DNA of 64,000 nucleotides from Subtercola frigoramans (GTDB taxonomy: Bacteria; Actinomycetota; Actinomycetes; Actinomycetales; Microbacteriaceae): contig NZ_JAFBBU010000001.1 of the NCBI RefSeq assembly GCF_016907385.1, positions 744,001-808,000 of the forward strand. The letters are read 5' to 3'. This document shows positions 1 to 64,000 of the stretch, in pieces (position 1 is the first letter of the stretch; the number at the start of each line of letters is the position of its first letter). The translations under genes and the position numbers were made by a program. The notes beneath the pieces were generated by a model, which saw only the letters and a list, made by a program, of their open reading frames with translations, was not told where the DNA came from and ran no database searches.

Positions 1-901
1 GGAGCAGGATGCTCTTCACCGAGGGGTCGGTGGCGAGGAAGGTCTGCACGGCCGGGTCCTGGAAGGCCGCGACCAGCTTCTTGATGTTGTCACTGCCTGT
101 GAAGTTCGAGCCGATGGTGAGCTGGCCGGCGAACTCGTCTGGTGCCTGGGGCGCGAAGATCTGCTTCTCGATCGGGATGTTCGCGGCGAGGTAGTACTCG
201 GTGTAGCCCACGGCCGCGTCGAGGTCCGGCAGAGCGCGTGACTGCGCTGCGAAGTCGAGCAGGGTGAACTTCAGGTTCTTCGGGTTGGTGGCGATGTCGG
301 CCTGGGTCGCGGTGCCCTTGCCGGTGCCGGGCTTCAGGGTGATGAGGCCCGCACTGTCGAGAATCCAGAGGCCCTGCGCTTCGTTGGCCGGGTCGGAGTA
401 CAGCGAGATGGTACCGCCATCGGGGATCTGGCTCACGTCGGTGTACTTGTCGCTCCAGAGACCGAAGCCCCAGCGGAACACCGGCGTCGCCGCCTCTTCC
501 TTGAAGTCGGGGTTTGCCTCGAGAACCTGTCCGAGCCAGAGCTTGTGCTGGTAGACGGTCGCCGCGACTTCGCCGTCGCTCACAGCGCGATTGATCGTGT
601 TGCTGTCGGAGAGGCCCTTGAACTCGACCTTGATGCCGTACTTCGGGGCGACGTTGGCCGCGACGAAGTTGACCAGGGCCTGCTCAGAGGCGTTGCCCTC
701 TGCGGTGGCGACATAGAGGGTCGCTCCGGCAGTGTTGTTCGCCGACGCTGACGGGCTGAGCAGCGGGATGGTGACCGCGGCGACGACGCCGACGACCACG
801 ATGGCACCTCCGGCGATCCAGGGCCACTTCTTGCGTTTCTTGAGCTCGAATCCGTGGCCGGTTTCGGCGGCTGAGGGGGTGGTGGAGGGTGTTTCAGACA
901 T
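1..901 (-). CDS. metQ: MetQ/NlpA-type ABC substrate-binding protein (3' end cut by window edge)
   Basis: Substrate-binding component of a methionine-type importer, partnering metI and metN just upstream. About 300 codons are visible from ATG at 901; the C-terminus lies outside the window. Residues about 20-55 hold a basic stretch (ELKKRKKWPW) and one hydrophobic segment. The mature part starts with TLYVATAEGN and continues with NlpA-like stretches (EQALVNFVA, IKVEFKGL, VAATVYQHKLWL, ISLYSDPANEAQGLWIL, AVGYTEYYLAANIP). NlpA-family proteins bind methionine or related ligands. Oddity: there is no lipobox cysteine after the hydrophobic segment, so it is either an uncleaved membrane-anchored protein or is cut after SASA. 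It is the last gene of the operon, 291 nt after metI. Confidence 0.85.
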   Translation of the reverse strand, partial: MSETPSTTPSAAETGHGFELKKRKKWPWIAGGAIVVVGVVAAVTIPLLSPSASANNTAGATLYVATAEGNASEQALVNFVAANVAPKYGIKVEFKGLSDSNTINRAVSDGEVAATVYQHKLWLGQVLEANPDFKEEAATPVFRWGFGLWSDKYTDVSQIPDGGTISLYSDPANEAQGLWILDSAGLITLKPGTGKGTATQADIATNPKNLKFTLLDFAAQSRALPDLDAAVGYTEYYLAANIPIEKQIFAPQAPDEFAGQLTIGSNFTGSDNIKKLVAAFQDPAVQTFLATDPSVKSILL

Positions 902-942
902 GGGTGTAGTGCCTTTCGGGCTGCTGTGTGATCCGATGAACT

Positions 943-1011
943 CCACGGAACAGTCAGGGGGCAGGAGCACGTGCAGGCTGCACGCGACGAGCCGTGTGGA
1001 CTATTCCGTGG
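943..1011 (-). promoter_or_regulatory. Structured leader before metQ
   Basis: An inverted repeat, CCACGGAA (943-950) with TTCCGTGG (1004-1011), continues after one mismatch as AGTC/GACT. It encloses a second palindrome, GTGCAG-G-CTGCAC (971-983). It lies 42 nt upstream of the metQ start. It could stabilise or tune metQ expression relative to metNI, as intercistronic hairpins often do for binding-protein genes. I do not see the conserved core of a known SAM riboswitch, so no ligand is proposed. Confidence 0.35.
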
Positions 1012-1022
1012 CGGGGGTTTGA

Positions 1023-1062
1023 GGGGAGGGGGCTTGTGGGGAGGGGGCTTGTGGGGAGGGGG
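1023..1062. repeat. G-rich 15-bp tandem repeat (2.7 copies)
   Basis: The unit GGGGAGGGGGCTTGT is present exactly at 1023-1037 and 1038-1052, and its first ten bases recur at 1053-1062. It lies in the metI-metQ spacer. The + strand carries several G4 runs, so it could form a quadruplex; the operon mRNA would be C-rich here. Function unknown. Confidence 0.8.
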
Positions 1063-1155
1063 ATGGCGGTCGGTGAGCGACCGCTAGAGCATCACGCGGG
1101 ACGCGGGACATCGTGCTGGGGTCGCGGCGGTGAAGCGCTGAGACCCAGACCCAGA

Positions 1156-1173
1156 TCCGGACGCAAGTCCGGA
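1156..1173 (-). terminator. Small hairpin after metI (possible attenuator)
   Basis: TCCGGAC-GCAA-GTCCGGA forms a perfect 7-bp stem with a four-base loop about 20 nt past the metI stop. It is embedded in a low-complexity run of CAGACC-like repeats (1141-1200). There is no U-tract, so it may be partial or only an mRNA-processing hairpin. Transcription must sometimes continue to metQ. Confidence 0.3.
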
Positions 1174-1192
1174 CCCAGAGCCAGGCTCAGAC

Positions 1193-1975
1193 TCAGACGG
1201 GTGACGCAGCATTGGCGGACTCGATGTCGATACGGGCGACCCTGCGAGCGAAGCGGCGATCGCTGGCCGTCGAGCTGTGCGGCGTGGTGAGGCGCACCAG
1301 GGCATCGCCGACCAGCTGCACGGCTGCGACGAGGGCGACGAGGATGATGATCGTCGCGAGCATGACCTGGTTGTCGAAGCGCTGGTAGCCGTACGTGATC
1401 GCGACATAACCGATGCCACCGGCGCCGATCGTGCCGGCGATCGCAGAGTACTCGATCATGGCGATGGTGTTGATCGTCAGGCCACCGATGAGCGAGGGCA
1501 CGGCTTCACCGAGCTGCGCCGTGCGGATGATCTGGAAGCTCGACCCGCCGGAGGCCTTCGCGACCTTCACCAGCGAGGGCGGAACACTGCGCAGCGAGTT
1601 CTCGACGATTCGCGTGAAGAACGCGATGCCGGCGACCGACATTGGCACGACGGCAGCCGCGATACCGATGTTCGTACCAGTGATGAGCCGGGTGAACGGA
1701 ATGATCGCGACCATCAAAATGAGAAACGGCAGCGACCGCCCGACACTCACGATCCAGCTGAGCGCGCTGTGCAGGGCAGGGTTCGGAAAGAGACCGTCAC
1801 GGGCGAGGTTGTGGATTATCGCCCCGAGTGGCACGCCGACGACCACGACGATCGCCATCACGATGCCCACCATGATCAGGGTCTCGCCGAGCGCAGGCAG
1901 CACGAGGGCGGGGATCTGCGCGAGCGGCACGTCGTTGTTGGCGAGCACGGCGCTCGCGAGAGTCGCGGCGCTCAT
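1193..1975 (-). CDS. metI: Methionine-type ABC transporter permease MetI
   Basis: Membrane-spanning subunit of a MetNIQ importer, 260 aa, in the range of MetI proteins (about 215-260). Several hydrophobic helices are visible (LPALGETLIMVGIVMAIVVV, ALSWIVSVGRSLPFLILMV, IAAAVVPMSVAGIAFFTRIV). The cytoplasmic coupling segment near EASGG-like VAKASGGSSFQIIRTAQLGEA and the helix TINTIAMIEYSAIAGTIGAG are typical of the family. The ATG overlaps the metN stop by 4 nt (ATGA), which implies translational coupling. The C-terminal 40 residues are hydrophilic and probably variable. Confidence 0.93.
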   Translation of the reverse strand: MSAATLASAVLANNDVPLAQIPALVLPALGETLIMVGIVMAIVVVVGVPLGAIIHNLARDGLFPNPALHSALSWIVSVGRSLPFLILMVAIIPFTRLITGTNIGIAAAVVPMSVAGIAFFTRIVENSLRSVPPSLVKVAKASGGSSFQIIRTAQLGEAVPSLIGGLTINTIAMIEYSAIAGTIGAGGIGYVAITYGYQRFDNQVMLATIIILVALVAAVQLVGDALVRLTTPHSSTASDRRFARRVARIDIESANAASPV

Positions 1976-3102
1976 GCGGCGAACTCCTTCTCAGAATCCG
2001 CTGCGTTAGTAGCGGCGGAGCTGCTGCCCGCTGGTTGACTAGCGGCGGAGCTGCGTATCGAAACCTCGGTGTCGTGCGCGGGGGTTTCGACACGGACTTC
2101 GGCCTGCGAAACCGGCGACTCCGCAGGCGTGAGCCGGGCATCCAGACCCAACCGCCGGGCGGCATCGACGACGGCCTGCTGGCTCGAGGCGCGGAGCCCC
2201 ACACTCGCGTGCCCGACGATGGCGCCGTTGATGGTCTCGATGGAGGCGCCGAGGAGCGAGACGGGCGTCGAGAGTTCGGTTGAGAGTCGAGTGACCCAGT
2301 CCGCGGGAACCCCCGCCGAGGTGTAACTGACGAACCAGGTGGTCTCGTCGACGGCTGCCTCGAGTGCGGGCTTCGCCGGGTTGAGCGCCTTACCCAGATC
2401 GGAAGCCGGGTCACGCAGCAGGTCGACGACACGGCCCGATTCGACGATGTGGCCGTGGTCGAGGCGGGCGACGGAGTCGGCGACCTGCAGGACGGTCTGC
2501 ATCTCGTGGGTGATGAAGAGGATCGAGAGGCCGAGGTCGTCGCGCAGCTCCTTCAGCAGCGAGGTGATCGAGGTGGTCGATTCGGGGTCGAGCCCCGAGG
2601 TCGCTTCATCGGCCAGCAGAACCGTCGGCTTCAGGGCGAGAGCGCGGGCGATGCCGACGCGCTGGCGCTGGCCGCCGGAGAGCTGGTGAGGAAAGTAGTC
2701 GGCGCGTGCCGAGAGGCCCACGCGATCCAGAAGCTCGGCGACCCGCTTCTTCGAGTCCCGGCGGGTCACGCCCAGGTAGCCGAGCGGCAGGGCGATGTTC
2801 TCGGCTGCCGTGCGACGGCTGAACAGCCCGTCGGACTGGAAGACGGTGCCGATTCGGCGTCGAGCGGCACGCAACTGCGCCTCGCTGAGCTGGGACAGGT
2901 TCTCGCCGTTCACCACGACGGAGCCGGAGGTGGGGCGCTCGAGAAGGTTGACGCACTGCGCCAGGGTGCTCTTGCCTGCTCCACTCGGGCCCACGACGGC
3001 GAAGATCTCGCCGGGTGCCACGCTGAAGTCGAGGTTGTCGAGCACGGTCACGGCAGTATCGCCGTGACCGTAGACCTTCGTCAGCTTCTCGAGAGTGATC
3101 AC
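1972..3102 (-). CDS. metN: Methionine-type ABC transporter ATP-binding protein MetN
   Basis: Powers the MetNIQ importer. Walker A GPSGAGKST is at residues 38-46, signature LSGGQ at 141-145, Walker B VLLADEATS at 161-169 and the switch histidine near 199. A NIL-type ligand-sensing domain covers roughly residues 255-335 (ETTWFVSYTSAGVPADWV onward); in known MetN proteins it binds methionine and inhibits transport. Total 376 aa. The last about 40 residues are low-complexity, and residues about 347-359 are encoded by a dispersed repeat (2030-2065), so the tail appears to be acquired from repeat DNA. The start overlaps the upstream monooxygenase stop by 4 nt. Confidence 0.94.
   Translation of the reverse strand: MITLEKLTKVYGHGDTAVTVLDNLDFSVAPGEIFAVVGPSGAGKSTLAQCVNLLERPTSGSVVVNGENLSQLSEAQLRAARRRIGTVFQSDGLFSRRTAAENIALPLGYLGVTRRDSKKRVAELLDRVGLSARADYFPHQLSGGQRQRVGIARALALKPTVLLADEATSGLDPESTTSITSLLKELRDDLGLSILFITHEMQTVLQVADSVARLDHGHIVESGRVVDLLRDPASDLGKALNPAKPALEAAVDETTWFVSYTSAGVPADWVTRLSTELSTPVSLLGASIETINGAIVGHASVGLRASSQQAVVDAARRLGLDARLTPAESPVSQAEVRVETPAHDTEVSIRSSAASQPAGSSSAATNAADSEKEFAA
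2030..2065. repeat. Dispersed repeat copy A (inside metN)
   Basis: The element starts GCTGGTTGACTAG and ends CGTATCGAAACC, matching arms of the elements at 43201-43288 and 56521-56610. Here it is read through as metN codons. A 14-bp direct repeat, AGCGGCGGAGCTGC, also occurs at 2011-2024 and 2041-2054, as if part of the element had duplicated. This is a repeat family of actinobacterial REP type. Confidence 0.7.
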
Positions 3103-4478
3103 GTGACCGGCACCCCGACGCGATACTGGGCACCGAGGTGCTCTTCAGGCAGGCGGTCGCCGCGTCCGTGGAGCTTGTTGCGCAGGGTGCCCTCGACGTA
3201 GTCCGTCTGGTAGGCGCCGCGCTTCTGCAGCTCGGGGATGACAAACTCGACCACGTCTTCGAAAGTGCCGGGGGTGATGGCGTAGGCCAGGTTGAACCCG
3301 TCGACGTCGGTGTCTTCCACCCACTCCTGCAGGTGGTCGGCGACCTCGGTCGGCGAGCCGACGACGAACGGGCCGAGGCCGCCGATCGCGCCGAGCTTGG
3401 CGATGTCGCGCACCTTCCACTCGCTGCCGTCTTCGTTCGCGGCCTGGAAGTTGGCGACGGTTGACTGGATCGCGTTGCTCTTGACATTGCCGATCGGCTC
3501 GTCGAGGTCGTACTGCGAGAGGTCGATGCCCATCCAGCCCGACATGAACACGAGCGCACCCTCTTCACTGGCGTAGCTCAGGTAGTCGGCATGCTTGGCC
3601 TTGGCCTTCTCGGTCGTCTCATCAACGATGATCGTGAGGAGCGTGTAGATCTTCGCGCTGTACCGGTCGCGACCGGCCGCTTCGAGAGCATCACGGATCT
3701 TGCCCACGGTCTCCTTCAGGCCGGCCTTGGTCGATGACGCTACGAAGATCGCCTCCGCGTTGCCCGCAGCGAATTCGATGCCGCGGGGCGAGGCGCCGGC
3801 CTGGTAGATCACCGGTGTGCGCTGGGTCGACGGCTCAGAGAGGTGGATGCCCGGAACGGTGAAGTGCGTGCCGTAGTGCCCGATTTCGTGCACCTTGCTC
3901 GGGTCGGTGAAGACCCCCGACTCGCGGTCGCGGATGACGGCATCGTCTTCCCACGAGCCTTCCCACAGCTTGTAGAGCACCTCGAGGTACTCGTCGGCGA
4001 CGTCGTAGCGCTCGTCGTGCTCGAGCTGGTCGTCGTGACCCATGTTGCGTGCGGCGCTGGGCAGGTACCCCGTCACGACGTTCCAGCCGACGCGGCCGTT
4101 CGTGAGGTGGTCGAGCGTCGACATGCGGCGGGCGAACGGGTACGGATGCTCGTAGGCCGTGCCGGCGGTGATTCCGAACCCGAGGTTCTCGGTGACCGCG
4201 GCCATGGCCGAGACCAGCAGAATGGGGTCGTTGACCGGAACCTGCGCGCCGTGGCGGATGGCGGCCTCATTCGAGCCGCCGTAGACGTCATATGTGCCCA
4301 GCACATCGGCGATGAAGATGCCGTCGAACTTGCCGCGTTCGAGCAGTTTCGCGAGCTCGGTCCAGTAGGAGATCTGCTTGTAGCGCCACGACTGGTCCTG
4401 GGGGTGACGCCACATTCCAGAGGACTGGTGGGCGACGCAGTTCATGTCGAAGGCGTTGAAACGAATCTGTCGGGTCAT
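3099..4478 (-). CDS. NtaA/SnaA/DszA-family FMN-dependent monooxygenase
   Basis: A bacterial-luciferase-fold flavin monooxygenase of 459 aa that oxidises a small organic substrate using FMNH2 supplied by a reductase. Family-typical stretches are FNAFDMNCVAHQSSGMWRHP at the N-terminus, LLERGKFDGIFIADVLG, NPL-like VNDPILLVSAMAAVTENLGF, the motif TLDHLTNGRVGWNVVTGYL, and YQAGASPRGIEFAAGNAEAIF. The start is placed at ATG 4478 because the family begins near here; a GTG at 4526 would add 16 residues and is preceded by a purine-rich tract. It is the first gene of an operon with metN-metI-metQ (4-nt overlap), so the substrate is probably an organosulfur compound. That is inference from context. Confidence 0.88.
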   Translation of the reverse strand: MTRQIRFNAFDMNCVAHQSSGMWRHPQDQSWRYKQISYWTELAKLLERGKFDGIFIADVLGTYDVYGGSNEAAIRHGAQVPVNDPILLVSAMAAVTENLGFGITAGTAYEHPYPFARRMSTLDHLTNGRVGWNVVTGYLPSAARNMGHDDQLEHDERYDVADEYLEVLYKLWEGSWEDDAVIRDRESGVFTDPSKVHEIGHYGTHFTVPGIHLSEPSTQRTPVIYQAGASPRGIEFAAGNAEAIFVASSTKAGLKETVGKIRDALEAAGRDRYSAKIYTLLTIIVDETTEKAKAKHADYLSYASEEGALVFMSGWMGIDLSQYDLDEPIGNVKSNAIQSTVANFQAANEDGSEWKVRDIAKLGAIGGLGPFVVGSPTEVADHLQEWVEDTDVDGFNLAYAITPGTFEDVVEFVIPELQKRGAYQTDYVEGTLRNKLHGRGDRLPEEHLGAQYRVGVPVT

Positions 4479-4642
4479 GAGGCTATAGTGCGCGAGATCC
4501 GCGGGCAGTGCGCGCCGTGCTGCCACAAACCGTCACATTCCCCCCGCGCAGACCGTGCATACGGCCTCGGCAGCGCACGGTTTGCTTCGGTGTCTCGGCT
4601 TAAGCGAGCATCCCTGCCAGCCCTCACGGGACGACGGGAGAA

Positions 4643-4701
4643 CGGGCGGAGCTGGGCCAACATCCCGGGATATCGGGCGGATGTCGGCCCTGCTCCGCCC
4701 G
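4643..4701 (-). terminator. Long inverted repeat, probable terminator
   Basis: Two 21-nt arms (4643-4663, 4681-4701) are complementary except for one mismatch and one G-U pair; the core is GGGCGGAGC with GCTCCGCCC. The loop is 17 nt. It lies 39 nt after the stop of the membrane-protein gene on the minus strand and before the monooxygenase operon, where a terminator is expected. It has no U-tract. The 261-base gap 4479-4739 otherwise shows no gene. Confidence 0.55.
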
Positions 4702-4739
4702 ATCTACCGTGGCCGGCGTGTGGCTCGGGCACAGGGGCG

Positions 4740-5639
4740 TCAGAGGCGGAGGAGCGGGATGCCGGCCAGGGCCTCCCACGTCACGAAGACGAGTGCCGCG
4801 AGGTAGCTACCCATGACGACGCGCATGACGGTGAGTCGCGTGCCCGGGGAACGAAGCGCCCGAACCCGCGTCGACAGCAGTTCGAGGGCCGCTGCGACCA
4901 ACGGGATGATCTGCAGGGCGTGCATCCCGACGAAGTGGGGAATCCGCAGGTCGCCGCCCACCGTGCTCCAGCCGAGCAGAGGCAACCCCGGCCCGCCGTC
5001 TGGCACGCCGACCGTGTGGGCGCCGACAATGCCGTGGTAGTCGGCCAGCTGCGTTGCCGTCGGGCCCGTCATGAGGAACGCGAGCCCCATGCCCACCAGG
5101 GCGATGATCAGACCGGAGCGGATTGCGAGTGTTCGGGCTAGGTCGCCCAGGTCAGTGCGGAACAGCAACACCGCCACGGGGACAGCCGCGCTCCAGACGA
5201 TGACGATCGAGACGGCCATCACTGCCCAGACGGCTGTCTGCAGTGGCGTCGACACGTTGAAATGGCTCGTCGTGTCGGCAGCCGCGGCCGAGACGATGAT
5301 CACGATCTCGATGGCCAGAAAGACGGCCGCCGTCGTGCCTGTCCACCAGGCGACGCGCTGGACCCGCCGCGAACCCCGCACCAATCCGATGAGCCAGGAG
5401 AGGGAGAGGGAGTAGACGAAGACCGACGTCGCGAACTTGAATGGCTTCGCCCAGAGCGGTGCCCCTGTGATGATCCGCGGGTCGGCGAAGATACCGACCA
5501 GAGACCAGACGGCGAGTGCTGCCATCGCCAGCGCTACCACGAGGAGTGGTCGGTGCCAGGTCACGCGGCGCAGCGTCAGGTTCCGGAGTGTGGAGGAGGA
5601 CGAGTCGGTCGCAGAGTGAAGATCAGTCATGGCGGTCAC
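4740..5639 (-). CDS. Polytopic membrane protein of unknown function
   Basis: A 299-aa integral membrane protein with about seven hydrophobic segments (PLLVVALAMAALAVWSLVGI, ATSVFVYSLSLSWLIGLV, AAVFLAIEIVIIVSAAAA, TAVWAVMAVSIVIVWSAAVP, LIIALVGMGLAFLMTGPTA, IPHFVGMHALQIIPLVAAAL, VVMGSYLAALVFVTWEALAG). I do not recognise a named family. The conserved-looking HF-x-GMH and WAKPFKF stretches may be functional. Start GTG 5639 overlaps the merR stop (GTGA) and has GGAAGGA five bases upstream; an internal ATG at 5630 is the alternative. Co-transcribed with the MerR gene, so it is probably the regulator's target. Confidence 0.75.
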   Translation of the reverse strand: MTAMTDLHSATDSSSSTLRNLTLRRVTWHRPLLVVALAMAALAVWSLVGIFADPRIITGAPLWAKPFKFATSVFVYSLSLSWLIGLVRGSRRVQRVAWWTGTTAAVFLAIEIVIIVSAAAADTTSHFNVSTPLQTAVWAVMAVSIVIVWSAAVPVAVLLFRTDLGDLARTLAIRSGLIIALVGMGLAFLMTGPTATQLADYHGIVGAHTVGVPDGGPGLPLLGWSTVGGDLRIPHFVGMHALQIIPLVAAALELLSTRVRALRSPGTRLTVMRVVMGSYLAALVFVTWEALAGIPLLRL

Positions 5640-6259
5640 ACGGTTCCTTCCGGTGAATAGCGTTGATGGGTGACATGTTCCTGGGCGATCCGGCGAAGCG
5701 CCGCAAAGAGCGCATCGCCGAGAACGGTGCCGACGACCACCGTCTCCGCCTGCGATTCGCGCGACTGGCGCGTTTCGATCTCGTCGAGGTCGGCCTCGGC
5801 GGCGAGCAGGGCGGCAGTCTTGTAGCGGGCGAACCAGCCCCGATCATCCCGTTGGCCCACGGCCTCGAAGGTGCTGAGCACCCGGCCGGCAGCCAGACGC
5901 CCGGGATTGGTGGGCTGGTAAGCCCAATCGGAGACAAGAGTGTCGATGCGCTGCAGTGCGGAGGGGTCGAGCTGTTCGGCGTCGAGCGCCTCAGAAACAG
6001 TATTCTGTGCAATCTCGAACGTCTCGGCGAGCGTGGCGTCGGAGTAGATGGAGTCGATGACCCCACGCGCTGAGGCAACGCTCAGCCCGCCGACATCGAG
6101 GAGTGCGCGAATGAGCCGCAATCGGCGAACATGCTCCTCGTCGTAACTCGCCTGGTTGGGGCTGCTCGCGACGCCCGCCTGCAGCAGTCCTTCGCGCAGG
6201 TAGAACTTGATGGTGGCCACGGGCACTTCGGCCAAGGAACTCAACTCCGACATCTTCAT
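5636..6259 (-). CDS. MerR-family transcriptional regulator
   Basis: A 207-aa DNA-binding regulator. The N-terminal winged-helix region fits MerR proteins: MKMSELSSLAEVPVATIKFY, LREGLLQAG, YDEEHVRRLRLIRALLDVGG. MerR proteins remodel promoters with over-long spacers. The C-terminal part (residues about 75-207) is helical and contains no cysteine cluster, so metal sensing is not supported. The effector is unknown. It is translationally coupled to the membrane-protein gene behind it and carries a palindrome directly upstream, consistent with autoregulation. Confidence 0.88.
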   Translation of the reverse strand: MKMSELSSLAEVPVATIKFYLREGLLQAGVASSPNQASYDEEHVRRLRLIRALLDVGGLSVASARGVIDSIYSDATLAETFEIAQNTVSEALDAEQLDPSALQRIDTLVSDWAYQPTNPGRLAAGRVLSTFEAVGQRDDRGWFARYKTAALLAAEADLDEIETRQSRESQAETVVVGTVLGDALFAALRRIAQEHVTHQRYSPEGTV

Positions 6260-6262
6260 AAC

Positions 6263-6285
6263 GGATACTATAACTATCCGATAGT
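6263..6285. promoter_or_regulatory. Candidate MerR operator
   Basis: ACTATC-C-GATAGT (6273-6285) is a perfect interrupted palindrome. It overlaps a second pair, GGATA (6263-6267) with TATCC (6275-6279). It starts 4 nt upstream of the merR ATG in an AT-rich block unlike the surrounding DNA, the expected place for an autoregulatory site. Confidence 0.55.
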
Positions 6286-6380
6286 GTCACTGTCTATAGC
6301 TTCGCGAGACTTTTGTCGGAGATGAGCGCGTCGCCCCCCGATGCGTCGACGTGTTCGCTCTGCTCCGACGAAAGTCCTGT

Positions 6381-7355
6381 CTAGGCGGAGATGTCGGCCA
6401 GGCTCGGCGGGTTCGCACCAGAGCGCGACACGGTGATGGCGGCGCAGTCGATCGCGAAACTGCCGAGACGAGTGAGCGTCTCGGCGGTGAAGGCCGAGCC
6501 GTCGACGAGGGATTCGGCCGTGGTGCCTTCGCCGAGCATCCGGAGCAGCGTGTGGATCGACGCGCTCATGAAGGAGTCGCCCGCGCCGATGGTGTCTGCC
6601 ACGACCACACGCCTGCCGGGCAGGTCGATGGTCGCGAGATCAGAGACGAGCAGGGCACCGGATGCCCCGCGGGTCATGATCGCAAGCGACGGCCCCAGCG
6701 TGAGAATGTGGCCGAGCACCTCGGCGGGTGCCAGTGCAGGGTAGAGCCACTCGGCGTCTTCGTCACTGAGCTTCACCACGGTGGAGAGCGCCATCAGGTC
6801 TTCGGCTGTTGATCGTGCAGCCTCGACGGCGCCGAGGAGGGATGGGCGGATGTTCGGGTCGAACGTGACGATCGTGCCCACGGGCGTTTCGGCGAGGAGG
6901 CGCCGCACGTCTGAGGCGCCCGGGGTGAGGAAGGCGGCGATCGAACCGGTGTGCACGAGTGCGGTTGCGGGCAGTTCTCTGACGAATTCGAGTGACCAGC
7001 GGATGTCGAATTCGTAGGTGGCTGCGCCGGACTCGTCGAGCAGCGCGGTACCTGTCGAGGTCGGCTCGTCGATGATGGAGCCCGGAAAGAAGGCGACGCC
7101 CGAGCCTTCGATGTGCTGCTTCAGTTCGCCCCCGCGCACGTCGCTGCCGATGCGGGTGACCAGCTCGACAGCGTCACCAAGCCGAGCCAGGCCGATGGCG
7201 ACGTTCATGGGGGAGCCGCCGGGATGTTCGGAGACACCGTTCGGACTGATCACGATATCGGTCAGGGCCTCGCCGATCACGATGACCGGCCCGGCCGTTC
7301 TCGCTGGTAGTGCTGGGGCCGCTGGCTGCGCGGCGGAGTCTGATTCAGAGGTCAC
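6381..7355 (-). CDS. PfkB-family sugar kinase (fructokinase-like)
   Basis: ATP-dependent sugar kinase of 324 aa in the ribokinase/PfkB family. The N-terminal substrate motif is seen as GEALTDIV and HPGGSPMNVAIGLARLG. The C-terminal signature DTIGAGDSFMSA carries the catalytic aspartate and anion-hole glycines. FDPNIRPSLL, typical of fructokinase/KDG-kinase members, sits mid-protein. It is the distal gene of the lacI-ABM-pfkB arm, opposite a sugar ABC importer, so it probably phosphorylates the imported sugar. Start is GTG 7355 with AGAAAGGA upstream. The sugar cannot be fixed from sequence; fructose is a reasonable guess. Confidence 0.88.
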   Translation of the reverse strand: MTSESDSAAQPAAPALPARTAGPVIVIGEALTDIVISPNGVSEHPGGSPMNVAIGLARLGDAVELVTRIGSDVRGGELKQHIEGSGVAFFPGSIIDEPTSTGTALLDESGAATYEFDIRWSLEFVRELPATALVHTGSIAAFLTPGASDVRRLLAETPVGTIVTFDPNIRPSLLGAVEAARSTAEDLMALSTVVKLSDEDAEWLYPALAPAEVLGHILTLGPSLAIMTRGASGALLVSDLATIDLPGRRVVVADTIGAGDSFMSASIHTLLRMLGEGTTAESLVDGSAFTAETLTRLGSFAIDCAAITVSRSGANPPSLADISA

Positions 7356-7382
7356 GGTGTCGGATCCTTTCTGCTGCGAGCA

Positions 7383-7688
7383 TCAGGCGGGGAAGACGCC
7401 GATGGGGTCGAGCATGGTCAATTGTGACTGTCCACCGGTGATGAGGGAAGTCAGCTTTCTGTTGAACTCGAGGCCGTGAGCGCTGGCGAGGTGCGTGTCG
7501 AAGGCGAGTTGATCGCGATAGAGCTCGTAGACGAAAACCGAGTGCGGGTCGCTGGCTAGGCGATGGGGGTCGAATCGCAGATTCCCGGGTTCAGTACGCA
7601 CGACCGTCGCGAATTCGTCGATGAGCGAAGACACTGCGGCAGCATTGCCGGCTGAGGCGGTGAACTCCGCGTAGAGGGCGATTGTCAT
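7383..7688 (-). CDS. ABM-domain (YgiN-like) small protein
   Basis: A 101-aa dimeric alpha-beta barrel protein of the antibiotic biosynthesis monooxygenase (ABM) superfamily. The family pattern is visible: MTIALYAEFTASAG, then SLIDEFATVVRTEPGNLRFD, then VFVYELYRDQLAFDTHLAS. Members act as quinol monooxygenases, sugar mutarotases or unknown small-molecule enzymes, so the function is open. The start ATG overlaps the lacI stop by 4 nt, so it belongs to the sugar operon and may process the sugar or an aldehyde by-product. Confidence 0.8.
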   Translation of the reverse strand: MTIALYAEFTASAGNAAAVSSLIDEFATVVRTEPGNLRFDPHRLASDPHSVFVYELYRDQLAFDTHLASAHGLEFNRKLTSLITGGQSQLTMLDPIGVFPA

Positions 7689-8830
7689 GGCGAAGTGAGT
7701 GCTCTTTTCTGGGTGCGAAGCGGTGTCGCGGGTGCTGCGTGTGTGCGGATCACGGCACCGGGATGGGCCGTGAGGTCGTCGACGGAATGCCGGACGAGGA
7801 GTCTGGTCGGCAGGGTCACCGAGGCTTGTTCAGCGGAAGGATCGGCGATCTGCGCGATGAGGTTGTCGACGGCGGCCTTGGCCATCTCCTCGATGGGCAG
7901 GTCGACCACGGTCAGGCTCGGGGTGAGCACGGTGGCCCAGGGGGCGTCGTCGAAGCCGACGAGCGACAGGTCCCGGCCGATGACCAGACCCCGTTCCTTT
8001 GCCACCCGCAACACGGCGAGCGACATGTTGCCGTTCGAGGCCAGAAGCGCTGTCGGCGGCTCCGGTGAATCGAGAATCGCACGAACTGCCGTCAGCGCCG
8101 ACTCACCGGCATCGCCGCAGTACCGTACCCAGTCGGGGTTGACAGGCAGGCCGGACTCGGCCATCTCGGCGTGGTAGCCCTCGACACGATCATGGATGGT
8201 CGAGATGAGGCCACGCGGCCGCTCGCCGGTCTCGCCCTCGAGATTCGCCGTCACCACGATCAAGCCGATCTTGGTGTGACCGAGCGAGTGCATGTGTTCG
8301 ATCGCGTCGCGCGCACCCCGGTTGTTGTCTGCCGTGACGCTGGGAATACCCAGCGTCACGAGCGAGCGGTCGAGGAGCACCACAGGTTTGCCCTTGAGAT
8401 CGGATCTGCTCAGGAACTCGAGGTCGACAACGGCGCTCGGCACGACGATCAGGCCGTCGACCTGCTTCTCGAGCATGACGCGAATGGATGCGCGCTCTGC
8501 GATCAGGTCTTCGTTGGTATTGGTGACGAGCACCTGGTAGCCCTGCAGGCTGGCCGACTCGATGACCGATCGCATGGCCAGGTCGAAGACACTCAGTCCC
8601 ACTTCGGCAATGATGAGCCCGAGGGTCTGGGTGCTGCCGGCGCGCATCGAACGGGCGAGCACATTGGGCACATAACCCAGTTCTTCTGCGCTCCGGAGCA
8701 CTTTTGTGCGGGTCTCCGAATTGACAACCCCGTAGTTGCTCAGCGCACGAGACGTAGTGGCCCGGGACACTCCTGCGTGCCTGGCCACATCGCTGATCGT
8801 GGGGTGGGCTTCGTTACCCGATTGTTTCAT
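7685..8830 (-). CDS. LacI-family transcriptional repressor of the sugar module
   Basis: A 381-aa regulator. The N-terminal HTH (PTISDVARHAGVSRATTSRA, with hinge ALSNYGVVNSETR) is followed by a periplasmic-binding-like sensor domain (LGLIIAEVGLSVFDLAMRSV, VDGLIVVPSAVV, PVVLLDRSL, SVTADNNRGARDAIEHM). LacI proteins release DNA when the sugar or a derivative binds. It is divergent from the ABC importer genes and sits beside two perfect palindromes (8894-8929), so it very likely represses both arms. About 30 C-terminal residues after the sensor domain look variable. Confidence 0.93.
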   Translation of the reverse strand: MKQSGNEAHPTISDVARHAGVSRATTSRALSNYGVVNSETRTKVLRSAEELGYVPNVLARSMRAGSTQTLGLIIAEVGLSVFDLAMRSVIESASLQGYQVLVTNTNEDLIAERASIRVMLEKQVDGLIVVPSAVVDLEFLSRSDLKGKPVVLLDRSLVTLGIPSVTADNNRGARDAIEHMHSLGHTKIGLIVVTANLEGETGERPRGLISTIHDRVEGYHAEMAESGLPVNPDWVRYCGDAGESALTAVRAILDSPEPPTALLASNGNMSLAVLRVAKERGLVIGRDLSLVGFDDAPWATVLTPSLTVVDLPIEEMAKAAVDNLIAQIADPSAEQASVTLPTRLLVRHSVDDLTAHPGAVIRTHAAPATPLRTQKRALTSP

Positions 8831-8893
8831 GAGCTTTTTCCTGATGGTTTGACAGCGGAGATAAACGGTGTGATGATCATACCCATCATCACC

Positions 8894-8929
8894 GAGATCG
8901 ATCTCACAAAACTTCTGAGATCGATCTCA
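8894..8929. promoter_or_regulatory. Twin LacI operators in the divergent promoter region
   Basis: GAGATCGATCTC (8894-8905) and TGAGATCGATCTCA (8916-8929) are perfect palindromes with centres 23 bp apart, about two helical turns. They lie between lacI (start 8830) and the binding-protein gene (start 9058). The CG-centred symmetry is typical of LacI-family sites. TATAGG at 8931-8936 could be the -10 of the rightward promoter, directly abutting the second operator. Confidence 0.85.
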
Positions 8930-9057
8930 ATATAGGCCTGATGACTTCACGAAGACACCTGCACCACACCGCAAGCGACGTCAGACTCTGCCACTCGTTC
9001 TCCTTCATCCGGCGAAAGTGAGAGAGTCGAATCGCACTCAAAGGAGAGTTACCCGAA

Positions 9058-10068
9058 ATGAAACGTATCGTTCAGACCGTCGGAGCAGTCAGTGTGGCAG
9101 CATCGCTGCTTCTCGTCGCTTCCGGCTGCAGTGGCTCGACCACTGCAGGTTCGACCGCAGGCGGAGCGAAGCAGCTCACCATCGCCTTCGTCATGGGCGC
9201 AGAGGCAGATCCGTTCTTCAAGGCGATGAATGTCGGCGCTGCTGCGGAGACAGCTGCCAAGGGCGACAAACTGATCTGGCAGGGCGACCCCTCGCTCTAC
9301 TCGCCGGCAACACAGATTCCCATCGTCGACCAGGTGCTGGCGCAGAAGCCGGACTGCCTCGTGCTGATCCCGACCGATCCTGACGCGCTCCAGGCTTCGG
9401 TCACGAAGGCAACTGCAGCGAAGATCCCTGTGGTCAACGTCGACACTCACGTCACCGACCTCAGCAACGTCATCTCGTTCATCACCGGAGACAACGTTCA
9501 GGGTGGCCAGGCCGCTGCCGACCAGATGGCTACGGCGATCGGCTACAAGTCCGGCGGCAGTTACAAGGTCGTTGCCGGCCTGACCTCGGCCACCGCGACC
9601 ACCAACGTCGACCGCCTCAAGGGCTTCAAAGACCAGCTCGCAGCGAAGTACCCGGGCATCGAACTCGTCGACACCGCCTACTCGCAGTCGCAGGCAGCCA
9701 CCGCTGACAGCAACGTGAGCAACTGGCTGACCAAGTACCCCGACCTTGCGGGAATCTTCGCCATCGACGGCACCAACGCCACCGGCGCCTCGTCTGCTCT
9801 CCAGGCAAAGGGCCTCACGGGTAAGGTCGCGCTCATCGGCTACGACGCATATAAGTCCAACGTCGATCTGATCGGCAAGGGCGTCTTCACCGCACTCATC
9901 GCCCAGAACCCGGCCGAAGAAGCCAAACAGGCCGTCGACGCGTGCCACACCTACATCGACAATGGCAACAAGACCACTGGCATCGAAGCCAAGGTCACCC
10001 TGCCGAACATCACGCTGAACAAAGACACTTCGGCAGCAGACCTGACGAAGTACACCTACGTCCAGTAG
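9058..10068 (+). CDS. Sugar ABC transporter substrate-binding lipoprotein (RbsB-like)
   Basis: Extracytoplasmic sugar receptor of 336 aa. A lipoprotein signal peptide ends in the lipobox LVASGC (Cys near residue 24), followed by a Ser/Thr/Gly linker. The rest fits peripla-BP type 4 proteins: LTIAFVMGAEADPFFKAMNV, PIVDQVLAQKPDCLVLIPTD, IPVVNVDTHV, ITGDNVQGGQAAADQMA, VNRLKGF-like VDRLKGFKDQL, and IFAIDGTNATGASSALQAKG. ATG 9058 has GGAGAG upstream. It heads the importer operon, followed by a strong intercistronic hairpin and then permease and ATPase genes. Confidence 0.93.
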   Translation: MKRIVQTVGAVSVAASLLLVASGCSGSTTAGSTAGGAKQLTIAFVMGAEADPFFKAMNVGAAAETAAKGDKLIWQGDPSLYSPATQIPIVDQVLAQKPDCLVLIPTDPDALQASVTKATAAKIPVVNVDTHVTDLSNVISFITGDNVQGGQAAADQMATAIGYKSGGSYKVVAGLTSATATTNVDRLKGFKDQLAAKYPGIELVDTAYSQSQAATADSNVSNWLTKYPDLAGIFAIDGTNATGASSALQAKGLTGKVALIGYDAYKSNVDLIGKGVFTALIAQNPAEEAKQAVDACHTYIDNGNKTTGIEAKVTLPNITLNKDTSAADLTKYTYVQ

Positions 10069-10079
10069 GCACCCTGTAC

Positions 10080-10124
10080 TGCGGCTTCGCCGGTCATCAC
10101 CCGAATGTGATCGGCGAAGCCGCA
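10080..10124 (+). terminator. Intercistronic hairpin between binding-protein and permease genes
   Basis: TGCGGCTTCGCCG (10080-10092) pairs perfectly with CGGCGAAGCCGCA (10112-10124). After a 3-nt bulge an inner stem ATCAC/GTGAT follows. There is no U-run after it. Such hairpins commonly stabilise the binding-protein mRNA or partly terminate, giving more receptor than permease. Confidence 0.7.
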
Positions 10125-10208
10125 CCCCCCTCAACTCACCACCGCATGCCCGAGCATCACCGCATGCATTTCTCGACGCTGTCTTCATACGACGCGAAAG
10201 GCACCCCC

Positions 10209-11243
10209 GTGGCAATCACCGAAACAATCGAACTGAAGCCGGGCTCAGGCGCGCAACCGCCTGTCAGTCCCGGCAAGCGGTTCATCGAGCTGCTCACCAA
10301 CCAGCAGACCATCCTCCTGCTGGTCCTGATCGGAATGGTGATCGTCTTCTCCGTTCTGAACCCCGTCTTCTTCACCGTCGACGTGTTCGGCAACATCCTG
10401 CTCGACTGGGGCCCCATCGTCCTGATCGCGGTTGCGGAGACGTTCGTCGTCATTTCGGGCGGAATCGACCTCTCGGTCGGGGCGACCCTGGGTTTCTCCG
10501 GCGTGATCGCGGCGTACGCCATGCAGGCGATGACTGCCGCCGGCCAGAACGACGGCATCACGATCTTCATCGGAACGCTCGTGGCGGCGGCGACCGGTGT
10601 GCTCGTCGGTTTCGTCAACTCGGTGCTCATCAACAAGCTGCACCTCGTGCCGTTCATCGCAACCCTCGCAACCTTGGGTGCCGCCGGCGGAATGTCGATC
10701 GTGCTCACCGGCGGTGCGCCGATCGGTGAGGGCCCGCAGAGCGCCATTCTGCTCAGCGTGCCGTGGCTAGGCCCGCTCTCGTGGCCGCTGATCTTCGTCA
10801 TCATCATCGTCGTGATCGCCGGTCTCTTTCTTCACAAGGCCCGCTTCGGCCGGTACACCTACGCGATCGGCTCCAACTCCTTCGCCGCCCTCGCCGCCGG
10901 TATCAACGTGAAGCGTCACCTGACGAAGGTCTACGTTCTGTCGGGTCTGCTCTCGGGTCTGGCCGGCATGTTCCTCTACATCCGTCTCGGTTCGGGTGCC
11001 CCGACCTCCGGTGTCGGAGACGAGCTCGATGCCATCGCCGCGGTCGTGATCGGTGGTGTCGCCCTCTCGGGCGGTGTCGGCCGCATGTCGGGAACCGTTC
11101 TCGGCTCGCTCATCCTCGCGACAGTGACCAGTGGCCTCATCATCATCGGCGTCGAACCGAACTGGAAGCAGGTCGTCGTCGCCATCCTCATCGCCGCAGC
11201 GGTCTCGCTGCAGGCCCTGCGCGCGAACGGAAGACGCTCATGA
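10209..11243 (+). CDS. Sugar ABC transporter permease (RbsC/FrcC-like)
   Basis: Membrane subunit of a CUT2-type sugar importer, 344 aa. Hydrophobic helices and the family motif ETFVVISGGIDLSVGATLGF are clear, as are VPFIATLATLGAAGG, GRYTYAIGSNSFAALAAGIN and the late IAAVVIGGVALSGGVGRMSG. Start GTG 10209 is chosen because GAAAGG lies 7-8 nt upstream and the protein would begin MAITETIEL; an in-frame ATG at 10164 is the alternative. Its TGA overlaps the next ATG by 4 nt. Confidence 0.92.
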   Translation: MAITETIELKPGSGAQPPVSPGKRFIELLTNQQTILLLVLIGMVIVFSVLNPVFFTVDVFGNILLDWGPIVLIAVAETFVVISGGIDLSVGATLGFSGVIAAYAMQAMTAAGQNDGITIFIGTLVAAATGVLVGFVNSVLINKLHLVPFIATLATLGAAGGMSIVLTGGAPIGEGPQSAILLSVPWLGPLSWPLIFVIIIVVIAGLFLHKARFGRYTYAIGSNSFAALAAGINVKRHLTKVYVLSGLLSGLAGMFLYIRLGSGAPTSGVGDELDAIAAVVIGGVALSGGVGRMSGTVLGSLILATVTSGLIIIGVEPNWKQVVVAILIAAAVSLQALRANGRRS

Positions 11244-11998
11244 CCCTCGCAGATGCACCTCTCTACGAAGTACGCAACATCTCCAAGAAGTACGGCAGTG
11301 TCGTCGCTCTCGACGATGTGAGCCTCAGCGTCAGGGCCGGCGAGGTCATCGGCCTTGTCGGTGACAACGGCGCCGGCAAGTCCACGCTCGTCAAGGCACT
11401 CGCCGGAGCACACCAACCCGACTCCGGCCAGATCCTGCTCGAGGGAGTCGAACGCCACTGGAAGAGCCCGCACGAAGCGCTCGAAGCCGGCGTCGAGACC
11501 CTCTACCAGGAGTCGAGCCTCGCCCCGCATCTCTCGGTGAGTTCCAATGTCTTTCTGGGGCGCGAGATTCCAAGCCCCGGTCTGCTGGGCAAGCTCGGCT
11601 TCCTGGCCCAGAAACGAATGGATGCTGAAGCCCACGCCGACCTCGAGCGTGTCGGTATCGCGGTACCGGCGTCGAATCGCCCCGTCTCCCAGCTCTCCGG
11701 TGGGCAACGCCAGGCTGTCGCCATCGGCCGTGCCGTGTCGTGGGCGCGCAAAGTCATCATCCTCGATGAGCCCACGAACCACCTGGGCGCGAGACAGTCG
11801 AAGGAAGTTCTGCAGGTCATCCGTGCCGCCAAAGCGAAGGGCCTGGGTGTGATCTTCATTTCGCACACCCTGCCTCACGTGCTGGAGGTCACCGACCGTG
11901 TCGTCGTGCTGCGACTCGGCAAGATCGTCAAAGACGCACCCACGGCGGATTTCGACGTGGACACCCTGCTCGGCACGATCACCGGTCTGCTCGTCTGA
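11240..11998 (+). CDS. Sugar ABC transporter ATP-binding protein (single-domain)
   Basis: ATPase of the CUT2-type importer, 252 aa. Walker A GDNGAGKST, the Q-loop region LYQESSL, signature LSGGQ and Walker B VIILDEPTN are all present. Most ribose/xylose-type importers use a fused two-domain ATPase of about 500 aa; this short form resembles FrcA-type fructose transporters, which fits a fructokinase-like pfkB in the same regulon. Coupled by ATGA overlap to the permease. Confidence 0.93.
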   Translation: MTLADAPLYEVRNISKKYGSVVALDDVSLSVRAGEVIGLVGDNGAGKSTLVKALAGAHQPDSGQILLEGVERHWKSPHEALEAGVETLYQESSLAPHLSVSSNVFLGREIPSPGLLGKLGFLAQKRMDAEAHADLERVGIAVPASNRPVSQLSGGQRQAVAIGRAVSWARKVIILDEPTNHLGARQSKEVLQVIRAAKAKGLGVIFISHTLPHVLEVTDRVVVLRLGKIVKDAPTADFDVDTLLGTITGLLV

Positions 11999-12017
11999 CC
12001 GCTTTCGTGAACAGGTC

Positions 12018-12065
12018 AGCTGCGGCTGCCGGGAACTCGTGGTTCTCCGGTGGTCGCAGCTTTTC
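12018..12065 (+). terminator. Intrinsic terminator of the sugar importer operon
   Basis: AGCTGCG (12018-12024) pairs with CGCAGCT (12055-12061). Inside it, after a small internal loop, CCGG-GAAC pairs with GTTC-T-CCGG around a five-base loop. The stem runs into TTTT. It lies 20 nt after the ATPase stop. Confidence 0.8.
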
Positions 12066-12130
12066 TGTGTTTACGGCCCGCCCAGGGTTCACAGCTCCTT
12101 CAGGGAATAGAGTCACCTCGTGTGCGTTAA

Positions 12131-12151
12131 CTTGATACGAAGGCACTCAAG
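12131..12151. promoter_or_regulatory. HAIR element (HspR operator)
   Basis: CTTGATA-N7-ACTCAAG matches the actinobacterial HspR consensus CTTGAGT-N7-ACTCAAG in 12 of 14 specified bases with the exact 7-base spacer. It lies 17 nt before the TTG start of the second clpC-type gene. HspR represses dnaK, clpB and lon in Streptomyces and mycobacteria, so this gene is probably heat-shock induced. Confidence 0.85.
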
Positions 12152-12168
12152 TTTCACAGGAGGACCAC

Positions 12169-14754
<2,586 letters not shown>

Positions 14755-14789
14755 TACGACTCGCGTTCCCTCTGGCGCACACGGCAGGG

Positions 14790-14831
14790 CCCCGAACGAG
14801 ATCGACCTCCACGGAGGAAATCCGTTCGGGG
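14790..14831 (+). terminator. Terminator after the HspR-type clpC gene
   Basis: CCCCGAACG (14790-14798) pairs with CGTTCGGGG (14823-14831), enclosing an inner CCTCC/GGAGG hairpin, and is followed by CTTCTCTGT. It sits 36 nt past the stop codon and before a separate AraC-type gene. Confidence 0.65.
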
Positions 14832-14883
14832 CTTCTCTGTCGGTGTTCGTGCTCACGGGGGCGGTCTGGGGTACTGTCGTCGC

Positions 14884-15339
14884 ATGACGCCAGCAGAGCT
14901 TGCAAACCTCGCGCACCTGCGTCGGGCGCGTGACCTCATCGACCGCGACTTCGCGAAGCCGCTCGATGTGCCGATCATGGCTGCGCGCGCCCTGATGTCG
15001 CCCGCGCACTTCTCCAGGTTGTTCCGCGCGGCGTACGGCGAGACTCCCTACGGCTACCTCATGACCCGTCGCATCGAGCGGTCGATGGCGCTGCTTCGGG
15101 CCGGCATGACTGTGACCGACGCGTGCATGGCCGTGGGCTCGACCTCGCTCGGTTCGTTCAGCACACGGTTCACCGAGCTGGTCGGCGAACCTCCGAGCGT
15201 GTATCGGGCACGAGAGCACCTGGCCGTGATCGCGATGCCGACCAGGATCGCACAGGAACAGACCCGGCCACGACGGCGGGCGGGCGGTGCCCCGCAGGGG
15301 AGCAGGATTCGAGAAGCGGCGGCCCGGGCATCCGTCTAG
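14884..15339 (+). CDS. AraC-family helix-turn-helix protein (DNA-binding domain only)
   Basis: A 151-aa protein with the AraC double-HTH domain at residues about 10-105: LDVPIMAARALMSPAHFSRL, then FRAAYGETPYGYLMTRRIER, then VTDACMAVGSTSLGSFSTRF and FTELVGEPPSVYR. No sensor domain is present; a basic, Arg-rich tail follows. Short AraC proteins next to VOC genes are common and usually control them; the VOC gene starts 10 nt downstream, consistent with an operon. Confidence 0.88.
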   Translation: MTPAELANLAHLRRARDLIDRDFAKPLDVPIMAARALMSPAHFSRLFRAAYGETPYGYLMTRRIERSMALLRAGMTVTDACMAVGSTSLGSFSTRFTELVGEPPSVYRAREHLAVIAMPTRIAQEQTRPRRRAGGAPQGSRIREAAARASV

Positions 15340-15349
15340 CGTTGCTGGC

Positions 15350-15754
15350 ATGACGATTTCACTCAGGTACTCCCAGATCACGGTCAATGATGTCGACGAG
15401 TCGCTGGGCTTCTACCGTGATGCGCTCGGCTTCACGGTGCGCAACGACGTGGCCAACGGCGGTTATCGCTGGCTCACGCTCGGCAGCGACGCGCAGCCCG
15501 GGCTCGAGATCGTGCTCTCGGAGCCTCACGCCGGTCGCTCCCAAGCAGATGGCGACGCCATGCAGGAATTGTTGACCAAGGGCGTTCTGCCGATCATGGT
15601 GTTCAGTACCGACGACCTCGATGCGACGTTCGAGCGGGTGCGGGCCGCGGGCGCCGAGGTGCTGCAGGAGCCGATCGACCAGCCGTGGGGCCCGCGCGAC
15701 TGCGCGTTCCGCGACCCTTCGGGTAACACGGTTCGTATCAACCAGGCGGTGTAG
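15350..15754 (+). CDS. VOC-superfamily (glyoxalase-like) protein
   Basis: A 134-aa vicinal-oxygen-chelate protein. The paired beta-alpha-beta units are seen in SLRYSQITVNDVDESLGFYR-type and MVFSTDDLDATFERVRAAGA-type segments, ending in WGPRDCAFRDPSGNTVRI, the usual VOC C-terminal strand with the Asp-Pro-x-Gly-Asn turn. VOC proteins act as dioxygenases, lyases or drug-sequestering proteins; the substrate is not predictable. The start ATG 15350 removes an unconvincing 21-residue upstream extension that overlaps the AraC gene. Confidence 0.85.
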   Translation: MTISLRYSQITVNDVDESLGFYRDALGFTVRNDVANGGYRWLTLGSDAQPGLEIVLSEPHAGRSQADGDAMQELLTKGVLPIMVFSTDDLDATFERVRAAGAEVLQEPIDQPWGPRDCAFRDPSGNTVRINQAV

Positions 15755-15808
15755 GGCCGCGTCCCGCCGTGGAATACGGCAAGCGAGTCACGAGTTGACC
15801 CCTGTGTA

Positions 15809-16753
15809 ATGGACCTTCTCAGTGCAACCCTCTCGCCGAGCGTGACGATCGTTGGGCACGTGTGTATCGACGAGAACCGCGCTGACGACGATAGCGCTGT
15901 CGACGAGCCCAACGTCGACAGCCTGGGCCGCGGCGGTTCCGGCGACGGCACGAATGCCAGCAGCGGATCGGGTGAGACCAGGCGTTCGGCCGGCTCGCCG
16001 GCGGTCTTCATGGCCCCGCAGTTCAGCAGGAACTCGGTCGACGACGTGAGCGTGCTCGCCCCCTACGCCGACGACTTCCCGAGCCTCGGGGCAGGGCTCG
16101 ACTTTCTGAACCCGCCGCAGGCGGGAACGACGATGCTGTACCGCAACATCATTGAGGGCGGACTGCGTCGTCAGGAGTGCCAAGCGTCTGCTGCAGCCGA
16201 ACCGGTGCCTCTGAATGAGGCGATCAGCGCCCGTCTGGCGTCAACCGACATTCTGGTCGTCGCGCCGCTCCTGCCCACTTTCACGGCCGACTACGTTCGC
16301 CAGCTCGCCGGCGGAGTGCCCTCGCACGCCGTCACGATTCTGATTGCCCAGGGCTATCTGCGCGATGTCACCGACGATGCTGTCGTGGTCAAGCGTGCGT
16401 TCAGCGAACACGCCGAAATCCTGCCGCTGTTCGACCTCGTCGTCTTCTCCGACGAAGACATCTCCGACGCGCTGGTCGTCGCCAGGAACTGGTCGGGCCT
16501 CTACCCACGGGTTCGATTCGTCGTCACCCAGAACAGCGCAGGGGCCACCATCTTCAGCGCGGGCTCTGCCACGCATGTCGCCGCGCACCCCATCGACACC
16601 GTCGGCCAGGCCATCGGCACGGGTGATGTGTTCAGCGCCGAATTCGCACTCTCGTACTTCCACAGCGGTGACGCGGTCGCGGCCGTCGCCGAGGCCAACG
16701 TTGCTGCTGCCGACTTCATCGTGCGCTCGGCGGTGCGTGCGGCCGCAGTCTGA
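15809..16753 (+). CDS. PfkB-like carbohydrate kinase, divergent
   Basis: A 314-aa kinase-like protein. The N-terminus SVTIVGHVCIDENR and the segment SVLAPYADDFPSL resemble a PfkB subgroup that keeps the fold but lacks the standard GG substrate motif. The C-terminal signature is altered: DTVGQAIGTGDVFSAEFAL in place of DTxGAGD, yet the catalytic Asp of GTGD is retained. A Gly/Ser/Asp-rich insertion covers residues about 27-60. Activity is likely but the substrate is unknown. It has no close operon partner (55 nt after the VOC gene); convergent with the lipoprotein gene. Confidence 0.72.
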   Translation: MDLLSATLSPSVTIVGHVCIDENRADDDSAVDEPNVDSLGRGGSGDGTNASSGSGETRRSAGSPAVFMAPQFSRNSVDDVSVLAPYADDFPSLGAGLDFLNPPQAGTTMLYRNIIEGGLRRQECQASAAAEPVPLNEAISARLASTDILVVAPLLPTFTADYVRQLAGGVPSHAVTILIAQGYLRDVTDDAVVVKRAFSEHAEILPLFDLVVFSDEDISDALVVARNWSGLYPRVRFVVTQNSAGATIFSAGSATHVAAHPIDTVGQAIGTGDVFSAEFALSYFHSGDAVAAVAEANVAAADFIVRSAVRAAAV

Positions 16754-16762
16754 CTGGGCGCT

Positions 16763-17665
16763 CTACTGGCTGCAACCGCCCACCTGCAAGGGAATCCCGG
16801 AGCTTCCGCCGTCGGTCACGGGGTCGCGAAAATTTCTCGACCACTGAATCTCATACCGCTCGGGAGCAATGACCGACGACAGCGGCACGAGGTAGTCCGA
16901 GCTGCCGTTCTTCAGCGAGACGGAGGCGGCCCCTGCCTCGTCTGCGCGGTACTGGCCGACGGCGACAAAACCACCGACCATCACGCCGTCGGCATCGACC
17001 GACGGCACCACGACGAAGCCCTCCTCCTTCGGCACCAGCCCGGTGAGAGCTACGCCGACCCCACTTCCGTTGCCCGAGATCTCCGATTGTGCGACGCAGG
17101 ACGCGGAAGCGGTGACCGTCACCTCTCTGACCGGCCGCAAGGCAAGCTGGAGCGGGGCGCTGAGGATCTCCTGGTCGTCGGGGGTCGTGACCTTGATGAA
17201 GCTGTCGATGAGCGTGCCGCTCTCACCACTGTTGGTGAAGGCGCGCGGGAAGTCGTCCGGCACCCACGTGAGGGTTGCCCGGCCAGAGGAATCCGTCGTG
17301 ACCGTTACCGGAGTCGTCTCGACTTCGAAGAAGACCGCGGGAGGCGACTTCTCCCCGGGGTAGTGCGACGACACTGTCACTGGGTACGTCGTGTCTGCCG
17401 CGAAACCGTCGAGCGCCGCGGTCAACCCCGATGTTCCCCACGAGGGAGCGGTGAAACCATTGGTGGCCAGTGAGATGTGCGGCCCTGCCGTCGTGCCGGC
17501 CGGGCTGGGATCGGGTGACGTCGTCTGGATGGTGGCAGACGGCGTCGCCGTCGAAGCCTGGCCGATGGTTCCCGTGGCGCATCCACTCAATGCAAGCCCT
17601 GCAGCGAGGGAGAGAACGACAGCCAGAGTGTGCCGACGGCCAGTCGATATGTGCCTCTGTGGCAT
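16763..17665 (-). CDS. Predicted secreted lipoprotein of unknown function
   Basis: A 300-aa lipoprotein: a short basic N-terminus (MPQRHISTGRRHT), a hydrophobic core and the lipobox LALSGC, then a Thr/Ser/Pro linker of about 35 residues. The mature part reads as beta-rich repeats (TYPVTVSSHYPGEKSPPAVF, GRATLTWVPDDFP, EVTVTASASCVAQSEI, GFVAVGQYRADEAG), suggesting immunoglobulin-like folds. No catalytic motif seen. Start ATG 17665 is preferred because GGGGGGACACGGAG precedes it; a longer start at 17758 would bury the signal peptide. Confidence 0.75.
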   Translation of the reverse strand: MPQRHISTGRRHTLAVVLSLAAGLALSGCATGTIGQASTATPSATIQTTSPDPSPAGTTAGPHISLATNGFTAPSWGTSGLTAALDGFAADTTYPVTVSSHYPGEKSPPAVFFEVETTPVTVTTDSSGRATLTWVPDDFPRAFTNSGESGTLIDSFIKVTTPDDQEILSAPLQLALRPVREVTVTASASCVAQSEISGNGSGVGVALTGLVPKEEGFVVVPSVDADGVMVGGFVAVGQYRADEAGAASVSLKNGSSDYLVPLSSVIAPERYEIQWSRNFRDPVTDGGSSGIPLQVGGCSQ

Positions 17666-17873
17666 CTCCGTGTCCCCCCAGGTCGGCGCCGTGTGTCGCC
17701 TTCGCTCATTCTCACCCACTCGAGTGCCAGCAAGCACGGTTCTGCCTCCACCGCTCATAACGATTCAGACCGCAGGGCGCGCTCATCAGACCGCACGGCA
17801 CGCTCGGCCCACTTCTGTCACATGCCAGCGATGAGTGGATGCCCGGCAGCAGCCCGCTCGATAGGCTCGCCTT

Positions 17874-18881
17874 GTGACAACGCACCAGATGCCGACCCCG
17901 AGGGGAGCCCCGCCTGCGCCCGGCCGCGGCCGGGCATCCCGCAGGCGGTGGATTCTCGTCGGCGCGGTCGCACTCGCGGTGCTCGTGTATGTCGGCGTCG
18001 TCCTGCTGTATGCCTCAAGTGGACGCGTGGTCTCCCTGAGCGAGAAGGACTCCACTGCTCCAGCCGGTGGAGTGACGGTGTTGCTCACCCCGCAGGCCGT
18101 CAACCCTGTCGCCGAGAGCATCACCATGCAACTCAAGCTCGTGACCTCCGACCAGATCCAGCCCGTCGACTCCGCGTTTCTCCCGGAACAGGTCAGTGTG
18201 ATCATCTCGCCCGTCGAAGGCAACCAATCGATCGACTTTGCGAAGGACTCGATCCCCGGCACCAAGACGGTGACGCTGCTGACGCCGGGCGAGGTGGAGA
18301 AATGGCCGTTCGACTCCTATCGCCAGCAGAATCTGGTTGTGATCGCATACACGATGGCAGACGGCGTTGCGACACCGGTTCCCACGAAGGTCTACCTCAC
18401 GGGAGACATGCCGGGGTGGAGCCTGGCGGGTCGGGAGGTGCCGACCGACACAGTGAACGTCACGGTGGCCGGCGAAACGGAGGACCTGCCCGTACTCTCT
18501 GTCGCAGCCACCCGTTCGGCGAGCACCGTCGCCTTCGGCATCGTGCTGCTGGGGCTCATGATCGTGATGCCGGTGCTGGTGCTCTTCGTGGCGATCACGG
18601 TCTATCGCGGGCGGCGCAAGGTCGAGGCGTCGTTCATGAGCTGGATGGGTGCGATGCTCTTCGCGACGATTCCGCTGCGCACCTTTCTTCCAGGGTCGCC
18701 GCCGATCGGTTCATGGATCGACTTTCTGATCGTGCTGTGGGTGATCGTGGGCCTGATAGCCGGGCTGGCGATCTACGTTTCAGCGTGGGTCAAGTGGGGG
18801 AGCCCGAGTGTTCCCGACGCACCGAGCGCTGAAGATCAACCGGAAGCTCCGGAAGCTCCAGAAGGAGCACCAGCGCAATAG
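17874..18881 (+). CDS. DUF4436-type membrane protein
   Basis: A 335-aa membrane protein: a Pro/Arg-rich cytoplasmic start, one TM helix (residues about 27-47), an extracytoplasmic domain of about 180 residues, then a cluster of three TM helices (AFGIVLLGLMIVMPVLVLFV, WMGAMLFATIPLRTFLPG, FLIVLWVIVGLIAGLAIYVS) and an acidic Pro/Glu tail. The layout and the stretch WPFDSY in the extracytoplasmic domain match DUF4436 proteins of actinobacteria, whose role is not known. Start GTG 17874. Confidence 0.75.
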   Translation: MTTHQMPTPRGAPPAPGRGRASRRRWILVGAVALAVLVYVGVVLLYASSGRVVSLSEKDSTAPAGGVTVLLTPQAVNPVAESITMQLKLVTSDQIQPVDSAFLPEQVSVIISPVEGNQSIDFAKDSIPGTKTVTLLTPGEVEKWPFDSYRQQNLVVIAYTMADGVATPVPTKVYLTGDMPGWSLAGREVPTDTVNVTVAGETEDLPVLSVAATRSASTVAFGIVLLGLMIVMPVLVLFVAITVYRGRRKVEASFMSWMGAMLFATIPLRTFLPGSPPIGSWIDFLIVLWVIVGLIAGLAIYVSAWVKWGSPSVPDAPSAEDQPEAPEAPEGAPAQ

Positions 18882-18887
18882 CCTCCA

Positions 18888-19235
18888 TCAGGCCGGTCTC
18901 ACCACGCACCATTCGTTGCCTTCGGGGTCGAGCAGCACCTGGAATGACCCGGCCGTGTCGTGGTGAACCTCGCCGGACCGCCGCGCTCCGAGCATTTCTG
19001 CCAGGGTCGTCGCCGCGGCGATGTCGTCGACACGCACGTCGAGATGCAGTCGGTTCTTCACCGACTTCGGCTCTGGCACCTTCTGGAACGACAGCTGGCT
19101 CCAGCCTGGGGGCACCACGTACCACCACGACTCGTCACGCCCGCGTGGTTCGCCGCCAAGGATCGCGGCCCAGAACGTCGCGAGGGCCTCCGGGTTTGAG
19201 CAGTCCATCACAACTTCGTCAATGCTCCCGATCAC
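18888..19235 (-). CDS. VOC-superfamily (Glyoxalase_6-like) protein
   Basis: A 115-aa protein of the short VOC group: IDEVVMDCSNPEALATFWAA at the start, WWYVVPPGWSQLSFQKVPEP and NRLHLDVRVDDI in the middle, and VLLDPEGNEWCVVRP at the end. Such proteins are abundant in actinobacteria and mostly uncharacterised. Start is GTG 19235. It converges on the DUF4436 gene with a 6-nt gap. Confidence 0.82.
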   Translation of the reverse strand: MIGSIDEVVMDCSNPEALATFWAAILGGEPRGRDESWWYVVPPGWSQLSFQKVPEPKSVKNRLHLDVRVDDIAAATTLAEMLGARRSGEVHHDTAGSFQVLLDPEGNEWCVVRPA

Positions 19236-19285
19236 GAGCCGATCCTATCGGCGGTGACCGTCCGCCAGCACGATAAACTGTGGTC

Positions 19286-19376
19286 TTCTGACACGGGGTG
19301 CTGCAGCCTGAAGGCTGCGAGCTGAGAGTGATACCCGTCGAACCTGTCTGGCCAGCACCAGCGAAGGGATGTCGAA
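19286..19376 (+). promoter_or_regulatory. TPP (THI-box) riboswitch controlling thiD
   Basis: Conserved TPP-aptamer elements are in order: GGGGTGC (19295-19301), CTGAGAG (19322-19328), ATACCC (19331-19336), CGAACCTG (19339-19346) and the 3' block GCGAAGGGA (19361-19369). P1 can form between TTC-T-GACA (19286-19293) and TGTCGAA (19370-19376). The 3' part contains the Shine-Dalgarno AAGGGA, and P1 reaches the A of the thiD ATG, so ligand binding should block translation directly. Confidence 0.95.
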
Positions 19377-20221
19377 TGGTGAAGCACGACGCTGCACTTC
19401 GCCTTCGGGCCACACCTCGGGTGTTGAGCATCGCTGGTACCGACCCGACGGGCGGCGCTGGAATCCAGGCCGACCTCAAGAGCATCGCTGCCAACGGCGG
19501 CTACGGCATGGCAGTGGTCACGGCTCTGGTTGCCCAGAACACGCGCGGAGTTCGAGCCGTGCACGTGCCGCCTGTGGCATTTCTGCGCGAACAGCTCGAT
19601 GCAGTGAGCGACGATGTCGAGATCGACTCCGTGAAGATCGGCATGCTGGCCGACCTCGCTGTGATCGACGAAGTGCGGTCCTGGCTGCAGGGGACGTGCC
19701 CACCCCTCGTCGTGCTCGACCCCGTCATGGTCGCGACCAGTGGTGACCGTCTGCTCGAGGAGTCGGCAGAAGAAGCAATGCGGCGCCTCGTGCCGCTCGT
19801 CGACCTCGTCACCCCCAACCTCGCCGAGCTCGCCGTGCTGCTTCGGGAAGAGATCGCTCCCGACTGGGCCTCTGCCCTCGGCCAGGGCAAGCGATTGTCT
19901 CAGTCGGCCGGGGTGACGGTTCTGGTGAAGGGCGGGCACCTCGCCGGTGACGAGTGCCCGGATGCCCTGATCGACACGCACGGGGCGCTGGCCGACACCG
20001 TGGTCGAGTTCGTCTCGAAACGGGTCGTCACGCGTAACACCCACGGCACAGGGTGTTCGTTGTCGTCGGCCATGGCCACCGTGCAGGCGCAGACCGGAGA
20101 CTGGGCCGCCAGCCTGTCCCAGGTCAAAGCCTGGCTCGACGACGCTCTGGCGCATTCAGACCTGCTCGAAGTCGGCGGCGGCAACGGCCCTATTCACCAC
20201 TTTCACCGATTCTTCGACTGA
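19376..20221 (+). CDS. thiD: Hydroxymethylpyrimidine (phosphate) kinase ThiD
   Basis: Phosphorylates HMP and HMP-P in thiamine pyrimidine synthesis or salvage, 281 aa, usual length. Ribokinase-fold motifs: VLSIAGTDPTGGAGIQADLK at the N-terminus, ANGGYGMAVVTALVAQNT, VKIGMLAD, VVLDPVMVATSGDRLL, VTPNLAELAVLL, and the catalytic loop NTHGTGCSLSSAMA. Start ATG 19376 lies 6 nt after AAGGGA, both inside or touching the TPP aptamer. No thiE or thiM follows; the gene stands alone. Confidence 0.95.
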   Translation: MVKHDAALRLRATPRVLSIAGTDPTGGAGIQADLKSIAANGGYGMAVVTALVAQNTRGVRAVHVPPVAFLREQLDAVSDDVEIDSVKIGMLADLAVIDEVRSWLQGTCPPLVVLDPVMVATSGDRLLEESAEEAMRRLVPLVDLVTPNLAELAVLLREEIAPDWASALGQGKRLSQSAGVTVLVKGGHLAGDECPDALIDTHGALADTVVEFVSKRVVTRNTHGTGCSLSSAMATVQAQTGDWAASLSQVKAWLDDALAHSDLLEVGGGNGPIHHFHRFFD

Positions 20222-20303
20222 GTTCGCCCCCCTTCGAGAACCCGAAACGCCGAAGCGGTCTGCTCAGGCGGCAGTCTTCTCAGGCGGAGAGGGGCGTGGT
20301 TCT

Positions 20304-20681
20304 TCAGCCCGCTGGGCCGAGCAGAACCGCGAAGAGCGCGGCAGCGCTGCCGACGATGAAGAGCATCGTTCCGAGCTGCATCGTGCGGGTCTTGTTCTTG
20401 TCAGCGGTGGGAACGTCGACTTCGAGAATCGGGCACCCCGACCATCCGATCAGGCCGATACTCACCGTCACCAGACTGGAACCCACCCACCAGAGAAGCT
20501 TGACCCCGCCGGTGAGCGCAGCCGGCCGCCAGCCAGACGAGAGAAGGAGGCCGAGTACAACGGCAACAGACCCGACGGCTGCAGCGAACCAGACCGTGCC
20601 GGTGCGCATGATGCGCTGCACGTTCTGTTCGGCAGACATCAGTTCGTGTTTCTGCGGTGCTGTCACATCATGAGTAGACAC
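20304..20681 (-). CDS. Small membrane protein with three TM helices
   Basis: About 125 aa, with hydrophobic segments TVWFAAAVGSVAVVLGLLLS, LLWWVGSSLVTVSIGLIGW and LGTMLFIVGSAAALFAVLLG. Family not recognised. GTG 20681 is chosen because GAAGGGA lies upstream at a long but acceptable distance; ATG 20639 is an alternative. It resembles small uncharacterised actinobacterial membrane proteins; no partner gene is evident. Confidence 0.6.
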   Translation of the reverse strand: MSTHDVTAPQKHELMSAEQNVQRIMRTGTVWFAAAVGSVAVVLGLLLSSGWRPAALTGGVKLLWWVGSSLVTVSIGLIGWSGCPILEVDVPTADKNKTRTMQLGTMLFIVGSAAALFAVLLGPAG

Positions 20682-20879
20682 TGGCCGACGGTTCCCTTCG
20701 ACTCGGCAGTCCCTCTGTCGGGACTCACGCCACTCGACAGACAATAACGGTCACCGGCATCCCGGTAAAGGGGGCTTGTGCAATCGAGTAGTTGCTCTGC
20801 CCTAATCAGTTATAGTCCTGTCCAGCCGAGACGTCAAAATTCCGCCATGCCGGGCCAGCTCCCATCATCGCGCTCGAAA

Positions 20880-21362
20880 TCAGTGCGTATAGTGCCCGAT
20901 AGTGCCCGCGTTTGCGAAGAGCACACTTCGATCGGCGTCATCGAGACCGTCGACGACGCCGCCGAGCACGAGTTCATGGAAACCGGTGACGGTCGAATCG
21001 TCGGGCTGGGAGCCGAGGTCGTTCGCCATGACGGTGACGGCATACAACCGATCCGTGGACGAGGTGTTCTTGATGTGGTGCACAGAACCCACGGGGAGGA
21101 CGATGACGTCTCCGGCCGTCACTTCGACGCTGTGTTCGTCGCTGTAGGCGATACCGGTGCCCTGGAGGAAGACGAATATTTCCACCGATTCCGGGTGCGA
21201 ATTGTCTGGTTGCACCCCCTGCGGGTCCCAGATCTCGAAGAACACGCTTGTCGGCGAGCCGTCGGAAGGGCCGGTCAGCGGCACGAGTCGAACGGTGTCC
21301 TCTGCTGTGATGCGGTAGGCGGTGTAGTCGGTCTCGTGCTTGAGGAGAGGGGCGGTTGACAT
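20880..21362 (-). CDS. Cupin-domain protein
   Basis: A 160-aa protein with a single small-barrel cupin domain: VEIFVFLQGTGIAYSDEHSV corresponds to cupin motif 1 and DVIVLPVGSVHHIKNTSS to motif 2. Motif 1 lacks the usual first histidines, so metal binding may be partial. Cupins of this type are isomerases, dioxygenases or ligand sensors. It follows the cysteine-hydrolase gene by 49 nt, so the two probably act in one pathway. The start ATG 21362 has GAAAGGA upstream; the longer reading frame above it is unlikely. Confidence 0.8.
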   Translation of the reverse strand: MSTAPLLKHETDYTAYRITAEDTVRLVPLTGPSDGSPTSVFFEIWDPQGVQPDNSHPESVEIFVFLQGTGIAYSDEHSVEVTAGDVIVLPVGSVHHIKNTSSTDRLYAVTVMANDLGSQPDDSTVTGFHELVLGGVVDGLDDADRSVLFANAGTIGHYTH

Positions 21363-21411
21363 CGGGTGATGGTCCTTTCGGTTGGGGGATGCTGGACAGA
21401 TGTGGATGCGG

Positions 21412-22155
21412 TCAGGCGGAGATGCTCGCCGCGAGTGCCGCAGTCGACACCGTGAAGCCGAAGCACTGGCGCACGTTGTAGAGGGTTGCGTCAAGGCAGA
21501 AGCCGGGTGAAGTCGTGGCAGAGGCACCTTCGACGAGAATGCAGTCGTAACCGATGCACGCAGCATCGGTGAGGGTGGCGAGCACGCACTGGTCGGCGTT
21601 CACTCCGGCGAAGAAGATCGAGTCGATGCCGCGTGTTCGGAGCACGCTGTCGAGCGCGGTGTCCCAGAAGCCGCTCATCCGGAACTTGCCGATGTGGAGG
21701 TCAGACGGCTGAACGTCGAGAGCGTCGATGATCGCTGCACCCCAGCTGCCCTCGGTCAGAACGGCATCGCTGCTACCCGCTCGTTCGCCGATCCCGCCGC
21801 CCGTGCCGTCGCCGTCGTAGACGTGCACCACGTTCGGTGGGAGATTGGCCAGATCGGGTCGGTTGGCCCAGTTCAACCAGATGATGGGGGCACCGACTGC
21901 TCGGAAGAGTGGCGTGATGGTGTTGATCTCGGTGGCGGCTGCAGCAGCTGGGCGCACATCGACGCCGATGCTGTCGAGCCAGCCCCCCGGGGTGCAGAAA
22001 TCGTTCTGCATGTCGATGACGACCAGGGCCGACCGCGCGAGGTCCACCGTGATCGACTGCGGCAGCGACTCCATCCTCGCGATGCGCGGCGCAGGGTGCT
22101 GTGCGGTGAGGGTGACATGGTCGGCGGTGCTCGTCCAGCGACGGGGCCCGTTCAC
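21412..22155 (-). CDS. Isochorismatase-fold cysteine hydrolase (RutB-like), 5' end uncertain
   Basis: A cysteine hydrolase/amidohydrolase of 247 aa as read from GTG 22155. The catalytic triad is visible: Asp48 in VVIDMQNDFC, Lys157 in GKFRMSGF and Cys190 in NADQCV. Family members hydrolyse ureidoacrylate, N-carbamoyl compounds, nicotinamide or isochorismate. The neighbouring cupin and CodA-like genes favour an N-containing substrate. Oddity: the same frame stays open upstream (giving RTELRLAVGHRAEARRVWEF) but has no start codon before a stop. A well-formed ATG with AGGAG lies at 22226 in a different frame. A frameshift or a leader peptide is therefore possible. Confidence 0.85.
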   Translation of the reverse strand: MNGPRRWTSTADHVTLTAQHPAPRIARMESLPQSITVDLARSALVVIDMQNDFCTPGGWLDSIGVDVRPAAAAATEINTITPLFRAVGAPIIWLNWANRPDLANLPPNVVHVYDGDGTGGGIGERAGSSDAVLTEGSWGAAIIDALDVQPSDLHIGKFRMSGFWDTALDSVLRTRGIDSIFFAGVNADQCVLATLTDAACIGYDCILVEGASATTSPGFCLDATLYNVRQCFGFTVSTAALAASISA

Positions 22156-22226
22156 GATGAACTCCCAGACGCGCCGTGCTTCGGCGCGGTGACCGACGGC
22201 GAGGCGGAGCTCTGTGCGGTACTCAT
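22152..22226 (-). CDS. 24-codon ORF overlapping the hydrolase start (leader peptide or frameshifted N-terminus)
   Basis: ATG 22226 has AGGAG 8 nt upstream and reads MSTAQSSASPSVTAPKHG and six more residues to a TGA that overlaps the hydrolase GTG (GTGA). Either it is a short coupled leader peptide, or it is the true hydrolase N-terminus cut off by a 1-nt shift near 22160-22175. Both frames have high GC3, so codon use does not decide. Confidence 0.4.
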   Translation of the reverse strand: MSTAQSSASPSVTAPKHGASGSSS

Positions 22227-22375
22227 TGCGAGGGCTCCTGCCTGCAACGGAGCAATCGGGCTCGAGGGAAATATGTCATCGTGCTCTGACGATAGTGCCG
22301 ATGGAGGAAGAGCTCTCGTGGGTTGTGTCTGCCCGCCCGGATGCTCTTCCCCGATATTGCTCCGGTATGACAACC

Positions 22376-22395
22376 GTGTAACGAACATGTTTCGT
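22376..22395. promoter_or_regulatory. Candidate GntR/UTRA operator
   Basis: GTGTAACGAACATGTT (22376-22391) overlaps the inverted pair ACGAA (22381-22385) and TTCGT (22391-22395). It lies in the 287-nt gap between the divergent hydrolase and gntR genes. A 15/16 copy recurs at 23194-23209 on the other side of gntR. Confidence 0.6.
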
Positions 22396-22442
22396 CAGGC
22401 TGGTGCCGGGACCTGCGCGGAATCGACGGTAGCGTGTGCAGC

Positions 22443-23165
22443 ATGACGATGAGGAACAGTCCGGAGTCCCTCGACCAGCGACTGATGCAGCTGTGGCGAC
22501 AGGCCGCCCTCAAGGCAGAGCCACTGCCCTCGCAGGCTGCCCTGTCGGAGCTGCTCGGGGCGAGCCGCCCAAGCGTGCGTGAAGCTCTGGTCCGCCTCGA
22601 ACAGCGAGGCCTGGTGAGCAGTCACGCCGGGAGCGGGACGTTCCCCAATCCGGCAGCGCTCGGCCAGAGCATGCGACTCAATGAAAGCTACGAATTCTCA
22701 GAGATGCTCCGCGAAGCAGGGCTCGAGCCGACGGTCGAGATCATCGAATCCGGGTGGACGACCCTGACGGGTGCAGATGCAGCGCTCTTGCAAGAAAAGG
22801 CTGGTGGGCCAGCCTTTCGCACCGTGAAGAGATGGCTGGTCGACGGTGCACCCATCATGGTCGCAGTCGACGTGGTTCCCGGCTCTTCGCGGGCGGATCT
22901 CGACGTGGACCCGAAGCTGTCGGTGTTCGAGATCGTCGAGCTGCTCCGAGGCACCCGCATCGAATGGGAGATGACCACCGTGCGTGCGCGCACTGCCGAT
23001 GCCCACGACAAGAAGTACCTGGGGCTGGCCCGCTCCGAACCGGTCCTGGGCCTCCGGATGGTCGGGGTGAACCTTCGGGGAACGCCGCTCTACGTGGCGC
23101 GCGAGACCCACCTCCAGAGCGTCGTCGAGTACAGCATCATCCGTTCCGTACCTCAGCGGCCCTGA
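22443..23165 (+). CDS. GntR-family regulator with UTRA sensor domain (HutC subfamily)
   Basis: A 240-aa regulator. The winged HTH (LPSQAALSELLGASRPSVRE, ALVRLEQRGLVSSHAGSGTF) is followed by a UTRA domain (EMLREAGLEPTVEIIESGW, AFRTVKRWLVDGAPIMVAVD, LGLRMVGVNLRGTPLYVARE). HutC-type regulators bind a pathway intermediate. Divergent from the hydrolase/cupin pair and convergent with the CodA-like gene, it probably controls both. ATG 22443 is used, three codons into the longer open frame. Confidence 0.92.
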   Translation: MTMRNSPESLDQRLMQLWRQAALKAEPLPSQAALSELLGASRPSVREALVRLEQRGLVSSHAGSGTFPNPAALGQSMRLNESYEFSEMLREAGLEPTVEIIESGWTTLTGADAALLQEKAGGPAFRTVKRWLVDGAPIMVAVDVVPGSSRADLDVDPKLSVFEIVELLRGTRIEWEMTTVRARTADAHDKKYLGLARSEPVLGLRMVGVNLRGTPLYVARETHLQSVVEYSIIRSVPQRP

Positions 23166-23193
23166 ATATTTCAGCCAGATTACACTGACCACT

Positions 23194-23209
23194 GTGTAAC
23201 GAACGTGTT
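23194..23209. repeat. Second copy of the GTGTAACGAAC motif
   Basis: GTGTAACGAACGTGTT matches the site at 22376-22391 in 15 of 16 bases. It falls in the 42-nt gap between gntR and the convergent deaminase gene and touches the deaminase stop codon. If GntR binds both sites, DNA looping across its own gene is possible. Confidence 0.5.
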
Positions 23210-24464
23210 AACTTCGCAGCCCACTGCCCGAAGGAAATCCGGTCTGGACGTTCGTGGAGCGCCTGCTCACCACGCGGCCACGATGCAGCACGATTCGCCC
23301 AAGTGCGGCCCCTGAGACAGCATCGGCAAGACTGGCGCTGTCAACCACCACGAAGTCGGCGAGCGCGCCGACCTCGGCTCCGGCGGCCTCCAGGCCCATG
23401 ACGGTTCTGGCCGAGTCGCTGACGGCGCGATAGCTCTGCTCGATCGTCAGGTGCGAGGCGACGACGAGCAATGCCGCCGTGGAGAAGGGGTCGGCCGCCC
23501 CCAGCGGGTTCAGAGTGTCGCGGAGGTTGTCGCCCGCGCCCGCAACCAGCACGCCCTCCTCCAGCAGTCGCCTCGCCGGAGCGATTCCGCGCGGGGTGGC
23601 GACCGGAACATCGCGTCCCTGCAGGTAGAGATTCGTGATCGGGGCCGCGATGACCCCCACGCCTGCACTGCGGAGCAGCGCAGCGATCTCGACGAGCTCC
23701 GGTGTCGGCAACAGGCCGAGGCTGACGCAGTGACTGGCAGTGACGGTGCCCCGAAGCGGCGAGCGCAGGTGCTCTTCGGCCAGCGTGCGCACAGTGAGGG
23801 AACGGGCATCCAGTCGTTCGTCGGCGTGGATGTCGATTCCGATGCCTCGATCACGCGCGACGGCGAGGAGTCGCGCCAATTCGGCGTCGGGGTCTGGCGT
23901 GTTGTGGGGTGAGCCCCCGATGAGGTCTGCGCCGGCGTCGATCGCGGCACCGATCACGGCGCCTCGAATGTTGTTCTTGGGAAGAACGACGACCTGCACA
24001 TCCATCACCTCTCGAACGAGCTCACGTACGCGCACCATCGCGCGAACGCTCACGAGGGGGTCCTTCGAAGGGAAGATCTCCGCATGCGTGCGGATCGCGG
24101 TGACCCCGTTGATGAGAAAGCGCCGCGCGGCGGCCAGGCCGCGCTCGACGAAATCATTCTCGTCGAGGGTCGCCGCGTGCTGCTGCCACTGCCGGATTCC
24201 GCTCGCGAGGTCACCGTAGTCAGGTTTGAGCCGGTCGTACACCAGCGCCTTGTCGAGGTGGGTGTGCGGTTCTGCTCCGGCGGTGAGCAGCAGCCCGCCG
24301 GCGAGATCGAGTTCACCGGGGCGGCCGGGAGACGTTCGCCGTTCCCGTGGATCGACGGGGTCCACTGCACGAACGTACCCGTCTTCGAGAGTCAGATCGA
24401 CAACGGTCTCGTCGCTCAGGCGGGCGTTGCGGAGGACGGTGGGGTGCAGGAGGGAGTCAGACAT
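23208..24464 (-). CDS. CodA-like amidohydrolase (cytosine deaminase family)
   Basis: Metal-dependent deaminase/hydrolase of 418 aa. The full active-site set is visible with spacing close to E. coli CodA: His67 and His69 (EPHTHLDKAL), His213 and Glu216 (DIHADE), His245 (ASHCVSL) and Asp312 (GAGDNLRDTLNPLG). CodA deaminates cytosine, isoguanine and related heterocycles, so the exact substrate is open. The gene is divergent from the GMC oxidoreductase and convergent with gntR. Association with the cysteine hydrolase and cupin suggests degradation of an N-heterocycle. Confidence 0.87.
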   Translation of the reverse strand: MSDSLLHPTVLRNARLSDETVVDLTLEDGYVRAVDPVDPRERRTSPGRPGELDLAGGLLLTAGAEPHTHLDKALVYDRLKPDYGDLASGIRQWQQHAATLDENDFVERGLAAARRFLINGVTAIRTHAEIFPSKDPLVSVRAMVRVRELVREVMDVQVVVLPKNNIRGAVIGAAIDAGADLIGGSPHNTPDPDAELARLLAVARDRGIGIDIHADERLDARSLTVRTLAEEHLRSPLRGTVTASHCVSLGLLPTPELVEIAALLRSAGVGVIAAPITNLYLQGRDVPVATPRGIAPARRLLEEGVLVAGAGDNLRDTLNPLGAADPFSTAALLVVASHLTIEQSYRAVSDSARTVMGLEAAGAEVGALADFVVVDSASLADAVSGAALGRIVLHRGRVVSRRSTNVQTGFPSGSGLRS

Positions 24465-24515
24465 TGCTCTATTCTGCTACTAACGCGCATATTTTACCGT
24501 GAAAGAGAAGTGACC

Positions 24516-26027
24516 GTGAGAACAACACAGGCCGACGTGCTGATCGTGGGGAGCGGGCTGATGGGGGCCGCGTTAGCGGAGCAGCTCCGGCAATCCGCGC
24601 CGCAGTCCAGAATCGTGATGGTCGACGGTGGGAGTGTGATCGGTTCTGTACCCGGTCAACACTTGCACGACACAGCCGAACCGACGGTCAGGGACGAATA
24701 CATTCAGGCAGCGTCTCCCGGTGTGCAGTCGCTGTATCTCGGCGCAGCGGTGACACCTGACATCGGCGGTGACGTGAAGGGAATCCGACCCGGCATGTAC
24801 AACGTGTCGGCTTTCGAGTCGGATGCGACAGACATGCCCGCCAGTGCGCTCGCCTGGAATGTGGGGGGCATGGGCATCCACTGGACGGCGGCGACGCCGT
24901 GGCCGTGGGGTGACGAAGTGTTCGCGTACACGGGCGAGGGCGAGTGGGCAGGGGAACTCCGCAAAGCCCAGGAGCTGCTGCACGTCGAGAAACAGCCCTT
25001 CGCACCGACCGAGGTCGGCACTCGCATGCTCGGGGTGCTCGATGGCCTGTTCGGGCCGGTCAGCGCACCGGGCCGTCACCCGCAGGCCATGCCGATGGCA
25101 GTGAAGCGCCAAGACAGCGGGCCCATGCCGCGCACAGGGCCGAACCGGATCTTTCCACGGATGAAGGAGCCGGCCGGCGACGACTTCACCCTGGTGCCCG
25201 GCACGCTGGCAGTCGAGATCGTGCACGACGGTTCCCACGCCAGAGGAGCCCGGGTCCGAGAGATCGATTCAGGCGAGGAGTATGTGATCGAGGCCGTCAC
25301 CACGGTGGTCGCCGCTGACACCCTGCGCACGCCACAACTGCTCTTCGCTTCGGGCATCCGCCCCTGGGCCCTCGGCCGCTTCCTCAATGAACACGCCTTT
25401 CTCACGGGCCAGGTGACGGCCGATCTCGACCGGCTCGACATTCCCCTGGAGTCGATACCGCGGCCGATGACGGGGGAGTGGCTGATCGGCTCGTACTGGC
25501 TGCCGCACAGTGGGCGCCCCCAGCCGTTCCATGGCCAGATCATGGATCGCCTCTTCATCGACGAGTCTGGCGGCCCGCTCGCCTACTCGGTCGGGCTCTC
25601 CTGGTATGTGCCGACGAGCATCTCAGAGCACAACCGCCTCGAATTCGACGAAGCGGTGCTGGATGCTGCGGGGTTGCCCAGAACCCGGATCCACTACGCC
25701 TACACCGCCGACGACGAGGGGTTGTTCTCCCAGGCGCGGGCGAGTCAGCTCGAGGCGGGGCTCGCGCTCGGCGACTTCCGCCCGGAGCGCGATTCGGCCC
25801 GGCTGTCTCCCGGATCCTCGCTCCATTTCACCGGGACGGCCCGCTCCGGGCCCTCAGACGACGGCACGAGCGTGTGCGATCCGCATGGGCGCGTGTGGGG
25901 ATTCGACAATCTCTTCCTGGCTGGCGGAGCCGTGATTCCGACGGCTGTGGTAGGCAACTCGACCTTGACGGGCATGGTCACAGCGGTTCGAGCCGGTCGC
26001 GAGATCATCAGAACGCTGAGCGCGTAA
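24516..26027 (+). CDS. GMC-superfamily FAD oxidoreductase, pyranose-oxidase-like
   Basis: FAD-dependent sugar/glycoside oxidase of 503 aa. The N-terminus has the dinucleotide fold DVLIVGSGLMGAALAEQL. WNVGGMGIHWTAATPWPWG resembles the flavin-attachment and substrate region of pyranose 2-oxidases. The C-terminal half has SSLHFTGTAR and NLFLAGGAVIPTAVVGNSTL with the His-Asn catalytic pair typical of GMC enzymes. Actinobacterial relatives oxidise C2 or C3 of sugars, including glycoside 3-oxidases. GTG 24516 has AGAGAAG five bases upstream (GTG 24510 is possible); the much longer open frame upstream overlaps the deaminase gene and is spurious. Followed by a strong terminator, so transcribed alone. 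Confidence 0.88.
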   Translation: MRTTQADVLIVGSGLMGAALAEQLRQSAPQSRIVMVDGGSVIGSVPGQHLHDTAEPTVRDEYIQAASPGVQSLYLGAAVTPDIGGDVKGIRPGMYNVSAFESDATDMPASALAWNVGGMGIHWTAATPWPWGDEVFAYTGEGEWAGELRKAQELLHVEKQPFAPTEVGTRMLGVLDGLFGPVSAPGRHPQAMPMAVKRQDSGPMPRTGPNRIFPRMKEPAGDDFTLVPGTLAVEIVHDGSHARGARVREIDSGEEYVIEAVTTVVAADTLRTPQLLFASGIRPWALGRFLNEHAFLTGQVTADLDRLDIPLESIPRPMTGEWLIGSYWLPHSGRPQPFHGQIMDRLFIDESGGPLAYSVGLSWYVPTSISEHNRLEFDEAVLDAAGLPRTRIHYAYTADDEGLFSQARASQLEAGLALGDFRPERDSARLSPGSSLHFTGTARSGPSDDGTSVCDPHGRVWGFDNLFLAGGAVIPTAVVGNSTLTGMVTAVRAGREIIRTLSA

Positions 26028-26031
26028 CGCT

Positions 26032-26078
26032 CGAAAAAGCGCACTTCGCATGTAATCCATGCGCAGTGCGCTTTTTCG
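26032..26078 (+). terminator. Intrinsic terminator of the GMC oxidoreductase gene
   Basis: Twenty-one-nt arms (26032-26052 and 26058-26078) pair with one mismatch around a TAATC loop. The outer part, CGAAAAAGCGCAC with GTGCGCTTTTTCG, gives U-tracts on both strands. It begins 5 nt after the stop codon. Confidence 0.9.
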
Positions 26079-26110
26079 CGCCCAAATTCGCATGCGGAAT
26101 ATTTCTACAA

Positions 26111-26125
26111 GGTAACAAAATTACC
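26111..26125. promoter_or_regulatory. Palindrome upstream of the sugar ABC operon
   Basis: GGTAA-CAAAA-TTACC lies in an AT-rich block 137 nt upstream of the binding-protein ATG. It could be an operator of the ABC operon, but no matching second site was found and the regulator is not identified. Confidence 0.4.
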
Positions 26126-26261
26126 CTGCGTGTTTCGCGGTCGTTAACTCTGGTGCCTCGCGACATCGCTCCCGAAGCACGTCGCTTAGCGTGGAAAAGC
26201 GCCCCTTACTTCAAGCGCCCCCACCCGCACCTCTACGTCCATCAGAAAGGATCCGCGAGTC

Positions 26262-27566
26262 ATGACGATCACCCGACACCGCGTGAAACGTGCAGTATTC
26301 CTCGGCGCAGTACCCGCTGTAGTAGCCACCCTCCTTCTCTCCGGTTGCGGAAGGACGGATTCGGTCGGAGCGGCAACAGCTACCCCCGTCGACGATTCGC
26401 CCGCGACCGGCACCATCGAATTCTGGGCCGGTGCGCCAGACGGCGACTCGTTGCCAGCGTTCCTTGCCCCGTTCGAGGCAGCCAATCCCGATGTGAAGGT
26501 GAATGTGACGGTGGCGCCGTCGAACGGCTTCGACACCAAGCTCACCACCGCGATCTCCTCTGGCACTGTGCCAGACATGGTCTTCCTCTACTCGCAGACG
26601 CAGAGTTCGATGCTCGCCACCGATGCGTTCGCTCCCGTTCCCACCGGACTCGTAGACCCCGCCAGCTTCTTCAAGACCTCCTACGACGGCACGCTGGTCG
26701 ATGGGACCGCGTATGCGGTGCCGTGGTACTCCTACGCGAACGTCTGGTACTACCGCAAGGACCTCGTTGAGGCAGCGGGCGTTCCGCTGCCGAAGACCTG
26801 GGCAGACATGGAGACCTTTGCGGCGTCGATGCAGAAGACCGGTGTGGCAAACCCGATCGGCCTCAGCGTGGCGTGGGACGGCTACTCCGCACAGAGCCTC
26901 AGTGAGTTCGCGAAGGCCAATGGCGGATCGTTCATCTCCGACGACAACAAGGAATGGACCATCAACTCGAAGGAGAACGTGGAGGCCCTCGACTACTGGG
27001 CAGGCCTCATCAAGAAGGGCTATGCCTCGGCCGACGGCCCCCAGTTCCTCGACACCACTCCCTGGTTCTCCTCCGGCCAGACCGTGCTGCTGAACAACGG
27101 GCCGTGGTTCCCGGGCTGGCTCGACGACGCGAACGGCGCGGGCTGGTCTGCGACGCACGTCGGATCGATCGTTGCTCCCGCAGGCGTCGACGGATCCGTC
27201 GGATCGATCGGCGGCGGCAGCCTCGCCGTCCTCAAGGATGGAAAGAACCAGGCTGCTGCGTGGAAGCTCGTGCAGTGGATGTCGCAGCCCGATGTGCAGG
27301 CGAAGTGGTACGACACCTTCGGCAACCTGCCCGCCGTGCAGTCCGCCTGGGACTCATCCACGGCGATCTCGACTGACCCGTTGCTCACCGCAGTGAAGGC
27401 ATCCATCCCGACCGCAGTCTCCGTCCCTCAGGTTCCCACCTGGAGCGAGGTCGGCACTGTCATCGGCACCCAGATGGAACGGGTCGCCCGCGGTGAAGCC
27501 ACCGCGCAGGAAGCACTCGACGAGGCACAGTCGCAGGCTGCATCCATCGGCACCGGAGTGAAGTGA
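26262..27566 (+). CDS. Extracellular solute-binding lipoprotein (family 1, MalE/UgpB type)
   Basis: A 434-aa sugar receptor. The signal peptide ends in lipobox LLLSGC (Cys near residue 28). The mature protein fits family-1 binding proteins: TIEFWAGAPDGDSLPAFLAP, FEAANPDVKVNVTVAP, TAISSGTVPDMVFLYSQTQS, GTAYAVPWYSYANVWYYRKD and a late GGGSLAVLKDGKNQAAAWKL. Ligands are usually oligosaccharides or glycosides. AGAAAGGA precedes the ATG. First gene of the three-gene importer, coupled to the permease by a GTGA overlap. Confidence 0.93.
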   Translation: MTITRHRVKRAVFLGAVPAVVATLLLSGCGRTDSVGAATATPVDDSPATGTIEFWAGAPDGDSLPAFLAPFEAANPDVKVNVTVAPSNGFDTKLTTAISSGTVPDMVFLYSQTQSSMLATDAFAPVPTGLVDPASFFKTSYDGTLVDGTAYAVPWYSYANVWYYRKDLVEAAGVPLPKTWADMETFAASMQKTGVANPIGLSVAWDGYSAQSLSEFAKANGGSFISDDNKEWTINSKENVEALDYWAGLIKKGYASADGPQFLDTTPWFSSGQTVLLNNGPWFPGWLDDANGAGWSATHVGSIVAPAGVDGSVGSIGGGSLAVLKDGKNQAAAWKLVQWMSQPDVQAKWYDTFGNLPAVQSAWDSSTAISTDPLLTAVKASIPTAVSVPQVPTWSEVGTVIGTQMERVARGEATAQEALDEAQSQAASIGTGVK

Positions 27567-28522
27567 CCCAGCTCGCAGAGAAGCCCGGTGGTGTGGTGCG
27601 TGTGCACCGCGCCACCGGGCGCGCCCCGTCTGGCCGCCGCCGGCACCACCTGACGTCGACGCACGGGAGGATCGCCTGGACGTTCGTCACGCCGTTCATG
27701 ATCATCTTCGTGCTCTTCACACTGATTCCGGCGTTCATGGCGCTCGGATTCAGCTTCACCGACATCAAGGCCTCCGATGTACGCAATCCCTTCGGTGTGG
27801 GGTTCGTGTATTTCGACACCTTCGTGAAGGTGCTGGGCAATGCCGGCTTCCAGAGATCCGCGTTGAACACCCTGATCTACGTGGTCATCGGTGTGCCGGT
27901 CACCATGGTGATCGCGTTTCTCCTGGCGTTGGTGCTCGACGCAGGAATCCGACGACTCAAGGGGCTCTTCCGCGCGCTGATCTACGTGCCCGTGATCGCG
28001 AACGTGGTCGCCGCAGCCGTGATCTGGCAGTACGCCTTCACCAACCAGGGGCCGATCAACTCGGCCCTCTCGACCCTCGGAATCACGGGCCCGAACTGGC
28101 TGAGCCAACCGGGCACGGCGGTCTTCGTTGTTCTTCTCCTCTGCATCTGGCGCAACATCGGCACGTGCATGGTTCTCTTTCTGGCTGGCCTGCAGGCTGT
28201 ACCGGAGGAGGTGCATGAAGCCGCATCGCTCGATGGTGCCGGGTACTGGCGCCGCGTGGCCAGCATGACCGTCCCTCTCCTGCAGCCGACGACTCTCCTC
28301 GTCTCTGTGCTGATGACGGTCAACTTCCTGAACATGTTCGATGAGCCGTTCCTCGTCACAAACGGCGGTCCGTTGAACTCGACACGGTCCATTGCCCAGT
28401 GGGTCTATGAGCAGTTCGGCTATGGCAACATCGCGGGGTCGATGGCCGGATCGTGGGTCCTCTTGGTCATCGTGCTCATCATCGCCTTCCTTCAAATCCG
28501 CTTCCTGAGGTCAAAAGCATGA
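27563..28522 (+). CDS. Sugar ABC permease, MalF/UgpA type
   Basis: A 319-aa CUT1-type permease. Six TM helices are visible from IAWTFVTPFMIIFVLFTLIP to VLLVIVLIIAFLQIRF. The cytoplasmic EAA loop reads EEVHEAASLDGAGYWRRVAS (EAA---G---------I-LP family). A basic N-terminal stretch of about 30 residues precedes helix 1. Overlaps the binding-protein gene by 4 nt and the next permease by 4 nt. Confidence 0.94.
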   Translation: MTQLAEKPGGVVRVHRATGRAPSGRRRHHLTSTHGRIAWTFVTPFMIIFVLFTLIPAFMALGFSFTDIKASDVRNPFGVGFVYFDTFVKVLGNAGFQRSALNTLIYVVIGVPVTMVIAFLLALVLDAGIRRLKGLFRALIYVPVIANVVAAAVIWQYAFTNQGPINSALSTLGITGPNWLSQPGTAVFVVLLLCIWRNIGTCMVLFLAGLQAVPEEVHEAASLDGAGYWRRVASMTVPLLQPTTLLVSVLMTVNFLNMFDEPFLVTNGGPLNSTRSIAQWVYEQFGYGNIAGSMAGSWVLLVIVLIIAFLQIRFLRSKA

Positions 28523-29352
28523 TCACCCGCCGTTCCCCCCTCGTTTCGGGAGTGCTCTATCTCGCGATCGCCGTGATCTGCGCTCTGATGCTCGTTCCGT
28601 TCGCGCTCGTCTTCTTCGGGGCGTTCAAGTCCCAGGGCGAGTTCATCGCTGATCCGGGTGGCTGGCTTCCGCAGTCGTTCACCAACGTCCAGAACTTCGT
28701 CGTGCTCTTCGTCGAGAAGAACTTCGGCACCTACATGGTGAATTCGATCATCGTCTCAGTGGCCACAGTCGTGGCGAATGTGCTTTTCAGTTCTATGGCG
28801 GGCTATGCGCTCGCGAAGCTGGAGTTCAGGGGAAAGTCGTTGGTCTTCCTCGCGGTCATGATCGCCATGACCGTCCCATATGTGGCGATCTTCGTGCCGC
28901 AATTCCTCGTGATCGCACAGCTGGGTCTGATCAACACGCATGTGGGAATCATCCTTCCCATGCTTGTGATGCCGATCGCCGTCTTCATCATGAGGCAGTT
29001 CGCGCTGGGTGTGCCCGACGAACTGATCGAAGCCGCACGCATCGATGGAGCAAGCGAGGCCGGAATCTTCTTCCGGATTTTCATGCCCCTGTTGGGCCCG
29101 GCGACAGCAACGGTTGCCATCTTCACCTTCCTCAGCTCGTGGAACTACTTCCTGTTTCCCCTCGTCGTCGCCCAGACGCAGAACATGTACACCCTGCCCG
29201 TCGGTCTTGCGATCGCCTCGCAGGACTCGAACACCACGAACTATGGAGTGCTGCTGGCCGGGTCGGTGGTTGTGTTGCTTCCTGTGCTCATCCTCTTCCT
29301 CTTCCTCCAGCGCTACTTCATCCAGGGCATCGCCACAACGGGCCTGAAATGA
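28519..29352 (+). CDS. Sugar ABC permease, MalG/UgpE type
   Basis: A 277-aa second CUT1 permease. The EAA loop is DELIEAARIDGASEAGIFFR with IFMPLLGPATATVAIFTF after it. The start ATG 28519 overlaps the malF-type stop (ATGA). No ATPase gene is present in the island. CUT1 importers in actinobacteria commonly share one MsiK-type ATPase encoded elsewhere, so that is expected here. Confidence 0.94.
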   Translation: MITRRSPLVSGVLYLAIAVICALMLVPFALVFFGAFKSQGEFIADPGGWLPQSFTNVQNFVVLFVEKNFGTYMVNSIIVSVATVVANVLFSSMAGYALAKLEFRGKSLVFLAVMIAMTVPYVAIFVPQFLVIAQLGLINTHVGIILPMLVMPIAVFIMRQFALGVPDELIEAARIDGASEAGIFFRIFMPLLGPATATVAIFTFLSSWNYFLFPLVVAQTQNMYTLPVGLAIASQDSNTTNYGVLLAGSVVVLLPVLILFLFLQRYFIQGIATTGLK

Positions 29353-29383
29353 TGATGAAACCCAGAAAGGCTCTCGCACGACC

Positions 29384-30343
29384 ATGACCATCAGCGCAGA
29401 CCGAATTGCCTTGAACGCGATCCAGTGGATCAACGTGAAGGAAGACCCGAACGACCCGGACGGCCCCGACGTGTGGCTCTACCGGGAGCCACGCTTTCGC
29501 TCCATGTATCCTGACGTGCTCAACCAGGTGCGCGAAGCCGGTTTCGAGAACGTGATGATGGAGGTTCTCGACACGCAGACCCTGCAGAACTACGCCGCGA
29601 TGATCGCCGACTCGGGGCTGGGCCTCGGACCCGGTTACTGCCAGATCGGAATCCCGGGCGATCATGGACTCTCGCTCACTCCGGGAAGCTCCGAATGGGT
29701 GCGCTGGTTCGACTCGGTTCGACGCAAGGCGGAGGAGTCGAATTTCTTCGGCCACCCGACCATCTTCCTCGCACCCGAAGTGGCGTGGTTCGACACCGCG
29801 CGCACGATGACCGCTTCTGCAGTCGGTGCCGATTTCGACCCAGATCGACTGGCCAGGGTCACTGAAGTGCTCGCTGAAGCGACAGAGGTGTTACTGGCAG
29901 AGGGAATCGTGCCTGGTCTACACAATCATGTCGGCACCTGGGTCGAGACCGAGTCCGAGATCGACCACGTGCTCAGTGAGATTCCTGAGCTGCGTGCATC
30001 CTTCGACATCGGCCATCTCGCGTGGGCGGGAATCGATCCCTCGTCGATGCTCCAGCGTTACGCTGACCGTCTCGGGGATCTGCACGTGAAGGACTTGAAC
30101 CTGACCGTCGCTCGCGAAAGCCGAGCCAACCCGGCGCCATACAAGTCGACGGTGGACAGAGGCCTGTTCCTCGAACCGGGCCTGGGAGACCTTGATGTCA
30201 GCGGTGTACTCCACGCTCTACCGGCCGCGTTCGAGGGCTGGATCATCATCGAAGTCGACCGTGCCTCGATGCCGCCTTTCGACAGTGCACTGGTGAGTGC
30301 CGAGTGGATGCGATCGCTGTTAGCGTTGACCCCGAACGGGTAA
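29384..30343 (+). CDS. TIM-barrel sugar phosphate isomerase/epimerase-like protein
   Basis: A 319-aa xylose-isomerase-like TIM-barrel (AP-endonuclease-2 family). Metal-site segments are seen at VMMEVLDTQT, LHNHVGTWVE, SFDIGHLAWAG, LHVKDLN and IIIEVDRASM, giving the usual Glu, Asp/His and Glu ligands. Members include inosose dehydratases, tagatose epimerases and 3-keto-glycoside-processing enzymes. It follows the permeases by 31 nt with AGAAAGG upstream, so it belongs to the importer operon and probably acts on the imported or oxidised sugar. Confidence 0.87.
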   Translation: MTISADRIALNAIQWINVKEDPNDPDGPDVWLYREPRFRSMYPDVLNQVREAGFENVMMEVLDTQTLQNYAAMIADSGLGLGPGYCQIGIPGDHGLSLTPGSSEWVRWFDSVRRKAEESNFFGHPTIFLAPEVAWFDTARTMTASAVGADFDPDRLARVTEVLAEATEVLLAEGIVPGLHNHVGTWVETESEIDHVLSEIPELRASFDIGHLAWAGIDPSSMLQRYADRLGDLHVKDLNLTVARESRANPAPYKSTVDRGLFLEPGLGDLDVSGVLHALPAAFEGWIIIEVDRASMPPFDSALVSAEWMRSLLALTPNG

Positions 30344-30354
30344 CAGGGAGTCGA

Positions 30355-31038
30355 ATGGCCATCAAGTTGACGGGGGAGGACCCCCTGCTCGGCGACCACA
30401 TCTACCAGCAGTTGCGCGAGATGATCTTCACGCGGGAGATCCACCCCGGGCAGGCCCTCAGCGTGCCGAAGCTCGCGGGGCAGCTGAACGTCAGCCGCAG
30501 CCCCGTGCGCGAGGCAGTACAGCAGCTGATCAATGAGGGCCTCGCGGTACATGTCCCCTACGCGGGTGCGCGGGTGCAGAAACTCGATGCTGAAGCCGTG
30601 CGCCAGGTGTTCAGCGTTCGTGAGGTGTTGGACGGCCTCGCCGCGCGGCATGCCGCCCTGATCATCACCCGCGAGAGACTCGGAGAGCTCGATGTCGTGG
30701 TGAGCGAACAACGTGAGCTCCTCGTTATGCCGCCAGAGGGGCATCGCGATTCCCAGCTCGATCTGCGGTTCCACTCGCTGATTCGCGACAGTGCGAACAA
30801 CGAACCGCTTCGCGCGTCACTGGCCAGGCTCGAGGCGCTCGCGCACCTGTACAGTTCGGACATGTGGAACCTCGATGACAACCGTCGGGTGGCGGTTGAA
30901 GAACATGAACGCATCCTCGCCGCGCTTCGCGCCGGGGACCAGACTGCCGCGGGGGATGCGGCCGAGGCTCACGTCCGCGCTGTGCTCGTTCGGATGTCAC
31001 GGGACACGCTGGAGTGGATGCATTCTCCGCGCAACTGA
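30355..31038 (+). CDS. GntR-family regulator with FCD domain
   Basis: A 227-aa FadR-subfamily regulator. The N-terminal winged HTH reads IYQQLREMIFTREIHPGQAL, then LAGQLNVSRSPVREAVQQLI. The all-helical FCD domain follows (VFSVREVLDGLAARHAALII, LDLRFHSLIRDSANNEPLRA, EEHERILAALRAGDQTAA), with Asp/His metal-site residues in the usual order. ATG 30355 has AGGGAG five bases upstream. It is co-oriented with the sugar operon and lies next to paired operators at 31057-31139. Confidence 0.92.
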   Translation: MAIKLTGEDPLLGDHIYQQLREMIFTREIHPGQALSVPKLAGQLNVSRSPVREAVQQLINEGLAVHVPYAGARVQKLDAEAVRQVFSVREVLDGLAARHAALIITRERLGELDVVVSEQRELLVMPPEGHRDSQLDLRFHSLIRDSANNEPLRASLARLEALAHLYSSDMWNLDDNRRVAVEEHERILAALRAGDQTAAGDAAEAHVRAVLVRMSRDTLEWMHSPRN

Positions 31039-31056
31039 CCGATCTAGTTGGACTTG

Positions 31057-31139
31057 TTACATGCAATTAACGTCACGGACATCCTGATTTGATGCTTCGT
31101 GTGGCACCATTGAAAACGGCGGCCGGTAATTGCATGTAA
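31057..31139. promoter_or_regulatory. Pair of inverted GntR-type operators upstream of the oxygenase gene
   Basis: TTACATGCAATTA (31057-31069) and TAATTGCATGTAA (31127-31139) are exact reverse complements separated by 57 bp. Each is itself an imperfect palindrome centred on CATG, as FCD-GntR sites often are. They occupy the gap between the GntR gene and the 2OG-oxygenase gene. Confidence 0.75.
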
Positions 31140-31180
31140 TCACCGGCGGGCGTAGCGACCTGCTTCGTCGATCTCTCACT

Positions 31181-31198
31181 TCACCTCCTTTGAGGTGA
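31181..31198 (+). promoter_or_regulatory. Hairpin enclosing the oxygenase Shine-Dalgarno
   Basis: TCACCTC (31181-31187) pairs with GAGGTGA (31192-31198) across CTTT. GAGGTGA is the best Shine-Dalgarno for the ATG at 31212, and the left arm TCACCTCCTTT is identical to the 3' end of 16S rRNA. In mRNA this would mask the ribosome site, pointing to translational control. Confidence 0.5.
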
Positions 31199-31211
31199 GT
31201 TTGGAAAAACG

Positions 31212-32204
31212 ATGACAACTCCCACTGACACCTCCCTTGTGGAACTCCAGAAGGAACGCCGCATGGGCGGTGAGGGCACAATCAACACAGCGCGCGAGAT
31301 CCGGCGGATCGACCTCTCGGATTTCGAGGCGCGCCGGGCCGAGATAACCGAACAACTCTGGGCAGCGGCGGTGGATGTCGGCTTCTTCCAGATCGTCAAC
31401 CACGGCATCGACATCGCCGAAGTCGACCGGGCCTTCGCGATGTCTGCACAGTTCTTCGCACTGCCGGAACAGGTCAAGCAGCAGTACCCGCTCGTCAAGG
31501 AACACAACGCGGGATGGGAATTCAAGTCGCAGGTGCGGCCCTCGATCGGCGTGGCCGACCAGAAGGAGTCCTTCCAGATCACGAGGCCGTTCATGGACGA
31601 GCTCTGGCCGAGCGATGCCGAGCTCGAGGGGTTCCGTGCCACGATCCTCGGTTTTGAGCACCGCTGCTGGGAGCTCGCAATGCAGGTCCTCTCGTGTTTC
31701 GCCGACAAGCTGGGCTTTGACCGCGACTTCTTCACCGCCGCGCACAATCCCGAATCGCCGAACTACCAGAGCACACTGCGGCTCCTGCACTACTTCGCCA
31801 TCCCCGAGGAGGCCCGGAACGAAGCCGCGCCGTGGCGTGCGGGTGCCCACACCGATTTCGACGTGCTCACGCTGCTGTTCCAGCGGGAAGGTCAAGGCGG
31901 ACTGCAGGTGTTGCCGGGCCGGGAGATCGAGAGCGAGGAATGGTCGCCCGTCGTTCCCACCAGCGACTCCATCACCTGCAACATCGGTGACATGCTGATG
32001 CGCTGGAGCGACGACGTACTGCCGTCGAACTTTCACCGGGTGCGTGGCCCGAAACCGGGAGAGAACCAGGATGCCCGGTACAGCATCGCCTATTTCGCCC
32101 AGGCCGACCGCGATGTCGTCATGCAGAGCCCGTCAGGCGCCTGGGAATCCATCACGGCTCGTGAATTCCTGCTCGAACGGATCAGGGCGAACTACGCAGC
32201 CTGA
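31212..32204 (+). CDS. 2-oxoglutarate/Fe(II) oxygenase, isopenicillin-N-synthase family
   Basis: A 330-aa non-haem iron oxygenase. N-terminal DIOX_N features: IDLSDFEARRAEITEQLWAA, VGFFQIVNHGI, FFALPEQVKQQY. The Fe ligands are His213-x-Asp215 (GAHTDFD) and His275 (SNFHRV). The 2OG-binding Arg289-x-Ser291 (RYSIAYF) follows. Members hydroxylate or desaturate small molecules. The gene is monocistronic between paired GntR operators and a strong terminator. The substrate is unknown but may relate to the sugar or aglycone handled by the island. Confidence 0.9.
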   Translation: MTTPTDTSLVELQKERRMGGEGTINTAREIRRIDLSDFEARRAEITEQLWAAAVDVGFFQIVNHGIDIAEVDRAFAMSAQFFALPEQVKQQYPLVKEHNAGWEFKSQVRPSIGVADQKESFQITRPFMDELWPSDAELEGFRATILGFEHRCWELAMQVLSCFADKLGFDRDFFTAAHNPESPNYQSTLRLLHYFAIPEEARNEAAPWRAGAHTDFDVLTLLFQREGQGGLQVLPGREIESEEWSPVVPTSDSITCNIGDMLMRWSDDVLPSNFHRVRGPKPGENQDARYSIAYFAQADRDVVMQSPSGAWESITAREFLLERIRANYAA

Positions 32205-32229
32205 TGCGAAGCTTTCTGTGACGATCTGA

Positions 32230-32264
32230 CGGATGCGCCGGGGACGAGTTCCCCGGCGCATCCG
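32230..32264 (+). terminator. Terminator hairpin after the oxygenase gene
   Basis: A perfect 15-bp GC-rich stem, outer half CGGATGCG with CGCATCCG and inner half CCGGGGA with TCCCCGG, encloses a five-base loop. It starts 26 nt after the stop. No U-tract follows. Confidence 0.75.
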
Positions 32265-32310
32265 CGTGGATGGCCGCATTACCGGCAGGCAATGCGATAT
32301 TGGAACCCTC

Positions 32311-33555
32311 ATGAATAGTCCAGATAACGTCGTCGAGCGCGGAGACCCCAGCGTTCTGCGTCGCATGAATGCCGCACGCACGCTCAAGGTGCTCTATCTC
32401 AGTCGCCGCCTGACGATGGCCCAGCTCCAGGCGCAGACCTCGATTTCGCGCAGAACGCTCGAGCTCATCCTCGTCGAACTCGTCGACCTCGGGTGGGTCG
32501 AGGAGGTGCTGCCCGTCGTGCAGGGCGAACGTCCGGTCGGCCGGCCGGCGAAGTCGTACGCCTTCGTGCCTTCGGCGGGCTGCCTCGTCGCCATCCAGCT
32601 CGACATCGAGAATGTGCTCGTGTCACTCACTGACCTCACCGGCGAACAGATTGCCGAGACGAGCACCGCGCTGGATGCCCGGCTGGGCCGCGAAGCGCGC
32701 CTCCAAGTGGTGGTGGACGCCGTCGACGACCTTCTCGGCCGGGCAGGGGCTGACCGCAGTGCGGTCCTCGCGCTCACCGTGGCGACGCCGGGAATCGTGC
32801 ACGACGACGGTGCAGTCGACCTGCCGATGTCGATTCCGGATTGGAGTGGGTTCTCGATCGCGACCTCCCTCGAGACGTCGTTCGCTACGGCGATCTCCGT
32901 CGAGAACGACGCCAAGCTCGCTGCGTTGGGTGAACTCGCTCACCTCGAAAGCCCCGTGAAGAACTTCCTCTGGCTCCGCGTCGACGGGGTTCGCGTGGGA
33001 ATGGGACTGGTGATCGACGGCAAACTCTATCGTGGGCACGATGGGTCCGCCGGTGAGGTCGTGTGGGCAACGGGCCTGGAGATCCATGAGCCCGTCAAGT
33101 CACACATCATGGGGGCCCTTGCCAAGCCCGGTACTCCAGAACATGCTGCGGCTTTACAGCTTGCCGACGACGCTCGCGCCGGCGATCCGGAGGCACTTGC
33201 GGCAGTGCGTGAGCTCGCTGTGAGTCTTGTCCCCGGGCTCACGACTCTCAGCTGGATCATTGCCCCTGAGGAGATCGTCATCGGCGGCTCCCTGAACCTC
33301 ATAGCGGATCTCCTGGTGCCGGCGATCAACACCGAACTCTCTGCCGGTCTGCACTCCGTACCCACGCGGGTGGTTCGCTCCCGACTGGGCGAGCGGGCGA
33401 TCGTCGCAGGCGCCACACAGCGTTCCCTCGAACTGCTGGCCGTCCATCTGTTCGGGCGTCACAGGACGCCTTCGGCTCCGGGTCGCGGCGGCTCCTCCGC
33501 TTCGGGCACCCAGCAGTCTCAGCCGAGTCTGGTGGCGTCCGGCCGATCGGCATGA
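32311..33555 (+). CDS. ROK-family transcriptional regulator/kinase-like protein
   Basis: A 414-aa NagC/XylR-type protein. The N-terminal winged HTH is RTLKVLYLSRRLTMAQLQAQ with TSISRRTLELILVELVDLGW. The ROK domain follows: GCLVAIQLDIENVLVSLTDL, LALTVATPGIVHDDGAVDLP, ISVENDAKLAALGEL and RGHDGSAGEVVW. The zinc-binding cysteine motif of classical ROK proteins is not evident. Start ATG 32311. It probably senses a sugar, fitting the importer island. The 3' end overlaps the convergent GntR gene by 37 bp. Confidence 0.88.
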   Translation: MNSPDNVVERGDPSVLRRMNAARTLKVLYLSRRLTMAQLQAQTSISRRTLELILVELVDLGWVEEVLPVVQGERPVGRPAKSYAFVPSAGCLVAIQLDIENVLVSLTDLTGEQIAETSTALDARLGREARLQVVVDAVDDLLGRAGADRSAVLALTVATPGIVHDDGAVDLPMSIPDWSGFSIATSLETSFATAISVENDAKLAALGELAHLESPVKNFLWLRVDGVRVGMGLVIDGKLYRGHDGSAGEVVWATGLEIHEPVKSHIMGALAKPGTPEHAAALQLADDARAGDPEALAAVRELAVSLVPGLTTLSWIIAPEEIVIGGSLNLIADLLVPAINTELSAGLHSVPTRVVRSRLGERAIVAGATQRSLELLAVHLFGRHRTPSAPGRGGSSASGTQQSQPSLVASGRSA

Positions 33556-34229
33556 ACGGCGCGCTCGGCGTCGTCGGTCATTGTCGACTGTCGAACATGC
33601 TTGGCCACTTCGCCGAGGTGAGCCACCATCTTCTGACGTGCCGCCGCACCGTCGCTGGCAATGATCGAGCCCACGATGTCGGCGTGCTCCATCCACGACG
33701 TGATGGCGCGGCGTTTCGGAACGTCTGAGTCGGTCCAGGTCACCATCGCCCCTAGCTGCGAGAAGAACGAAGCAAGCATCGGGCTTCCGCTCGCTTCGGC
33801 GATCGCCCCGTGCAGGAGACTGTTGATGTGCGAGACCGTGTCGTAGTCGCCTCGCGCGACCGCCGCCATGCCCAGGCTCAGGGTCTCGACCAGTTTCTGG
33901 CGCCCCGCGGCGTCGAGATTCTCTGCGGCCCGTTCCGCTGCCCGTGACTCGACCGCGACCCGCATTTCGTGGATCACCTGTCGATCTTCGAAGGTGATGG
34001 TTGCCACAATACGTTCTGTGTACGACTTGACGATGACGAAGCCTTCGCTCTCCATCGCACGCAGCGCTTCGCGAACCGGGATCCTCGAGACGCCATAGAG
34101 TTCAGAGAGCCTCGCTTCTGTGAGCCGCTCGCCCTGCTGGAAGCGGCCAGAGACGATGTCCCGTCGCAGATCGGTGGTCACACGCTGGCTCAGGCTCACT
34201 CTGCCGGTCGTGCCCAGCGATCTCTCCAT
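33519..34229 (-). CDS. GntR-family regulator with FCD domain (LLM-amidase operon)
   Basis: A 236-aa FCD-GntR regulator. HTH: SLSQRVTTDLRRDIVSGRFQ, LTEARLSELYGVSRIPVREA, LRAMESEGFVIV. FCD: IHEMRVAVESRAAERAAENL and HINSLLHGAIAEASGSPMLA. ATG 34229 is chosen; TACAAT ends 6 nt upstream, so the transcript may be leaderless. It is divergent from the LLM-amidase-creatininase operon with TTGTACAA and related sites between them, so it very likely represses both directions. Confidence 0.9.
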   Translation of the reverse strand: MERSLGTTGRVSLSQRVTTDLRRDIVSGRFQQGERLTEARLSELYGVSRIPVREALRAMESEGFVIVKSYTERIVATITFEDRQVIHEMRVAVESRAAERAAENLDAAGRQKLVETLSLGMAAVARGDYDTVSHINSLLHGAIAEASGSPMLASFFSQLGAMVTWTDSDVPKRRAITSWMEHADIVGSIIASDGAAARQKMVAHLGEVAKHVRQSTMTDDAERAVHADRPDATRLG

Positions 34230-34236
34230 ACCCGGA

Positions 34237-34277
34237 TTGTACAAGCCTCGGCCCGATCTCGGCGGTTGTATTCAACC
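34237..34277. promoter_or_regulatory. GntR operators near the gntR promoter
   Basis: TTGTACAA (34237-34244) is a perfect palindrome overlapping a TACAAT -10 of the leftward promoter. GGTTG-TATT-CAACC (34264-34277) is a second palindrome one to two turns away. Both resemble the site TGTATACA at 34344-34351 and other FCD-GntR boxes. Confidence 0.65.
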
Positions 34278-34321
34278 TGGATGCCTACATCTGTGCAGGA
34301 TGTGGCTCAACAAGTCCACCG

Positions 34322-34360
34322 TTCACGTGCCGGAAACATTGGTTGTATACATTGCTGCCA
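34322..34360 (+). promoter_or_regulatory. Leaderless promoter with embedded operator
   Basis: TTCACG (34322-34327) and TATACA (34346-34351) form a -35/-10 pair with an 18-bp spacer. The LLM ATG starts 9 nt after the -10, so transcription should begin at or beside the start codon. No Shine-Dalgarno is present. The -10 lies within the palindrome TGTATACA (34344-34351), a clear repression point. Confidence 0.7.
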
Positions 34361-35535
34361 TGCGAATCGACACGAATCTTCTGGGCACAGTAGCCATGCC
34401 TGACGCCGGCCACGACGGCCCCGCCGCGACCTCGCGACGTTACGGGCGCACGGCCTTCGCCGACGCCTACCAGGACTACCTCGCCTATGCCCGGACGGCG
34501 GACGAGACGGGCTTCGACACCCTGTGGTACACCGAACACCACTTCCAGCACGAGGGTTACGAGGTCATCCCGAACCAGATCCAGCTCGGGCTCTACTCTT
34601 CGGCCAAGACCGAACGCCTGAACTTCGGCCAGATGTTCAACATCGTTCCGCAGTGGCACCCCCTGCGCCTCGCCGAGGATTTCGCCATGGCCGACATCCT
34701 GAGCGGCGGCCGAATGAGATTCGGCGTCGGCAGAGGCACGGTACCCCGCGAGATGCAGACGCTCGGCGCGATGATCGAGTCCGGCGACAACGGCATGGAT
34801 GCGACGGCAGAGCAGGCGAACCGTGAAGTCTTCGAAGAGGCGATGGCGCTGATCCGCCTCGCCTTCGCGGAGGAGTCATTCTCGTTCGAAGGCAAGCATT
34901 TCGTGGCGCCGCCGCCGGGCATCCCCGACCGCGACGGCGTGGTGACCGAACTCACCCTTGTACCGAACGTGATGCGCCCGGTCGAGATCTACCAGGCCTG
35001 CACCTCACCTCGGACGGTCGACTATGTCGCCGAACACGGTCACGTGGGCGTCTACACCCGGCAGTCCTTCACTCGCATGAAGCGGGCCTGGGAGAAGCAT
35101 GCTGAACTCGCCGAGGCGCACGGGCGCATTCTCCAGCCGGGTCAGGAACGGATGCTCGTGCTCCACGCTCACGTCGGCGACACCATGGAATCGGCCATGG
35201 CCAGCGCACGCGCCACCCACGACGAGCTCGCAAAGCTGTTGTCGCCCTACGGCAGGTTCGCCACCTATGACCCGCCCGCCGGCATGGATTCGACGCCGTT
35301 CGACTTTCTCCCGACCCTCGAACAGTCGATCGAGCAGGGCGTCTACGCTGTCGGCACGGCCGACGACGTCGCCGCAACGATCGACCGTTACCGCCAGGAG
35401 ATCGGGTTGGAACTCCTCTCGCTCTCGCTGGACGGCCCCGGGCTCCTGCGTGAGCACGTCGAAGAACAGATGCACCGAGTCTCCTCCGACGTGGCCCCCC
35501 TGCTCGGCGTCTCGATGGGAGCGAGCGCGAAATGA
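34360..35535 (+). CDS. LLM-class flavin-dependent oxidoreductase
   Basis: A 391-aa luciferase-like monooxygenase. Family features: GFDTLWYTEHHFQHEGYEVI, FNIVPQWHPLRLAEDFAMAD, the loop DILSGGRMRFGVGRG, and the late GTADDVAATIDRYRQEIGL. It oxidises an organic substrate with reduced flavin. It heads an operon with an amidase and a creatininase-type hydrolase, suggesting oxygenation of a heterocycle or amide followed by hydrolysis. ATG 34360 is used; longer in-frame starts would run through the operator region. Confidence 0.9.
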   Translation: MRIDTNLLGTVAMPDAGHDGPAATSRRYGRTAFADAYQDYLAYARTADETGFDTLWYTEHHFQHEGYEVIPNQIQLGLYSSAKTERLNFGQMFNIVPQWHPLRLAEDFAMADILSGGRMRFGVGRGTVPREMQTLGAMIESGDNGMDATAEQANREVFEEAMALIRLAFAEESFSFEGKHFVAPPPGIPDRDGVVTELTLVPNVMRPVEIYQACTSPRTVDYVAEHGHVGVYTRQSFTRMKRAWEKHAELAEAHGRILQPGQERMLVLHAHVGDTMESAMASARATHDELAKLLSPYGRFATYDPPAGMDSTPFDFLPTLEQSIEQGVYAVGTADDVAATIDRYRQEIGLELLSLSLDGPGLLREHVEEQMHRVSSDVAPLLGVSMGASAK

Positions 35536-36995
35536 TGGCTGCTGGCGGCACGGGTATCGACACGACTGCTCGGGCGGGGGAGATGCTGGCGGCCCTGCGC
35601 TCAGGGGCAGTGTCGGCTGTTGAACTCACCCAGGCGCATCTCGACCGCATCGACGGGGTGGGCGCGTCGCTGAATGCCTTTGTCGTCGTCGACCACGAAG
35701 GTGCCCTCAGCGCGGCCAGGGCGATCGACCGGCGCCGGGCGGCAGGTGAGGATGTCGGTGCCCTCGCCGGTCTCCCCATCAGCGTCAAGGACTCGATCGA
35801 CGCTGCGGGCCTGCGAAGCACCCATGGCCGCTTGTCCGATTCGTATGTCGCGTCGACAGATGCCCCGGCCGTTCGGCGCCTGCGTGAAGCCGGGTGTGTT
35901 GTGCTCGGCAAGACGAATGTGCCGGTGTATCTTGCCAGCCACGAGACCTCGAACGAGGCGTTCGGTCGAACCGTCAACCCCTGGGATGCCGCACGGTCCT
36001 CCGGCGGTTCGTCGGGTGGGTCATCCGCCGCCGTCGCGGGCGGGCTCGCAGTGGCCGACCTCGGCAGCGATCTCGCCGGCTCGCTCCGGCTTCCGGCGTC
36101 ATGGTGCGGGCTCTCCGGTCACCGTCCGAGCAATGGGATCGTCTCGAAACTGGGCAACCTGCCGTGGCCACAGGGAGGACTGCTCGAACCGCACGTCTCC
36201 TCGGTCGGCCCCCTCACGCGGCACGCTGCTGACGCAGACCTCTTCCTTCGCGCCATGATCGGCGTCGAGGGACCGGATTCCAGGGGCTGGCGCATCGAGC
36301 TTCCGCCCCCGCGAATCACCGCCCTCAGCGAAGCCCGCGTTGCCGTCTGGCTCGACGACCCATCGTGCCCGACCGACGCCGAGACGCGCGCCGCGATCGT
36401 GCAATTCGCCGCGGCGCTCGGCACTGCAGGGGCGCACGTCACCCTGCTCGACGACGCGCCAGTCGGTGGCCCGGCCGATCTGGAACTCTTCCGGCGCCTG
36501 CAGGCAGGTGAGGTCGTACACGGGTTCGACGACGAGATGTGGGCGTATCACCTGTCTGTCGCGGCCCGGCCCGACGACAGCGACGAGGTGCGATTCTCGC
36601 GAGCGGTGGTGCAGCCCTTCCGGTCTGCGATGGATGATCTTGAGAAGCAGCACGCGGCCATGAGGCGCTGGCAGCGAATGTTCGAGACTGTCGACGTTGT
36701 GCTGGCGCCTGCGGTGGGTCGTGCGGCAACTCGGTTCGGCGAGCATCCCGATGGCCGAACGGCGATCGGTGGGCGTGAGTACTCCACCGAGGTCCTGTTT
36801 GCCTGGAACCGCATGAGCAGCATCGGCAAGCTGCCCTCGACGATGCTCGCCCTCGGCCCGGGTGCCCACACCGGCCTGCCGATCGGTGTGCAGGTTCTCG
36901 GCCCGTACCTGGAGGACTTCACCCCGTTGCGCTTCGCCGTGGAGGCGGAACGCGCGGGGCTGGCGGGCTTCCGCGCCGCCCCGGGTTGGTCATGA
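35532..36995 (+). CDS. Amidase (amidase-signature family)
   Basis: A 487-aa Ser-cisSer-Lys hydrolase cleaving amide bonds. Lys86 lies in LPISVKDSID, the cis-Ser in the GGSSGGSSAAV segment (about 161) and the nucleophile Ser184 in SDLAGSLRLPAS. The segment CGLSGHRPSNGIV follows, as usual. ATGA overlap with the LLM gene shows coupling. Amidase-signature enzymes act on allophanate, indole-acetamide, aminoacyl-tRNA or xenobiotic amides. It is not GatA: no gatB or gatC is nearby and the context is catabolic. Confidence 0.92.
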   Translation: MMAAGGTGIDTTARAGEMLAALRSGAVSAVELTQAHLDRIDGVGASLNAFVVVDHEGALSAARAIDRRRAAGEDVGALAGLPISVKDSIDAAGLRSTHGRLSDSYVASTDAPAVRRLREAGCVVLGKTNVPVYLASHETSNEAFGRTVNPWDAARSSGGSSGGSSAAVAGGLAVADLGSDLAGSLRLPASWCGLSGHRPSNGIVSKLGNLPWPQGGLLEPHVSSVGPLTRHAADADLFLRAMIGVEGPDSRGWRIELPPPRITALSEARVAVWLDDPSCPTDAETRAAIVQFAAALGTAGAHVTLLDDAPVGGPADLELFRRLQAGEVVHGFDDEMWAYHLSVAARPDDSDEVRFSRAVVQPFRSAMDDLEKQHAAMRRWQRMFETVDVVLAPAVGRAATRFGEHPDGRTAIGGREYSTEVLFAWNRMSSIGKLPSTMLALGPGAHTGLPIGVQVLGPYLEDFTPLRFAVEAERAGLAGFRAAPGWS

Positions 36996-37067
36996 CGACG
37001 CGCGAGCCCCTCGTCGTTGACTGCCACCACTGACCGACACCACTGACCGACACAGACAGGACCTCGA

Positions 37068-37844
37068 ATGCATCAGCTCGCCCACCTCTCCACCACTGAC
37101 ATCGCCGCGATCGACGCCTCCAACGCTGTCATCGTGCAACCCATCGGAGCGATGGAACAGCACGGCGCTCACCTTCCTGTGATCACCGATGCGCTCACCG
37201 CGGAGCACATCACCGATCGCGCCATCCGGTCGCTGCCTGCAGGCAGTAACATCTGGCAGCTCCCGACAATCCACTACGGCAAGTCGACCGAGCATCTCGG
37301 CCGTGCCGGCACGATCGCCATGTCGGCCGCCACGCTGATGGGAGTCTGCATGGATCTTGGAGCCTCGCTCGCTGCCTCGGGGTTCCGAAAGCTGGTCTTC
37401 GTGAACGGCCACGGAGGCCAGCCGAGCCTGCTCGACCTGGTGGCGCGCGACATCCGGGTGCAGTCCGGGCTCGAGGTCTTCCCGTTGATGCCGGGCCGGT
37501 TCGCGCTGCCAGACGGCGTCGAGCAGATCGACACCCACTACGGTATTCACGGAGGCCAGATCGAGACATCGATCATGCTCGCCCTTGCTCCTGAACTGGT
37601 GACGATGAGCCGCGCTCGCAAAGACGGCGAGGCGGTCGGACGGCTCTACGAGAACACTGCACACCTATCCCTGGAAGGGCCGGTGCCAACGGCCTGGGTC
37701 ATCGACGACGTCTCGAAGTCCGGCGTGCTGGGCGATCCCACTGCCGCAGACGCGCGCACGGGTCACCTGATCGTGCAGGAGCAGACTCGGGTGCTGGCCG
37801 AGGCGTTGATCGAGATCCGCGACTTCCGCTTCCCTCAGATCTGA
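37068..37844 (+). CDS. Creatininase-family amidohydrolase
   Basis: A 258-aa metal-dependent cyclic-amide hydrolase. The signature IGAMEQHGAHLPVITD holds Glu30, His32 and Asp41, the first metal ligands. FVNGHGGQPSLLDL and IHGGQIETSIMLAL carry the remaining ligands (His of NGHGG and Glu of GGQIETS). Relatives open creatinine, convert FAPy-type intermediates or deformylate mycofactocin-type peptides. It is 72 nt after the amidase with AGGACC upstream. The gene set LLM-amidase-creatininase suggests breakdown of a cyclic N-compound. Confidence 0.92.
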   Translation: MHQLAHLSTTDIAAIDASNAVIVQPIGAMEQHGAHLPVITDALTAEHITDRAIRSLPAGSNIWQLPTIHYGKSTEHLGRAGTIAMSAATLMGVCMDLGASLAASGFRKLVFVNGHGGQPSLLDLVARDIRVQSGLEVFPLMPGRFALPDGVEQIDTHYGIHGGQIETSIMLALAPELVTMSRARKDGEAVGRLYENTAHLSLEGPVPTAWVIDDVSKSGVLGDPTAADARTGHLIVQEQTRVLAEALIEIRDFRFPQI

Positions 37845-37853
37845 GGAGTCGGG

Positions 37854-38309
37854 TCAGAGTGAGGCAAGGCGGGTGCGGATCTCCGCAGTGACCGACTCCA
37901 GCGCAGAGGTGAATGCCGCGAGCTGACCGGGGTCGAGGTGCGCCGCTGATGCCGAGAGCATCTCGGTGAAGCTTCGATGGATGCCGGCCATCACTTCGTG
38001 ACCAGAGGCAGAGAGCTCGAGGTACAGGCTCCGCCGGTCATCCGGATGATCGACCCGGTGCACAAGCCCGAGGTCGACCAGCCGTCGTGCGATTGCCGTC
38101 ACGGCACCCGTTGTCATGCCCAGGTGCGAAGCAAGGTCTTTGGGAGTCAGGCTCACGGCCTGGGCGATCCTGAACAGCGCACGCAACTCAGTGGCCGAGA
38201 CGCCGGCGTCCCGGGCGATGCGGAGCCGGTTGGCATCGAGGGCACTGACGAAGTCTGTCGCAGCTTTCGGGAATCCGCTCAGCGTGTGGGCGGCCTGCTC
38301 GTCACGCAC
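37854..38309 (-). CDS. MarR-family regulator divergent from the rhodopsin gene
   Basis: A 151-aa winged-helix regulator: VSATELRALFRIAQAVSLTP, KDLASHLGMTTGAVTAIARR, LVDLGLVHRVDHPDDRRSLY with the usual wing, then long dimer helices. Start GTG 38309 is chosen because GGAGG lies 6 nt upstream; a longer start at 38351 is less likely. MarR proteins respond to phenolics, oxidants or other ligands. The shared intergenic region with the rhodopsin contains AT-rich palindromes, so this is probably its repressor. Confidence 0.88.
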   Translation of the reverse strand: MRDEQAAHTLSGFPKAATDFVSALDANRLRIARDAGVSATELRALFRIAQAVSLTPKDLASHLGMTTGAVTAIARRLVDLGLVHRVDHPDDRRSLYLELSASGHEVMAGIHRSFTEMLSASAAHLDPGQLAAFTSALESVTAEIRTRLASL

Positions 38310-38403
38310 ATTGCACCTCCGGCTGGCTGAGGCTGCGAGCGAGCCCGTCACTTCGTCTGTTCTGGTCGCATCATTCTACAGACCCTCCTTCGGAATGCTC
38401 ACA

Positions 38404-38440
38404 AAGTAATTGACTTAATAAGTTACTTATCTTGTAAGGT
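38404..38440. promoter_or_regulatory. Rhodopsin promoter with nested MarR-type palindromes
   Basis: AAGTAA (38404-38409) and TTACTT (38423-38428) form an inverted pair enclosing ACTTA-A-TAAGT (38413-38423). TTGACT (38410-38415) is a good -35. TGTAAG (38433-38438) is a plausible -10 at 17 bp, placing the start of transcription close to the GTG at 38448. The block is far more AT-rich than its surroundings. Confidence 0.65.
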
Positions 38441-38447
38441 ATCTGGT

Positions 38448-39323
38448 GTGCCCCAAAAGAATGTGTTTTCGGGGCGATTCGCCGATTCCGATCTGATGGA
38501 GAACGCCGTGATACCTGACCTCCTCTCGCATGGCCAATACGAGACCGTGTACAACTTCCTCTCGCTTGTGATTGCATCGCAGCTCTTCACGGCGGTGTTC
38601 CTGCTGGTCTCGCTGCCGCGGATCCTGCCTCGCTATCGGCAGGCCATCACGGTCGCAATCATCGTCTGCGGAATCGCTGCGTATCACTACTTCCGCATCT
38701 TCGACTCGTTCAAAGCCGCGTTCGTGACCACCTCGGTCGGTGGCACAGGCGATTACACCCAGGCCGTCGGCCAGGGCTTCAACGAGGGTTACCGGTATGT
38801 CGACTGGCTCCTCACCGTTCCGCTGCTCCTCGTGGAGCTCGTAGCTGTTCTCGCTCTCGCTCGCTCTGTGCAGTCGCGGCTTCTGGCGCGACTGGTGCCC
38901 GCAGCAGCGTTGATGATTGCTCTCGGTTACCCCGGCGAGATCAGCGGCGACAACGGAATTCGCGGCCTGTTCGGGCTCCTGTCGACCATCCCCTTCGTCT
39001 ACATTCTCTATGTCCTGTTCGTGCAGCTCGGAAAGTCGCTCGACAAACAGCCCGCCGGCGTGCGCAAGACCCTGAGCCGGCTCCGCTTTCTCCTTCTGCT
39101 CAGTTGGGGTGTCTACCCGGTCGCCTATCTCCTGCCCCTGCTGAACATCTCGGGGTCTGACGCCTGGGTCTACAAGCAGGTCGGGTACTCCGTGGCAGAC
39201 ATTCTCGCCAAGGCCGTCTACGCCCTGATCATCTTCCACGTGGCGCGCATCAAATCGTTCGACGACGATACTGCCTTCGCTGCCGTCGAACTGTCACCCG
39301 AGGAGGTTCGCGCGGCGAAGTAA
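38448..39323 (+). CDS. Light-driven proton pump rhodopsin (xanthorhodopsin/Gloeobacter type)
   Basis: Seven-helix retinal protein, 291 aa. Helix C RYVDWLLTVPLLLVEL gives Arg116, Asp119 (acceptor), Thr123 and Glu130 (donor), the D-T-E set of outward proton pumps. Leu127 at the spectral-tuning site predicts green absorption. Helix F has W220-x-x-Y223-P224. Helix G DILAK gives Asp251 and Schiff-base Lys255. His80 in helix B matches the counter-ion histidine of proteorhodopsins. Gly176 in LFGLLSTIPF lies at the offset from the acceptor Asp where Gloeobacter rhodopsin has its antenna-fenestration glycine. GTG 38448 is probably leaderless; ATG 38496 is an alternative. No retinal-synthesis gene is nearby. 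Confidence 0.95.
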   Translation: MPQKNVFSGRFADSDLMENAVIPDLLSHGQYETVYNFLSLVIASQLFTAVFLLVSLPRILPRYRQAITVAIIVCGIAAYHYFRIFDSFKAAFVTTSVGGTGDYTQAVGQGFNEGYRYVDWLLTVPLLLVELVAVLALARSVQSRLLARLVPAAALMIALGYPGEISGDNGIRGLFGLLSTIPFVYILYVLFVQLGKSLDKQPAGVRKTLSRLRFLLLLSWGVYPVAYLLPLLNISGSDAWVYKQVGYSVADILAKAVYALIIFHVARIKSFDDDTAFAAVELSPEEVRAAK

Positions 39324-39342
39324 TCGCTGCCCTCACCGGCTG

Positions 39343-39384
39343 AGGCGCTGCCATCACGGTAACCCGTGGTGGCAGCGCCTTTTT
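39343..39384 (+). terminator. Intrinsic terminator of the rhodopsin gene
   Basis: A 17-bp stem (AGGCGCTGCC with GGCAGCGCCT plus an inner CACGG/CCGTG) closes on a TAAC loop and runs into TTTTT. It begins 20 nt after the stop. Confidence 0.92.
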
Positions 39385-39414
39385 CACGTCTGCCCCTCCT
39401 TCGTAGACGTCATT

Positions 39415-39990
39415 TCACCAGAAGTCAGGTTCTCCGAACCAGAATTCGAGTTGCGACCACGGCGGCTTTCGATCTTCGCCATAGTCGGTGGGAGGCTCCC
39501 AATCCATGAGGTGGAACTCCGTCAAGAAGTACTTCGCGAGATTCGTGCCATAGAAGATCGTGTCGAGCCCGTGAACAGACAACACCGGCGCACCTCGTTC
39601 GGTGGGTTCGGCGGGCATGTACCGATGCGCGTACAACGGAATCAGAGTCGGCCACGCGTTGATGTGCCTCATCGCAATATCGGCCGCCTCGAACAACGAG
39701 CTTGGCCGCTCGCCCCACGTGCGGCCCCACACGCCATTCTCGACAACGTAGGAAATCACCCAGTCTTTGTGTCGATCGAGCCGAATTCTGATCTCATCGT
39801 CGGAGTCGTGTCGCCAGTCGACCCATCCCTTGCCTAGAGGAAGCACCCTCGACAGCAACTCTCGATGATCAGGGCCGAACAGGAAGCCGAAAGTACCCTC
39901 GATGCGGCGGAATTCAGGTTCTGAAAGGCCGGCTTCCAGCGTAACGCCAACCATGCGCAGCACTTCGATCGCTTCATCGACGATGTCCAC
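39415..39990 (-). CDS. SMI1/KNR4 (SUKH)-like protein
   Basis: A 191-aa protein with SUKH-superfamily features: LSEPEFRRIEGTFGFLFGPD, HRELLSRVLPLGKGWVDWR, PVLSVHGLDTIFYGTNLAKY, FLTEF. SUKH proteins are often immunity proteins of polymorphic toxin systems but also occur singly. No toxin gene is adjacent, so function is open. GTG 39990 is chosen; GTG 40035 would add 15 residues with no ribosome site. It lies directly beside the tRNA cluster. Confidence 0.68.
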   Translation of the reverse strand: MDIVDEAIEVLRMVGVTLEAGLSEPEFRRIEGTFGFLFGPDHRELLSRVLPLGKGWVDWRHDSDDEIRIRLDRHKDWVISYVVENGVWGRTWGERPSSLFEAADIAMRHINAWPTLIPLYAHRYMPAEPTERGAPVLSVHGLDTIFYGTNLAKYFLTEFHLMDWEPPTDYGEDRKPPWSQLEFWFGEPDFW

Positions 39991-40121
39991 GGATCCCACT
40001 ATTCGACACGTTTCGGATGGCTTCAGGCTACCCACAAGTAACTTGCGTGGCTCTAGGATTTGTGTTCTCGGCGCAAGAACTGGGGGTTAAGGGTCAAAAC
40101 CGCGCGTCGAGAAAAGGGTAC

Positions 40122-40160
40122 AAAAAAGCCCTACTCCAAGTAGAAGCCTCGAAGTAGGGC
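40122..40160 (-). terminator. Intrinsic terminator of the tRNA cluster
   Basis: On the minus strand GCCCTACT pairs with AGTAGGGC and is followed by TTTTTT. It starts 3 nt after tRNA-Phe, the last tRNA of the unit. Confidence 0.9.
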
Positions 40161-40162
40161 AG

Positions 40163-40235
40163 TGGCTCCGACCGGCGTCGATCCGGTGACCTTTCGATTT
40201 TCAGTCGAACGCTCTACCAACTGAGCTACAGAGCC
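40163..40235 (-). tRNA. tRNA-Phe (GAA)
   Basis: Seventy-three nt fold as a cloverleaf: acceptor GGCTCTG/CGGAGCC with one G-U pair, D-arm GCTC..GAGC, anticodon loop CTGAAAA with anticodon GAA, T-loop GGATCGACGCC-type and discriminator A. CCA is not encoded. It is the distal gene of a Glu-Asp-Phe unit. Confidence 0.97.
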
Positions 40236-40297
40236 GAAGAGGCGAACCCCTCCAGAGGCCGAAAAACCCTTCCGAAGAAGGGCAGTCCGAACCTTTG

Positions 40298-40371
40298 CGA
40301 CCCTGACCGGACTTGAACCGGCGACCTCCGCCGTGACAGGGCGGCGCGCTAACCAACTGCGCTACAGGGCC
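40298..40371 (-). tRNA. tRNA-Asp (GTC)
   Basis: Seventy-four nt: acceptor GGCCCTG/CAGGGTC with one G-U pair, anticodon stem CCGCC/GGCGG around CTGTCAC (anticodon GTC), T-loop GGTTCAAGTCC and discriminator G, as expected for Asp. Confidence 0.97.
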
Positions 40372-40484
40372 AAACTTATGAAATTGTGAACCGCACTTAC
40401 TATACCTGCATTGCCCCGGCCCATTTCGCGGACCGCATTCACGGGACCCGATTTGCGGAAGCAAATCGCATGATCAGCAAGCAG

Positions 40485-40557
40485 TGACCCCAACGGGATT
40501 CGAACCCGTGCTACTGCCGTGAAAGGGCAGCGTCCTAGGCCGCTAAACGATGGGGCC
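40485..40557 (-). tRNA. tRNA-Glu (TTC)
   Basis: Seventy-three nt: acceptor GGCCCCA/TGGGGTC, anticodon stem CTGCC/GGCAG around CTTTCAC (anticodon TTC), T-loop GGTTCGAATCC and discriminator A. First gene of the minus-strand tRNA unit. In the spacer to tRNA-Asp a perfect 8-bp hairpin, CGATTTGC-GGAA-GCAAATCG (40449-40468), may aid processing. Confidence 0.97.
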
Positions 40558-40682
40558 GTTTTGACAACTCAACGAGTATGCCACATTCACGGGTGCCGCC
40601 GCCAATCCGGCATGGATGCCCGGCGAGCCGCCCCGGATTCGCCCGCTTCAGCGCCGCTGACGGCGCACCAGCCCGCCAGCCA

Positions 40683-40761
40683 GATCGATCAATCGTCGGC
40701 CCTGAGTGAAACCGTCGCAGATAGTGCCGAGGTTCGGCTGTGGGCCGACGATTGGTCGATC
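40683..40761. repeat. Long inverted repeat after ppa
   Basis: A 19-nt arm at 40683-40701 (GATCGATCAATCGTCGGCC) is complementary to 40743-40761 at 18 of 19 positions, with 41 nt between. It ends 7 nt after the ppa stop on the minus strand, so it can serve as the ppa terminator, but it is unusually long-looped and may be a small repeat element. The remaining 40558-40682 shows no gene. Confidence 0.7.
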
Positions 40762-40767
40762 GGGAGG

Positions 40768-41262
40768 CTAGTGCGAACCCTCGGCGGCGAGCTTGGTGAT
40801 GCCGTTCTGCACGATCGTCTCGGCGTCGGCGGCCGAACCCCAGCCCTCGGTCTTGACCCACTTGCCGGGCTCGAGGTCTTTGTAGTGCTCGAAGAAGTGC
40901 TCGATCTCGGCGCGCAACTGGGTGGACAGATCATCCAGGTCTTGAATGCCTGCCCAGCGAGGGTCTTTGGCAGGCACCGCGATGACCTTCGAGTCGATGC
41001 CGGCCTCGTCGCTCATGTTGAAGACGGCGACCGGGCGCACCTTGAGGCCGACACCCGGGTACACCGGGTACTCGAGCAGCACCAGCACGTCGACCGGGTC
41101 GCCGTCGAGGCCGAGGGTGTTCTCGAAGAAGCCGTAATCGGTGGGGTAGACGAAAGTGGTGAACAGAACCCGGTCGAGGTACACGCGGCCGGTCTCGTGG
41201 TCGACCTCGTACTTGTTGCGGCTTCCCTTGGGGATCTCGATGACGGCGTCGTAGGTGCCCAT
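40768..41262 (-). CDS. ppa: Inorganic pyrophosphatase
   Basis: Hydrolyses pyrophosphate, pulling biosynthetic reactions forward in the cytosol. The protein is 164 aa, usual for bacterial family-I enzymes. Signatures: IEIPKGSRNKYEVDHETG, YPTDYGFFENTLGLDGDPVD (acidic metal-binding motif DGDPVDVLVL) and VIAVPAKDPRW. Ribosome site GGAGCA lies before ATG 41262. Divergent from tilS across 92 nt. Confidence 0.97.
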   Translation of the reverse strand: MGTYDAVIEIPKGSRNKYEVDHETGRVYLDRVLFTTFVYPTDYGFFENTLGLDGDPVDVLVLLEYPVYPGVGLKVRPVAVFNMSDEAGIDSKVIAVPAKDPRWAGIQDLDDLSTQLRAEIEHFFEHYKDLEPGKWVKTEGWGSAADAETIVQNGITKLAAEGSH

Positions 41263-41354
41263 GGCAACTGCTCCTTCTGATGGGTTGTGCGAGTGGCGTG
41301 CGCTGGTTCTCTGCGCAGAGTCTGCGAGTGCTGAAACTGCAATAACGTTACTGG

Positions 41355-42473
41355 ATGCACACGAACGCCCGCCGACCGCGCCTCACCCCGGCGATGGCCG
41401 ACGTGCGCCGTGCCGTGCGTGAACTGCTCGCCACCGAGCTACCGCCGGCCAGCAACCGCGTACCCGAGCGTGCTGCCGACACTGCTCCGGATGCCCGGCT
41501 CAGCCGCCCCGAATCACCCACGCCCGCACGCCCTGACACCCCACTCGCCCCCCTCATCCTCGTCGGGCTCAGCGGCGGACCCGACTCGCTCGCCCTCGCC
41601 GCCGCGGCCGCGTTCGAAGCTCCGCGCGCAGGAATCCGTGCCGGCGCGATCGTCGTCGACCACGGGCTGCAGGTCGGTTCGGCCCAGGTGGCGGCAGAGG
41701 CCGCTCGCCAGGCGCGCGAGCTGGGCCTCGATCCGGTGCTGGTCGAGCGCGTGACGGTGGAGCGGGGCACTGCCGTCTCGGGGCCGACGGGTGGCCCCGA
41801 GGCCGCAGCCCGCACGGCACGGTACGCGGCCTTCGAACGCGCGCTCGCCACGACCGGCGCCAGCCACGTGCTGCTCGCCCACACGCTGGACGACCAGGCC
41901 GAGACGGTGCTGCTGGGCCTCGCCCGCGGTTCGGGGCCGGCGAGCCTGTCGGGCATGAGCGCGGTGAACGGTGTCTACCTCAGGCCGCTGCTGGGCATCC
42001 ATCGCGGGGTGGTGCACCAAGCGCTGGCCGACCAGCGGCTGACAGCCTGGCATGACCCCCAGAACCTCGACCACGCCTATGCCAGGGTGCGCGTGCGCGA
42101 GACAGTTCTGCCGCTACTCGAGGCTGAGCTCGGGCCCGGTATCGCAGACGCCCTCGCCCGCACCGCCGACCAGCTGCGCGAAGACTCCGACGCTCTGGAT
42201 GCCCTGGCCGCCGAATGGGCCGCCGAGATCGTCGACCACGCCGAGGCGGGCATCGCGGTCGACGTGCACGGACTCGCGTCGAACCCTGCCGCTCTCGCCC
42301 AGCGCATCGTGCGGTTCGTCGTGGCAGCAGAATTCGGCACCGCCCTGAGCCGCGCCCAGACACTCGCGGTGCTGAAGCTGGTGACCGAGTGGCACGGGCA
42401 GGCCGGGGTCGATCTGCCGGGCATCCGTGTCGCGCGTATCGACGGCCGGCTCGTCTTCGCCCGTCGCAGTTGA
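41355..42473 (+). CDS. tilS: tRNA(Ile)-lysidine synthetase TilS
   Basis: Converts C34 of the CAU-anticodon isoleucine tRNA to lysidine, essential for reading AUA. The PP-loop SGGPDS is at residues 73-78, followed by VVDHGLQVGS and LLAHTLDDQAETVLLGLARG. The C-terminal substrate domain is short, as in actinobacterial TilS. The N-terminal about 65 residues form a Pro/Arg-rich extension not needed for the fold, so a later start is possible. Next to hpt, a conserved pairing in bacteria. Confidence 0.95.
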   Translation: MHTNARRPRLTPAMADVRRAVRELLATELPPASNRVPERAADTAPDARLSRPESPTPARPDTPLAPLILVGLSGGPDSLALAAAAAFEAPRAGIRAGAIVVDHGLQVGSAQVAAEAARQARELGLDPVLVERVTVERGTAVSGPTGGPEAAARTARYAAFERALATTGASHVLLAHTLDDQAETVLLGLARGSGPASLSGMSAVNGVYLRPLLGIHRGVVHQALADQRLTAWHDPQNLDHAYARVRVRETVLPLLEAELGPGIADALARTADQLREDSDALDALAAEWAAEIVDHAEAGIAVDVHGLASNPAALAQRIVRFVVAAEFGTALSRAQTLAVLKLVTEWHGQAGVDLPGIRVARIDGRLVFARRS

Positions 42474-42637
42474 CACGCGTCCCTCGCTCGAAGGCGATCG
42501 GGCGAGCGCATTGGTCGGAGATTGTGGGTGGGCATCGCCGTATTCTCGTTGCCACACGGGTTTCTCCGACGAATTGCTCGGCGGGCAGGGGCCCACAGGG
42601 CACATCGCACCCAAAGGGGGTTCGGTAGGCTGGCACC

Positions 42638-43189
42638 ATGGATTCCCGCGATGTTGAAGCAGACCTGTCACGCATTCTGATCACCGAGAGCGAGATCCAC
42701 GCCAAGATCGCCGAGCTCGCGCGAAAGATCGAAGTCGACTACGCGGGCCAGGATCTGCTGCTCGTCGGCGTACTCAAAGGTGCGGTCATGGTCATGGCCG
42801 ACCTGGCCCGCGAGTTGCACCTGCCGGTGAGCATGGACTGGATGGCGGTCAGCTCCTACGGCAACAGCACCCAGTCGAGCGGTGTCGTACGCATTCTGAA
42901 AGACCTCGACTCCGAGTTGCAGGGCCGCACCGTGCTGATCGTCGAAGACATCATCGACTCGGGGCTGACGCTCTCCTGGCTTCTCGGCAACCTGCGTTCG
43001 CGCGGCCCGGCCTCGGTCGAGGTGTGCGCGCTGCTGCGCAAGCCTGATGCGGTGCGCGTCGAACTGGATGTTCGGTACGTCGGTTTCGACATCCCCAACG
43101 ACTTCGTGGTGGGCTACGGCCTCGACTATGCGGAGAAGTACCGCAACCTGAAAGACATCGGGGTGCTCGCACCCCACACCTACTCCTGA
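42638..43189 (+). CDS. hpt: Hypoxanthine phosphoribosyltransferase
   Basis: Salvages hypoxanthine and guanine with PRPP. The 183-aa protein shows the PRPP loop [14 protein letters not shown] (residues 99-112), the flexible-loop [11 protein letters not shown] region and [20 protein letters not shown] with [20 protein letters not shown]. In most actinobacteria hpt is followed at once by ftsH; here 4.3 kb of exporter genes intervene. The 164-nt gap before it holds no gene. Confidence 0.96.
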
Positions 43190-43200
43190 GACGCATCGTC

Positions 43201-43288
43201 GCTGGTTGAGTAGGCCGCAGGCCGTATCGAAACCCCTGCGCGGACGGGGTTTCGATACGCTCGACGCTCAGCGTCGTGCTACTCAACC
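43201..43288. repeat. Dispersed palindromic repeat copy B
   Basis: The left arm starts GCTGGTTGAGTAGG and ends CGTATCGAAACC (43201-43234); the right arm runs GGTTTCGATACG to CTACTCAACC (about 43248-43288), giving a large palindrome. An inner CGACGC/GCGTCG hairpin (43262-43276) may act as a terminator. It marks the junction between hpt and the exporter cassette. Confidence 0.85.
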
Positions 43289-43328
43289 GGCGGTTCGGGG
43301 TGGGTTTCGGCACGCCCTCCGGCGCTCC

Positions 43329-44873
43329 TCAGCCAGCCGTGGCTGCTGAGGCGTCGGCCTGGCGGTCGTTCTCGCGGTGCTGCTCGGCCGTGGCGTGGGC
43401 GGCGTGCAGGGTGGCATGAATCGACGCCTTGCGCTCGAACAGCAGCGCGGCCATGATCGCCCCGGCCAGGAAGAAGCCCGACGCGCACCAGTAGGCAACG
43501 TGGTACCCGTTCACCGCGGCCTGAGCCGCCACTGCAGCCTGGGCGGCCGGCGTCGTTGCCCCGGCGATGTTCGAGGCGATGTAGTTCGTCACCGCTGTTG
43601 CCACCAGCGTATTGAGGAGGGCGGTGCTGATCGAGCCGCCGACCTGCTGGCTGGTGTTCACCATCGCCGACGCGACGCCAGCGTACTGGCGGTCGACGCC
43701 GAGCGTGGCGGTCTGGATCGACGCCGGCATGATCGTTCCCATGGCGAGCCCCATGAGCATGAGGGGCGGCAGGATGTTCGCGGCATACGTGCTCGACAGG
43801 TCGAGCAGGGTCATCCAGGCGAGGGCTGCCGACGCCATGACCATGCCGATCGGCACCAGCACCTTCGGCCCGAAGCGCGGAACGAAGATGTTCGTGCCGA
43901 GCTGGGCGGCCAGCACCAGGCAGGCGATCATCGGCAGGAACGAGAGCCCCGTGGTGATCGGCGAGAAGCCGAGCGAAGTCTGCAGGTAGTACGTCAGAAA
44001 CAGGAAGACGGCGAACATGCCCGACCCCGCCACGAACACCGACAGGTACGACGCGCCACGGTTGCGATGGAGAACGATCTTGAGGGGGAGCAGCGGGTGC
44101 TTCGCGCGTCGCTGCCACAGAACGAAGGCCACCAGCAGGATGCCGCTGGCGACGAGCATGCTCCAGGTCCAGAAGTCGCCCCACCCGTTGGTCTCCGCGT
44201 TCGAGAACCCGTAGACGAGGGCGAACAGGCCACCGGAGACCAGCAGGGTGCCGGGAACGTCGAGTTTCGGGCGGGGCCCGGTGCGCTTGTTGGTCGGCAC
44301 GAAGATGAGGGCGCCGATCACGGCGACGATCGCGAAGAATACGTTGATGTAGAGGTTCCAGCGCCAGCTGAAGTCCTGCGTGAGGTAGCCACCCAGCAGC
44401 AGGCCGACTGCACCGCCGGCGCCGGCGATCGCACCGAACACGCCGAAGGCCCGAGCGCGCTCCTTGGGAATGGTGAAGGTCGTCGTCAACACGGCGAGCG
44501 CGGTCGGCGCGAGCAGGGCGCCGAACAGCCCCTGCAGGGCCCGCGCTGCGACGAGTGTGCCGAAACTGTCGGCCGCGCCTCCCAGCGCGGAGGCTGCAGC
44601 GAAACCGATGAGGCCGATGATGAAGGCCCGCTTGCGACCGATGAGGTCTGACACCCGGCCGCCGAGCAGCAGCAAGCTGCCGAAGGCGAGCGAGTAGGCG
44701 GTGACCACCCACTGGCGGTCACCGTTCGAGAAGCCGAGGTCGGCCTGTGCCGCTGGCAACGCGATGTTGACCACGGTGGCATCGAGGACGACCATGAGCT
44801 GCGCGAGCGCGACCGTGGCGAGAGTGAACCAGCGACGAGTGGATGCGGTCTCTGCCGCTGTTTTCTCCGACAT
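43329..44873 (-). CDS. DHA2-family MFS multidrug exporter (copy 1)
   Basis: A proton-antiport drug exporter of 514 aa with about 14 TM helices. Motif A reads GGRVSDLIGRKRAF, motif D1 is in VVLDATVVNIALPAAQADLG, and motif C is in GAIAGAGGAVGLLLGGYL. Start ATG 44873 is preferred over 44885 because the latter overlaps the operator; a TATGCT -10 seven bases upstream suggests a leaderless mRNA. It is closely similar along its length to the exporter at 45763, so a duplication is likely. The C-terminal tail is His/Ala-rich. Confidence 0.92.
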   Translation of the reverse strand: MSEKTAAETASTRRWFTLATVALAQLMVVLDATVVNIALPAAQADLGFSNGDRQWVVTAYSLAFGSLLLLGGRVSDLIGRKRAFIIGLIGFAAASALGGAADSFGTLVAARALQGLFGALLAPTALAVLTTTFTIPKERARAFGVFGAIAGAGGAVGLLLGGYLTQDFSWRWNLYINVFFAIVAVIGALIFVPTNKRTGPRPKLDVPGTLLVSGGLFALVYGFSNAETNGWGDFWTWSMLVASGILLVAFVLWQRRAKHPLLPLKIVLHRNRGASYLSVFVAGSGMFAVFLFLTYYLQTSLGFSPITTGLSFLPMIACLVLAAQLGTNIFVPRFGPKVLVPIGMVMASAALAWMTLLDLSSTYAANILPPLMLMGLAMGTIMPASIQTATLGVDRQYAGVASAMVNTSQQVGGSISTALLNTLVATAVTNYIASNIAGATTPAAQAAVAAQAAVNGYHVAYWCASGFFLAGAIMAALLFERKASIHATLHAAHATAEQHRENDRQADASAATAG

Positions 44874-44883
44874 GTTTGATAGC

Positions 44884-44911
44884 ATATACGGTACTCACCA
44901 GTTTCGGATAT
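44884..44911. promoter_or_regulatory. TetR-type operator, copy 1
   Basis: A 28-bp imperfect palindrome with the pattern ATAT-x-CG-xx-ACT-N4-AGT-xx-CG-x-ATAT. It overlaps the promoter of exporter 1 and faces tetR. The same block occurs at 47291-47318; both share CGGTACT and AGTTTCGGA at identical spacing. Confidence 0.82.
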
Positions 44912-44995
44912 TGGAACTCTCTCGTCTGAGGAACATCACTCTTCGCAACGCCACGGTGTTTCACACATCATCAACACAGAAAGGCAGGTGCTGTA

Positions 44996-45655
44996 ATGGC
45001 GCACACCGATGCCCCTGAAGACACCCTCGCAGATACCGCCGACACTGCGCCGAAACTCGGCCGCAAACGGGACCACTCCCGTGACCCTGAGATTCTGGAT
45101 GCTGCACTCGACGTTCTCGCCGAAACGGGCTATGACGGCATGACGATCGACATGGTCGCGGCGCGGGCCAAGGCCGGCAAGGCCACGCTCTACCGCCGAT
45201 GGCCCTCGAAGGCCCACCTTGTGCTCGACGCCGTCGCCTGCATGAAGAAGAGCGACTACGACTCCGACACCCTGCCCGACACCGGCACCCTGCGCGGCGA
45301 CCTGGTCGCCATGATCAAGCCGCACTCGATCGAAGACGGCGAACGCAAGATGCAGATCATGGCCGGCGTCATGTCGATGCTGTCCCGCGACCCCGATCTC
45401 GCCGACGTCGTCAATGCGGCCATCGTCGAGCCCCGTGCAGAGGTGAATCGCCTCTTCATGAAGCGTGCGATCGCCCGCGGAGAGATCCGGGCTGACGCAG
45501 ACATCGAGACTCTCTCGATGATCACCCCCTCGATGGCCTCGTATCGCACGCTCATTCTGAAGAAGCCGATCGACCGCGAGTTTCTGATCTCGATCATCGA
45601 CGGCGTCATCCTGCCCGCCCTGGGGATCAGGCGGACCGCGCCCGCTTCCCGCTAG
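44996..45655 (+). CDS. TetR-family repressor of the twin exporters
   Basis: A 219-aa repressor. HTH: ILDAALDVLAETGYDGMTID, MVAARAKAGKATLYRRWPSK, AHLVLDAVACMKKSDYDSD. The C-terminal ligand domain resembles TetR_C_11-type sensors. It is divergent from exporter 1 and convergent with exporter 2. Operators before both exporters match each other, so one repressor probably serves two exporters. ATG 44996 follows AAAGGCAGG. Confidence 0.92.
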   Translation: MAHTDAPEDTLADTADTAPKLGRKRDHSRDPEILDAALDVLAETGYDGMTIDMVAARAKAGKATLYRRWPSKAHLVLDAVACMKKSDYDSDTLPDTGTLRGDLVAMIKPHSIEDGERKMQIMAGVMSMLSRDPDLADVVNAAIVEPRAEVNRLFMKRAIARGEIRADADIETLSMITPSMASYRTLILKKPIDREFLISIIDGVILPALGIRRTAPASR

Positions 45656-45706
45656 TCTCGTTCGAAGCTGTGGGCGCATCCACGCGCTCGCGCACAGTTG
45701 CTTGCA

Positions 45707-45751
45707 CGAAAAAGCCCCCTGCCTCGCAAGAGAGAGAAGGGGGCTTTTTCG
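45707..45751. terminator. Bidirectional intrinsic terminator
   Basis: CGAAAAAGCCCCCT (45707-45720) and AGGGGGCTTTTTCG (45738-45751) form a perfect 14-bp stem with U-tracts on both strands. It sits between the convergent tetR and exporter-2 genes. Confidence 0.95.
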
Positions 45752-45762
45752 CGCTGGGCTGG

Positions 45763-47280
45763 TTAGTGCATGGCGACCAACGGCAGATCGTCGGCGTCTT
45801 CGGCCTGCGCCTCGGCATGAGCGGCGTGGGCCGTCTCCGTGACCGTCGACTTGCGGGTGTAGAGCAGTGCGGAGAGCACCGCTCCAATGGCGAAGAACAG
45901 CGCACTGTAGAGGTACGCCGTGTTGTAGCTCGCGATGGCCGCGTCGGAGGCGACCTGAGCAGAGGCCGGAAGGTGCGACGCGACGTAACCGGTCGCAGCG
46001 GTTGCCGCAAGCGTGTTCAGGAGGGCCGTGCCGATCGAGCCACCCACCTGCTGGCTGGTGTTCACACTTGCCGAGGCGACTCCGGCGAACTGGCGGTTCA
46101 CTCCGAGGGTCGCGGTCTGCATGGCCGCGGGCATGATCGAGCCCATGGCGAACCCGATCACCAGAAGGGCCGGCAGGATGTTCGCCGCGTAGGAGCTGTT
46201 CGTATCGAGGGTCGTCAGCAGGAGCATCCCGACCACACCGATCACCATGCCGGTCGGAACCATGACCTTCGGCCCGAATCGCGGCACGAAGATGTTGGTC
46301 GAGAGCTGCGCGGAGACGACCAGCATCAGGATCATCGGCAGGAAGGCAGTACCGGTCTGGATCGGCGAGTAGTGCATCGACACTTCGAGGTAGTAGGTGA
46401 CGAAGAGGAAGATGCCGAACATTCCGGCGCCCGAGATCAGCACGGCGAGAAAGGATGCTCCACGGTTGCGGTCAAGCACCACGGCGAGGGGCAGCAATGG
46501 ATGCTTCGCCACCCTTTGCCAGAGAACGAACCCGACCAGCAGCACGCCACTGGCGACCAGGAAGCCCCAGCTCGAAGCCGCGCCCCAGCCATCCGTTTCG
46601 GCGTTCGAGAAGCCGAAGACCAGGGAGAAGAGGCCGCCGGAGACCAGGATGGTACCGGGAATGTCGAGCTTGGGCCGAGGTCCCGTGCGCGCGACCGTCG
46701 TGAGGAAGATCACGGCACCGATCACGGCGATGATGGCGATGAAGACGTTGATATAGAGGTTCCAGCGCCAGTTGAAGTTCTCGGTGAGTACGCCGCCGAG
46801 AAGCAGGCCGACAGCGCCACCGGCGCCCGCGATTGCACCGAACACACCGAAGGCCCTGGCGCGTTCCTTGGGGATGGTGAAGGTGGTCGTCAGCACAGCA
46901 AGAGCAGTGGGCGCGAGCAGCGCGCCGAAGGCTCCCTGAAGTGCTCGCGCAGCGACGAGGGTGCCGAAGCTGTCGGCGGCCCCACCCAGTGCCGAGGCGA
47001 TGGCGAAGCCGATCAGGCCGATGATGAATGTGCGTTTGCGACCCATCAGGTCAGAAAGGCGGCCACCGAGCAGCAGCAGGCTGCCGAAGGCGAGGGAGTA
47101 GGCGGTGATGACCCACTGGCGGTCGGCATTGGAGAAGCCGAGGTCGGCCTGGGCGGCGGGGAGGGCGATGTTGACGACGGTGGAGTCGAGAACGACCATC
47201 AGCTGGGCAAGAGCGACCACGGTGAGGGTCCACCACCGCCGGGAGGAGGCGACCGGTGTTTCGGGAGAGGTTTCAGACAT
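45763..47280 (-). CDS. DHA2-family MFS multidrug exporter (copy 2)
   Basis: A 505-aa exporter, paralogue of the gene at 43329. Long identical stretches include ALAQLMVVLDSTVVNIALPA (one substitution), SLAFGSLLLLGGRLSDLMGR and IPKERARAFGVFGAIAGAGG. Start ATG 47280 (MSETSPETP) is used; a TATAGT -10 seven bases upstream makes it likely leaderless. The longer frame to 47364 would run through the operator. The copies diverge most at the termini and in loops. Substrate unknown. Confidence 0.92.
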   Translation of the reverse strand: MSETSPETPVASSRRWWTLTVVALAQLMVVLDSTVVNIALPAAQADLGFSNADRQWVITAYSLAFGSLLLLGGRLSDLMGRKRTFIIGLIGFAIASALGGAADSFGTLVAARALQGAFGALLAPTALAVLTTTFTIPKERARAFGVFGAIAGAGGAVGLLLGGVLTENFNWRWNLYINVFIAIIAVIGAVIFLTTVARTGPRPKLDIPGTILVSGGLFSLVFGFSNAETDGWGAASSWGFLVASGVLLVGFVLWQRVAKHPLLPLAVVLDRNRGASFLAVLISGAGMFGIFLFVTYYLEVSMHYSPIQTGTAFLPMILMLVVSAQLSTNIFVPRFGPKVMVPTGMVIGVVGMLLLTTLDTNSSYAANILPALLVIGFAMGSIMPAAMQTATLGVNRQFAGVASASVNTSQQVGGSIGTALLNTLAATAATGYVASHLPASAQVASDAAIASYNTAYLYSALFFAIGAVLSALLYTRKSTVTETAHAAHAEAQAEDADDLPLVAMH

Positions 47281-47290
47281 GTCCGCAACT

Positions 47291-47318
47291 ATATGCGGTA
47301 CTGAGTAGTTTCGGAAAT
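47291..47318. promoter_or_regulatory. TetR-type operator, copy 2
   Basis: ATATGCGGTACT, four bases, then AGTTTCGGAAAT; this matches the copy at 44884-44911 in most positions and in its offset to the exporter start. It overlaps the predicted promoter of exporter 2. Confidence 0.82.
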
Positions 47319-47535
47319 GAACAGTTCCTGAATTTACCTGAAGGAAACAATCCTCGCGATACATCTGGGCAACCGTGTGCCACGGACGATCATTCCCGGG
47401 CCGCGCCTATTGATTGCTGTGAAGTTAAGCCCACGGGGAACACGCAGGCGGCACCCAGTCGCCCCCGAGTACTGTGGGCCAAGTACTTTGGTGACCAGAA
47501 AGGTGCCGGCATTGCCGCAAGAACCTAAAAGAGAC

Positions 47536-49548
<2,013 letters not shown>

Positions 49549-49566
49549 TCGGCGCGCGCACTCGTT

Positions 49567-50235
49567 GTGAACACTGGTCGCACAGTTTCCACGCGCGCCG
49601 ATGCAGCCAGCCACGACGGCAGCGTCAACCGAGTCGACTCGCAGAGAGTTGAATCGGCCGTCAGGGAGCTCCTGTTGGCCATTGGCGAAGATCCGGACAG
49701 GGAGGAACTCGTGAGCACTCCCCGGCGGGTTGCCGAGGCGTACTCGGAATTCTTCTCGGGTGTGGGTGTCGACGCGTCGCACCTCCTGACAGAGACATTC
49801 CCCCTGGAGCCCGAGGCGGGTGCGGGCAGCCAACAACCCGTGCTCGTGAGGGGCATCTCCTTTCGTTCGATGTGTGAGCACCACCTTCTGCCGTTCCTCG
49901 GCACGGCACACATCGCTTATGTGCCGAGCGACCGGCTGGTTGGTCTGGGCAGGCTGCCCGCGATCGTCGACGTCATCGCGTCACGCCCGCAATTGCAGGA
50001 GCGACTGGGTGAACAGATCGCCCAGGCCATCGCCGACGGACTGGACGCCATGGGGGTGCTGGTCGTTCTCGAGGCATCACACGGCTGCGTCACCATGCGC
50101 GGCGCGCGCCAGACAGCGAGCTCGACCGTGACCATCGCCGCCAGGGGGTCGCTAGCCGAGCCCGCTGCCCGCGCTGAGATCCTGACCCTGATCGGAGCGA
50201 TTCCGCTGCCCTCCGCCGAAGCGGGCACACGGTGA
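49567..50235 (+). CDS. folE: GTP cyclohydrolase I FolE
   Basis: First enzyme of tetrahydrofolate synthesis, converting GTP to dihydroneopterin triphosphate. Of 222 aa, zinc ligands are Cys103 and His106 (MCEHHLLPF) and Cys174 (HGCVTMRG). GLGRLPAIVDVIASRPQLQE and TPRRVAEAYSEFF are typical. A short variable N-terminus precedes the domain. Starts GTG 49567, 18 nt after ftsH, and overlaps folP by GTGA. Confidence 0.97.
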   Translation: MNTGRTVSTRADAASHDGSVNRVDSQRVESAVRELLLAIGEDPDREELVSTPRRVAEAYSEFFSGVGVDASHLLTETFPLEPEAGAGSQQPVLVRGISFRSMCEHHLLPFLGTAHIAYVPSDRLVGLGRLPAIVDVIASRPQLQERLGEQIAQAIADGLDAMGVLVVLEASHGCVTMRGARQTASSTVTIAARGSLAEPAARAEILTLIGAIPLPSAEAGTR

Positions 50236-51125
50236 GTGGCATCGGCGAAGGCCTCTCGCGGAGACGAAGGCCGGCGATCGACGTTGTGCCTGCAACCTTC
50301 GAGGGGCTGCCGAAGGGTCGCACCCTCATCATGGGCATCGTGAACGTGACAACCGATTCGTTCAGCGACGGCGGGCGCTGGCTTCGTTCGGAGGCCGCCA
50401 TCCAGCACGCGCTCGAGCTGGTTGCGGCAGGGGCCGACCTCATCGACGTCGGCGGTGAATCCACGCGGCCGGGTGCGAGGCGCGTACCCGTAGCGGAAGA
50501 ACAGCATCGTGTTGTCCCGGTCATTCGCGAGCTGGCCCGGCGGGGGGTCGCACTGAGCATCGACACGATGAACGCGTCCACCGCACGAGCGGCGATCGAA
50601 GCCGGAGCGATCCTCGTCAACGACGTTTCAGGCACCGCTTCAGACCCGCTGATGACTCCCACGATCATCGAACTCGAAGCCCCGATCATCGTCTCGCACT
50701 GGCGTGGCCACAGTGACACCATGAATTCGCGGGCCGTGTATGCCGACGTCGTTGCCGAGGTTCGCGCCGAGCTCGAATACCAGGTAGCCGAGCTCGTGGT
50801 TCGGGGTGTGAGGATCGATCGGCTGCTGGTGGACCCGGGCCTTGGCTTCGCCAAGAACTCCGAACACAACTGGAAGATCCTCGGCCACCTCGACGCCCTC
50901 ACCTCGTTCGGGCTGCCGGTCGTCGTCGGAGCGTCGCGCAAGCGGTTCATCGGTGAACTGCTGCCCGCGGGTGCTGCAATGGAGGAGAGGGATTTCGGCT
51001 CCGCCGTTGCCGCGGCGCTGGCCGCGCAGGCAGGCGCGTGGGCGGTGCGAGTGCACGACATCGAGACCACCACGGCCGCGCTGGCTGTGGCAGAGGCGTG
51101 GAAGACGGGGGCTCTCGATGAGTGA
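50232..51125 (+). CDS. folP: Dihydropteroate synthase FolP
   Basis: Condenses pterin pyrophosphate with p-aminobenzoate; the target of sulfonamides. Of 297 aa: MGIVNVTTDSFSDGG (motif 1), GADLIDVGGESTRPGA (motif 2), SIDTMNASTARAAIEAGA, LLVDPGLGFAKNSEHN and VVGASRKRFIG. The pABA/sulfa loops look intact. Coupled to folE (4-nt overlap) and folB (8-nt overlap). Confidence 0.97.
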   Translation: MSGIGEGLSRRRRPAIDVVPATFEGLPKGRTLIMGIVNVTTDSFSDGGRWLRSEAAIQHALELVAAGADLIDVGGESTRPGARRVPVAEEQHRVVPVIRELARRGVALSIDTMNASTARAAIEAGAILVNDVSGTASDPLMTPTIIELEAPIIVSHWRGHSDTMNSRAVYADVVAEVRAELEYQVAELVVRGVRIDRLLVDPGLGFAKNSEHNWKILGHLDALTSFGLPVVVGASRKRFIGELLPAGAAMEERDFGSAVAAALAAQAGAWAVRVHDIETTTAALAVAEAWKTGALDE

Positions 51126-51588
51126 GATCGGCCGGGCATCCGCTAGTGTCGCCGTCGTGACTGATGAATTCGAGCCGGCCCAGACCCCGCCGGCCGAGAC
51201 CCCACCCGCCGTGCTCGTACCCACCGAACCCGACTCGCTGACCCTCACGGGTCTCGCCGTGCAGGCGAACCACGGGGTCTACGACTTCGAGCGTCGCGAC
51301 GGCCAACCGTTCGTCATCGACGTGACCGTGTGGCTGAACACCGTCGATGCGGCGTCAAGCGACGACATCGACCAGACGCTTCACTACGGTGACCTCGCGA
51401 GCGAGATCGTCGAGGCGGCATCGAAAGACCCCGTCGACCTCATCGAGACCCTCGCTGAGCGGGTCGCGCTCGTCGTCCTGATGCACGCGATCGCCGACCG
51501 AGTGCAGGTGACCGTACACAAGCCGGAGGCGCCGATCGCCGTTCCATTCGGCGACGTCTCGATCACCATCACGCGGAGACGGGCATGA
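51118..51588 (+). CDS. folB: Dihydroneopterin aldolase FolB
   Basis: Cleaves dihydroneopterin to hydroxymethyl-dihydropterin. The aldolase domain occupies residues about 40-156: LTLTGLAVQANHGVYDFERR, QPFVIDVTVWL, HYGDLASEIV and LIETLAERVALVVL, with the catalytic Lys in VTVHKPEAPI. The first about 38 residues are a Pro/Glu-rich extension unusual for FolB; a later GTG at 51139 or 51157 could be the true start. Overlaps folP by 8 nt and folK by 4 nt. Confidence 0.94.
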   Translation: MSEIGRASASVAVVTDEFEPAQTPPAETPPAVLVPTEPDSLTLTGLAVQANHGVYDFERRDGQPFVIDVTVWLNTVDAASSDDIDQTLHYGDLASEIVEAASKDPVDLIETLAERVALVVLMHAIADRVQVTVHKPEAPIAVPFGDVSITITRRRA

Positions 51589-52109
51589 GGCAGGAGAAGC
51601 TGCGCGTCACGCTTCCGGCCGTGATCGCGCTCGGCAGCAACCTCGGCGATCGGGAGGCGACACTGCGGTCTGCTGTTGCTGAGATCGAGGTTCTCGACGG
51701 TGTGATCCTCGACGCGGTCTCGAGCCTGTACGAGACCGATGCCCTCAAGCCGGAGGGCATCGACCTCTCGGCCCCCGCCTACCTGAACGCCGTCATGCTC
51801 GTTCGCTCCGCTCTCACTGCTCACCAACTGCTGGATGCCCTGCAGAGCATCGAGCAGACCCACGACCGGGTGCGCGTCGAGCGCTGGGGCGACCGGACCC
51901 TCGACCTCGACCTCATCACGTTCGCTGACCTCGAACTGAGTGACGACGTGCTCACCCTGCCCCACCCGCGTGCGTTCGAGCGATCCTTCGTGCTGGCGCC
52001 GTGGCATGAGATCGCGCCCCGCGCCACGCTGGTGGGCAAGGGCCCCATCGACGCGCTGCTGGCCAAGACGTACGAGAGCCCGCGGCTCTTCACCGGGTGG
52101 ATGCGATGA
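51585..52109 (+). CDS. folK: HPPK, 2-amino-4-hydroxy-6-hydroxymethyldihydropteridine pyrophosphokinase FolK
   Basis: Pyrophosphorylates hydroxymethyl-dihydropterin for FolP. Of 174 aa: VIALGSNLGDREATLRSAVA, YETDAL, YLNAVMLV, and the signature RWGDRTLDLDLITFADLELS with catalytic Asp pairs. ATGA overlap on both sides. Completes a four-gene folate pathway block. Confidence 0.96.
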   Translation: MRQEKLRVTLPAVIALGSNLGDREATLRSAVAEIEVLDGVILDAVSSLYETDALKPEGIDLSAPAYLNAVMLVRSALTAHQLLDALQSIEQTHDRVRVERWGDRTLDLDLITFADLELSDDVLTLPHPRAFERSFVLAPWHEIAPRATLVGKGPIDALLAKTYESPRLFTGWMR

Positions 52110-52591
52110 AGCGCACGCGCCCCATCACCCTCGTTCTCCTCGGAATCGCCGGCGCGTTCCTCGGCTTCTTCCTCGAGGTCGCGCTCGCCTCCTCAGGGCA
52201 ACCCATCGTCGCCCTGCCCTTCTCGCTCTCCATCACCCTGGTCGCCGCAGGTGCGATCGTCGTCGTGCTCGCTGTGCCGATCGCGCGCGCGATCCGGGGC
52301 ACCAACCCGCGCCCGATCAACCCCTTTCGGGCGATGCGCGTCGCCGTGCTGGCAAAAGCGTCGAGCATGGTCGGTTCGCTGATCGCCGGGGTCGGCCTCG
52401 GTGTGGTCGTCTACCTGCTGTCGCGAGCCGTCATACCCGCAGTGGCCTCGCTCTGGCTGAGCATCGCCGCTGCCGTCGCCGGTGCGGTGCTCCTGGCCTG
52501 CGGGCTGGTCGCCGAGAAGCTCTGCACCCTTCCTCCCGACGACCGCAACCCGGACGACGGGCAACCCGAACCAGACAGACGACTGGGCTGA
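52106..52591 (+). CDS. DUF3180-type membrane protein
   Basis: A 161-aa protein with four hydrophobic helices (ITLVLLGIAGAFLGFFLEVA, LSITLVAAGAIVVVLAVPIA, SSMVGSLIAGVGLGVVVYLL, LWLSIAAAVAGAVLLACGLV). Position after folK and the segment NPFRAMRVAVLAKASSMVGS match DUF3180 proteins, which are found almost only at this place in actinobacterial folate operons. Role unknown. ATG 52106 overlaps the folK stop. Confidence 0.85.
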   Translation: MKRTRPITLVLLGIAGAFLGFFLEVALASSGQPIVALPFSLSITLVAAGAIVVVLAVPIARAIRGTNPRPINPFRAMRVAVLAKASSMVGSLIAGVGLGVVVYLLSRAVIPAVASLWLSIAAAVAGAVLLACGLVAEKLCTLPPDDRNPDDGQPEPDRRLG

Positions 52592-52595
52592 GGCA

Positions 52596-53093
52596 GTGAG
52601 CACTCCTCCCGATTCGAGCAGGCTCTCCTTCGAGGGCCCCTGGCGTCGGGTCAGCCCCAAATACGTCGCCGTCGAGCTTGCGGCCTCGTTCGTCACGGGA
52701 CTCGTGCTGGCTGGGGTGAGCGTCTTCTTCATCGTGGTCGCAGGCGCCTGGTTCGGGTGGTGGATGCTCGGGGCCGCGGTGCTGATCACGATCATCCTGC
52801 TCGTGGTAGCCCCCCGGCGCGCCCGCGCGTACGAGTTCCAGTTGCGCGACGACGACCTGCTCTTCCGCCGAGGCATCATGTTCTTCCGCATTGTGGCGGT
52901 GCCGTACGGACGCATGCAGCTCATCGACGTCAACAGGGGGCCGCTGGGACGCGCGCTCGGGCTCAGCGACCTGAAATTCGTCACCGCCGCCGCAACAACC
53001 GGCGTCTCGATTCCCGGCCTCCCCGCAACAGAGGCCGACGAGCTCCGCGACACGCTCGTGAGGTTGGCCGAGCAGCGGCGGTCCGGCCTGTGA
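52596..53093 (+). CDS. PH-domain membrane protein (YdbS-like)
   Basis: A 165-aa protein: two TM helices (about residues 23-68), then a bacterial PH domain of the bPH2/DUF304 type (AYEFQLRDDDLLFRRGIMFF, RIVAVPYGRMQLIDVNRGPL, LKFVTAAATTGVSIPGL). In Bacillus, YdbS and YdbT form a pair. It is followed with a GTGA overlap by the larger three-domain partner, consistent with a complex. GTG 52596 follows GAGG. Confidence 0.87.
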   Translation: MSTPPDSSRLSFEGPWRRVSPKYVAVELAASFVTGLVLAGVSVFFIVVAGAWFGWWMLGAAVLITIILLVVAPRRARAYEFQLRDDDLLFRRGIMFFRIVAVPYGRMQLIDVNRGPLGRALGLSDLKFVTAAATTGVSIPGLPATEADELRDTLVRLAEQRRSGL

Positions 53094-54820
53094 CCAGTGG
53101 TGGGCTGCCCACGGGTGCGACGGCCAGGCTGGTCGACGGCGAGTGGCACCGCCTGCACTGGGCGTCACCGCTTCTGAAGGGCGGCTTCTGGCTGGTCGCC
53201 ATCGTGGGTTTCGTGCTGGCCAACCTGCGGGAGCGGCTGGTGGAGTTCTTCATCGGTACGGGCCCGGCGAACGACGGTGGTCGGGGTGGCGGTGGAGGGC
53301 CCGGAGACAACGGTGACATCATCGCCATGGTCTACGACCGCGGCCAGACGGGGGTCGCGATCCTCGTGATCGCCGGCATACTCCTCATCGCCGTCGGATC
53401 GTTCGCTGTGGCCTGGCGCATGCACAGCTTCCGCATCGGCGCTGACGCGGTCGAGGTGCGCAGTGGCGTGCTGTTCCGGCACCACCGCAAGGCGCGGCTC
53501 GACCGGTTGCAGGGCATCCACATCACCCGCCCCCTGTTTGCACGGTTCTTCGGGGCAGCGAAGATCGAGCTCAGCGTCGCAGGCCAGGACGCGAAGGTCG
53601 AACTTGCGTACCTCGGGTCGGGGCAGGTCGATGAGCTTCGGCGCGAGATCCTGAGCAGGGCATCCGGAGTTCGCGCAGAGGAACACAGCGCCGCAGCGAA
53701 TGCGGCCGGTGCGGGTGCTGTCGCTGCAGAAGCCTGGCTCGCGACGGAGTCGCACCTGACGATCGCCGGGGCGACGCCGGTGAGGGTGGATGATGGCCTC
53801 CTGCAGCGCAGAGTGCAGGAGTTGCTGGCGCCCGAACTCGACCCGGACACGGCCCCGCCCGAATCCGTCGTGAAGATCACGCCCGGCCGGCTGATCGGTT
53901 CGCTGGTGCTCAGCGAATTCACTGTCGTGCTGCTGTTGGTGATCGCAGGGCTCTTCGTTTCGACGTTGTGGGGCCACCGGTTTCTCGTGCTCTTCCTGCT
54001 GCTGCCGAGCGTCATCGGTTCGCTCGGCTACTACTGGCGGCGGTTCAGCAAGTCACTTCGCTACTCGATCGCCGGCACCGCCGACGGAGTGCGCGTCGGA
54101 TTCGGCATGTTCAGCACGAGCAACGACACGCTGCCACCCGGTCGCATCCACGCGATCGAGGTGACGCAGCCGATCCTCTGGCGGCCGGCCGGATGGTGGA
54201 TGATCCGCATCAACAGGGCGGGGCACGCTTCGAGCCGGAGCGGTTCGAGCCAGCCGCACACCCTGCTGTTGCCTGTCGGCCGCGCGGGAGATGTGCAGAA
54301 GGTGTTGGGGCTGTTGCTGCCCGGTACGGCGGGTCAGGAGATCCAGCAGCTCGTGCTCGCCGGGCTGTCGGCCCGCTCGGGGCAGGGTTTCGCCGACGCT
54401 CCCCGGCGTGCGTTCTGGCTCCGGCCACTCTCGTACCGGCGCACAGGTATGGCAGTGACCTCCGACGCTGTTCTGCTCCGGAGCGGCTTCATCTGGCGAC
54501 GCCTGAGTGTTGTTCCTCTTGCGCGACTGCAGAGCCTTCACGTGGCTCAGGGGCCGGTACGCCGGGCGCTCGACCTGGCGCAACTGCAGTTCAATACGAT
54601 CGCAGGCCCTGTGCGGGCGACTCTCGGTGTGATCGGCCGGCGCGAGGCCCTGGAAGCATTCAGAGTGCTCTCTGACAGCGCCGTACGCGCCGCCGAGGCG
54701 GATGGCTCGCACCGCTGGGCCGAGACGCGTACGCGGTCAGGAATACCCGACCCGGTCGTTCCTCTGCCGACTGCTTCGCCCACAACCACGACCACCACCA
54801 CATCGGAGAGCCCGCGATGA
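53090..54820 (+). CDS. Multi-PH-domain membrane protein (YdbT-like)
   Basis: A 576-aa partner of the preceding gene. Two TM clusters (residues about 25-45 and 85-110; 265-310) are followed each time by PH domains of the bPH2 type: FRIGADAVEVRSGVLFRHHR with LDRLQGIHITRPL, LRYSIAGTADGVRVGFGMFS with PGRIHAIEVTQPI, and MAVTSDAVLLRSGFIWRRLS with LARLQSLHVAQGP, three units in all. A Gly-rich loop lies near 60-75 and a Thr-rich tail at the end. YdbT homologues are linked to resistance against antimicrobial peptides in Bacillus; here the role is unknown. Confidence 0.86.
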   Translation: MTSGGLPTGATARLVDGEWHRLHWASPLLKGGFWLVAIVGFVLANLRERLVEFFIGTGPANDGGRGGGGGPGDNGDIIAMVYDRGQTGVAILVIAGILLIAVGSFAVAWRMHSFRIGADAVEVRSGVLFRHHRKARLDRLQGIHITRPLFARFFGAAKIELSVAGQDAKVELAYLGSGQVDELRREILSRASGVRAEEHSAAANAAGAGAVAAEAWLATESHLTIAGATPVRVDDGLLQRRVQELLAPELDPDTAPPESVVKITPGRLIGSLVLSEFTVVLLLVIAGLFVSTLWGHRFLVLFLLLPSVIGSLGYYWRRFSKSLRYSIAGTADGVRVGFGMFSTSNDTLPPGRIHAIEVTQPILWRPAGWWMIRINRAGHASSRSGSSQPHTLLLPVGRAGDVQKVLGLLLPGTAGQEIQQLVLAGLSARSGQGFADAPRRAFWLRPLSYRRTGMAVTSDAVLLRSGFIWRRLSVVPLARLQSLHVAQGPVRRALDLAQLQFNTIAGPVRATLGVIGRREALEAFRVLSDSAVRAAEADGSHRWAETRTRSGIPDPVVPLPTASPTTTTTTTSESPR

Positions 54821-55536
54821 ACCCCCAGCAACGATCCGGCCGGCTCGGTATCGGCATCATCGGAGCCGGGCACGTCGGGCCCGTTCTCGGTGCGGCGCTC
54901 GCGGGCGCAGGCCACGCCATCGTCGGGGTGGCAGCCGTCTCTGAAGCCAGCAGGGAACGCGCCGAAGCGATGCTGCCCGGGGTGCCGTTCCTGGAGATTC
55001 CCGACCTCATCGAGCGCAGCGAGCTGGTGATCCTCGCCGTGCCGACCGACCAGCTGCGCAGTCTCGTCGAGGGGCTTGCCGCAACGAAGGCATGGCAGCC
55101 CGGGCAACTCGTGGTGCACACGGCGGCCGGGTTCGGCATCGAGGTGCTGGCCCCAGCCCTTGCCGCGGGTGCAATTCCGCTGGCAGTGCATCCCGCGATG
55201 GCCTTCACCGGGTCGAGCATCGACATCGCCCGGCTTGCCGGCACGTACTTCGCGGTCACGGCGCCCGGCCCCGTTCTCCCGATCGGGCAGGCCCTCGTTG
55301 TGGAGATGGGCGGAGAGCCCGTGATCGTCGCCGAACGAGACCGAGCGGCCTACGCCGAGGCGGTCGAGACGGCCACGAGCTTCTCGAGCTCGATTGTCGA
55401 CCAGGCCACGGGCATCCTGGCCTCGATCGGCATGACGGCACCCGGTCGAGTGCTCGGGCCGCTTGTTCGTTCCTCGGTCGAGAATGCGCTCCTACGGGCA
55501 GCGGGGCCGGATGATGCGCTGCCGCTCGGCTCGTAG
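54817..55536 (+). CDS. Rossmann-fold/DUF2520 protein
   Basis: A 239-aa protein with an N-terminal NAD(P)-binding fold (LGIGIIGAGHVGPVLGAALA, ELVILAVPTDQLRSLVEGLA) and a C-terminal helical domain (GSSIDIARLAGTYFAVTAPG, TATSFSSSIVDQATGILASI) matching the Rossmann-like plus DUF2520 architecture, distantly similar to ketopantoate reductase and ProC. It sits between the PH genes (ATGA overlap) and panC, 36 nt downstream. A pantothenate-related reductase role is possible but unproven. Confidence 0.85.
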   Translation: MNPQQRSGRLGIGIIGAGHVGPVLGAALAGAGHAIVGVAAVSEASRERAEAMLPGVPFLEIPDLIERSELVILAVPTDQLRSLVEGLAATKAWQPGQLVVHTAAGFGIEVLAPALAAGAIPLAVHPAMAFTGSSIDIARLAGTYFAVTAPGPVLPIGQALVVEMGGEPVIVAERDRAAYAEAVETATSFSSSIVDQATGILASIGMTAPGRVLGPLVRSSVENALLRAAGPDDALPLGS

Positions 55537-55572
55537 CCGGTAGCATTCATCGGGGTTACAAAAGGAGATTCG

Positions 55573-56487
55573 GTGTCGATACTCGCTGTTTCGATCGCAG
55601 AAGTGCGCGAACAGATCGCAGCCGCCACGCACGCCGCACGAAGCCAGGGCACCGCGAACCCTGTGGTGGCGCTGGTGCCGACCATGGGTGCGCTTCACGC
55701 CGGGCACCTGGCGCTGGTCGCCCGCGCGCGTGAGATGGCCGATGTCGTCGTGGTCTCGATCTTCGTCAACCCCCTGCAGTTCGGTGAGGCAGAAGACCTC
55801 GACCGCTACCCCCGCGACTTGACTGGCGACCGTGCGGCACTCGACGAAGCCACGGCCTCAGCCGTACCGCGCCCGGGCTCCGGCTCCTCTTCGGTCGGCG
55901 AGATCATCGTGTTCGCCCCGAGTGCCGCGGAGATGTACCCCGACGGCAAGACGCAGACCAAGATCTCGGCCGGCAATGTCGGCAACCTGCTCGAAGGCCG
56001 CAGTCGTGCCGGGCACTTCGACGGCGTGCTCGTCGTCGTGAACAAGCTCCTCAACATTGCGCGCCCCGACGTCGTGTTGTTCGGGCAGAAGGATGCCCAG
56101 CAGGTGTTCGTCGTCAGCCGGATGGTTCGCGACCTGAACATTCCCGTCGTGGTGGAGGTCGTCGAGACCGTGCGAGAGGATGATGGACTCGCGCTCTCGA
56201 GCCGGAACCGCTTTCTCGACAAGGGTGAACGACTTGCTGCCCGTGTTCTGTCGCAGACCCTCGAGGCGGCGGAGTCGGCAGCATCGAGCGGAATCGACGC
56301 CGTGATCGCCGCCGCGCAGTCGGCGAGCATGGGGGAGCCGCTCGTGAAACTCGAGTACCTGGCGGTGGTCAACCCGAAGAGCTTCCTCCCCGTCGACGAC
56401 AACTACCACGGCAAGGCCATCGTCGCCGTCGCGGCTCGAGTCGGTTCGACGAGGCTCATCGACAACGAATCCGTGTACCTCGGTTGA
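55573..56487 (+). CDS. panC: Pantothenate synthetase PanC
   Basis: Joins pantoate and beta-alanine using ATP. Of 304 aa: VPTMGALHAGHLALVARARE holds the HxGH nucleotide motif, SIFVNPLQFGEAEDLDRYPR, the pantoate region GRSRAGHFDGVLVVVNKL, LFGQKDAQQ and the KMSKS-like LALSSRNRFL. Start GTG 55573 has AAAGGAGA upstream. panD is not found next to it, although these genes are often paired in actinobacteria. Confidence 0.96.
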   Translation: MSILAVSIAEVREQIAAATHAARSQGTANPVVALVPTMGALHAGHLALVARAREMADVVVVSIFVNPLQFGEAEDLDRYPRDLTGDRAALDEATASAVPRPGSGSSSVGEIIVFAPSAAEMYPDGKTQTKISAGNVGNLLEGRSRAGHFDGVLVVVNKLLNIARPDVVLFGQKDAQQVFVVSRMVRDLNIPVVVEVVETVREDDGLALSSRNRFLDKGERLAARVLSQTLEAAESAASSGIDAVIAAAQSASMGEPLVKLEYLAVVNPKSFLPVDDNYHGKAIVAVAARVGSTRLIDNESVYLG

Positions 56488-56520
56488 ATGCGTCACAAAC
56501 CGGAATGCTGCTTCGCTTGA

Positions 56521-56610
56521 GGTTTCGATACGCGCCTTCGGAGCTACTCAATCAGCGTGTTCTGCGGTTCGCTGGTTGAGTAGCTGCGCGAAGCGTGGCG
56601 TATCGAAACC
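56521..56610. repeat. Dispersed palindromic repeat copy C
   Basis: GGTTTCGATACG to CTACTCAATCAGC (56521-56555) is followed by GCTGGTTGAGTAGC to CGTATCGAAACC (56571-56610). The same arms as copy B occur in reversed order, again forming a palindrome, here between panC and lysS. It may terminate panC. Confidence 0.85.
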
Positions 56611-56676
56611 ACCATACGTCGACGACCCGTGTGGTGCGGCACGTAAACTTGGGGCGACTTCAAGGAGCTTCTTCGC

Positions 56677-58278
56677 ATGACCAGCAACCCCGAACATCCT
56701 GACCTCGCAGCGGCCCCCGAAGGCGGCGAGGCCAGCTCACGCATCGCCGCGGCTGACGCGCTCGCCAACGATGCGGCCGCAGAGGCAGCCGCTGCCGAGG
56801 CCGCCGCTGAGGCTGCGGCCACCAACGAGCAGCAGCTAATCCGGCTTGGAAAGCGCGAGCGACTGAACGAGAGCGGGGTCGAGGCCTATCCCGTCTCGGT
56901 GCCGATCACCACGACCATCCCGGCCGTTCGCGCGAAATACGGCGATCTCGTCGCCGACGAGACGACCGGTGACGTCGTTGGCCTCGCGGGCCGGGTCGTG
57001 CACCTGCGCAACACCGGCAAGCTGTGCTTCGTGTCGCTGCAGTCCGGCGACGGAACACGCATCCAGGCCATGGTCTCGCTCGCGCTGGTCGGCGACGAGG
57101 CGCTCGCGGGTTTCAAAGAGTTCGTCGACCTGGGTGATCACCTGTTCGTGAGCGGCGAGGTCATCTCCTCCCGTCGCGGGGAGCTCTCGGTGATGGTGGC
57201 CGAGTGGAAGATCGCATCGAAGGCCCTTCTGCCGCTACCGAACCTGCACTCCGAGCTCAACGAAGAGACGCGCATGCGCAACCGTTACCTCGACCTCATC
57301 GTGCGCGACGAGGCGCGGGTGATGGTGCGAACGCGCGCTGCCGCCGTGGCGAGCCTGCGCAAAACCTTCGCCGACCGAGATTTCATCGAGGTCGAGACCC
57401 CGATGTTGCAGACCATGCACGGAGGAGCCGCGGCCAGGCCGTTCTCGACCCACAGCAACGCGTTCGACACGGAACTGTTCCTGCGGATCGCCCCGGAGCT
57501 CTTTCTCAAGAGAGCCGTCGTCGGTGGCGTCGACCGTGTCTTCGAGATCAACCGCAACTTCCGCAACGAAGGGGCCGACTCGACCCACTCGCCAGAGTTC
57601 GCCATGCTCGAGGCGTATGAGGCCTACGGCGACTACAACACGATGGCCACTCTCACGCAGACGATGATCCAGAACGCCGCGCTCGCGGTCGCCGGTTCGC
57701 ACGTCGTGACGTGGGCCGACGGCACGGAGTACGACCTGGGCGGCGACTGGGACCGCATCAGCATGTACGAGTCGCTGAGTGAGGCGGCCGGCGTGCGGAT
57801 CACCCCCCAGACCACGACCGAAGAGTTGAAGGCGCTGGCTGCCCGCGAAGGCGTCGAGGTGCACGTGCCGAACCACGGCAAATACGTCGAAGAACTCTGG
57901 GAGCATTTCGTCAAGGGCTCGCTCGTGCGCCCGACGTTCGTGATGGACTTCCCGATCGAGACCAGCCCGCTCACACGCTCGCACCGCTCCCTTGCCGGGG
58001 TCGTAGAGAAGTGGGACTTGTACATCAGGGGGTTCGAGCTGGCGACGGCGTACTCCGAGCTGGTTGACCCGGTCATCCAGAGGGAGCGTTTTATCGAGCA
58101 GGCACTGCTCGGCGCCGCCGGTGACGACGAGGCGATGCGCCTCGATGAGGAATTCCTTCGGGCGCTCGAGTTCGGTATGCCACCCTCAGGAGGCATGGGA
58201 ATGGGGATCGATCGCCTGCTGATGGCCCTGACCGGCCTCGGTATTCGCGAGACGATCCTGTTCCCCCTGGTCAAATGA
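56677..58278 (+). CDS. lysS: Lysyl-tRNA synthetase, class II
   Basis: Charges tRNA-Lys. Of 533 aa: anticodon-binding OB fold ([20 protein letters not shown]), class-II motif 1 region ([20 protein letters not shown]), motif 2 ([20 protein letters not shown]) and motif 3 ([16 protein letters not shown]). The first about 48 residues are an Ala/Glu-rich extension with near-repeats of AAAEA, absent from most LysS; ATG 56677 has AAGGAGC upstream, so it is probably translated. Confidence 0.97.
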
Positions 58279-58333
58279 CCCCCGTGGGTGCCGCCTCGAG
58301 ACCCGGTCGGCGCCCAGACGAAGAGAGAAGACG

Positions 58334-58477
58334 ATGAGCTACGTTCCCGAAGACAAAGACGACAAGAAGAACAACAAGCCGACGACGACGCGCATCATGA
58401 TCTGGGTCGGAGTCGGTGCTGTCGGGCTGTACTTTCTGGTGTCGGGCATCATCGGCATCGCCACCGGCGGTCATTGA
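58334..58477 (+). CDS. Small single-TM membrane protein (47 aa)
   Basis: Starts MSYVPEDKDDKKNNKPTTTR, then one TM helix (IMIWVGVGAVGLYFLVSGII) and a short GGH tail. The charged N-terminus is probably cytoplasmic. AGAGAAG precedes the ATG. The next tiny gene begins 2 nt after its stop, so they are coupled. Function unknown. Confidence 0.72.
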   Translation: MSYVPEDKDDKKNNKPTTTRIMIWVGVGAVGLYFLVSGIIGIATGGH

Positions 58478-58479
58478 CC

Positions 58480-58647
58480 GTGTCGAACGACGACGGGCGT
58501 GAACCGGAGGACTCACCGGGTGCTGATGAACACGATGCGGCGGACGCCGAACAGAAACGACGTCGTCTGTTCTATGCGCGCCTCGTCGTGGCGGGCGTGG
58601 GCCTGACATTTCTGATCGTCGGCTTCGTGCAGTTCGTCACGAAATGA
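58480..58647 (+). CDS. Small single-TM membrane protein (55 aa)
   Basis: Starts GTG with an acidic N-terminal half (SNDDGREPEDSPGADEHDAA), a basic knot (EQKRRRLFYAR) and one TM helix (LVVAGVGLTFLIVGFVQFV). Topology resembles its neighbour. No family recognised. Confidence 0.7.
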   Translation: MSNDDGREPEDSPGADEHDAADAEQKRRRLFYARLVVAGVGLTFLIVGFVQFVTK

Positions 58648-58681
58648 TCGCCTCAGGTTTCAGGCGTAGTGTTGAGGCGTT

Positions 58682-58840
58682 ATGAGTGACTTCCTGGCTG
58701 CCTGTGCTGTGCTTCTGCCGACCGTTGCCGTCGGGCTTCTGTTCTGGTTCATCATGCGGGCGATCATCCGCTCAGACAAGACGGAGCGCAAGGTTCTCGC
58801 GAAGTACGAGGCCGAAGAGCGCGCCCGGCGAGGCATGTAA
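58682..58840 (+). CDS. Small single-TM membrane protein (52 aa)
   Basis: MSDFLAACAVLLPTVAVGLL and FWFIMRAIIRSDKTERKVLA: an N-terminal TM helix, then a basic amphipathic tail ending EAEERARRGM. This arrangement (TM then R-x-I-x-R-x-D-x-x-ER) is common in short actinobacterial proteins near lysS. Role unknown. Confidence 0.75.
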   Translation: MSDFLAACAVLLPTVAVGLLFWFIMRAIIRSDKTERKVLAKYEAEERARRGM

Positions 58841-58918
58841 CGGCATCGAGCCGATCAGGCACGCGTCGCGTGGGGCCGTCGCTTCACTATGCTGTGAAGC
58901 GCAACCCCGAGGAGAACG

Positions 58919-59317
58919 ATGACGCATGCCGTGGGCATTCTGGCCGACCAGGTGAATTACGGCATGGCCGGGAGCCAGATCTACGGGCAGGGTTTCGGCC
59001 TCGTCTTCGCCATTCTCACCGTCATCGGGCTCTGGGCCACGTTCGTTAAGGCAGGGCGGCCGGGGTGGGCCGCGATCATTCCCTTCTACAATCTCTACAC
59101 GATGATCAAGATCACCGGCCGGTCGGGATGGTGGCTGTTGCTGTTCCTCATTCCGCTGGTCAACATCGTGCTCTACATCGTGATCGTCCTCGACTTGGCG
59201 GCCGCATTCCGCAAAGGGGCGCTGTTCGGCATCTTCGGGCTGTGGCTGTTCCCGTTCATCGGTTTCATGATGCTGGGATTCGGCAAGGCGAAGTTCGAGG
59301 GCACGCCGCTGTTCTGA
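58919..59317 (+). CDS. DUF5684-type membrane protein
   Basis: A 132-aa protein with four TM helices. The pattern LWATFVKAGRPGWAAIIPFY, NLYTMIKITGRSGWWLLLFL and IPLVNIVLYIVIVLDLAAAF fits DUF5684, found in membrane proteins often linked to signal peptidases. Function unproven. ATG 58919 has GAGGAGAA upstream. Confidence 0.8.
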   Translation: MTHAVGILADQVNYGMAGSQIYGQGFGLVFAILTVIGLWATFVKAGRPGWAAIIPFYNLYTMIKITGRSGWWLLLFLIPLVNIVLYIVIVLDLAAAFRKGALFGIFGLWLFPFIGFMMLGFGKAKFEGTPLF

Positions 59318-59426
59318 TCTGATTTGGACTGCGTCGGTTCGACTCTCCGGAATCCATCTTCTTCTGATAGGTTTCAGTTCGCGCGCCAGGGGGATCCGGC
59401 GCCTATGCGAAGAGCAAGGGGAACCA

Positions 59427-60956
59427 GTGAAGATCTTCACCGCGGCAGTGGCCGTCATCGTCATGGTCGGAGCGGGATTCGTCTCGTCTCCAGCGATCGC
59501 CGCAGAGAAGACGGCCGAGAAGACGGTCGGAATCACCGTCGCCGGTTCTGCTACGCACAGCGACATCGTCGCACCGCCTGCCTCACCGCCCCAGGGCGAG
59601 GTTGCTGCCACCCATCCCCTGGTTACGCCGTCAGACATCGCTACGAGTGCGAACTCGTCGACGCAGGGAAAGAGCTCCGCTTCCAGCACCGCTGCCATCG
59701 GTGGCCTCGTGACGCTCGCGTCGACGTCGGCGCCGATGGGTGCTGGCATCACCGTGGTCGCCATTCTCTTTGACGATGTCACTGGGGCGATCAAGTTCAC
59801 CAGCGAGACGAAGACGGCCTCCGACGGCAGCTTCTCGATCCAGGGACTTGCGCCCGCCGACTACTGGCTCCTGTTCTATGACGCCACCAAGCCCGGCGTG
59901 CCCACGGTCCAGTGGTACGGCTCGTCAGAATTCGACCCCTACGGTTCTGCCATTACTGTCGCCGACGGGCAGTCGGTCGACGCAAGCTGGGCGCTCACCC
60001 TGTCGGGCGAGGTTCTGGGCGCCGTTTCGTGTGAGGGTTGCGATGCGCCGCCGGCCTCGGCCGATGTGATCGTCTACATTGCAAAGTTCGACCCGGCGCG
60101 CAACGACTGGTTCAACGTCGCAAGCGCACAGCCCGATTCTGCCGGAAGGTACGACGTCCAGGTTCTGTACCCCGGCTCGTACTACTCCTATGCGAGATTC
60201 AACGGCTCGAGCGATTTCAGCAATCTCGGTTTCTCTCGTGACTACACCGTCAACGCGCGGTCAGCGGTCTCAGCAGACGTCATCATTCCCCGGCTGATCG
60301 CGCCGGTCTCCGGTGTGCAACCCGCCATCAACTCCGTCGTGAATGCGCTGTACTTCGACTTTCTCACCCGCTTTCCAAGTGCCCACGACGTCACCTTCTG
60401 GAACGGGCAGTTCGCTGGCGGTTCTGATCCCGGAGCGGTTGCGACCGGCTTCGTCACGAGCGACGAATACCGACTGATCCGTATCAACGCGGCCTATGAG
60501 ACGATTCTCGGGCGTGGGGCTGACCCGGCGGGCCGGCTCGACTGGCTGCACTGGATGCAGCAGGGTCGTATCACGACCGACGACATCGAGACGTCGTTCT
60601 ACGCGTCTGACGAGTATTTCACCAAGCAGGGTGGTACGAACACCGCGTTCGTGAATGCCCTCTACCAGACACTCCTTCACCGCGGGGGAACGTCGACGGA
60701 CTACGCCTTCTGGACGAAGCTCGTTCAGCAGCACGGTCGCGCCTGGGTCATTGCGCAGTTCTGGGACTCGACCGAGACGATCTCCGAGCGCGTGAGCCTG
60801 ATGTACGCGCACTACCTCGGTCGTACACCCGACCCCTCGGGACTTGCCACCTGGGTCGGACTTGCGCTCCAGATCGGCGACTCCGGCCTGCGTGCCGGCC
60901 TCACCGGTAGCGACGAATACTTCATTCGCTCGCAGTACCGCTTCTCCGAGCACTAG
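59427..60956 (+). CDS. Secreted DUF4214-domain protein
   Basis: A 509-aa secreted protein. Signal peptide: MKIFTAAVAVIVMVGAGFVS with probable cleavage after AIAA. A Thr/Ser/Pro-rich region (about 30-90) leads to two carboxypeptidase-regulatory-like beta units (about 90-175, GSFSIQGLAPADYWLLFYDA; 190-275, AGRYDVQVLYPGSYYSYARF). The C-terminus holds three or four DUF4214-type repeats (LYFDFLTRFPSAHDVTFW, AAYETILGRGADPAGRLDW, ALYQTLLHRGGTSTDYAFW, MYAHYLGRTPDPSGLATW). DUF4214 occurs in surface and S-layer-associated proteins. It is not part of an evident operon. Confidence 0.85.
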   Translation: MKIFTAAVAVIVMVGAGFVSSPAIAAEKTAEKTVGITVAGSATHSDIVAPPASPPQGEVAATHPLVTPSDIATSANSSTQGKSSASSTAAIGGLVTLASTSAPMGAGITVVAILFDDVTGAIKFTSETKTASDGSFSIQGLAPADYWLLFYDATKPGVPTVQWYGSSEFDPYGSAITVADGQSVDASWALTLSGEVLGAVSCEGCDAPPASADVIVYIAKFDPARNDWFNVASAQPDSAGRYDVQVLYPGSYYSYARFNGSSDFSNLGFSRDYTVNARSAVSADVIIPRLIAPVSGVQPAINSVVNALYFDFLTRFPSAHDVTFWNGQFAGGSDPGAVATGFVTSDEYRLIRINAAYETILGRGADPAGRLDWLHWMQQGRITTDDIETSFYASDEYFTKQGGTNTAFVNALYQTLLHRGGTSTDYAFWTKLVQQHGRAWVIAQFWDSTETISERVSLMYAHYLGRTPDPSGLATWVGLALQIGDSGLRAGLTGSDEYFIRSQYRFSEH

Positions 60957-60966
60957 GGGTATGGGC

Positions 60967-60999
60967 TCGCCGGGGGCAACTGCAATCTGCCCACGGCGA
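60967..60999 (+). terminator. Hairpin after the DUF4214 gene
   Basis: TCGCCG and CGGCGA pair outside GGCA/TGCC with a two-base internal loop and a nine-base loop. It lies 10 nt past the stop and before clpC. No U-tract. The following bases to 61081 hold the clpC promoter region; TTAGAT at 61035-61040 is a possible -10. Confidence 0.5.
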
Positions 61000-61081
61000 A
61001 CAGAGCAGTTTCGGTGGCCCGGCGTCGTTAACATTTAGATACCGGCTACCGTCACACTGCCCCGGTACCCAAGGAGTCAGC

Positions 61082-63571
<2,490 letters not shown>

Positions 63572-63605
63572 CACGTCACGAACCACGGATGCCGGGCATC
63601 CGTCG

Positions 63606-63654
63606 CTCACGAGAAGGGGCCGACCACCCACAGTGGTCGGCCCCTTCTCGTGAG
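63606..63654 (+). terminator. Terminator after clpC
   Basis: A perfect 22-bp stem (outer CTCACGAGAAGGGG with CCCCTTCTCGTGAG; inner CCGACCAC with GTGGTCGG) around a CCACA loop, 35 nt past the stop. No U-tract, but its strength makes termination very likely. Confidence 0.9.
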
Positions 63655-63775
63655 CAGGGTGGAAGAAAGTGACGCGAACTGTTCTCTCTCCCTCGGGGTG
63701 CAGCTGTTTGCGCCACTTTCTCCTTCGAGGCGGCGGCGTTTCGCGAATGGGGCGCCGGGCTGGGAGGATGGAGGG

Positions 63776-64000
63776 ATGACCAGCGCAGATATGTCCGCCG
63801 CCCGCCCCGAATCAGGGGCAATCACGGTACGGCGCGCGCGCACGAGCGATGTGCCGTGGATCCAGCGCTTGGTGGAGCCGCTCGTGCAGGAACGCATTCT
63901 GCTCGGCAAGGACTCTGTGGTGTTCTACGAAGCGGTGCAGGAGTTCCGCATCGCGGTCGACGCAGACGGCACTCCGATCGGTTGCGGCGCGCTTCACGTC
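63776..64000 (+). CDS. Amino-acid N-acetyltransferase (GNAT), 3' end cut by window edge
   Basis: Seventy-five codons are visible from ATG 63776 with GGAGGATGGAGG upstream. After a short lead, ITVRRARTSDVPWIQRLVEP, RILLGKDSVVFYEAVQEFRI and IGCGALHV match the start of stand-alone ArgA-type GNAT enzymes that acetylate glutamate (first step of arginine synthesis). The acetyl-CoA site lies beyond the window, so specificity is inferred. Confidence 0.82.
   Translation, partial: MTSADMSAARPESGAITVRRARTSDVPWIQRLVEPLVQERILLGKDSVVFYEAVQEFRIAVDADGTPIGCGALHV

Follow-up and report, generated by a model that had tools for sequence, protein, structure and literature searches.

The rhodopsin locus of Subtercola frigoramans raises the question of how a light-driven pump gene is controlled where no retinal gene stands beside it, and what part is played by the regulator gene that does. 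The window considered here, i.e. the whole stretch of 64,000 nucleotides that was analysed, comprises bases 744001–808000 of a one-contig genome of 3,679,597 bases that is 98.09% complete. On its plus strand lies a gene for a xanthorhodopsin-like proton-pump rhodopsin (38508–39323; 271 amino acids, GTG start), preceded by a Shine–Dalgarno-like GGAG on the same strand (38498–38501), and on the minus strand a gene for a MarR-family regulator (37854–38309; 151 amino acids, GTG start). Both genes are real and, as the first-pass annotation of this DNA had it, they diverge across a palindrome, which is imperfect and AT-rich (25 nt, 38404–38428, 9 of 12 pairs, no strand assigned). Its statement that no retinal genes adjoin the pair also holds for the five neighbouring ORFs that were tested against profiles, four of which could be named and one of which gave no match. 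Downstream of the rhodopsin gene, an 18-bp hairpin followed by a T run (39342–39381, plus strand) forms a likely intrinsic terminator, with an RNA fold of −40.8 kcal/mol against a shuffle mean of −19.9 (z −7.7), and the rhodopsin gene is therefore probably monocistronic in the window; a consensus promoter and terminator scan, which was uninformative, did not list this hairpin. A 206-amino-acid ORF beside the rhodopsin gene (39418–40035, minus strand) has no Pfam match.

The rhodopsin matches the Bac_rhodopsin profile PF01036 at 134.6 bits (cut-off 24.6) and is the only PF01036 match in the S. frigoramans genome; no NCBIfam model matched it. Its start had been placed at 38448, which is 60 nt too early judging by the 5' ends of homologues. 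At the position of GTG 38508 a start codon is found in 85 of 86 homologous rows, the remaining row being cut by a contig end; a 4-base Shine–Dalgarno-like match precedes the start in 82 of the 86, and 45 have an in-frame stop within 20 codons upstream, although some of these rows repeat one gene. With the start at GTG 38508, residue numbers taken from the 38448 ORF drop by 20, and the residues discussed below become D99, T103, E110, D231, K235 and Gly156 of the 271-residue protein.

In the older numbering, D119/T123/E130, D251, K255 and G176 do align with D121/T125/E132, D253, K257 and G178 of Gloeobacter rhodopsin (GR), and alignment confirms that the offsets from the acceptor Asp to the Gly (57) and to the Lys (136) equal those of GR. 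Among 80 relatives found by rhodopsin similarity, D119, T123 and E130 are kept in all, and D251 and K255 in 79, the exception being a truncated locus. The six best solved-structure chains match at 5e-81 to 9e-58; 9hfk, named only Bacteriorhodopsin in the structure-search result, is the best (5e-81), GR (6nwd) follows at 5e-74, and xanthorhodopsin (3ddl) and Kin4B8 (7ytb) are also among the six. The complete motif and these matches bear out the proton-pump assignment as far as sequence can, and outward proton pumping is the expected function of what is in itself an ordinary pump. Identity to 18 more distant Microbacteriaceae rhodopsins is 52–59%. Further rhodopsins, 26–31% identical to that of the window and possibly cryorhodopsins, are common in genomes of the genus (L093–L106). 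Two observations concern the collection of loci itself: in Lacisediminihabitans changchengi G11-30 identical rhodopsin/MarR matches occur at two places (L033 and L034), through recent duplication or as an assembly artefact, and five loci that carry the window's rhodopsin type (L023, L032, L042, L063 and L065) come from records labelled Acidobacteria, Planococcus or Bifidobacterium breve, where either the label or the bin looks doubtful.

The regulator scores 54.5 bits with PF01047 (cut-off 24.6) and 54.7 bits with PF12802, no NCBIfam equivalog being above cut-off. A longer in-frame ORF reaches 38351, where the gene had been started at first; GTG 38309 is the likelier start, given the GGAGG six bases upstream and the lengths of homologues, which are mostly 150–160 amino acids (database entry P0001 has 151, as in the window). 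The nearest named MarR is that of Subtercola sp. PAMC28395 (87%), and matches to solved structures are weak, the best being E. coli MarR at 4e-8.

The pairing of the two genes extends well beyond this genome. Among the loci of the 80 relatives, 37 have a divergent MarR gene within 600 nt of the rhodopsin gene. In two of the 80 (L053 and L065) the upstream DNA, 18 and 210 nt, is too short to show one; both were entered as having none in the tree test and both fall outside the MarR clade. A quick tree was built from 95 distinct rhodopsins, to which 110 loci had been collapsed (stop signs in rhodopsin rows being written as X); on it the MarR label requires 4 changes, compared with 31.7 in shuffles, none of 500 being as low. 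A divergent MarR stands beside 44 of the 50 rhodopsins of one clade, which spans several actinobacterial families, with Arthrobacter, Pseudarthrobacter, Nesterenkonia and Ornithinimicrobium as well as Microbacteriaceae. No replacement regulator recurs among the ORFs upstream of the six clade members without a linked MarR; in S. vilae this place is taken by a gene that looks Fur-like by eye. Nine genomes were searched for the regulator through their loci, and in the seven with a linked copy that copy is the best MarR match; the best match is 38% in a Clavibacter genome with a MarR-less rhodopsin, and that of Arthrobacter Bz4 has none at 1e-8. Distances between MarR proteins and between rhodopsins correlate (r 0.53, 0 of 1000 permutations as high), a moderate correlation that shared ancestry alone could explain. 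Mutual exclusion of MarR and Blh was considered and rejected: both occur in 5 of the 80 loci, and a co-directional rhodopsin–crtY–blh set stands behind a divergent MarR in three S. boreus loci (L005–L007; in L005 it spans 4001–7290) and in L023.

So conserved a pairing might also be read as direct light signalling, in which the rhodopsin itself binds the regulator, and a precedent exists in GR and the ArsR-like GvTcR (PMC11217422). GvTcR is placed among the ArsR-type regulators, and it was a similarity search that led to it, not gene neighbourhood; the window sequence gives no hint of an interface, and we regard this reading as highly improbable.

The palindromic promoter reported at first pass is present between the two genes; by itself it does not exceed chance, since 9 of 12 pairs are common in the window. 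Altogether 74 of its 25-mers, 38404–38428 included, reach or pass this level, and the palindrome was rejected as significant alone with 73 others as palindromic. What lifts it above chance is its conservation in MarR-linked promoters. An EM search for palindromes in 38 such promoters (reduced from 42 by leaving out the repeats L034, L090, L091 and L092) gave the motif TaAcTTAnTnAnTAAgTtA with a log-likelihood of 261, against 31–35 in four shuffled sets, from 80 random starts for the real promoters and 25 for the shuffled sets. Scored on these training promoters, 37 of the 38 reach at least 9.9, whereas the highest score is 8.5 among 43 control rows from rhodopsins without MarR (in which L018 and L089 are one gene) and 7.2 among 160 background pieces. 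The L032 promoter scores 3.6, below several controls. MarR-less kin inside the MarR clade (L009, L018, L022, L025 and L029) score from −12.3 to −1.5.

In a held-out test over 28 similarity groups and 8 folds, with letter shuffles of each promoter as the null, the 19-bp palindromic motif was recovered in 42 of 44 promoters at p≤0.05 and in 34 at p≤0.01, the two that missed it being L121 (p 0.052) and L032 (p 0.24). The predicted MarR operator in the window that follows from the motif and the held-out test is TAATTGACTTAATAAGTTA (38407–38425, no strand assigned, 6 of 9 palindromic pairs), its centre lying 92 nt away from the start of the rhodopsin gene and 107 nt from that of the MarR gene. The exact frame is approximate, the best held-out site in the window being an overlapping register 4 nt downstream. 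Thus a predicted palindromic operator of the 16–20 bp size of the MarR family lies between the divergent genes, and it encloses a −35-like TTGACT (38410–38415); the consensus promoter scan found no acceptable −10 box and 0 promoter-like sites. In the 3.68 Mb genome the motif pattern has one perfect match, the rhodopsin–MarR site, with the qualification that the pattern was written from the motif, so that weaker sites would be missed. A site with two mismatches (C1:2458618), flanked by what look by eye to be a dehydrogenase-like gene and another MarR-like gene, is at chance level because a backward control pattern gives one match per strand. The idea of a private MarR acting on the palindrome is thus upheld, as a prediction, by footprinting across promoters, co-inheritance and the single perfect genomic match.

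Repression by MarR proteins commonly works through a palindrome over the promoter, which the protein occupies until it binds a ligand and leaves. The locus is probably, and we hold this with good confidence, a two-gene light-energy module of this kind, in which a MarR on the palindrome would repress the rhodopsin pump, a ligand or condition would lift the repression and retinal would come from elsewhere; the most likely role of the MarR is that of a dedicated repressor acting on a phototrophy gene. A dimer of the MarR (gene 38309–37854) would bind the palindromic site at about 38407–38425, midway between the two start codons and over the −35-like hexamer, and would there repress the rhodopsin promoter and probably its own as well. 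Once a small ligand or condition lifts repression, the rhodopsin would be made and, with all-trans retinal, would pump protons outward in the light, K235 carrying the Schiff base, D99 acting as acceptor, E110 as donor and D231 as counterion partner. The retinal of S. frigoramans would be supplied from outside or by an enzyme not yet known. DNA binding, repression, pumping and retinal supply are the parts of this proposal that we infer.

Looking for crt and blh genes elsewhere in the genome, as suggested at first pass, gave a divided answer: a crt cluster of C50 type was seen, and a Blh profile search was without match. The genome's one phytoene-synthase match lies about 2.7 Mb from the MarR and rhodopsin genes in contig coordinates, a distance that would shrink to about 0.95 Mb were the contig a closed circle. 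The cluster around it also holds GGPP-synthase-like and crtI-family genes (the latter 524 bits, cut-off 238), as well as matches to a lycopene-cyclase domain (47.8, cut-off 39.4) and to a prenyltransferase (477, cut-off 217). The cluster is read as C50 type, the names crtE, crtEb, crtYe/f and idi being assigned from matches and sequence. The Blh search (PF15461), empty in S. frigoramans, was positive in three of 12 genus genomes; the RPE65-type dioxygenase search (PF03055), likewise without match in the S. frigoramans genome, was positive in two genomes as a control. No full-length CrtY was found in the S. frigoramans genome, most-of-profile matches occurring in the genomes G002–G004 alone, and its PF05834 matches were rejected as CrtY, as they cover at most profile positions 1–48. 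The Blh query from a genus genome is 100% identical to the copy of S. boreus P27979, and the rhodopsin loci of three genus genomes match those of S. boreus strains. With neither crtY nor blh found, the cell would depend on external retinal or on an enzyme that has yet to be recognised; S. frigoramans is a probable retinal auxotroph or user of another route, and the absence of Blh by profile search does not exclude another cleavage enzyme.

Rhodopsins at E≤1e-60 occur in 41 of 299 Microbacteriaceae genomes, 23 of them of the window type (at least 73% identity), and among these 23 a Blh match is present in 13 and absent in 10, though drafts are among the ten (G226, for one, is 82% complete; G000, which is S. 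frigoramans, G008 and G154 are single-contig). Eight of the ten Blh-less genomes have a linked MarR (G000, G008, G245, G285, G246, G131, G154 and G226). An opsin in a genome with no known retinal gene found could conceivably serve mainly in a light-independent way without retinal, e.g. as a phospholipid scramblase, and an actinorhodopsin has been reported to scramble lipids without retinal (PMC12805836). We consider this very unlikely as the main role, as all the pump and retinal-site residues tested are kept in the window rhodopsin and the blh-less Aurantimicrobium minutum is reported to contain retinal, by a route not known, and to pump (PMC7734400).

As to the signal, the first-pass annotation suggested ligand- or stress-controlled phototrophy. 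Thiol-redox MarR proteins of the OhrR type have a conserved sensing Cys. Sensing through a conserved thiol is unlikely here, any Cys at all being found in only 7 of 44 orthologues and at scattered positions.

Another possibility is that the regulator is a CrtR-like sensor of isoprenoids, viz. geranylgeranyl pyrophosphate (GGPP), recruited from carotenoid control. CrtR, which is conserved in Actinobacteria, is described as a divergently encoded MarR protein that represses carotenoid genes and has GGPP as the molecule it senses, and the same papers report light-inducible carotenogenesis (PMC7432914, PMC5401885, PMC6739363). The window's site contains a near-central TTAA, the core that CrtR needs, but only one other of the 44 orthologous sites does, that of G008. 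CrtR-type genes mostly, though not always, adjoin crt genes (PMC5401885); the window MarR adjoins rhodopsin and not the distant crt cluster, no MarR match falls inside the S. frigoramans crt region, and no MarR locus examined adjoins crtE, crtB or idi. The evidence is mixed, and a recruited CrtR appears unlikely.

Isoprenoids, retinoids and unrelated compounds are all candidates for the MarR ligand. The co-directional rhodopsin–crtY–blh sets behind MarR in S. boreus and L023 suggest a signal that bears on the entire light-harvesting set. A more speculative proposal, distinctly unlikely as matters stand, is that the MarR senses the chromophore and comes off the operator in the presence of retinal, a retinoid or some other carotenoid fragment. 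Were this true, opsin synthesis would wait until the protein can be completed, which would answer retinal auxotrophy by regulation; in the relatives with crtY–blh the same protein would give feed-forward control of the whole light-harvesting set.

The repressor–pump reading of the locus leaves aside whether the pump also carries a light-harvesting carotenoid. Such an antenna, with a native carotenoid docked at the Gly156 fenestration and passing its excitation to retinal, had been put forward on the strength of the offsets shared with GR. These were rejected as antenna evidence: the Asp-to-Gly offset is 57 in the window protein and GR, 59 in Kin4B8 and 60 in xanthorhodopsin, and Kin4B8 and xanthorhodopsin are themselves antenna pumps that bind carotenoids (PMC13093654). 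Equality with GR thus signifies no indel and nothing more. A bulky side chain blocking the fenestration was looked for, and alignment places Gly at the site, opposite Gly156 of xanthorhodopsin, Gly178 of GR and Gly153 of Kin4B8. Thr180, Phe183, Pro224 and Tyr227 (38448-start numbering) are also in place, the pairwise alignments showing the equivalents of T182/T157, F185, P226 and Y204 as kept, and an actinobacterial rhodopsin, ActR-13023, has been reconstituted with native carotenoid (PMC8113403). Against this, the Gly is found in 76 of the 80 relatives and is hence not diagnostic, and some clade members have Phe at the site. In pairwise alignments the window rhodopsin has Leu opposite GR T179, which is among the helix-E residues where mutations influenced canthaxanthin binding (PMC9151804), and Leu/Leu opposite Ser208/Tyr209 of Kin4B8. 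The carotenoid cluster found is of C50 type, with no full-length CrtY match in the genome, and in ActR-13023 pumping started faster with the carotenoid, but the total pH change did not rise (PMC8113403). The label 'antenna-type' is unjustified given the clade-wide Gly, the Leu contact residues and the C50-type cluster; on its sequence the window rhodopsin may possibly have an antenna, although we lean towards doubting it. Among the 80 loci Phe replaces the fenestration Gly only in L020 (Ornithinimicrobium), L030, L031 and L037 (Nesterenkonia), which would represent a natural loss of the antenna opening inside the MarR-linked clade.

A search of the open-licence PMC literature found no description of a MarR–rhodopsin pair. 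The genome paper of Subtercola vilae reports a xanthorhodopsin, with no mention of MarR in the part of the text drawn on here (PMC6518244), and PMC8875376 mentions rhodopsin and MarR, but apart, in the portion consulted. The rhodopsin–cyclase–oxygenase gene order is already in print, and the new part would be the pair of a MarR and its predicted operator with rhodopsin. Where blh-less bacteria obtain retinal, and why their opsin genes persist, is treated as an open question in several sources (PMC7734400, PMC12422013, PMC12805836), and the clade described here offers a matched set, in which close relatives with and without crtY–blh have the same rhodopsin/MarR-promoter arrangement. With the opsin promoter as the one perfect genomic match, the inducer of this MarR would show which signal the cell uses for phototrophy.

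Compared with known systems, the window protein shares with GR, xanthorhodopsin and Kin4B8 the DTE pump motif, the helix-G Asp and Lys and the fenestration Gly, and differs in standing on an actinobacterial branch. Likened from the papers on it, CrtR of Corynebacterium glutamicum is similar in being an actinobacterial MarR repressor that stands divergent to a pigment-related target; the target in the window is instead rhodopsin, and TTAA is absent from the other 42 of the 44 orthologous sites. Marisediminicola antarctica has a MarR beside its C50 carotenoid cluster and, elsewhere, a xanthorhodopsin–lycopene cyclase–carotene oxygenase cluster (PMC6669644), which has the gene order of the S. boreus loci; the S. 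frigoramans genome, unlike it, has no match to a full-length cyclase or oxygenase. In this respect S. frigoramans is closer to the Blh-less Aurantimicrobium minutum, Rhodoluna and Aquiluna, which, as far as the sources describe them, likewise combine a pump gene and C50-type carotenoid genes with no blh, and blh is reported to be missing from most Luna-1 genomes (PMC12422013). Unlike these three, the window has a conserved pair of MarR and predicted operator, and, in contrast to other Blh-less bacteria, its close relatives keep the crtY–blh set behind the same MarR arrangement.
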